This document shows, in pieces, positions 1 through 26,428 of a stretch of DNA of 26,428 nucleotides. Position 1 is the first letter of the stretch, and every line of letters begins with the position of its first letter. The stretch is from a virus, in IMG/VR virus record IMGVR_UViG_3300032182_000048, positions 1 to 26,428 of that record. One strand, given 5' to 3'. Under the pieces are notes generated by a model, which saw only the letters and a program-made list of their open reading frames with translations, was not told the origin of the DNA and made no database searches. The position numbers and the translations under genes were made by a program.

Positions 1-46
1 TTCCGATTCTTTTTTCTCTCGGAGATGTGAGCACGGGTGTCGCCAT
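1..46 (-). CDS. Possible 5' end of a gene leaving the left edge
   Basis: An ATG at 46-44 on the minus strand opens a frame that stays open to the window edge (15 codons, beginning MATPVLTSPREKR). It lies immediately downstream of a perfect sigma70 promoter, only about 8 nt after the expected transcription start, and no clear Shine-Dalgarno is visible. Too little is present to name a product. The real start could be further left, in which case this stretch is 5' leader. Confidence 0.3.
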   Translation of the reverse strand, partial: MATPVLTSPREKRIG

Positions 47-60
47 CCCGTTATGCAGAA

Positions 61-89
61 ATTATAGCACAGGTTCAGTGACCTGTCAA
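61..89 (-). promoter_or_regulatory. Consensus sigma70 promoter, leftward
   Basis: On the minus strand there is an exact TTGACA (84-89), a 17-nt spacer and an exact TATAAT (61-66). It points out of the window to the left. The -35 hexamer contains the TGA stop codon (86-88) of the spike-like gene, so the structural gene and the next early-type unit share these bases. Early genes of T4-like cyanophages are read by host sigma70-type RNA polymerase, so this probably starts an early unit. Confidence 0.85.
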
Positions 90-1420
90 TTGAGGTAGAT
101 TGCTGTGCCCTGTACCCTGACACCAGCAGTGTCGGCAACGACAGATGATCCATCTTTTTCCAACTTAGCACTGGTGCTATCTGCTACAACCTTTGCACCA
201 CTGCTTGCTTCTAACGTGGAACCAGTAGTATTCACAGTTACCTTGTTTCCAGTGTATTCAAGTTCGACAGAATCAGGAGATGCAATAACATTTGCTTGCT
301 CTGCCCAAGACATTGTAGCATTCTTTTGATTAATATTAACTGATCCTAGATTTTTACCAACTGTAACTACAAAATCATCTTCGGTTAGATTTAGTGTGCT
401 CAGACCTCTTGCAGTTTCGACTTCAAATCCATCTGAAAGATGTTCGATTCTTACTGCACCACCCGAGTCAATTTTATATGCTGGGATGTTTTTCTTAGCA
501 GCAGCAACTTCTAAAATATAAGTTTCCTGTTGACTAGATTGTTTAGATACTCCCCTGAATACATTCTTTGCTTTTCCTTCTACTACAGTAGAATAGTTTC
601 CTTTTACTGTAGTAGCATAGTCTTTATCAACTGCTAGAGCATAGTTCTTATTAACTATAGTTTTCCATTCACCCGTAACACCTAGATTATAGTCACCATT
701 TACTGTGTAATTTACACTGCCAGATGTATTGATGTTTGTAGTTGCTCCTGGTTTTGTCTGCTCAATATCTACTTCACCAGCACCTGTAGTAGACTCTCTA
801 CCACTAATCTGTTTATCAAAGAAAGCAGCATCCATCTTTACCTTACCAGCAGAGATATTAAAAGTTCCACTGCCTCCACCTGCATCTAAATTAATATCTT
901 TGCCAGATTTTAGGTTCAATGTATTCAATGCATTGAGAGTAATACTATCACCTTTAACAACTGCATCACCACCAACACATTCAATTAAAACATCTCCCTC
1001 TACTTTTAAAGAGTATGCAGGTAACTTAGACTCTTCTACATTACCATCAACAACCTTTGAACTAGTAACACCATCATCAATTCTTCCTGTGACATGTGTG
1101 CTAATCGATCCAGTCTTATGCACTTCTGCTTCAGACTTTTGAATCATCTTACCACCACATCCACCTTGTGATGGTGGTGCAGCAGTAAAGATAAAGTTGT
1201 TGGTATTATCTACATGGAATGCCCATTCGGCAGCAAAGATAGCAAATCCAGTTGAACCATCGTCAAACTTATAGTTGACAAAAGAAACATCACCAAATTC
1301 CTGGAAATATTCTACTGGTGGAGCACCATACAGACCAGTATAGTCGCCTTCACCTTTAGGAACAGCACCTTTCGTCTGTTCCTTCCTCTCTTCTGATAGT
1401 GGTTTATTAGTTAATGACAT
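86..1420 (-). CDS. Spike-like baseplate protein, gp5 C-terminus-type repeats
   Basis: This encodes 444 residues from the ATG at 1420, which forms a TAATG overlap with the stop of the hub gene. The frame stays open three codons further to a TTG, a poorer start. Residues about 130-300 are a run of short beta repeats with alternating Val/Gly/Asn and dotted 'VxGxY' units (e.g. VNGDYNLG, VKGNYSTV, VEGKAKNV). These resemble the beta-helical needle repeats of T4 gp5. A Gly/Cys-rich patch (GGCGG) near residue 87 could bind metal or form disulfides. With the OB-fold hub encoded just upstream, this is probably the central spike or a needle-like piece of the baseplate hub. I see no lysozyme domain. It could instead be an accessory tail fibre-like structural protein. 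Confidence 0.6.
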   Translation of the reverse strand: MSLTNKPLSEERKEQTKGAVPKGEGDYTGLYGAPPVEYFQEFGDVSFVNYKFDDGSTGFAIFAAEWAFHVDNTNNFIFTAAPPSQGGCGGKMIQKSEAEVHKTGSISTHVTGRIDDGVTSSKVVDGNVEESKLPAYSLKVEGDVLIECVGGDAVVKGDSITLNALNTLNLKSGKDINLDAGGGSGTFNISAGKVKMDAAFFDKQISGRESTTGAGEVDIEQTKPGATTNINTSGSVNYTVNGDYNLGVTGEWKTIVNKNYALAVDKDYATTVKGNYSTVVEGKAKNVFRGVSKQSSQQETYILEVAAAKKNIPAYKIDSGGAVRIEHLSDGFEVETARGLSTLNLTEDDFVVTVGKNLGSVNINQKNATMSWAEQANVIASPDSVELEYTGNKVTVNTTGSTLEASSGAKVVADSTSAKLEKDGSSVVADTAGVRVQGTAIYLN

Positions 1421-4400
1421 TATGGGCAATCAATATACTTACCTGTTCCGATCTTGGCATAACCAAGTCTTTCTAGTTCCTGACCATCCTTACAGATGAT
1501 ACTAGGAAGAACTCTAGCACCAGATCCACCGCCACCTTGGATGACGATCTCTGGTATCTCATAAAACTCTAGTGATCTATCTAGGATCTGTACACTGTAT
1601 ACATATCCATCACTATTTACCCTTGCTTCAGCAAGGTTAGGTTCACCGTTGATAAACACCTCTGGTGCCTCTGTGTATCCTCTACCAGGATTTAATAGAG
1701 TGAAAGAGTCGATGACACACATCAAACCATCAGGTTTATTCTGCTTATAGTTTGTACCTGTTCTTGTTACTCTTACTTCAGAAACATATCCTCTGTCATC
1801 TAGAAGTGGGATAGCAGAAGAACCGATACCATTACCCGTAATAATAATACGTGGTGGTTCTTGATAAGGACATGGGGAATCAATGATGGGAATGCTGATG
1901 ATAGCTCCATTGTCATCGGTGATTGGTGTTCCAAATACTGGAGCATCTAAACATGGATCTGTGACAGGAGGATCTTCAGGTGGTGAGTCTGGTTCTGTAG
2001 ATACAATAACAACATCTGCAGATGCTCCAGTACCAGTGACAGTAAATCTCAACGATTCATTCTCTTCAATATTACCATCCTCTTCAATACCAACATAAAC
2101 TTTTGCTATGCTATTTAAAATAGTGAACGATCCATAGAGAGATCCTCCGACAATATCAGATGAATCAATATTACTACCAAACAATGAATACTGCAACTCA
2201 GTACCATCAGGAACATTTGTTGTTGTAATTGTATATGTAATAATTTCTCCCTCACTGTAGGTTAATTTATCACTAGCGACATTGAAAGTGGATATCAGTT
2301 CATCCTCTTCTTCTGTTTCTGTTGGTAGAATAGTGACATCAACAGAAGCAGTGGTATTGTCAAGGGAGAATGTAATTAGTTCAGCATCTTCTATTTCACC
2401 ATCCTCAGTGATATCTACTGTGACAACTGCAGAATTATTTTTAATGGTAACTCCACCAACCAGTTTCTTATTAAGGATATCACTGAGACTAATATCACCA
2501 GACAACTTCCAATTTACTACAGTGTAGTCTGGTACATTACTGGTTGTAATAGTATATGTAATAGTCTCACCTTCCAGAACTGTAATTCTATCTGCTTCAA
2601 CATGATACGTTGGGATATCATCAGCAACAATAGCAACAGACTTTGATGCTTGTGTATTGATTAGATCAAGAGTTAATACTTCTAGATCATCATTATCATC
2701 TGCTAATTGAACAATTAATTCACCTTGATTGTCATTGATTTCAATAGTACCACTCATGTCACCGATAACATCATTTGCATCAATAGATCCAGTTAATGCG
2801 TAGGGAACTTGAGTACCATCTTCTACATTGGTAGTGTAGATATCGAAGTAAATTTTCTCACCATTGTAGTAGTAAGACTTGTTAGACTTAATTCTATATG
2901 TCTCTCTAAGTGCAAGTGTAGGTGGAATGGGTTCTTCTTGTTCTACTGGTGTGATGTTAACCTTTGGTGGAGGAACTTTAGGACCACTACCAATAGGTCC
3001 TAATGACTCCAGTTCAAAATCTCCAATGGTACAAATAAATGTTGTTCCTCCAGCAAATGTTGCTCTCAATCCTTGAGGAACAACTCCCTGCTGAAGTTTA
3101 AACATAAACCTTTCATCGCCTTCTTTTACATCATCTTTAAATGTCTTGAATACAATAGATTTTTGCGTCTCTCCTGGAGCAAAACCAATAACGCCGCTAC
3201 TCTCTCCAGCATAATCAGAATCAAATTCTGCTTCCAGATCCTTAATAGTGTAAGAAATACTAGAGGAATAAGTTACATTACCCCCTCTAGTAACTTTAAA
3301 CACTGCATTATATCCTTCAGTAACCTCGATGTCGTTGCACGAATATGTAATTACATTAGTCGTACTTATTTTATCTGGAGCACCTGGAATTCCATCATCA
3401 TTTGGTTTGAAGATACCTCCAATAGGAACAACTTCGGTATCTTTAGGTCTTACATTTTGCTTAGAGTCTGAGCAAACACTATCATATGCTAAAGGACCAT
3501 CTTCAATCTGTGCGATAAGGTCATCCAACCAGTCATCTTTCTCCTCAGTTCCACAATCGGTACACTCTTTCTTGACCTTCTGGCAAGTGCTGCTAGGACC
3601 ATCACAAGAAATACCTAACAGATCAAACAAAGCATTGATTGCTCCACCAATTAGATTAAGTGGTGCTGCCAAAGTTTCTAGAATCTCCTGAAGAGGACCT
3701 AAGATACTATTGATTAGTTCTGTGAGGAATCCTGTAATTTCATTGATGATACCATTAACTAGACCATCAACTAAACATGCAGCAGATTGGAATGCCTCCA
3801 TCAAATACTGCATTAACAGGTCAGTTAACCACGAAGCAATTCTATCAGTAATATCTTCAATACTACAACCTAGTTCAGCAAGAATCTTGTCTAAGAAATC
3901 TTGAATAGCTTTTAACCTAGACTGTCTCTTCGTAATAGGTTGGAATGGTTTAATACCTAGGTCTGGATTGACTGGACCAGTGTTAGTATTGCCAAGAGCA
4001 TCAGTTGCCGCCACCTCTGTAGTAAGAGCATTCTCAACTAGAAAGTCTACACCTTCACGAATCTTCTTAACAATCTCACCTTTGACTCTAGCGATTAAAC
4101 TTTTAACAAGTCTGACTGCTCTATTAATATGGCGTCTACCCTCTGCAACATAAGGATTTAAAGCACCATTAACTTTACTAACATAATAATCACCAAGTTG
4201 ACCACCTGACTGTTGATTTGCTGCAAGCATTTCACTCAGGATAGTTTTCATTCTACCCTGGAAGTCACTCTCAGAACCACACTTAGGATCAGCAATCTCT
4301 ACACAGATTTTAGAACCATTAGGGTTTGTCGCTGTGTTCTCTGCAAATAGTGCAACAAAACTTGCTGATGGTTTGTACTTTACTGCGTTGGTGGGAAGAC

Positions 4401-4923
4401 CTGCCTGTCCTGGTTTGGTAGCACCCTCTGTAGACTCGCTTTCTTCATCACCATAAAGTTTATCTTCCTCAGCAATAGGTTCGTGCTTATAGGGATTCCT
4501 ATTGGGTGAGAGATATGTAGTAAACTGCTTACATGTGCTGCCAGGTGCAGGATCTTTCTCTACATTCTTAACTAAAGTAGCACCAGCAGTGTGACCAATC
4601 GATCCCATGATGATTGGTTTTTGTCTATCATTATCTAAGTAGAATCCAATGACCCAGTTACCCTGATCAATATTGACCGAAGAACCAGTAACACCACCAT
4701 CACTGAATGGTGTAGTCACAGGCAACATTACGTTTGCCCATGGTAACTCTGCTGTGGGTGTTGCATCACAATCTTTCAGGTGATGACCTACAATACGAAC
4801 ACGGTATCTACCAGAGTTCTTAGGATCGTCACCCTTCTTTGATTCGACTTGTCCTACCCACCAATTGAATCCATCTGCACCAATTTGATGCACAGGAAAT
4901 AGTGATGATAATACTGGATCCAT
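1420..4923 (-). CDS. Baseplate hub protein: gp5-type OB domain plus Ig/Calx-beta repeats
   Basis: This is a 1167-residue late structural protein. Residues about 17-115 look like the OB-fold of T4 gp5 (FNWWVGQVES, GRYRVRIVGHH, LPWANVMLP, NWVIGFYLD, KPIIMGSI), the ring that sits on the gp27 trimer. No lysozyme domain follows. Instead there is an amphipathic helical and strongly hydrophobic stretch (about 340-440). A Calx-beta-like domain follows (about 523-615, with VTEGYNAVFKV and DDVKEGDERFMFKL). Then come three related Ig-like repeats (about 673-767, 771-866, 878-972) sharing 'Y.ITT.NVPDGT..YSL.G.I..sDI.gg..G...I' patterns. The C-terminus has GRGYTEAPEVFI-type phage adhesin motifs. A late promoter lies just upstream at 4944-4951. 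The OB assignment is fairly sure; the role of the repeats (carbohydrate or surface contact) is inference. Confidence 0.75.
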   Translation of the reverse strand: MDPVLSSLFPVHQIGADGFNWWVGQVESKKGDDPKNSGRYRVRIVGHHLKDCDATPTAELPWANVMLPVTTPFSDGGVTGSSVNIDQGNWVIGFYLDNDRQKPIIMGSIGHTAGATLVKNVEKDPAPGSTCKQFTTYLSPNRNPYKHEPIAEEDKLYGDEESESTEGATKPGQAGLPTNAVKYKPSASFVALFAENTATNPNGSKICVEIADPKCGSESDFQGRMKTILSEMLAANQQSGGQLGDYYVSKVNGALNPYVAEGRRHINRAVRLVKSLIARVKGEIVKKIREGVDFLVENALTTEVAATDALGNTNTGPVNPDLGIKPFQPITKRQSRLKAIQDFLDKILAELGCSIEDITDRIASWLTDLLMQYLMEAFQSAACLVDGLVNGIINEITGFLTELINSILGPLQEILETLAAPLNLIGGAINALFDLLGISCDGPSSTCQKVKKECTDCGTEEKDDWLDDLIAQIEDGPLAYDSVCSDSKQNVRPKDTEVVPIGGIFKPNDDGIPGAPDKISTTNVITYSCNDIEVTEGYNAVFKVTRGGNVTYSSSISYTIKDLEAEFDSDYAGESSGVIGFAPGETQKSIVFKTFKDDVKEGDERFMFKLQQGVVPQGLRATFAGGTTFICTIGDFELESLGPIGSGPKVPPPKVNITPVEQEEPIPPTLALRETYRIKSNKSYYYNGEKIYFDIYTTNVEDGTQVPYALTGSIDANDVIGDMSGTIEINDNQGELIVQLADDNDDLEVLTLDLINTQASKSVAIVADDIPTYHVEADRITVLEGETITYTITTSNVPDYTVVNWKLSGDISLSDILNKKLVGGVTIKNNSAVVTVDITEDGEIEDAELITFSLDNTTASVDVTILPTETEEEDELISTFNVASDKLTYSEGEIITYTITTTNVPDGTELQYSLFGSNIDSSDIVGGSLYGSFTILNSIAKVYVGIEEDGNIEENESLRFTVTGTGASADVVIVSTEPDSPPEDPPVTDPCLDAPVFGTPITDDNGAIISIPIIDSPCPYQEPPRIIITGNGIGSSAIPLLDDRGYVSEVRVTRTGTNYKQNKPDGLMCVIDSFTLLNPGRGYTEAPEVFINGEPNLAEARVNSDGYVYSVQILDRSLEFYEIPEIVIQGGGGSGARVLPSIICKDGQELERLGYAKIGTGKYIDCP

Positions 4924-4943
4924 ATCAAAGAGTCGTTACGATA

Positions 4944-4951
4944 TATTTATT
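4944..4951 (-). promoter_or_regulatory. T4-type late promoter candidate
   Basis: The minus strand reads AATAAATA, one base from the T4 late -10 box TATAAATA and matching the NATAAATA form proposed for cyanophages. It lies about 20 nt upstream of the ATG of the hub gene at 4923. The box overlaps the TAA stop (4947-4949) of the upstream gp27-like gene. Confidence 0.55.
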
Positions 4952-6359
4952 TAACCTTGGATGCACTTTCTCTCCTGCCGTAAGAATCCCTGATAAGAGT
5001 CAGATGTGTTGTAGACTTTTGTTCCTTTGGACTGAATGCGTGATTGACCTGTGAGATCAGATATACACCACTGTGTTCATCATCATATGGTTGTTCTGTT
5101 CTGTCCTTGGTTGGGATCTGATTAGGAATCAAGATCTCAATCTTATCTCCAACCATAAGACTGGGGTTACCTGGAACTGAGATGTTTACCTTTTGGTTCT
5201 CCAATGAGTTTAGTCTGGAGATAGATTGTGAGATGTAGTGCTTCTGGAAGTCTGGGAAATCAGATGTGTTTCCGTCAGCACCATCTTTCTCTTCTGGTGA
5301 CGCAACAGCAGCACCATCAAACCACGTCTCATGATCAAGCAACACACTCATGACCCTAGTAGGATACTGCGAGAGTTCTTTCTGTCCTGCTGGCAGACCA
5401 CCCTGCGATCCCATGTGTCCCAGGTTGTCATACTCATCTGCTAGAGAGTATACGTGCTCTTCATATGCTCCTGTGGAGTAGTTGTAGAATGCAATCAAAG
5501 ATGAGTAAGCACCCAACCTTAACTTGCTCATGATATCAATCTCATGGTCATAGGAGATTGATCCAATCTTTCTCTCTGGTCCTGAACTGCCAGAGTCTTC
5601 TCTATCTTGGTAGTATTTTGCTACTGGTTCTGTACCATTGAACTTGTCAGTAGAACACAGACCATCAATAGACTTGAAGTGATAACCAGCAGCATTCTCA
5701 TAGAAGAAGTAACCTGCCGTGCCACCTGATGTATTATAGTCTGACTTGTCTGTTGCTGCTACATCAGACTTAGATGTACCGTCAGACTTATCAGATGATT
5801 TCTTCTTAGATTTTACTGATGTACCCTCTGGCACAGATTTAGACTTGAGACTATTGATGATAGAGAATGGCGTCTTCTTTCCTGGTTGGAAAATAATATT
5901 GTAGACAGATTTGTCAGTAAAGATCTCTTTCTTTGTACTGATATAGTTCTGTAGTATCTCCTTTACAATCTCATCTGGTTTACCACGCAATGTCTTAGCA
6001 ACTCTTGTCGCCTCGTTCACCAGTGCCTCATCAGATACTAGACCTAGTTCATAGAGTTGCATTCTCTCTGTGCTAGTTCTATTCTCTACCTTATAGATTC
6101 TAAAGTTGTACTCATGATCTACCTCATCAGATGATTGTAGTTTAATCGTTACCTTCTCATATCCTTGGATAGGCATCGATGCGATCATGTTGTTCGCATT
6201 GTCTTGGATCAACATCTTGGCAGCGACAGCAGGATACTTAATGTCCTCGAAGTAATCCAGTCTCATCACAAGGTCTGTGATAAGATCTGCCTCAGTTGCT
6301 CCAACAGGAGTGATGGTAACAGAGTTTAGTTTAAAACTAGCAGCGTATGGAAAAGCCAT
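4947..6359 (-). CDS. gp27-like baseplate hub protein
   Basis: This encodes 470 residues. The N-terminus (FKLNSVTITPVGATEADLITDLVMRLDYFEDIKYPAVAAKMLIQDN) and the C-terminal signature 'NPSLMVGDKIEILIPNQI' with 'GVYLISQVNHAFSP' are typical of T4 gp27 / gpD-type hub proteins, which form the trimeric ring that carries the gp5 spike. T4 gp27 is 391 residues. The extra length here comes mostly from a low-complexity Lys/Ser/Asp/Thr insert around residues 175-215. The ATG overlaps the stop of the lysozyme-domain gene as TAATG. The gp5-type OB protein is the next gene downstream, matching the expected hub partnership. Confidence 0.65.
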   Translation of the reverse strand: MAFPYAASFKLNSVTITPVGATEADLITDLVMRLDYFEDIKYPAVAAKMLIQDNANNMIASMPIQGYEKVTIKLQSSDEVDHEYNFRIYKVENRTSTERMQLYELGLVSDEALVNEATRVAKTLRGKPDEIVKEILQNYISTKKEIFTDKSVYNIIFQPGKKTPFSIINSLKSKSVPEGTSVKSKKKSSDKSDGTSKSDVAATDKSDYNTSGGTAGYFFYENAAGYHFKSIDGLCSTDKFNGTEPVAKYYQDREDSGSSGPERKIGSISYDHEIDIMSKLRLGAYSSLIAFYNYSTGAYEEHVYSLADEYDNLGHMGSQGGLPAGQKELSQYPTRVMSVLLDHETWFDGAAVASPEEKDGADGNTSDFPDFQKHYISQSISRLNSLENQKVNISVPGNPSLMVGDKIEILIPNQIPTKDRTEQPYDDEHSGVYLISQVNHAFSPKEQKSTTHLTLIRDSYGRRESASKVK

Positions 6360-8686
6360 TAACCTATATACATTCCTGAATTATCGAGTGGATTTGATCC
6401 TCTACCAATCTGTGCTTCCTCACCAGGAGTATCAGCAGCACCAGCAGATGGTGGTTGTTGAGTTTCACCACTACTATTTAACGAGACAACACTGGTTCTT
6501 GGTTGCTTTGCTCTTTGTGCAATCTGCTGTGCATTATTCAGTCTTGTAGCACTCTCAGTTGATGGTGCCAAATCAGGCATTCCACCACGAGAAGGTGCCA
6601 TACCAGTCTTCAGCATTCTAAGTTGCTGAATAGTTTCTTCATATGTTCTGTGTGCTTTGTTTCTACCATCACCATGATAGTAGGAAAGGTTGTTAGTATT
6701 CTCTGGTAGTGATGCCCATTCTTTAGAGAGTTCTACAGCAAACTCATCCTCACTCATTGTACCTGCAAGATATTCATTTAAACCACGATGCTCTAACAAC
6801 ATCTGGAATATCTGATCCTGACCTGCCTGATCAAATTTAAATGTAGATGGATCAATACCTCTCTTTGCTAACTGTTCCTTAGCAGTTCTCATCTGGATCT
6901 GATAACGTCCCAGTGCATGTTGTCCACCATGTTCCTGATCTAGTTGAGTGATAGACTTACCTAAGATAGATGAGTCAGTAGATCCACCAACAATCTTGGT
7001 GTAGTCATTGTTAGACTCAACAGCACCAATGAAATTACCTAGATCACTTGCAGTTGTGCCCACTGGTGGTGGCACACTAGGACCAGGACCAGGACCACCA
7101 CTAGGTGTAGCGTCATTGATCTTCATGCCAAGAGCTTCTAGGAAGTTACCGAATGCATCCTTAAAGAACTCAAACACTTTCATATATTCTGGTTTAGTTT
7201 CTTCTACCTCACCATCCTCTGTTGGTGGTGGTGCAGTTTCTGGACCAGACTCAACAGATCTTGCTAGACTATTGGGAACACCATATACACTGGCGATAGT
7301 TCTGGACATCTGATTAACTTGTGGAGCAATTCTCTCAGCATCAGGTCCCATGCTATCCAGCATTTGCTTGTTAGCAGCGAGCATACCACCACCAACAGCA
7401 GTGAATGGTAGTGACATCACATCTGTTAGAGGTTGGGTGACATCTCCTGTGCTAATGTTTGGTGCCATTGAGATCTCAGTACCACCCTCAAACATATCAG
7501 TTTTGGTGAACCTAGGAGTAATAGATGTCTCTTGACTCTCCTGTCTATTGATATTTGTGACAGCACTACTGATGTTTTTATTGAACACTGGAGTTTGAGG
7601 TTTGGGTCTTACCTTACCATCAACTGCACTTGGTTCTCCCTGTGTATAGTTGTTGTCTAGAGGAATGACTGCCTCGTTACCATGCAACTCTACTAGGTAT
7701 CCACTATCAGGACCAGAGAAGATGCCACCCTCTTCTGCCTGGGGAGGTCTCTGCTTCATCCACTCCTCACGTAGAGCATCTCTCTGCTGCTCTGCAGTCA
7801 GCATCGAGTTGGGTGATCCATCGATCTCTTCACTCTCAATGGTAGTAAATTCTTTACTCTCGTCTTCCTCTGTCCTTAAATCATCTGCTACAGCAGCAGC
7901 GGCAGCAACTTCTTTCTTCTCTAGTGATGCTTCCGATGCCTTGTCTTCAGTCTTGTCAATATATTCTTTCTGCTCTGTAGTCTGATTACTGATAGCATCA
8001 ATCAGTCCCTGTAACTTGGTCTCCAGGGTATCATTTCTGTGCTTCAGATCATTAGCAACGTCTGCCTGAAGAGTGTTTGCTGTGATCAGTGTGCCATATA
8101 CTGATGCAGAGGATTGACTGATTGCTTGTGCTGCCCTGTTGATGGACTCTGCCATCTTACTGATAGACTCAGCAATCTGTTCCCTAGAGACTCTCTTTGC
8201 TCTGGTAGGATCTACAGCATCTCTTGTCTTTTGTGCAGTGGATGGTACTGCCTCATCCTCACCAAAGTATTCTTCGTAGTTTGTATAATCAAACTGTTTT
8301 CTAAACTGTCTTTGCTTTCCTTTAGAATAGAAAGCAGAGTCTTCTAGTTGACGAAAAACTCTCTTCCTCAGTCTAGGATTTGTTGTGATCTTACCGACTA
8401 GGAGAGTCTTTCTGTATGCCTGTGCTAATTCTTGTTTCTTTTTCTTCAGGGCATTGCCACCCATCTCACCAGCAAGAGCCTTCTTAAAGAAGTATCCCCT
8501 ACCGAACATAGAATTGAAAGTTTCTATGTCAATACCTTGCTCTTCTGCCTTTCTCTCGGCGTACTCTCTTTCTTTTCTAGCAAGTACCTTTGCAGCAAGA
8601 GTTTTGGAGACGATAGTACCAATCCCTTCGCCTACGAAATTGATATCTCCTCTAGTATCCTTAGCTCTTTCAAACCCTGCTGCCAT
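6359..8686 (-). CDS. Tail protein with lysozyme/transglycosylase-like domain
   Basis: This encodes 775 residues. The N-terminal about 130 are helical and highly charged. Residues about 160-250 are a coiled-coil candidate rich in Gln/Glu/Lys. Near residue 335 is a 'YLVELHGNEAVIPLD' segment like the 'GE.G.ELVIP' motif of tail tape-measure proteins. Residues about 550-700 resemble a GH104/SLT-type muramidase: 'FIGAVESNNDYTKIVGG' with candidate catalytic Glu557, then 'ALGRYQIQ', 'FKFDQAGQDQIFQML' and 'YYHGDGRNKAHRTYEE'. It probably cuts peptidoglycan during infection, taking the place of the lysozyme domain that T4 keeps inside gp5. A late-type promoter precedes it. Its ATG lies 24 nt after the stop of the M23 gene. 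Confidence 0.7.
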   Translation of the reverse strand: MAAGFERAKDTRGDINFVGEGIGTIVSKTLAAKVLARKEREYAERKAEEQGIDIETFNSMFGRGYFFKKALAGEMGGNALKKKKQELAQAYRKTLLVGKITTNPRLRKRVFRQLEDSAFYSKGKQRQFRKQFDYTNYEEYFGEDEAVPSTAQKTRDAVDPTRAKRVSREQIAESISKMAESINRAAQAISQSSASVYGTLITANTLQADVANDLKHRNDTLETKLQGLIDAISNQTTEQKEYIDKTEDKASEASLEKKEVAAAAAVADDLRTEEDESKEFTTIESEEIDGSPNSMLTAEQQRDALREEWMKQRPPQAEEGGIFSGPDSGYLVELHGNEAVIPLDNNYTQGEPSAVDGKVRPKPQTPVFNKNISSAVTNINRQESQETSITPRFTKTDMFEGGTEISMAPNISTGDVTQPLTDVMSLPFTAVGGGMLAANKQMLDSMGPDAERIAPQVNQMSRTIASVYGVPNSLARSVESGPETAPPPTEDGEVEETKPEYMKVFEFFKDAFGNFLEALGMKINDATPSGGPGPGPSVPPPVGTTASDLGNFIGAVESNNDYTKIVGGSTDSSILGKSITQLDQEHGGQHALGRYQIQMRTAKEQLAKRGIDPSTFKFDQAGQDQIFQMLLEHRGLNEYLAGTMSEDEFAVELSKEWASLPENTNNLSYYHGDGRNKAHRTYEETIQQLRMLKTGMAPSRGGMPDLAPSTESATRLNNAQQIAQRAKQPRTSVVSLNSSGETQQPPSAGAADTPGEEAQIGRGSNPLDNSGMYIG

Positions 8687-8706
8687 TTGATTACTCGCCC
8701 CCTATG

Positions 8707-8714
8707 TATTTATT
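8707..8714 (-). promoter_or_regulatory. T4-type late promoter candidate
   Basis: The minus strand reads AATAAATA about 21 nt upstream of the ATG at 8686. It overlaps the TAA stop (8710-8712) of the preceding M23 gene, the same arrangement as at 4944-4951. Confidence 0.55.
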
Positions 8715-11700
8715 GTAGTGCTAGACGAAGTTTCTCTAGCAACTTGACATCATATTCTTTGTTTGCAGTATAATACGTAGTCCCATCACCAGTAGGAGTC
8801 AACTCGATACCCATTTGTGCTGCCTGTGGTGGTGGAGCAGGCATGTTGTAGATAATCAAACTCTGCTCTTCCTCATCACCCTCCATGTTAATCATTTCGA
8901 TTCGCATGTCTTTTTGTACTGGTGCAGTAACTGCTGGTGTTGGTGCTGTTGTTGGTTTGGAAGGACGTGTTGATCTACGTGCAGCACGACGACGATCAGT
9001 TTCAGACATCGTTGGAGTTTCAATCTCCTCTGTTGTTGTAGTTTGTCCTGGTGCCTCGGTGTATGCCTCAAGTGCAGCATCTGGTTCTAGTGATAGACCA
9101 GCAACAGATCCAGATTGAATTTCTTCTAGTGTGTGAGCATTCTTTAATATACTTTGTCCTGGTGCATCTGGATCTACATGCACACCATTAACTAGAAGTT
9201 CAAAGTGTAGGTGTGGAGCACTACTGATGTCATCTGTGTCTGTGATGGTAGCAATCTTCTGCCCTGCCTTCACTTCATCACCCACCTGGACACCTGGATC
9301 TACGTGTAGATACTTGGTAACCATATTGTTAGCATGTTCAATAACAATACCCTGACTCATACCACCACTAGGTAAGTATCCTACAGGATACATCTGTGTT
9401 ACTTTACCTGGCATAGCAGCAACCACCTGCATACCTGGAGGTCCAATCAGATCTCTTCCCTTGTGGATCCTTCCGCCTGGTCTAGGAGCACCGAACTTAG
9501 CACCAGGATAGTCCTGTAGTTCTCCACCCTCCATGGGATTGACAATTTTACCCTTGAGATCGCCAACCACACCAGTGCCATCATAGTTTTCCACAGGCAT
9601 GAATGGGTTGCGTAGTGCTCTACCTAAAGAGTCAAGTACACCGACGAACTTACCTGCTGGATCAAATATTCTCATCAACTTATCGAAAGTATCGTTCTTG
9701 GGTAGTAGTTTCTCAATATCATCAGACGACATACCTTCAAATCTCTCTCCTCTAGGTAGTCCATCTTTAGTTGGGAATCTAACTGTTGGGATACTACCAC
9801 CAATAGTTGTGCTGGCAAGAGCGTTGGACATACCAAACTTTTTAATGAGTGGTGCTGCTTCTGAGTTGATGACTGGAGCAACGTCAGCACCTGCAGGACC
9901 CAGTGCTTGAACGAACTGCATCGTTGCACCTAGAATAGTTGCAGCAGTCTGCTGGAAAGGATCGTCTAACTTATCTTTGTCCACTACCAACTCTGTGCCG
10001 TGGAGCATAGCAGTGCCTGGTTTGGTGCCAGTTTCAAACTTATCAGCACCTGTTGCCATGTCGGCAGCACCAGCAGCAAGACTACCAGCAGCAAATCCAC
10101 CTAGGAGTGCGCCAATAGCACCACCGATGGCAGCACCAGGAATCGCTCCAACTCCACCAAACAGAGCACCGATGGCAGCACCAGCAGCAGCGCCTGCTTT
10201 ACCTCCTGCAGCGGCACCTGCGAGTCCCCCAGCGAGTCCAGCACCAGTACCTACCAATGCCTGTGTTTCGGTCTGTCCTGCTTTCTTTCTTTCGCTGTAC
10301 TCCCATGCTGATAGAGCAACATTGAGACCAGGAATTCTTGCGCTCCTCAATCCACGCAGTGCTCTAGTTGCACCACCTCTAGCACCAGATGACATAGCAA
10401 TGCGTTGAGCAGAGTTTGGCAATCTCCTCATAATAGAGTTGGTTGCCCTAGTTCTCAGTCGTCTTGGTAGACGTTGAACACGCCTGACTCTCTGGCGCAT
10501 TCTCCTCAATGCTTTAGGTGACTTCCTGTACAGTTTTCTCAGTAACTTGTTCCTAAAGAACCTAGTGATCCTACCTAATCTACCACCACCTTTCTTGGTG
10601 CCTCTTAAATCTTCTGGATCCTCGTATCCTGCTGCCTTTCTTTGATTCTCTAGATCACTTTCGGACTTCATGTCCTCAAGGTTCTCTCTTGCTTCATCCT
10701 GTGCTGCACTTTGAGCATTGAATGCCTGCATGAGAGCATCAAACTTAGACACGAGAATATCATCTTGCATCTTCAATGCTTCTAGTGATGCTAGGTTGAT
10801 ATCAATATTCTTCTGGAGCAATTCATTCTGCTCTACCAGAGACTTATTAACCTGCTCTAACTGACCACTGACTGCTGCCATGGTTTGAGTGATACTCTTC
10901 AGCAGTTGAGTGTTAGTAGTATATCCTTTCTTCTTAGGTTCTTCTTTCTTTCTCTTGTTAATTAAGTCAGCAAGTTCTTCCTGGATACTAGACGGCATGT
11001 CTGCCAGGATGTCATCAACCTCCTTAGACTGATCATCACTTACTTGTTCTTTCTCTGCCTCTTGCTTGACCTCTGCCAGTAGAGCATCCAGTTCTCCAGG
11101 TACTTCCTGCTCATCCTCTTCGGGTTCTTCACCTTCATCATTAATTATATTGAGGAGGTCATCTAAACCTTCGGGTTCTTCCTCAGGATCTTCCATGTCA
11201 AAGTCTTTATCTACACTGTCAATGTATAGATATGGATACTGTTCTTGTGTGCCAGGAACTGCAATAGTATCTCTAATCGCTTGTAGGATCTTCTTCCTAT
11301 GATCTAGGATATCACCATAAGAAATGCCAAGACTCTTCAACCATTCTAACGCTTCCTTCTGCTTAGCACTCCTCTCTTTACCAGTACCAGCGACAGGTTT
11401 TCCAGAGAAATAGATAGCGTGGTCAACATCACTTTCAAACTCAATCTCCCAGCGTCCTGCCTGCCCTTGAATGTAGTGTGCTGGTGGTAGTTTGAATTCA
11501 AAACTACCTTCTTTAAATTTCTTTGGTTGCTCTGGTTCTGGTTTGTTTAGTTCAGCAATACGTTGCTTGACTCTCTCCGCTTCCTCTGCTTTGAACCTCT
11601 CAAACCTCTCTTTATCTGCCTGGATAAGAGCATCCACAGCATCCATAATCTCATCTGATTTTTCCTCCAATGCATCCTCAAAGGATCGCATCGTATCATC

Positions 11701-12081
11701 AGCAAATTCTTTCTTGTCGTCTACAAACTTATCTTCTGGTTTGTAGACAGATACATTACCTTCTCTAGTATCTACAATAGCATTACTAAAACCATAGAAT
11801 TCTTTGAGAGTCTCTCTAATATTAATGATACCAGCAGTTTCTTTCCCTGTCAATAAGTCACTATCAATACCCTCGTAATAATTTGGTAGTTCCGAGGGCA
11901 ACAGCATCTCATCTTGAGAGGCAATGAATCTCTTTGCCTCTTCAATACCCTCAGTTGTCTGAGGGAAGATGCCATACGATAGAAGAGTAGACGTAGCAAT
12001 CTGTCTATAAGTCGCCTCTTTAGAAGGAGACTTATCAAATCTTCTTATCGCCTTGTCAGGAATACCCTCTAGATAACTCAT
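8710..12081 (-). CDS. Large tail protein with M23 peptidase; tape-measure candidate
   Basis: This encodes 1123 residues. The N-terminal half is acidic and helical, with a coiled-coil candidate around 385-470. Then comes an extremely Arg-rich patch (about 500-565). A glycine-zipper hydrophobic stretch follows (about 610-680, repeated GAAAG/GGAIGALLGG units). Next is a 'GTAMLHGTELVVDKD' tape-measure-like motif near 690. Residues about 845-975 are an M23 (LytM) metallopeptidase with both zinc motifs intact: H873-x3-D877 (HKGRD) and H957-L-H959. The tail is Pro/Thr-rich. Together, coiled coil, membrane-active zipper and cell-wall hydrolase suggest a tape-measure or penetration protein ejected ahead of DNA. 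Its ATG overlaps the gp53 stop (ATGA). T4 gp29 has no such peptidase, so orthology is not claimed. Confidence 0.7.
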   Translation of the reverse strand: MSYLEGIPDKAIRRFDKSPSKEATYRQIATSTLLSYGIFPQTTEGIEEAKRFIASQDEMLLPSELPNYYEGIDSDLLTGKETAGIINIRETLKEFYGFSNAIVDTREGNVSVYKPEDKFVDDKKEFADDTMRSFEDALEEKSDEIMDAVDALIQADKERFERFKAEEAERVKQRIAELNKPEPEQPKKFKEGSFEFKLPPAHYIQGQAGRWEIEFESDVDHAIYFSGKPVAGTGKERSAKQKEALEWLKSLGISYGDILDHRKKILQAIRDTIAVPGTQEQYPYLYIDSVDKDFDMEDPEEEPEGLDDLLNIINDEGEEPEEDEQEVPGELDALLAEVKQEAEKEQVSDDQSKEVDDILADMPSSIQEELADLINKRKKEEPKKKGYTTNTQLLKSITQTMAAVSGQLEQVNKSLVEQNELLQKNIDINLASLEALKMQDDILVSKFDALMQAFNAQSAAQDEARENLEDMKSESDLENQRKAAGYEDPEDLRGTKKGGGRLGRITRFFRNKLLRKLYRKSPKALRRMRQRVRRVQRLPRRLRTRATNSIMRRLPNSAQRIAMSSGARGGATRALRGLRSARIPGLNVALSAWEYSERKKAGQTETQALVGTGAGLAGGLAGAAAGGKAGAAAGAAIGALFGGVGAIPGAAIGGAIGALLGGFAAGSLAAGAADMATGADKFETGTKPGTAMLHGTELVVDKDKLDDPFQQTAATILGATMQFVQALGPAGADVAPVINSEAAPLIKKFGMSNALASTTIGGSIPTVRFPTKDGLPRGERFEGMSSDDIEKLLPKNDTFDKLMRIFDPAGKFVGVLDSLGRALRNPFMPVENYDGTGVVGDLKGKIVNPMEGGELQDYPGAKFGAPRPGGRIHKGRDLIGPPGMQVVAAMPGKVTQMYPVGYLPSGGMSQGIVIEHANNMVTKYLHVDPGVQVGDEVKAGQKIATITDTDDISSAPHLHFELLVNGVHVDPDAPGQSILKNAHTLEEIQSGSVAGLSLEPDAALEAYTEAPGQTTTTEEIETPTMSETDRRRAARRSTRPSKPTTAPTPAVTAPVQKDMRIEMINMEGDEEEQSLIIYNMPAPPPQAAQMGIELTPTGDGTTYYTANKEYDVKLLEKLRLALQ

Positions 12082-12728
12082 TGACCAGTTCTCTTAAGAC
12101 CAGTGGAGATAAAGTCACTCGACTTTTGATATAAATTGCTCTTCCTAAAGTCATCCATGAATGCTGTTAGGTAGTTGGGTTTGAGAATATAGATCTCTCT
12201 CTTCTTCTCATTCTCTGTCTCTTCGTGCTCAAAGACAGTGACAGGTCTAGAAATGTTACTACCAGGAATAGATCTAGTCTGTGTACCATCCCAATACTTA
12301 TAGATGCTATTGTAGAATGTCTCATCCACCTTCAGTCCTTCCTGTAGAATAGGGACACCATTCTCTGCATATGCCTCCACTACCTCATAGTGGTGGATAG
12401 TACCATAGGGATCATCGTAGTTTGCTTCACAATGCTTCCTCAATTCACTACCAGACATAGGCCAGTCGAACAGAGGATTGACCATGCCATTAGTAAGCAC
12501 GACCACCCAGTCTAACAGAGGATCCTCGTATGCTTTCTCTGCTACCTGATAGATAGTCTCACCTTCCAGAACCGAATACCTCTTAAAGTATACTGCATAA
12601 GAGAAGACATCTTCATTGACACGATACCTTCTAAAAAAATTCTTCGCTACAACGTAGTCCGATTCCGAAAAGGGATACGAGATAGGTTTTGTTCCATACT
12701 CTAGATTTGGAATTGAACGGAAATACAT
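12078..12728 (-). CDS. gp53: Baseplate wedge protein gp53
   Basis: This encodes 216 residues (T4 gp53 is 196). The LysM-like stretch 'YSVLEGETIYQVAEKAYEDPLLDWVVVLTNGMVNPLFDWPMS' is the family hallmark: gp53 joins neighbouring wedges into the dome around the hub. 'HCEANYDDPYGTIHHYEV' follows, also typical. It sits next to gp48 and overlaps its stop as TGATG, keeping the baseplate genes clustered as in T4. Confidence 0.88.
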   Translation of the reverse strand: MYFRSIPNLEYGTKPISYPFSESDYVVAKNFFRRYRVNEDVFSYAVYFKRYSVLEGETIYQVAEKAYEDPLLDWVVVLTNGMVNPLFDWPMSGSELRKHCEANYDDPYGTIHHYEVVEAYAENGVPILQEGLKVDETFYNSIYKYWDGTQTRSIPGSNISRPVTVFEHEETENEKKREIYILKPNYLTAFMDDFRKSNLYQKSSDFISTGLKRTGQ

Positions 12729-13843
12729 CAGTAACTTACTCCATCTTCTGTGATTTCTTCTGCAAAGATATTCTTCATTTCTTTGAAGGATAATTTCAGT
12801 TGAGTAGCAACGGGTGCTCCACTATCATATGTAGCATAACTACCGTCTGGCGTGAAGTTAATCGCTACATCAGACAACGCACATGTTTTATATTGTGGTA
12901 GGAAAGGATGTAAATCAGACCCTTTCATAAATCTGACACGAACTACACTGGGGATAGTGAGTAGGTTTCCAGCATCCTTAAATGCAGTGAAGATTGCCTC
13001 TCCACCATGAGTAGGAAGCATCGCTTTCTTAAATGTATTACAGATCTTTCTGATCTCCTTTGCTTCGTTCTCACTGTAAGGAACCAACTTAAATGTGAGA
13101 TCAAATGTTCTCAAGTTTGGTCCTTCATACATCATCTCTGTATTTGGGTTGGTGATAGTCTTGGAGATACCACCCATGAACTGATCTAGACTGACATTAG
13201 CACCAGTAATTTTATTATTCAAGTCATTCATTGCCTTGAATATACCAGATTTAACGACACCTGGAACTGAATTGACAGCACTGTTTACTGCACTGAGATC
13301 TGTTCCAGCAATCTTTGCTAATCCAATACTAGCAGCACCAAACTTAGCGCCACCCCAACCCTGACTATACATTGTCTGAATATCCTCAGGCATGTATAGC
13401 ATGATGGGTTTGTATCTACTCTTGCCAGTTCTTACAGCAGATTGATTGTACTGCTTATAACTAGAAGATGCACCAGATCCAAAAGCACTCCCAGAACCAC
13501 TGTCCTTTCCTCTAGCACTAAAAGGAGGATTGTACTCAAAGAACTCGAAGGTTACATAGTCAGCATTTGTATTGATTGGAGAATCCATTGGATATCTCAA
13601 TGATGTACCAGCACTCGCTGCATTGACAGTAGGTGCAGATATCTTGATCTTGCCAGTGTTTAACTTATCACTCAGTCCAGCTTGAGCATCTTTTGCTGCC
13701 TGTGTTGCTTCCGCATCAGTCGCTCCCTCTGCTCTTGCAGCGTCATAAGCATCTTTAGCAGCAGCTGACTGCTCAATAATTTCCTGTGCTTCTGACGAAG
13801 GGGGGATACCTAAACCATATTCGTTAAATACGTCCCAAACCAT
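12728..13843 (-). CDS. gp48: Baseplate tail-tube cap protein gp48
   Basis: This encodes 371 residues, close to T4 gp48 (364). The segment 'IMLYMPEDIQTMYSQGWGG' near residues 145-165 and 'GPNLRTFDLTFKLVPYSENEAKEIRKICNTFKKAMLP' further on are the conserved parts. The second has the beta pattern of tail-tube (gp19/gp54-type) folds. gp48 caps the hub and, with gp54, starts tube polymerisation. The N-terminal 70 residues are a helical Ala-rich segment. The ATG overlaps the preceding stop as TAATG. A CATAAATA box on the same strand at 14030-14037, inside the upstream gene, could be an internal late promoter. Confidence 0.85.
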   Translation of the reverse strand: MVWDVFNEYGLGIPPSSEAQEIIEQSAAAKDAYDAARAEGATDAEATQAAKDAQAGLSDKLNTGKIKISAPTVNAASAGTSLRYPMDSPINTNADYVTFEFFEYNPPFSARGKDSGSGSAFGSGASSSYKQYNQSAVRTGKSRYKPIMLYMPEDIQTMYSQGWGGAKFGAASIGLAKIAGTDLSAVNSAVNSVPGVVKSGIFKAMNDLNNKITGANVSLDQFMGGISKTITNPNTEMMYEGPNLRTFDLTFKLVPYSENEAKEIRKICNTFKKAMLPTHGGEAIFTAFKDAGNLLTIPSVVRVRFMKGSDLHPFLPQYKTCALSDVAINFTPDGSYATYDSGAPVATQLKLSFKEMKNIFAEEITEDGVSY

Positions 13844-14667
13844 TAATTTCTCCTGCGTACTGCTCCTTTAAGTTTTTTGCTTTTGTACTGTCTGGTCTCT
13901 TCCCAAACAAGTTCTTTATCATAACTCAACTTACCTCGGAAAACAAAATCTTCCACTGGTAGCATCGAAGCAGTCTCCCACTCGTATGTAGCAAGATCTA
14001 AGAATAAACTTTTACATCCTCTAATAAGATATTTATGTATGATATGTTTGGGTACATCAACCTGACCTTTGAACAATTTTTTGGCAGCAAGAAGTCTCTC
14101 TTTATATCCTAGGTAATGTAGGTTGGCACCATAAAAATAGTCATCACCGATACTTAAAACATATACTAGAGGGAACTTATCATAATATGGTTGAAATGTA
14201 GTCGCTTCATACTCATAAAAGTACATGTGACCAGGGAAGACACGTCTCCTCAATTCATTCTCATCTTGCAACACCAAGTTTTGAACAGAATCAAACTTTT
14301 GATCAATCGTCATGCGATACTGTTCTTTTTTGATGTCAGTCATCAAACCTTTCAGTTCTTTCATGTACCAAGACAGGGGTTTGGATTCTCCTCCCGTCTT
14401 ATCTCGAATCTTTTCGTATAATGTTTCTCTTTGCTTCTTTCCTGCCTCTCTATACCCATCAGTCTGCTTGATCACCTGGATGAGTTCATCCATGTTCCTA
14501 TATTTGGAGTAACTTCTTACTCCATACCTAGCAGCAATGGCACGTACCTGATCACGAGTATAATACTCCGAAGAAAATTCTTCCAGTTCATAACCTGACA
14601 GATGTATCCACCTGTCAATGTTATTCTTGGCATATGCCTTTGGTTTTAAATTATTCTTCTTTGCCAT
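13843..14667 (-). CDS. gp2-like (DNA end protector) candidate, between gp4 and gp48
   Basis: This encodes 274 residues, basic, mostly helical at the N-terminus (RDQVRAIAARYGVRSYSKYRNMDELIQVI, a SAP-like helix pair). The core is 'GHMYFYEYEATTFQPYYDKFPLVYVLSIGDDYFYGANLHYLGYKERLL', a motif shared by a widespread phage family. I associate that family, from memory only, with the T4 gp2 DNA-end-protector group. T4 gp2 is also 274 residues and is encoded next to gene 4, as here. gp2 binds the packaged DNA end and blocks RecBCD. A generic structural or neck protein is the alternative. Overlaps: TGATG with gp4 upstream, TAATG with gp48 downstream. Confidence 0.45.
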   Translation of the reverse strand: MAKKNNLKPKAYAKNNIDRWIHLSGYELEEFSSEYYTRDQVRAIAARYGVRSYSKYRNMDELIQVIKQTDGYREAGKKQRETLYEKIRDKTGGESKPLSWYMKELKGLMTDIKKEQYRMTIDQKFDSVQNLVLQDENELRRRVFPGHMYFYEYEATTFQPYYDKFPLVYVLSIGDDYFYGANLHYLGYKERLLAAKKLFKGQVDVPKHIIHKYLIRGCKSLFLDLATYEWETASMLPVEDFVFRGKLSYDKELVWEETRQYKSKKLKGAVRRRN

Positions 14668-15104
14668 CAGACTTTGAGATGATCTTCGGTGAGAATTAAG
14701 AACTTCATCTGTCTATCTTCACAGTATTCTTTCGCTGCATCCCACTTCGCTTGATTCTTCATGAAAGTTAGGACTTCTCTCTTCCATGCAGCAGTCTTTC
14801 GCTTTGGTTTCTTGTTAGGTCCTGCCACCTGCTTCTTTGGTTTGATCTCAATGATATACTTCTGTATTTGATGTGATTTGTTCTTTACTTTGATGTAAAA
14901 ATCAGGATAATATCTATGTGCTCTCCCATCAGTAGGACATCTGTAAGGAACAATGACTTCCTCACTACCCCACTCAATAATACTGTCTGTAGAGTCACAA
15001 AATAACATGAACTTTCGTTCCCACAATGACCTATAAATTATGCGTGTTGGATTTCCTCTATACTTCTGCGGATGCTTCGGTTTGTAGATTCCAGAGTACG
15101 CCAT
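14667..15104 (-). CDS. gp4: Head completion protein gp4 (PD-(D/E)XK nuclease fold)
   Basis: This encodes 145 residues from the ATG at 15104 (MAYSGIYKPKHPQKY), about the size of T4 gp4 (150). The frame is open seven codons further, to a GTG at 15125. The catalytic pattern of a PD-(D/E)XK/TnsA-like nuclease is complete: E29 in 'SLWERKF', PD68 in 'YYPDFYIKV' and E86-I-K88 in 'YIIEIKPKK'. gp4 acts on filled heads before tail joining. The lysine-rich C-terminal half would suit DNA binding. There is no clear Shine-Dalgarno. A minus-strand TCTAAATA box at 15129-15136 is a plausible late promoter, giving a leader of about 18 nt. Confidence 0.85.
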   Translation of the reverse strand: MAYSGIYKPKHPQKYRGNPTRIIYRSLWERKFMLFCDSTDSIIEWGSEEVIVPYRCPTDGRAHRYYPDFYIKVKNKSHQIQKYIIEIKPKKQVAGPNKKPKRKTAAWKREVLTFMKNQAKWDAAKEYCEDRQMKFLILTEDHLKV

Positions 15105-15109
15105 AAATA
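15102..15109 (+). promoter_or_regulatory. T4-type late promoter, rightward
   Basis: The plus strand reads CATAAATA (consensus TATAAATA) 28 nt upstream of the GTG start at 15137. The box lies across the start codon of the divergent gp4 gene (15102-15104), so the two transcription units interlock. Confidence 0.6.
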
Positions 15110-15128
15110 AAGTATAACCCATCACTAA

Positions 15129-15136
15129 TATTTAGA
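15129..15136 (-). promoter_or_regulatory. Late promoter candidate, leftward (gp4 unit)
   Basis: The minus strand reads TCTAAATA, one base off the T4 late box. It lies 25 nt upstream of the gp4 ATG at 15104 and abuts the start codon (15137) of the rightward gene. It mirrors the rightward box at 15102-15109. Confidence 0.45.
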
Positions 15137-15919
15137 GTGCCTAATCCATTAGATCCTGCGGGTCTCATTCCAGATGATATTGAGTTACCTAAAGGGAGAT
15201 CGGGTTCGATCTCGAACTTTTTGGCTGCCGTTAGTGCCAATGGCGGCATGTCCATGTCAAATGGATATGATGTGCAATTCTATTTTGATTCTTCATCAAA
15301 CGCTACTCTAAAGAACTCTTTTAGTAAGTTTGATATTGATGTATCAGATTTTACCACAGCAAATAAACCAGGGTCGCTGATTAATCTGTTTTGTGATGAG
15401 GCACAGTTACCAAGTCTACAATTTGCCACTGGTAACGTCAACGGAAGATATACAGGACGTGGAAATAACTTCTACCCCCATACTAAGTTAATTACAGACT
15501 TCAGTTTGAGTTGGATGCTTGATGCCAACATGTCACCATACAAATTCTTAGTTACTTGGTTTAATTTCATTCGTGGTGGTGGAACTCCTCTAGAACGTAC
15601 AAATAATGATTCTGTTCCAACTATCAATGAATTGTTCCACCTAAAAGATAGTTCTAACTTCTCTACACAAAATAGAAGTTACAGAATGGCATATCCTAAG
15701 GATTATCAAGCAAATCTACGCATTGCTAAGACAGAAAGAGGAGCAAATGCTGCTAATGGTAGATCTCCGCTAGTGTGGGCATTCACTGGTGTATATCCTT
15801 ACTCTATTGACGCTGTTCCTCTCTCCTACGGCAGTTCGCAGGTCACCAGAGTCACCGCTAACTTCTACTACGACACGCTAACCAGTTCCTTTGCAGATAT
15901 TCGTAACAAAAGGGGATAA
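15137..15919 (+). CDS. Tail-tube-fold protein (gp19/gp54 type)
   Basis: This encodes 260 residues from a GTG start (no in-frame ATG before residue 38). The body is beta-rich: 'NGYDVQFYFDSS', 'LINLFCDEAQLPSLQFATGN', 'KLITDFSLSWMLDANMSPYKFLVTWF'. It ends with 'WAFTGVYPYSIDAVPLSYGSSQVTRVTANFYYDTL', the typical end of phage tube proteins of the gp19/gp54 superfamily. It lies upstream of gp26 and diverges from the gp4-gp48-gp53 block. A baseplate tail-tube initiator role like T4 gp54 (320 residues) is most likely. The alternative is a tube-like neck or tail terminator subunit. A late promoter precedes it. Confidence 0.65.
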   Translation: MPNPLDPAGLIPDDIELPKGRSGSISNFLAAVSANGGMSMSNGYDVQFYFDSSSNATLKNSFSKFDIDVSDFTTANKPGSLINLFCDEAQLPSLQFATGNVNGRYTGRGNNFYPHTKLITDFSLSWMLDANMSPYKFLVTWFNFIRGGGTPLERTNNDSVPTINELFHLKDSSNFSTQNRSYRMAYPKDYQANLRIAKTERGANAANGRSPLVWAFTGVYPYSIDAVPLSYGSSQVTRVTANFYYDTLTSSFADIRNKRG

Positions 15920-15922
15920 ATA
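15915..15922 (+). promoter_or_regulatory. T4-type late promoter upstream of gp26
   Basis: The plus strand reads GATAAATA, matching NATAAATA, 25 nt before the ATG at 15947. The box straddles the TAA stop of the tail-tube-fold gene (15917-15919), another case of a promoter sharing bases with a stop codon. Confidence 0.6.
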
Positions 15923-15946
15923 AAATTACGAATTGAATTTAACTAA

Positions 15947-16660
15947 ATGGCGTTACCTAAAGTTGGGTATCCAACCTATGAGTTGGATCTTCCTTCTACT
16001 GGGAAGAAAATTAAGTATAGACCTTTTGTCGTAAAAGAAGAAAAGGTACTATTACTTGCCCTGGAAGGAGAAAATGAAGATGAGATCAAAATTGCAGTAA
16101 AAGATCTCATCAAGAACTGCGTTTTAAGCAGAATTAAGGTCGATGAACTCCCATCGTTCGATTTGGAGTATATTTTCCTCAAAATCCGTGCTGCCTCTGT
16201 TGGTGAAGTGGTGAATATGACCATTACCTGTAGAGATGACGGAAAAACCCAAGTTGAGCATAATATTGACCTCAACCAACTCCAGGTAACCAAACCAGAG
16301 GGTCATTCTAGCAAAATCATGCTAAATGACACTACAGGCATGATTATGAAGTATCCTAGCATGGATAGATTTGTCGAAAACGAGTTTTTGAACAAAGCAA
16401 TCAAAACTGACGATGTTTTCCAGTTTATTGCCGATTCGATCGATCAGATCTTTGACGAAGAATCTGTATATGACTCTTCTACGACTACAAAGAAGGAAAA
16501 ACTAGAATTCGTCGAAAGTCTCACTGCAAAGCAATTTGAGAGCATTCAGAAGTTCTACGAAACCATGCCAAAACTGCAATACACCTTCACAGTCACAAAT
16601 CCCAATACTGGGGTCGAATCTGAATATGTCATTGAGGGGATGCAGAATTTTTTCGCATAA
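15947..16660 (+). CDS. gp26: Baseplate hub protein / assembly factor gp26
   Basis: This encodes 237 residues (T4 gp26 is 208). The conserved N-terminal segment is 'YRPFVVKEEKVLLLALEG', followed by a 'NCVLSRIKVDELPSFDLEYIFLKIRAASVGEVV' block, both hallmarks of the T4 gp26 family needed for baseplate hub assembly. The C-terminus holds 'LEFVESLTAKQFESIQKFYETMPKLQYTFTV' and ends MQNFFA. The frame ends in a TAATG overlap with a 60-residue ORF. The T run encoding the last Phe-Phe forms a canonical -1 slippery heptamer, so a longer gp26 fusion of about 298 residues may also be made. A late promoter lies directly upstream. Confidence 0.82.
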   Translation: MALPKVGYPTYELDLPSTGKKIKYRPFVVKEEKVLLLALEGENEDEIKIAVKDLIKNCVLSRIKVDELPSFDLEYIFLKIRAASVGEVVNMTITCRDDGKTQVEHNIDLNQLQVTKPEGHSSKIMLNDTTGMIMKYPSMDRFVENEFLNKAIKTDDVFQFIADSIDQIFDEESVYDSSTTTKKEKLEFVESLTAKQFESIQKFYETMPKLQYTFTVTNPNTGVESEYVIEGMQNFFA

Positions 16661-16686
16661 TGGTCTTCCAGAACAGTCTGGAGGGC
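16648..16686 (+). promoter_or_regulatory. Putative -1 programmed ribosomal frameshift signal
   Basis: In the gp26 frame the bases 16648-16654 read T TTT TTC, a canonical X XXY YYZ slippery heptamer. An 8-nt spacer (16655-16662) follows. Then comes a hairpin with a 10-bp stem (16663-16672 with 16677-16686; eight Watson-Crick and two G-U pairs) and an ACAG loop. A -1 slip here reads Arg-Ile through the gp26 stop and enters the downstream 60-residue ORF in frame. Geometry matches known tail-assembly-chaperone frameshift sites; function is inferred. Confidence 0.6.
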
Positions 16687-16842
16687 TATTATAAGACAAA
16701 CTTCGCTTTGATGCAATACCACAAATACTCACTTACTGAGATTGAGGCAATGATGCCGTGGGAGCGTGAAGTTTACGTTGCTCTGCTCAAACAGCATATT
16801 CAAGAGGAGAAGCAGAAGGCAGAAGCAGCGGCAGCCCAATAA
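16660..16842 (+). CDS. 60-residue ORF, likely frameshift extension of gp26
   Basis: The frame starts at ATG 16660, overlapping the gp26 stop (TAATG). The sequence 'LEGYYKTNFALMQYHKYSLTEIEAMMPWEREVYVALLKQHIQEEKQKAEAA' has the 'SLTEIE.M.PWER..Y..LL' pattern typical of the downstream partner of tail assembly chaperone pairs (lambda T-like position), with an acidic/Ala-rich helical tail. It lies in the -1 frame relative to gp26. It could be made separately by stop-start coupling, as a gp26 fusion by frameshifting, or both. In T4 the hub-assembly factor gp51 is a separate, much longer protein, so I do not assign that name. Confidence 0.7.
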   Translation: MVFQNSLEGYYKTNFALMQYHKYSLTEIEAMMPWEREVYVALLKQHIQEEKQKAEAAAAQ

Positions 16843-16846
16843 AAAA

Positions 16847-16872
16847 GAGGGGTGTTACCCCCTCGACTTTTT
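16847..16872. terminator. Bidirectional terminator between gp26 unit and gp32
   Basis: A 6-bp stem GAGGGG/CCCCTC (16847-16852 with 16859-16864) with a 6-nt loop is followed on the plus strand by a short T5 run (16868-16872). On the minus strand it is followed by six T's (16846-16841). It can end both the gp26 unit and the convergent gp32 transcript. Confidence 0.75.
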
Positions 16873-16899
16873 CCGCCAAAAAATAGCGGGAAATTTTTT
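16868..16899 (+). terminator. Second rightward terminator
   Basis: TTTCCGC pairs with GCGGGAAA across an A-rich loop (one bulged G), and the stem is followed by a T7 run (16893-16899). It lies directly behind the first terminator, giving the rightward late unit a tandem stop. The bases to 16934 hold nothing else I can identify. Confidence 0.55.
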
Positions 16900-16934
16900 T
16901 CGGAATTCATGGAATCAAAAAGTGAATTTTGAAA

Positions 16935-17837
16935 TCAGTCTTCCGCAAGTTTAGCGAAGTAAGACAAGGCATCATCTTCTTCGACAGCATTGGCACTCAT
17001 CTTCTCACGGAAAGGAGAGGACGGGGTGATGTCAGGTGCATTGAAGTCACCAGCATCGCCAGCGGGAGCAGGATCATACTCCTCATCCTCTACGGTGAGG
17101 GTACGAGCAGCAGGTCGCTTGCCGAGCACAGTGTCGAGACGTGACTGAAGTTCTTCATAGGACTTGAACTTGTCTTCGGAAGTGAACTCGGAAAGAGAGT
17201 ATTGCTTCTTCCAGATCTCTTCCATCTCAGTGTCATCAGAACTGACAGCAGTAGGTTCTGCAAACTCAGACGAATCGTAGTTCCAGTAACCACCGACAGT
17301 TTTGATCTTGATCTTAAAGTTGGCACCTTCCCAGAAGTCAAAGACGTTGATGGGAGTCTCATCTTCAAACTCAGGTTGCATGGCAGCGAGGATCTTGTCA
17401 TGGATCTTCTTACCATACTTGTACAGGAAGACACGACCTTCGTTCTCAGGATGCTTAGGATCCTTTACAACGAGGATGTTGCTGTAGTAAGACAGTTTAC
17501 GCTTACGTTGACGTGCAGTGTCTTCGTCACCAGACTTCCACAGTTGTCCGTTCTTCAGACAAATGGGGCACTGACCACCGTGAGTGGTGGGGCAGTTCTC
17601 GATCAACCAACCACCGCTCTCTTGGAAAGCATGGTTGTACAGTTTTGCCCAGGGGAGGGTCTCACCCTCAGGTGCGGGAAGGAAACGGATTACCGCATAA
17701 CCGTTACCGCTAGCGTCAAGTTCGGGCTTCCACAGACGTTCGTCGGCACCGCTGCTAGCGTTGCTGGACTTCTGCAGTTCCTTTTGAAGGAACTCCATGT
17801 TGTTCTGGGACTTGCGCTTAAGATCTGCGAAGGACAT
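16935..17837 (-). CDS. gp32: Single-stranded DNA-binding protein gp32
   Basis: This encodes 300 residues (T4 gp32 is 301). The N-terminus carries the LAST-type motif KRKS (7-10) used for cooperative self-association. The zinc site is intact with ligands His69, Cys82, Cys90 and Cys93 (T4: His64, Cys77, Cys87, Cys90). The aromatic core 'LLYKYGKKIHDKI' type segment and 'FKIKIKTVGGYWNYDSS' belong to the OB ssDNA-binding cleft. The C-terminus is very acidic (VEEDDALSYFAKLAED), the tail that recruits replication partners. GAGGT lies 5 nt before the ATG. It has its own strong sigma70 promoter and a long leader, and ends at the bidirectional terminator. Confidence 0.95.
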   Translation of the reverse strand: MSFADLKRKSQNNMEFLQKELQKSSNASSGADERLWKPELDASGNGYAVIRFLPAPEGETLPWAKLYNHAFQESGGWLIENCPTTHGGQCPICLKNGQLWKSGDEDTARQRKRKLSYYSNILVVKDPKHPENEGRVFLYKYGKKIHDKILAAMQPEFEDETPINVFDFWEGANFKIKIKTVGGYWNYDSSEFAEPTAVSSDDTEMEEIWKKQYSLSEFTSEDKFKSYEELQSRLDTVLGKRPAARTLTVEDEEYDPAPAGDAGDFNAPDITPSSPFREKMSANAVEEDDALSYFAKLAED

Positions 17838-17918
17838 CGGATACCTCGGATTAGTTGGATGTGTTGGATGGTTGGGTCTTACGGTGCGAACCAGTCTCCC
17901 AGTCCCGTCCTGCCCAAC
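17838..17918 (-). promoter_or_regulatory. gp32 5' leader, possible autoregulatory operator
   Basis: The gp32 leader is about 80 nt. Its 5' part can close a 6-bp GTTGGG/CCCAAC stem (17913-17918 with 17871-17876). Its 3' part, up to the GAGGT ribosome site, is a G-poor A/C/T stretch with tandem CATCCAAC-type repeats and no obvious structure. T4 gp32 represses its own translation by cooperative binding to an unstructured leader next to a pseudoknot. The layout here is similar, though a pseudoknot is not proven. Confidence 0.4.
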
Positions 17919-17924
17919 AAAGTT

Positions 17925-17953
17925 AGTATAACAGATGACAGGTCAGGAGTCAA
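17925..17953 (-). promoter_or_regulatory. Sigma70 promoter of gp32
   Basis: On the minus strand: TTGACT (17948-17953), a 17-nt spacer, TATACT (17925-17930). Each hexamer is one base from consensus. The TGA stop of the upstream DUF1825-type gene (17950-17952) is part of the -35 hexamer. Confidence 0.82.
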
Positions 17954-18288
17954 CCCCCTGCATCTAGTTGTTGCTTCATCATTTGGACACGCTCTAGGAG
18001 GGCGTCAAACATATCGTTCAGATCATCGCCTGGTTCAGCACCAAGCATGACTGCAGCATCTCTCATGGAGTCTGCCATGCTGATTGCTTCCTCATCGTCG
18101 CTAAGTTTGAGTCTAGCATAAAAGATCTTCTGCTTCTCAATAAGAGACTCCAGAACATTGAAGTAATCCATCTTCTTTTCTTTTGGCAGCACTGGGAATG
18201 CAACCATGGATCTCATGCAAAACTCTTGCATCGCAGCCATCTCTTGGATGTTACCACGAACCATTTCAGATTTAAAGAACTCGTTCAT
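17950..18288 (-). CDS. DUF1825-type protein shared with cyanobacteria
   Basis: This encodes 112 residues, all helical. The N-terminal 'EFFKSEMVRGNIQEM', the central 'YFNVLESLIEKQKIFYARLKLSDDEEA' and the C-terminal 'MFDALLERVQMMKQQL' match, from memory, the pattern of the cyanobacterial DUF1825 family (FF.SE.V, then LE.LM.RY.IF..R..LS.D, then MFD..N..LERMK). It overlaps gp33 as ATGA and lies just before gp32. In T4 the order is 33-59-32, so this protein occupies the place of the helicase loader gp59 but is half its length (T4 gp59 is 217) and not obviously related. Function is unknown. A role with gp33/gp32 in transcription or replication is inference. Confidence 0.7.
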   Translation of the reverse strand: MNEFFKSEMVRGNIQEMAAMQEFCMRSMVAFPVLPKEKKMDYFNVLESLIEKQKIFYARLKLSDDEEAISMADSMRDAAVMLGAEPGDDLNDMFDALLERVQMMKQQLDAGG

Positions 18289-18503
18289 ACTAGCATCAAC
18301 TTAGCTCGACTGGTTTTCTTAATGTAATTAAGTTTTTGTGCATCATACTTAAGTTTCTCCTTAAGTGGTTTGCTAATCAGTTTAGGAACTGATTCAATTT
18401 CAATGTCGTTAGACTCACAGTAATGTACAATAGCATCAATGTAATTCATCGAATTTTCGTATGCAATTTTCTCAACATCCTGCGAGAATTTCGCAGCGGT
18501 CAT
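18285..18503 (-). CDS. gp33: Late-transcription coactivator gp33
   Basis: This encodes 72 residues from the ATG at 18503. The core 'KFSQDVEKIAYENSMNYIDAIVHYCESNDIEIESVPKLISKPLKEKLKYDAQKLN' is the T4 gp33 late-coactivator family pattern. gp33 binds the RNA polymerase beta flap and the sliding clamp to switch on late promoters. GGAGGA lies 7 nt before this ATG. A second in-frame ATG at 18530 (MPKNLEDKF, 81 residues) also has a GGAG 5 nt upstream and would overlap the nuclease gene. The frame stays open to 18599, but that extension is nuclease-gene shadow. Position next to gp32 mirrors T4 (33-59-32). Confidence 0.8.
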   Translation of the reverse strand: MTAAKFSQDVEKIAYENSMNYIDAIVHYCESNDIEIESVPKLISKPLKEKLKYDAQKLNYIKKTSRAKLMLV

Positions 18504-18507
18504 AAAT

Positions 18508-19197
18508 TTATCCTCCAGATTTTTTGGCATTTTTACTCCGATACTCTTCGATGTACTCTTGAAGCGAAAGAAAGTATTCTTTCTTGGGTGGAACGACACT
18601 TACCTGAACGTCTCCGTTCTCACAAGAGACAATCGTCACTAATTGTTTTACAGACAAGTCGTAACGTTCTTGAAGCATACATGCGTATGCAGTTTCTTGA
18701 ACGTAGTAATCGTATAGATACTTCTCGTCTTTTTCTTTTGCGGAGGTCTTAAAATCAATGATGGACAACACCCCCTCGTATTCCGCAATGCAGTCAACTC
18801 GTCCTGCAATTTGCAAATAATCGGAATACAGTGCCGCTTCTTGTAGGTATATATTATTTATACGGTCAAGAATATGTCTCGAAGAGTTAAACATGATCCA
18901 AGGCAAAGGTTGGTCCTTGTACTTTGTGGTATCTAACTCATTGTTGATGTAATCTTCAACGAGCTTGTGGTATCTAGTACCACGACCAGCAGCACGGTTA
19001 GAGACTGCTTGTGCTTTCTCTTTACCAACCCTTGCTTTCCACTTAGCAAGACTTGCTTGCTTCTTAGAGTTGTTACTGATCACAGTGGTAGCAGAGGGAT
19101 ACTTGCCACCGCTAGGAGTGACATAGTATCTCTTCCCATCGATTGTAACTGTGTTCATCTCAATGGGTTCTAACCCAACATGATCAAATATATGCAT
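18508..19197 (-). CDS. RecB-like PD-(D/E)XK exonuclease
   Basis: This encodes 229 residues. The motifs of the RecB/Cas4/MGME1-type nuclease branch are all present: 'GRGTRYHKLVEDYI' (His77), 'IAGRVDCIAEYEGVLSIIDFKTSAKEK' with Asp135, Asp148 and Lys150, and 'YYVQETAYACML' (Gln167). It probably degrades or trims DNA during replication or host takeover. Its ATG shares one base with the phoH stop. The stop lies 5 nt before the gp33 ATG. A perfect TATAAATA box on the same strand lies inside it. Confidence 0.85.
   Translation of the reverse strand: MHIFDHVGLEPIEMNTVTIDGKRYYVTPSGGKYPSATTVISNNSKKQASLAKWKARVGKEKAQAVSNRAAGRGTRYHKLVEDYINNELDTTKYKDQPLPWIMFNSSRHILDRINNIYLQEAALYSDYLQIAGRVDCIAEYEGVLSIIDFKTSAKEKDEKYLYDYYVQETAYACMLQERYDLSVKQLVTIVSCENGDVQVSVVPPKKEYFLSLQEYIEEYRSKNAKKSGG
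18855..18862 (-). promoter_or_regulatory. Internal late promoter candidate ahead of gp33-gp32
   Basis: The minus strand reads TATAAATA, the exact T4 late consensus, inside the nuclease gene about 350 nt upstream of the gp33 start. It could boost gp33 and gp32 late in infection. It codes for amino acids in the nuclease (around NNIY), so chance is possible. Confidence 0.35.
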
Positions 19198-19952
19198 TAG
19201 AATCCGAGGTTAAGTTTAGCAATCAGATAGTTCTTGACAAGTCCAGAGCGAACAATGTCCTCGATACCATACTCAATCATAGCAAAATCATCAGTCATGC
19301 TTGCAATGATTCTTTGGAAGTCAAGGATGCCTGTCTTCTCATTGATCTTCTGTAAGTCAGACTGATTAGCATCACCACAGAACATGATCTTAGTATCTTC
19401 ACCTACACGAGTCATGATTGAATCAAGTTCGTGGAAGTTGAGGTTCTGACATTCATCAACAATGACAATCGCTTTGTCGAGTGTAGAACCACGAAGGAAA
19501 GATGTACTCCAGAAACTAATAGTCTCCTGACTCTTCAGTCCTTCATAAAGCATGTCGAATGCCGCATCATCAGGCATCTCAAACATGTACTTAACCATAT
19601 TTTTATATGGAATTTGATAAAGCGATGCTTTATCTTCGTGGGTCCCTGGTAGGAAACCAATTTCTCTAGTAGCAACTAGCGATCGTACAATATAAATCTT
19701 TTCATAAGGAGAATCCTCATTGAGAACATCTCTAAGTGCAAGATACAAAGCAACGAAAGTCTTACCCGTTCCAGCACATCCAGAAGCATAGATGTTCTTA
19801 CCAGCACCATACTCTTCAAACATAACCTCTTGGTTTTCTGTGAGAGGTTCAATGTTAAGAAGGTAGTTGCTGTTGATAGGTTTTCTACGCTTCATCTGCT
19901 TTGCAGACATCCCATTAATATCTGGGGTTAGTTTCTTTCTAGATCTTGGCAT
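19197..19952 (-). CDS. phoH: PhoH-like ATPase
   Basis: This encodes 251 residues. Walker A is 'GCAGTGKT' (58-65) and Walker B 'AIVIVDECQN' (about 160-170). 'YIVRSLVATREIGFLPGTHEDK' and 'KIMFCGDANQSDL' are typical of the PhoH P-loop NTPase/helicase domain. The first 30 residues are a basic extension. phoH is common in cyanophages; its role is unsettled (RNA metabolism or phosphate-stress response). It overlaps the nuclease gene by one base and lies 14 nt behind the FmdB-like gene. Confidence 0.93.
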   Translation of the reverse strand: MPRSRKKLTPDINGMSAKQMKRRKPINSNYLLNIEPLTENQEVMFEEYGAGKNIYASGCAGTGKTFVALYLALRDVLNEDSPYEKIYIVRSLVATREIGFLPGTHEDKASLYQIPYKNMVKYMFEMPDDAAFDMLYEGLKSQETISFWSTSFLRGSTLDKAIVIVDECQNLNFHELDSIMTRVGEDTKIMFCGDANQSDLQKINEKTGILDFQRIIASMTDDFAMIEYGIEDIVRSGLVKNYLIAKLNLGF

Positions 19953-19966
19953 AAGTTTTCTCTAAT

Positions 19967-20206
19967 TTACCATTGAACATTTGAACCAGGCAGTTTGGAT
20001 GCAGAGGTCATAATCTCAGACCAACCAGGATGAGTCTTGCCCATCTTGTTTCTCCAATCACCAGACTCACCGACGCCAGCAACACCAGCGGACCAGTCTT
20101 TATCCCAATCGGGATTGTCTTTCTTCCACTGTTCGTACTCAGCGACAGTCATACGTAGTTCCTGAGTTTCCCCAGTCTCTTTGTGTTTAACAGGATAGGT
20201 AGGCAT
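19967..20206 (-). CDS. Small FmdB-like conserved cyanophage protein
   Basis: This encodes 79 residues from the ATG at 20206, which overlaps the thyX stop as TAATG and has GGAG upstream. The frame extends three codons further. 'MPTYPVKHKETGETQELRMTVAEYEQWKKDNPDWDKDW' resembles the N-terminus of the FmdB-type 'MPTY..' family seen in many cyanophages, but this copy lacks the zinc-binding cysteines. The middle is Gly-rich and the end is 'HPGWSEIMTSASKLPGS'. Function is unknown. Confidence 0.75.
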   Translation of the reverse strand: MPTYPVKHKETGETQELRMTVAEYEQWKKDNPDWDKDWSAGVAGVGESGDWRNKMGKTHPGWSEIMTSASKLPGSNVQW

Positions 20207-20853
20207 TAATTCCACTCCAATGCTTCAGCAACTGTAGGAAATTGCTCACAGAAAATTTCTTTACATGCAAGAGCAATGTCCATGTGTTCTTTTTGTGTGC
20301 CGTTGGCACTACGCAGATCTATATAGTGGATCCACGACCTCACAGATCCCGTCATGTAGAGTCTGGTAGGAGTGGCGAGGGGGAGCACAAAACGAGCACA
20401 CTCCTTTGCAATTTGTGCATCAAGCATTTCTTGATACAGTTTCATCCCCTCATCAAAGTGTCGTCTGATCTTGATCTCAAATTCCTGACGGGTAAAGGGA
20501 TCAATGTCATCGATGGAGTTCTGTCTGTTCTTAGTGTCTTGGCGACGTAGATCAGGGACAGGGATAACATCCCCAAGTAGAGAGCTGTCAGCATAGCGTT
20601 GTGAAAATTCTTGATATGTAAATGAACGGTGACGCAAGCACTGAGCTGCTAGACCCCGTGTTGTATTTATCTCAAGCGTCATAAATGCTTGCTCAAATAC
20701 ACTCCAGTGCTGATGCTTGACGCAATACTTAAGCAGCCCCGATACCTTCGGGTTCTCCTGGTTGTTCGGATTGCTCACTCTCGCTACGTACCCCATCGTC
20801 TTCTCCGCTTCGGGAGTCACCGATACCAATTTCACTTGGGATTGTTGCGTCAT
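20206..20853 (-). CDS. thyX: Flavin-dependent thymidylate synthase ThyX
   Basis: This encodes 215 residues from the ATG at 20853 (AAGG 8 nt upstream; a TTG two codons earlier is less likely). The ThyX signature RHR-x7-S is intact as 'RHRSFTYQEFSQRYAD' (Arg74, Ser84), binding FAD and dUMP. 'GYVARVSNP', 'HWSVFEQAFMTLEI' and 'YMTGSVRSWIHYIDLRS' complete the family core. It makes dTMP from dUMP with methylene-THF and NADPH, feeding phage DNA synthesis. Its first 125 bases are also covered by the preceding unknown ORF. A GATAAATA box on the same strand at 20664-20671 is inside it. Confidence 0.95.
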   Translation of the reverse strand: MTQQSQVKLVSVTPEAEKTMGYVARVSNPNNQENPKVSGLLKYCVKHQHWSVFEQAFMTLEINTTRGLAAQCLRHRSFTYQEFSQRYADSSLLGDVIPVPDLRRQDTKNRQNSIDDIDPFTRQEFEIKIRRHFDEGMKLYQEMLDAQIAKECARFVLPLATPTRLYMTGSVRSWIHYIDLRSANGTQKEHMDIALACKEIFCEQFPTVAEALEWN

Positions 20854-21028
20854 AACCAAAACCTTGTTGTGATTTTTCTAGATTTTTGAGGGTGGAACGT
20901 ACTTGCTCTGCTTGATAAAGTTCTTTCTTGATCTTTACAAACTCATCGTTGTCGTATAGATGAGGTTTACTCACAGCATTACGTAACCACTTAATATATT
21001 GATTAATAGATGATGGTGCTTGGGTCAT
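20729..21028 (-). CDS. Hypothetical protein overlapping thyX
   Basis: This encodes 99 residues, unrecognised. The first about 58 (INQYIKWLRNAVSKPHLYDNDEFVKIKKELYQAEQ) look like a normal charged helical protein. The rest is an acidic Gly/Ser/Glu tail read from the other frame of thyX. It begins about 15 nt after the start predicted for the promoter at 21050-21078. No Shine-Dalgarno is visible. The 125-base overlap with thyX is far longer than any other in the window. Confidence 0.6.
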   Translation of the reverse strand: MTQAPSSINQYIKWLRNAVSKPHLYDNDEFVKIKKELYQAEQVRSTLKNLEKSQQGFGYDATIPSEIGIGDSRSGEDDGVRSESEQSEQPGEPEGIGAA

Positions 21029-21049
21029 ACGAAATGTAATAACCCGTAC

Positions 21050-21078
21050 ATTCTACCATAAAAAAAGGAGGGTGTCAA
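21050..21078 (-). promoter_or_regulatory. Sigma70 promoter nested in a terminator
   Basis: On the minus strand: exact TTGACA (21073-21078), 17-nt spacer, TAGAAT (21050-21055). It would drive the thyX-phoH-gp33 unit. The -35 hexamer lies in the loop region of the preceding terminator and contains the TGA stop (21075-21077) of the upstream small gene. Confidence 0.8.
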
Positions 21079-21084
21079 CCCTCC
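21060..21084 (-). terminator. Leftward terminator ending the small-gene cassette
   Basis: A 7-bp stem GGAGGGT/ACCCTCC (21067-21073 with 21078-21084) with a 4-nt loop is followed on the minus strand by a T7 run (21066-21060). The stop codon of the last small gene sits in the loop. Confidence 0.8.
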
Positions 21085-21239
21085 TGTTCTGTGACCTTCC
21101 AAGTGCTAGTGCCTCTGGATTTTAAATTAACCCACTTGGCATAATGTACGCCACGATAAGTTAAGAATCCAAAGACTCTATCTGGATCGTGTTTGTCTGG
21201 ATCATAAACTGGAAGATCATATTCCAGTTTAATCTTCAT
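21075..21239 (-). CDS. Small hypothetical protein with YRGVHY motif
   Basis: This encodes 54 residues from the ATG at 21239 (AAGG upstream); the frame is open ten codons further but the Cys-rich extension is the shadow of the preceding small gene. 'DPDRVFGFLTYRGVHYAKW' contains a YRG.xY element like the neighbouring DUF4278-type protein, which may mean a shared ancestor. Function is unknown. The stop is inside both a terminator loop and a -35 box. Confidence 0.65.
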   Translation of the reverse strand: MKIKLEYDLPVYDPDKHDPDRVFGFLTYRGVHYAKWVNLKSRGTSTWKVTEQEG

Positions 21240-21240
21240 G

Positions 21241-21336
21241 CTACACCTTCTGCAGCAGTAGCAGTTCACCGTAGATCATGCCAATAAATGCTACACAACC
21301 TAGGGACGATAGTCCAACTACTTGTAGTGCTAGCAT
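21241..21336 (-). CDS. 31-residue single-span membrane peptide
   Basis: An ATG at 21336 opens 31 codons (MLALQVVGLSSLGCVAFIGMIYGELL...). The product is almost entirely one hydrophobic helix, ending in Gln-Lys-Val. An in-frame GTG at 21345 overlaps the stop of the DUF4278-type gene (GTGA) and would add three residues. The TAG stop is one base before the next ATG. The close packing and clear transmembrane pattern support a real gene; size makes it uncertain. Confidence 0.5.
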   Translation of the reverse strand: MLALQVVGLSSLGCVAFIGMIYGELLLLQKV

Positions 21337-21341
21337 GGCGA

Positions 21342-21506
21342 TCACTTGGTGTAGGTGCGACCACGATAGCAGAACTCTCCGTGAGTTTCCTCACCAGTCT
21401 GCTTACAGTCATACTTAACACCACGATATGCAGTGTTAGCAATTTGTGCGTCATGAAGTGCAGATGCTCTTTCAATCTGCCTCTTGATGATGTTTAAAGT
21501 GTTCAT
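21342..21506 (-). CDS. Small DUF4278-type protein
   Basis: This encodes 54 residues (MNTLNIIKRQIERASALHD...). AGGAG lies 7 nt before the ATG at 21506, the best ribosome site in the cassette. The C-terminal half 'AYRGVKYDC' and 'FCYRGRTYTK' repeats a YRG.xY unit, as in DUF4278 proteins common in cyanobacteria and their phages. Two cysteines (34 and 46) lie near the two units. Function is unknown. A longer ORF in another frame over this region (21266-21475) is its shadow. Confidence 0.72.
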   Translation of the reverse strand: MNTLNIIKRQIERASALHDAQIANTAYRGVKYDCKQTGEETHGEFCYRGRTYTK

Positions 21507-21549
21507 GGGTAATCTCCTGAAATACTGAGGTTAGTTAAAACCCGTTCCT

Positions 21550-21711
21550 TCAGACTTGTGCGTCCCAGTCACACTCAGGCGTTGCTTCTTGAATAGTTTC
21601 AATCAGCTCTTCCTTAGCGTGATTGCTAATGTATTCGTGTTCTCTTATTCGGTCCAGCATTTCTGCTGCGTTGGTACAAGAGATATTAGCATAGAGTAGA
21701 AACTCAAACAT
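21550..21711 (-). CDS. Small conserved-type acidic protein
   Basis: This encodes 53 residues (start MFEFLLYANISC). After a short hydrophobic N-terminus comes an amphipathic helical body 'EMLDRIREHEYISNHAKEELIETIQEATPECDWDAQ'. The pattern resembles small proteins frequent in cyanophage accessory regions. It may be distantly related to the protein encoded just upstream (hydrophobic start, then Ser-Cys, then a charged helix). The ATG is preceded by CGTTCATCC, the same nine bases found before the upstream gene's ATG. A GGAG lies 10 nt upstream. Confidence 0.7.
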   Translation of the reverse strand: MFEFLLYANISCTNAAEMLDRIREHEYISNHAKEELIETIQEATPECDWDAQV

Positions 21712-21747
21712 GGGATGAACGCTCCGTTCCGAGTCTTACTTGCGTCC

Positions 21748-21948
21748 TCAGGTTAAAGTACCTGTGCATTGACCATCATCTACTTTGGATTTGAAATACA
21801 AGATTAGATTTCGCTTAGTCCTAAAGTCTAAGTTACCATCTAAGTGTATCTCAACTCGTTTTTGTAGAAACCTTTCACAGGACATGTGCCACCCATAGGG
21901 TGACGGATCGTGATGGGCTAAGGTCAAAGCCAATAGTAGTGTAACCAT
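21748..21948 (-). CDS. Small protein with signal-like N-terminus
   Basis: This encodes 66 residues from the ATG at 21948. An earlier in-frame ATG (21975) lies upstream of the -10 box, so transcripts from this promoter cannot include it. 'MVTLLLALTLAHHD' looks like a short signal peptide or membrane anchor. 'MSCERFLQKRVEIHLDGNLDFRTKRNLILYFKSKVDDGQC' follows, with two cysteines that could pair in the periplasm. The predicted leader is only about 11 nt and lacks a Shine-Dalgarno. Function is unknown. Confidence 0.6.
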   Translation of the reverse strand: MVTLLLALTLAHHDPSPYGWHMSCERFLQKRVEIHLDGNLDFRTKRNLILYFKSKVDDGQCTGTLT

Positions 21949-21965
21949 TGGATGAACGTTGCTAT

Positions 21966-21994
21966 AGTATAGCATAAGTATTTAGGATTGTCAA
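21966..21994 (-). promoter_or_regulatory. Sigma70 promoter of the small-gene cassette
   Basis: On the minus strand: exact TTGACA (21989-21994), 17-nt spacer, TATACT (21966-21971). Expected start is near 21959, about 11 nt before the first usable ATG. Confidence 0.85.
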
Positions 21995-22016
21995 ACGGTA
22001 TAATGTGCTACCGTTT
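21993..22016 (-). terminator. Hairpin at the end of speD, weak terminator candidate
   Basis: AAACGGTA pairs with TACCGTTT (21993-22000 with 22009-22016) over an 8-nt loop. The speD stop (22008-22010) lies at the loop edge. On the minus strand only TTT follows, so termination may be partial. The 3' arm runs into the -35 hexamer of the next promoter. Confidence 0.4.
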
Positions 22017-22334
22017 TACATAATCCATTTTGTGCTTCTTCGCCTTCAAGGCGTCCACTATTATACCACATGCTATCTCTGGTTCTGATCCTCCACAAGT
22101 GAAGACATCCACCGCTGCCTCGCCCCTCTCGGGCCAAGTGTGTATAGAGATGTGACTTTCAGATAGTAAACAAATAGCAGTGACTCCATGTGGATCGAAT
22201 TGATGTGAAACAGTGTCTAGTACAGTTGCTCCACATGCAATAGCAGCTGACTCAAGTAGGTCTCGAAGAAAAAACTCGTCATCTAATAAAGACGACGAGC
22301 ACATGTAAAGGTTTAACAAATAATGGTGACCCAT
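22008..22334 (-). CDS. speD: S-adenosylmethionine decarboxylase proenzyme SpeD
   Basis: This encodes 108 residues from the ATG at 22334 (AGGA 7 nt upstream); the frame is open to 22376 but that part overlaps the upstream gene. The self-cleaving signature 'LLSESHISIHTWPE' is complete: cleavage before Ser60 makes the pyruvoyl group, with His65 and Cys80 as the partner residues. 'GHHYLLNLYMC' and 'CGATVLDTVSHQFDPHGVTA' fit the bacterial class 1 enzyme. It supplies decarboxylated SAM for spermidine synthesis, perhaps for DNA packaging or host polyamine balance. It is a known cyanophage auxiliary metabolic gene and closes the psbD operon. Confidence 0.95.
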   Translation of the reverse strand: MGHHYLLNLYMCSSSLLDDEFFLRDLLESAAIACGATVLDTVSHQFDPHGVTAICLLSESHISIHTWPERGEAAVDVFTCGGSEPEIACGIIVDALKAKKHKMDYVKR

Positions 22335-22335
22335 T

Positions 22336-22608
22336 TTAATTTCCTGACAACCAGAAAGTATCTTTTGCTCTATCATTGATGTTACATTTTCTCACCTGCA
22401 CATCATATCCATTCTCTAGCAGGAACCTACAGTCTTCCATAGCATCCTCAAGTTTTGCATAGAAGAAAACTTCAGAATACTTTTTAGTTGATACGGGCGT
22501 ACCATCTTTGTTGATACGACGTAGGACTTTCTGATTAGTAGGATCCATCAGTTTCCAATACTGGATACAGAAAGTATTCTTTGTGCTGCTAGGTCTTTTG
22601 TAAGTCAT
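22336..22608 (-). CDS. Hypothetical protein between speD and its upstream neighbour
   Basis: This encodes 90 residues, unrecognised. It is basic at both ends with a mixed alpha/beta core 'TFCIQYWKLMDPTNQKVLRRINKDG' and 'FFYAKLEDAMEDCRFLLENGYDVQVRKC'. The latter resembles a small beta-alpha-beta ferredoxin-like unit. It starts in an ATGA overlap with the gene upstream and ends 1 nt before the speD ATG, so it is co-translated with both. Confidence 0.72.
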   Translation of the reverse strand: MTYKRPSSTKNTFCIQYWKLMDPTNQKVLRRINKDGTPVSTKKYSEVFFYAKLEDAMEDCRFLLENGYDVQVRKCNINDRAKDTFWLSGN

Positions 22609-22856
22609 TTGCTTTTAGGTGGATTCCACATTTTAGGATTGACACGACCCTCAGTCTGAGTCATGTTTACTAGATCATGACGATACTTGTCCCAATAATC
22701 ATCAAAGATGTCCACTTGCTTGGGACCAGATGCAATATCAAACTTGGTGATACCGTCTTGTAGATATTCAATTAAGTATGAAGTGTAAGGTAAAGATCGA
22801 TCTTGTGCAAGGGTTGGGTCACAATCTTCATGGATAATTCTACTGCCCTTCCCCAT
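22605..22856 (-). CDS. Conserved-type cyanophage hypothetical protein
   Basis: This encodes 83 residues from the ATG at 22856, in a TGATG overlap with the stop of the DUF6433-like gene. The frame extends to 22904 but the Cys-rich extension is the shadow of that gene. 'DPTLAQDRSLPYTSYLIEYLQDGITKFDIASGPKQVDIFDDYWDKYRHDLV' has the look of a folded conserved protein that I think recurs in cyanophages. No function is known to me. Confidence 0.75.
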   Translation of the reverse strand: MGKGSRIIHEDCDPTLAQDRSLPYTSYLIEYLQDGITKFDIASGPKQVDIFDDYWDKYRHDLVNMTQTEGRVNPKMWNPPKSK

Positions 22857-23290
22857 CAGGAACGTCCTCCCCACTGAATGGAGGGGAACGCACCCTCTAC
22901 ACACGGTCTGGTGATCTTGTAACGCTTGCTAAGACCCTTGTCCTTGATCAGGATCAGAACAGTCGCTTCCTCCTTATGGAGACCCTCTAGCATCTGAATG
23001 AAGAGGTTCTCACGCTGGGATTGCTTGAGGGATGAACTGCCACCCTTGAAGAAGAGGTACAGTTTGCGATACTCTTTCTCTAGTACGGTGTGTTCCGTAC
23101 CCTTGGGAGCATCGTTCTCATCATAAGGAACTTCACCCTCAGGTAGAAGAGAGATGACACTCTCATCAAAGTTTGCAATCAGAACTGAGCGAAGAGCTGG
23201 AGTATCATGCTCTTTCAAGACCTTGATCTTTTCTGCTTTTGTTTTGGCGTTGCTCACTTTTTGGAGCACTTCCGAGATAAGTAATTTCAT
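22856..23290 (-). CDS. DUF6433-like conserved phage protein
   Basis: This encodes 144 residues. 'MKLLISEVLQKVSNAKTKAEKIKVLKEHDTPALRSVLIANFDESV', 'EGEVPYDENDAPKGTEHTVLEKEYRKLYLF' and 'NLFIQMLEGLHKEEATVLILIKDKGLSKRYKITRPCVEGAFPSIQWG' match my memory of a widespread T4-like family listed as DUF6433. It always seems to sit near replication genes; here it overlaps RNase H as ATGA. Function is unknown. A DNA-associated role is inference from position. Confidence 0.75.
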   Translation of the reverse strand: MKLLISEVLQKVSNAKTKAEKIKVLKEHDTPALRSVLIANFDESVISLLPEGEVPYDENDAPKGTEHTVLEKEYRKLYLFFKGGSSSLKQSQRENLFIQMLEGLHKEEATVLILIKDKGLSKRYKITRPCVEGAFPSIQWGGRS

Positions 23291-24150
23291 TTTGCGAAAG
23301 GTGATGATGTACTACGAAAGAAATAATCTTCCATCAAGTCATTCAGTTGATGCTTCTGGAAGTATTCAAGTGGAACTTGTTTCCCACCACTATTTAGTGA
23401 CCCATATTCACTCATGATTTTATCCTCGATCTCTTCGGGGACATAATCAAAGTCAATTAAAGTACGGTTGCGGCAGTAATTGTTGAACTGCTCCTGGTTC
23501 TGACAAAACTTCTCTGGATCTTGATCAACCCAGACGTTTAGTTTCTTTTGACTGATCGGTTTCTGTCTTACACTGGTAACAAATGTATCATCAGCAGATA
23601 AGAAGTTTGGAATACCGTCAGACTTATCTCCCTTAATAATGTGCTCTTTAATATACTGATAGGGATTGTCAGTATAGATATACTTCTTTGTTGTTGGGTT
23701 GAACTGATGAACTCCAGGGTACTTCTGAAGTTGGATAAAGTCTTTGTCTCCAGATAGAATCAAGACTTTACCGATGTCTTTGTTCTTACATAATGTAGAA
23801 ATAACATCGTCTGCTTCTGCACCATGTACTTCCATCACTTTCCATGGAAAATACTCACGGATCTCATCACGAATGAGATTCAAAACATCAAAGATCTGAC
23901 TCCAGTTATGTTTTGATTTCTCTCTGTCCTTTTTTCGATTTTGTTTATAGAATGGGAAATAATCTTTACGCCAATAATGTTTGGAGTCATACGCTAAGAT
24001 CATCTCACCATACTCATCTGAATATTCTCTTTCATATTTTTTCAAACTGGTGAGAACCATATGCCTCACCAGTTTTTCATTTAGAAAGTCATGTTTCAGT
24101 TGAGTCATCAGATTACTAATCATAATCTGGTTCATATCAATAATAATCAT
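23287..24150 (-). CDS. rnh: T4-type RNase H (FEN-family 5'-3' exonuclease)
   Basis: This encodes 287 residues (T4 RNase H is 305). All metal-binding acids of the FEN/5'-nuclease family are visible: Asp5 (IIIDMNQI), Asp55 (AYDS), Glu112/Asp114/Asp115 (GAEADD), Asp135/Asp137 (SGDKDF) and Asp175/Asp178 (GDKSDGIPN, the helix-two-turn-helix). It removes RNA primers from Okazaki fragments together with gp32. The ATG lies inside the C-terminal codons of the preceding membrane protein (14-nt overlap), and its GAGGAGG abuts the ATG unusually closely. Confidence 0.93.
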   Translation of the reverse strand: MIIIDMNQIMISNLMTQLKHDFLNEKLVRHMVLTSLKKYEREYSDEYGEMILAYDSKHYWRKDYFPFYKQNRKKDREKSKHNWSQIFDVLNLIRDEIREYFPWKVMEVHGAEADDVISTLCKNKDIGKVLILSGDKDFIQLQKYPGVHQFNPTTKKYIYTDNPYQYIKEHIIKGDKSDGIPNFLSADDTFVTSVRQKPISQKKLNVWVDQDPEKFCQNQEQFNNYCRNRTLIDFDYVPEEIEDKIMSEYGSLNSGGKQVPLEYFQKHQLNDLMEDYFFRSTSSPFAK

Positions 24151-24364
24151 CCTCCTCGCTTTCCTCCTGGACGAATCTTACAGAGTACAACTCCTCATTG
24201 ATAACAATTCCTTCATCATCATACATTTCTGGGTGCATAATCGGACCATTGTTTTTTTGGATGAGGTTATAAACAACATCGTTGATGTGCCATCCAGCAA
24301 TGATTCCGACAACCATGAACACAACCATTAGGCATCCTGAGAAAAATAGTGTGAATGATTCCAT
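24137..24364 (-). CDS. Small membrane-anchored acidic protein
   Basis: This encodes 75 residues. Residues about 5-25 (LFFSGCLMVVFMVVGIIAGWH) form one transmembrane helix. The rest is soluble and increasingly acidic, with 'GPIMHPEMYDDEGIVINEELYSVRF' and a Glu/Asp run at the end. GGAG and AGG lie upstream of the ATG. Function is unknown. It overlaps RNase H by 14 nt. Confidence 0.75.
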   Translation of the reverse strand: MESFTLFFSGCLMVVFMVVGIIAGWHINDVVYNLIQKNNGPIMHPEMYDDEGIVINEELYSVRFVQEESEEDDYY

Positions 24365-24368
24365 TTAC

Positions 24369-24557
24369 CTACTCCGAGCGACGTTTGTTTAAGTCCCTCC
24401 ACGAAAATTCAATGTTAATGCAGAATTGTTTTTTGCGGAGGGTGAAGAATCGACTGAAAAAGAAACCAGTTTTAGGTTCTTCAACTTCTTTATCAACCCT
24501 CCTGAGCATGAGCTCTACACCTCTATTTATGGGGATTTGTGAACATTCTTTACTCAT
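24369..24557 (-). CDS. Small basic hypothetical protein
   Basis: This encodes 62 residues, start overlapping the glutaredoxin stop as ATGA, stop 4 nt before the next ATG. 'RVDKEVEEPKTGFFFSRFFTLRKKQFCINIEFSWRDLNKRR' is basic and aromatic. Coupling and spacing support expression. No family is recognised. A CATAAATA box on the same strand (24524-24531) lies inside it and could be a late promoter for the downstream genes. Confidence 0.65.
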   Translation of the reverse strand: MSKECSQIPINRGVELMLRRVDKEVEEPKTGFFFSRFFTLRKKQFCINIEFSWRDLNKRRSE

Positions 24558-24811
24558 TTTTTAGATGTCACTAACCCCTTTTCTACACACCATTTTACCG
24601 TTTCAATTAATCCACCCACAGATTTACCATCAACAATAACGTGTGGAAATCCTTTCGACTCGGGGAATCTTTGTTTGAACTCAGCAATCGTGATGTCTTT
24701 ACCCACCACATATTCGGTTACGTTTTCGATAAGATGAGCACGATACATTAGTTCGTCTATCTTGACACAATACCCGCAACCAGGGGTCTTGTAAATTTCT
24801 ACTTGGTACAT
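24554..24811 (-). CDS. Glutaredoxin
   Basis: This encodes 85 residues, the normal size for a phage glutaredoxin. Active site C12-G-Y-C15 lies after the first strand (VEIYKTPGCGYC). 'GFPHVIVDGKSVGGLIE' supplies the cis-Pro-like loop and the GG glutathione-contact motif, although the usual T/V-P is F-P-H here. Its likely role is electron donor to ribonucleotide reductase, raising dNTP supply, like T4 NrdC. It follows the second oxygenase gene by 3 nt. Confidence 0.92.
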   Translation of the reverse strand: MYQVEIYKTPGCGYCVKIDELMYRAHLIENVTEYVVGKDITIAEFKQRFPESKGFPHVIVDGKSVGGLIETVKWCVEKGLVTSKK

Positions 24812-24814
24812 TTC

Positions 24815-25432
24815 TTACTTGGATTTGAAAAGTGTAGTTTTATTCCATTGGTTCATCTCAACGTACGCACTACCATAACCGAATTTGTCAAAGAATACGT
24901 TCCCAGCAGCAACAACTCGATCGAAATCTTCTTGTTGAACTGGATCTATACCGTGAGGTGTCCATGGAGTGAAGACAATAAAGTCTCCAGATTTTTGTTT
25001 TTGTGGATAATGTTTTTTACCATCACCATCTAAAAAATAAAAGCACTTTTGTTTTGGAGTGTGTATAAAATGCACCCAAGAGAATGCTTCTCCACCAGAA
25101 TAATGAGTGTGTGGAATGTGACTCTCAGTAGTTGAGTTATACATCTGAACCCAGAGTTGTGCATAGTATGTAGATCCTTCATAGATTCCATAATCTTTTA
25201 GGATAGTATCAAAAACTTTTTGATACGTCCCTGAAGCATTGTCTACAAAGTCCAAAGGGATGTCACCCCTTTCATATGTAGTAAAGAATTTTTTATCTCT
25301 GGATCCATCTCCACCATTGTCAACAGGATTTGCATTGGACTCAAGATGTTCATTGCATTGCTGCACGAGCAATTTAATTTCTGATGGTTTCAATTTGAGA
25401 GTTGTACTCCAGAGAATGCGATTAATTGGCAT
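24815..25432 (-). CDS. 2OG-Fe(II) oxygenase-like protein, copy B
   Basis: This encodes 205 residues. 'LWVQMYNSTTESHIPHTHYSGGEAFSWVHFIHTP' has candidate iron ligands His108/His110 and Glu115. 'KSGDFIVFTPWTPHGIDP' carries the distal His160, and Arg172 in 'FDRVVAAGNVFF' would bind 2-oxoglutarate. This is the layout of the phage '2OG-Fe(II) oxygenase_5' type family. Its substrate is unknown. It is clearly paralogous to the gene just upstream, whose last codons it overlaps by 11 nt. It carries an extra N-terminal segment (about residues 35-65) absent from copy A. Confidence 0.75.
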   Translation of the reverse strand: MPINRILWSTTLKLKPSEIKLLVQQCNEHLESNANPVDNGGDGSRDKKFFTTYERGDIPLDFVDNASGTYQKVFDTILKDYGIYEGSTYYAQLWVQMYNSTTESHIPHTHYSGGEAFSWVHFIHTPKQKCFYFLDGDGKKHYPQKQKSGDFIVFTPWTPHGIDPVQQEDFDRVVAAGNVFFDKFGYGSAYVEMNQWNKTTLFKSK

Positions 25433-26006
25433 CAGATTTTTTTACCCAAAGAACAGTGTTCTCAAACGACGTTGATCCCAGGTCTAATCCATCATAACTA
25501 TAACGTTTTAAATAAACGTTACCAGCAATGACTGTCCTGTCTCCTGGTTCTTCAACTTTATCTACACCATGCAATGCCCAAGAAGGAAAAACGATAAAAT
25601 CTCCAGACTTTTGATGTTCTGGATAATGCTTCCCTCCATATGAGTCAATAAAAAAGAAACACTTTTGCTCTGGAGTATCAAGAAAATGAACCCAAGATAT
25701 ACACTCTTGACCAGCAAAATGAGAATGAATTGTATGACCAGTTGTAGTATGATCATACATTTGCATCCACATAACTACACCATAACCCGAAACATGATGT
25801 AGACCAAGGTCCTTAGTGCAATCTGCAATAAGTTTATCATAGAACTTCAATAAAGGTTCTTCCATTGCTGTACCAGATAAACCTTCACTAGTATAATAGG
25901 TTGTGGAAAACTCTCCTTTCTTTTTTGGAAAGGTTCTCATGTAATCTTTACAATCTTCCAGTAGAGAATCTTCAAACCTTCGGGTTGTTTTCCAAAGTAT
26001 GGACAT
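25422..26006 (-). CDS. 2OG-Fe(II) oxygenase-like protein, copy A
   Basis: This encodes 194 residues. 'MWMQMYDHTTTGHTIHSHFAGQECISWVHFLDTPEQKCFFF' (His94, His96, Glu101), 'HQKSGDFIVFPSWALHGVDK' (His146) and 'GDRTVIAGNVYL' (Arg157) align with copy B at roughly half the residues over the core. Tandem duplication is the simplest origin. The ATG at 26006 lies 1 nt behind the T tract of the psbD terminator and has no Shine-Dalgarno, so translation may depend on read-through and refolding of that hairpin. Such oxygenases recur near photosynthesis genes in cyanophages. Substrate is unknown. Confidence 0.75.
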   Translation of the reverse strand: MSILWKTTRRFEDSLLEDCKDYMRTFPKKKGEFSTTYYTSEGLSGTAMEEPLLKFYDKLIADCTKDLGLHHVSGYGVVMWMQMYDHTTTGHTIHSHFAGQECISWVHFLDTPEQKCFFFIDSYGGKHYPEHQKSGDFIVFPSWALHGVDKVEEPGDRTVIAGNVYLKRYSYDGLDLGSTSFENTVLWVKKSDAN

Positions 26007-26007
26007 G

Positions 26008-26031
26008 AAAAAAGGGGGTCGTTGGACCCCC
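26008..26031 (-). terminator. Terminator behind psbD
   Basis: A 7-bp G/C-rich stem GGGGGTC/GACCCCC (26014-26020 with 26025-26031), loop GTTG, is followed on the minus strand by six T's (26013-26008). It separates psbD from the oxygenase genes, though the next ATG is only 1 nt further, so read-through must occur if the oxygenases lack their own promoter. Confidence 0.8.
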
Positions 26032-26039
26032 CCATTATA

Positions 26040-26428
26040 TCACAGGGCGTTGCCTCTTGGCAAGACCTCTTCTGGGAAAATAAATTCCTCATGCGGTTGG
26101 TCGATCGTTGCCATCCAACCACGGATACCTTCATTCAGAAGGATGTTCTTCGTGTAGAACGTCTCGAACTCTGGGTCTTCTGCTGCTCGGATTTCTTGGG
26201 AAACGAAATCATAAGCACGAAGATTGAGAGCAAGACCAATAATACCGATGGAACTAGTCCAAAGACCCATAACAGGAACGAAGAGCATAAAAAAGTGAAG
26301 CCAACGCTTATTAGAAAAAGCGATACCAAAGATCTGAGACCAGAAACGGTTGGCAGTGACCATCGAATAGGTCTCTTCCTCTTGGGTTGAGTCAAATGCT
26401 TTGAATGTGTTTGCTTGTTCACCATCTT
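26040..26428 (-). CDS. psbD: Photosystem II D2 protein PsbD, C-terminal part
   Basis: The last 128 residues of D2, open to the right window edge (begins within [11 protein letters not shown]). '[16 protein letters not shown]' holds the His (268 in plant numbering) that binds the non-heme iron. '[29 protein letters not shown]', '[25 protein letters not shown]' is the standard C-terminus. Marine cyanophages carry psbD with psbA to keep photosystem II repaired during infection. The coding part here is intact with no frameshift or intron. It ends in a strong terminator. Confidence 0.97.

Follow-up and report, generated by a model that had tools for sequence, protein, structure and literature searches.

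Tail chaperones made in a short and a long form by ribosomal slipping are known from many tailed viruses. In phage lambda the slip site is G GGA AAG. The lambda G/GT pair (Xu, Hendrix & Duda 2004) resembles the locus analysed here in a slip close to the 3' end of the short chaperone gene, a -1 shift, a start-less C-terminal extension and a long form with a T-like tail; several relatives of this locus also share its place between the tube and tape measure genes. It differs in that gp26 belongs to another family by sequence and that the present locus has a poly-T slip site and a conserved stimulatory hairpin. In the window, as the whole analysed stretch of 26,428 nt of DNA from a marine cyanobacterial virus is called here, the next gene downstream of gp26 and its tail is moreover ssb on the other strand instead of the tape measure gene. 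The tail assembly chaperones (TACs) of Vandenendeviridae and Andersonviridae are alike in a poly-T -1 slip at the end of TAC-N and in its family-wide conservation, and differ in the motif, GTTTTT, and in phage group (PMC12846349).

PMC3004832 names T4 gp26 and gp51 as chaperones of hub assembly, gp51 being required and absent from the particle. Both belong to family PF12322, T4 gp26 as the short and T4 gp51 as the long form. T4 uses two separate genes without slipping, whereas the window has a single gene with a predicted -1 frameshift. The chaperone genes of T4-like phages were named by Vladimirov, Gautam & Davidson 2022 (Virology 566:9-15), as cited in passages of PMC10885494 and PMC12846349; the former refers to this work on the occurrence of a short and a long copy in certain T4-like phages, and the latter credits it with poly-T slip sites in T4-like TAC-N genes. 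In view of these citations, the sequence-only reading was probably wrong to regard frameshifting as undescribed for the T4 gp26 group. Judging from the citing papers, a frameshifted T4-like chaperone is probably not new in kind and was already reported for that group, and the build of T4 gp51, gp26 family plus tail, is probably covered there as well.

For the window, comparison with relatives argues with high confidence that gp26 and the 60-residue open reading frame (ORF) behind it are one gene read in two ways, encoding a short chaperone and a -1-frameshifted long one.

The gp26 locus in the window

Read directly, the junction is GGG ATG CAG AAT TTT TTC GCA TAA TGG TCT. It contains T TTT TTC in the gp26 frame, as the sequence-only reading had described, followed by one Ala codon and the stop (Table 1). 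The 60-aa ORF lies in the -1 frame relative to gp26. Conceptual slipping joined 236 gp26 residues, Arg-Ile and the 60 ORF residues, and the previously estimated fusion of about 298 residues thus came to exactly that length. The unshifted C-terminus of gp26 reads ...EGMQNFFA and the shifted junction ...EGMQNFFR. The predicted tryptic junction peptide is LQYTFTVTNPNTGVESEYVIEGMQNFFR, followed by IMVFQNSLEGYYK, and a free tail initiated separately at Met would have the N-terminus MVFQNSLEGYYK. No Shine-Dalgarno-like motif was found upstream of the ATG of the 60-aa ORF, and Pfam matches of this ORF were noise only.

Table 1. Positions of the proposed gp26 frameshift features in the window.
Feature	Position	Strand	Remarks
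Tail tube / tube initiator gene (phrog_45)	15137..15919	+	Directly 5' of gp26; position expected in a tube-TAC-tape measure module
gp26 CDS, putative short TAC form (TAC-N)	15947..16660	+	237 aa; PF12322 / phrog_150; fold match to TACs
Slippery heptamer T TTT TTC (P/A-site Phe-Phe codons)	16648..16654	+	Last base would be read twice after a -1 slip
-1 frame extension, gp51-type tail (phrog_634)	16654..16842	+	62 codons + stop; with gp26, predicted 298-aa long form (TAC-NC)
8-nt spacer, heptamer to upper 10-bp stem	16655..16662	+	Modal spacer in relatives 7 nt
3' hairpin, putatively stimulatory	16657..16692	+	16-bp stem 16657-16672/16677-16692; loop ACAG 16673-16676; z -5.25
gp26 zero-frame stop TAA	16658..16660	+	TAG in most relatives
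ATG of separately annotatable 60-aa ORF (16660-16842)	16660..16662	+	TAATG overlap; absent in most relatives

Seven copies of the heptamer were observed in the window and 6.6 were expected, and its count was rejected as evidence of frameshifting. The -1 relation was rejected likewise, as it follows automatically from the TAATG overlap. Because both features are accounted for in this way, relatives were compared. What goes beyond chance is the hairpin and, above all, the joint conservation of heptamer, -1 tail and hairpin in relatives.

Two other explanations were considered. One is translational coupling, in which ribosomes ending at TAA re-initiate at the ATG of TAATG and make a separate 60-residue gp51, with the poly-T incidental; the overlap accounts for the frame, and recurs in Sf-FR1, where two genes are annotated, and as TAATG or TGATG in Va3, Cr30 and phiM19. 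The other takes the genes to be two independent ones whose junction looks like a frameshift signal by chance, with the hairpin as a regulator or terminator, in keeping with the chance frequency of the heptamer taken alone and with the separate annotation of the tail in S-RSM4, S-PM2 and HTVC008M.

Slip site and start-less tail in relatives

The comparison comprised 188 sequences (loci and the window) with 146 distinct gp26 junctions, which include kin contigs and two large cyanophage clades and are not independent. Scans of viral contigs with the gp26 sequences of Cr30 and Va3 returned only two relatives each. TTTTTTC or TTTTTTT was present at most two codons from the gp26 stop in 143 of the 146 junctions; L062, Det7 and the record of Stenotrophomonas phage IME-SM1 were the three without it. 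The first of these was rejected as a true absence: its gp26 match (L062:2001-2710) has a length that is not a multiple of three, which marks a contig frame error within gp26. The IME-SM1 record is one base short in the slip run, and a +1/-2 shift was rejected for it, 14 relatives' records being one base longer over the same stretch; its relative Mendera (L227) has TTTTTTC with the tail in -1. The missing T (L092:3700-3730), which alters the annotated gp26 C-terminus, is probably a sequencing or assembly error at a homopolymer. In Det7-like Ackermannviridae (L090, L188-L202) the gp51-type tail is start-less and in the -1 frame behind GAG/GAA ATT TTC ATT TAA, which holds no canonical heptamer and resembles a site for a single-tRNA slip on TTTTC. 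A permanent in-frame fusion, suspected from the annotation of ACG-2014d, was rejected as well, the junction there being an ordinary TTTTTTC one.

The slip codons hardly vary. The first Phe codon is TTT in 137/137 junctions and the second TTC in 135/137, and the preceding codon ends in T in all 137 while its residue varies (Ser, Asn, Ala, Asp, Gly). Unlike these, other conserved Phe columns of gp26 mix TTT and TTC (0.8–0.9 bits). The slip codons are thus frozen against synonymous change. A T6–T7 run on the site in nearly all junctions would also suit transcriptional slippage, in which RNA polymerase gains or loses a base at T6 and a fraction of the mRNAs would carry gp26 and tail in one frame. 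A run of six T is short for slippage by the polymerase, however, and it stays TTTTTTC in 135/137 junctions and is not lengthened to T7 or more. This explanation is regarded as highly improbable.

The tail was examined for possible starts. Relatives usually read TTT TTC GCA TAG CAC TCT TCC, the TAA TGG of the window standing in place of TAG CAC, and 88 of the 143 junctions have no ATG, GTG or TTG among the first five tail codons. The other 55 have some early start, none of them with a Shine-Dalgarno-like motif (0/55). Selection was estimated for the 33 junctions whose first 18 tail codons include no start codon at all. Right after the gp26 stop, pN/pS was 0.24 in the -1 frame versus 1.98 and 1.34 in the two others, and the -1 frame of these junctions was never interrupted by a stop codon there. 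The tail protein is thus under purifying selection from immediately after the gp26 stop. Since these stretches are start-less and under purifying selection, and early starts lack a Shine-Dalgarno-like motif, the tail residues ahead of the first possible start could hardly be produced except by a shift.

Coupling would leave the many start-less junctions, the selection on residues ahead of any start and the frozen heptamer codons unexplained, and it does not fit T4 gp51, a single continuous chain across the junction; as an account of the locus it is very unlikely. In the window itself, separate, coupled synthesis of the tail from the ATG at TAATG is possible, and the window's own lineage might combine slipping and coupling. 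Two independent genes are contradicted by the conservation over 143 junctions, the frozen codons and the -1-frame selection. In S-RSM4 (L084:2549) and HTVC008M (L086:2534), the annotations that separate the tail let gp51 begin at an ATG inside it, which leaves conserved residues out. We consider this the least credible of the explanations. The tail matched 543 records and is unannotated in many other cyanophage records.

The hairpin downstream of the slip site

Folding of an 81-nt region of the window gave -27.1 kcal/mol (z -5.25), and none of 200 shuffles was as stable. The 10-bp hairpin with ACAG loop at 16663-16686 and 8-nt spacer, noted earlier from the sequence, is present, but it is only the top of an uninterrupted 16-bp stem, whose basal part contains the gp26 stop codon. 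A ribosome bound at the heptamer would melt the base of this stem and leave roughly 10 bp at the 8-nt spacer.

Across the 143 junctions the region after the slip site was compared with -1-frame synonymous recodings, giving a mean z of -2.5 with 69% of junctions below -2; about 17% had no hairpin clearly stronger than expected. The relatives' hairpins mostly lie 5–8 nt 3' of the slip site. This conserved position suits ribosomal pausing and not polymerase slippage at the run. The hairpin is not terminator-like either, since no T-run follows it on the 3' side.

Three stem solutions were found at similar spacing: CUCUUCC/GGAAGGG, GUAUGGCUCA/UGAGUCAUAC and GRUYC/GRAYC. In the window clade, both sides had changed at five stem pairs (e.g. 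C-G to G-C in 10/48). A second clade has an unrelated stem at nearly the same position (U-A to G-C in 8/18), and a third has a short stem with three doubly changed pairs. By covariation score, all three stem classes exceeded every shuffled and every slid control; by number of doubly changed pairs, the first two classes were less clearly separated from the controls. On this comparative evidence the hairpin is selected as a structure and is absent in a minority of junctions. With the frozen codons and the mostly start-less tail, these compensatory changes bear out the proposed -1 frameshift by the comparison of heptamer and stem across relatives that the sequence-only reading had suggested.

One stem compensation (GCU/GCG) coincides with an amino-acid change in the tail (Glu/Ala), and on this account the RNA structure would constrain the protein. 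The chances appear evenly balanced for a wider proposal, that the cyanomyovirus frameshift is driven by a hairpin whose position was kept while its stem was swapped wholesale between clades, with at least three unrelated solutions and the RNA constraining the protein, and that the window lineage lengthened its stem to 16 bp and acquired an ATG possibly allowing dual expression. No description of the cyanophage hairpin was found in the literature searched, which is weak evidence of novelty; a stimulatory hairpin that covaries and has arrived at several unrelated stems is possibly new.

Chaperone fold, gene order and the T4 gene pair

An AlphaFold2 model of gp26 (pLDDT 85) gave HK97 2OB9 (Z 8.0, residues 1-85), 3FGX (7.6) and 3KLU (7.5) as its best PDB folds, the next being 4.6; the match is limited to gp26 residues ~1-94 and these Z values are near the level reachable by unrelated models. 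Foldseek returned 2OB9 with probability 0.95 and E 0.24. 3FGX and 3KLU are tail assembly chaperones (PMC9603447). The HK97 TAC (2OB9), YqbN (3KLU) and rbstp2171 (3FGX) are like gp26 in the fold of this N-terminal part and differ from it in that gp26 has ~140 additional residues C-terminal to the domain; identity is 5–12%. A fold search with a T4-like gp51 model gave no clear match and did not return TACs, and searching PDB sequences with a profile of gp26 yielded nothing useful.

The tail falls into phrog_634, the gp51 family annotated as 'baseplate hub assembly catalyst', and even the profile of phrog_150 extends into it. T4 gp51 (249 aa) consists of a gp26-family domain (PF12322, E 3.9e-52) and then the same tail, and its alignment with the conceptual cyanophage fusion (probability 99.4, E 8.9e-21) has no gap where the slip would occur. 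Two PF12322 genes were found in T4, gp26 (short) and gp51 (long), and one each in 11 other phages searched whole. A TTTTTT slip site is present in ten of these, for IME-SM1 as judged from its relatives, and the eleventh, Det7, has a -1 tail with another motif. T4 genes 51 (L083:4480-5229) and 26 (L083:3803-4429) are adjacent and divergent, a layout consistent with a duplication that replaced frameshifting. As T4 has two genes and its relatives one slipping gene, there would be two routes to the same short/long pair with a common N-terminal domain, realised in T4 as gp26/gp51 and predicted from the frameshift in relatives.

Conservation of slip site, tail and hairpin, colinearity with T4 gp51 and the TAC fold together indicate that gp26 is very probably TAC-N and gp26-51 the TAC-NC made by programmed -1 frameshifting. 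The earlier idea of a chaperone pair gains support from this fold, from gene order in relatives (tube, gp26, tail, a small ORF and tape measure in HTVC008M, and this order from gp26 onwards in Cr30) and from T4 gp51 as the in-frame counterpart of the fusion.

Most ribosomes would translate gp26, stop at TAA and release the short chaperone. A fraction would be held up on T TTT TTC by the hairpin ahead; the P- and A-site tRNA-Phe would re-pair one base back on TTT TTT, and these ribosomes would then read ...Phe-Phe-Arg-Ile-Met-Val-Phe... in the -1 frame to give the long chaperone. We infer this slipping in the cell and its rate. How the pair would act as chaperones of tape measure and tube is proposed from its likeness to lambda G/GT: during tail/hub assembly the tape measure protein would be coated by the short form and connected to tail tube subunits by the long one.

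On this interpretation cyanophage gp26 and gp51 ('baseplate hub subunit' and 'hub assembly catalyst'), now annotated as two genes or with gp51 overlooked entirely, would be one frameshifted chaperone gene. It would also explain the gp26-plus-tail appearance of T4 gp51, the same pair coming from two genes in T4 or from ribosomal slipping in relatives. Hundreds of phage records have this arrangement, and the pair offers a natural system for comparing slipping with gene duplication in setting a protein ratio.

Other genes of the window were also noted. On the minus strand, 8710-12081 encodes a protein of 1123 residues that has an M23 peptidase domain and a hydrophobic stretch rich in Gly and Ala, and it weakly matched a tape measure family. 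S-RSM4 has an M23-like gene immediately 3' of gp51. The window protein is a candidate tape measure/hub protein relocated away from gp26-51 in this phage. At 14670-15125, also on the minus strand, a gp4 head-closure protein is encoded, which matched phage endonuclease families too (phrog_15427, E 3.8e-6).
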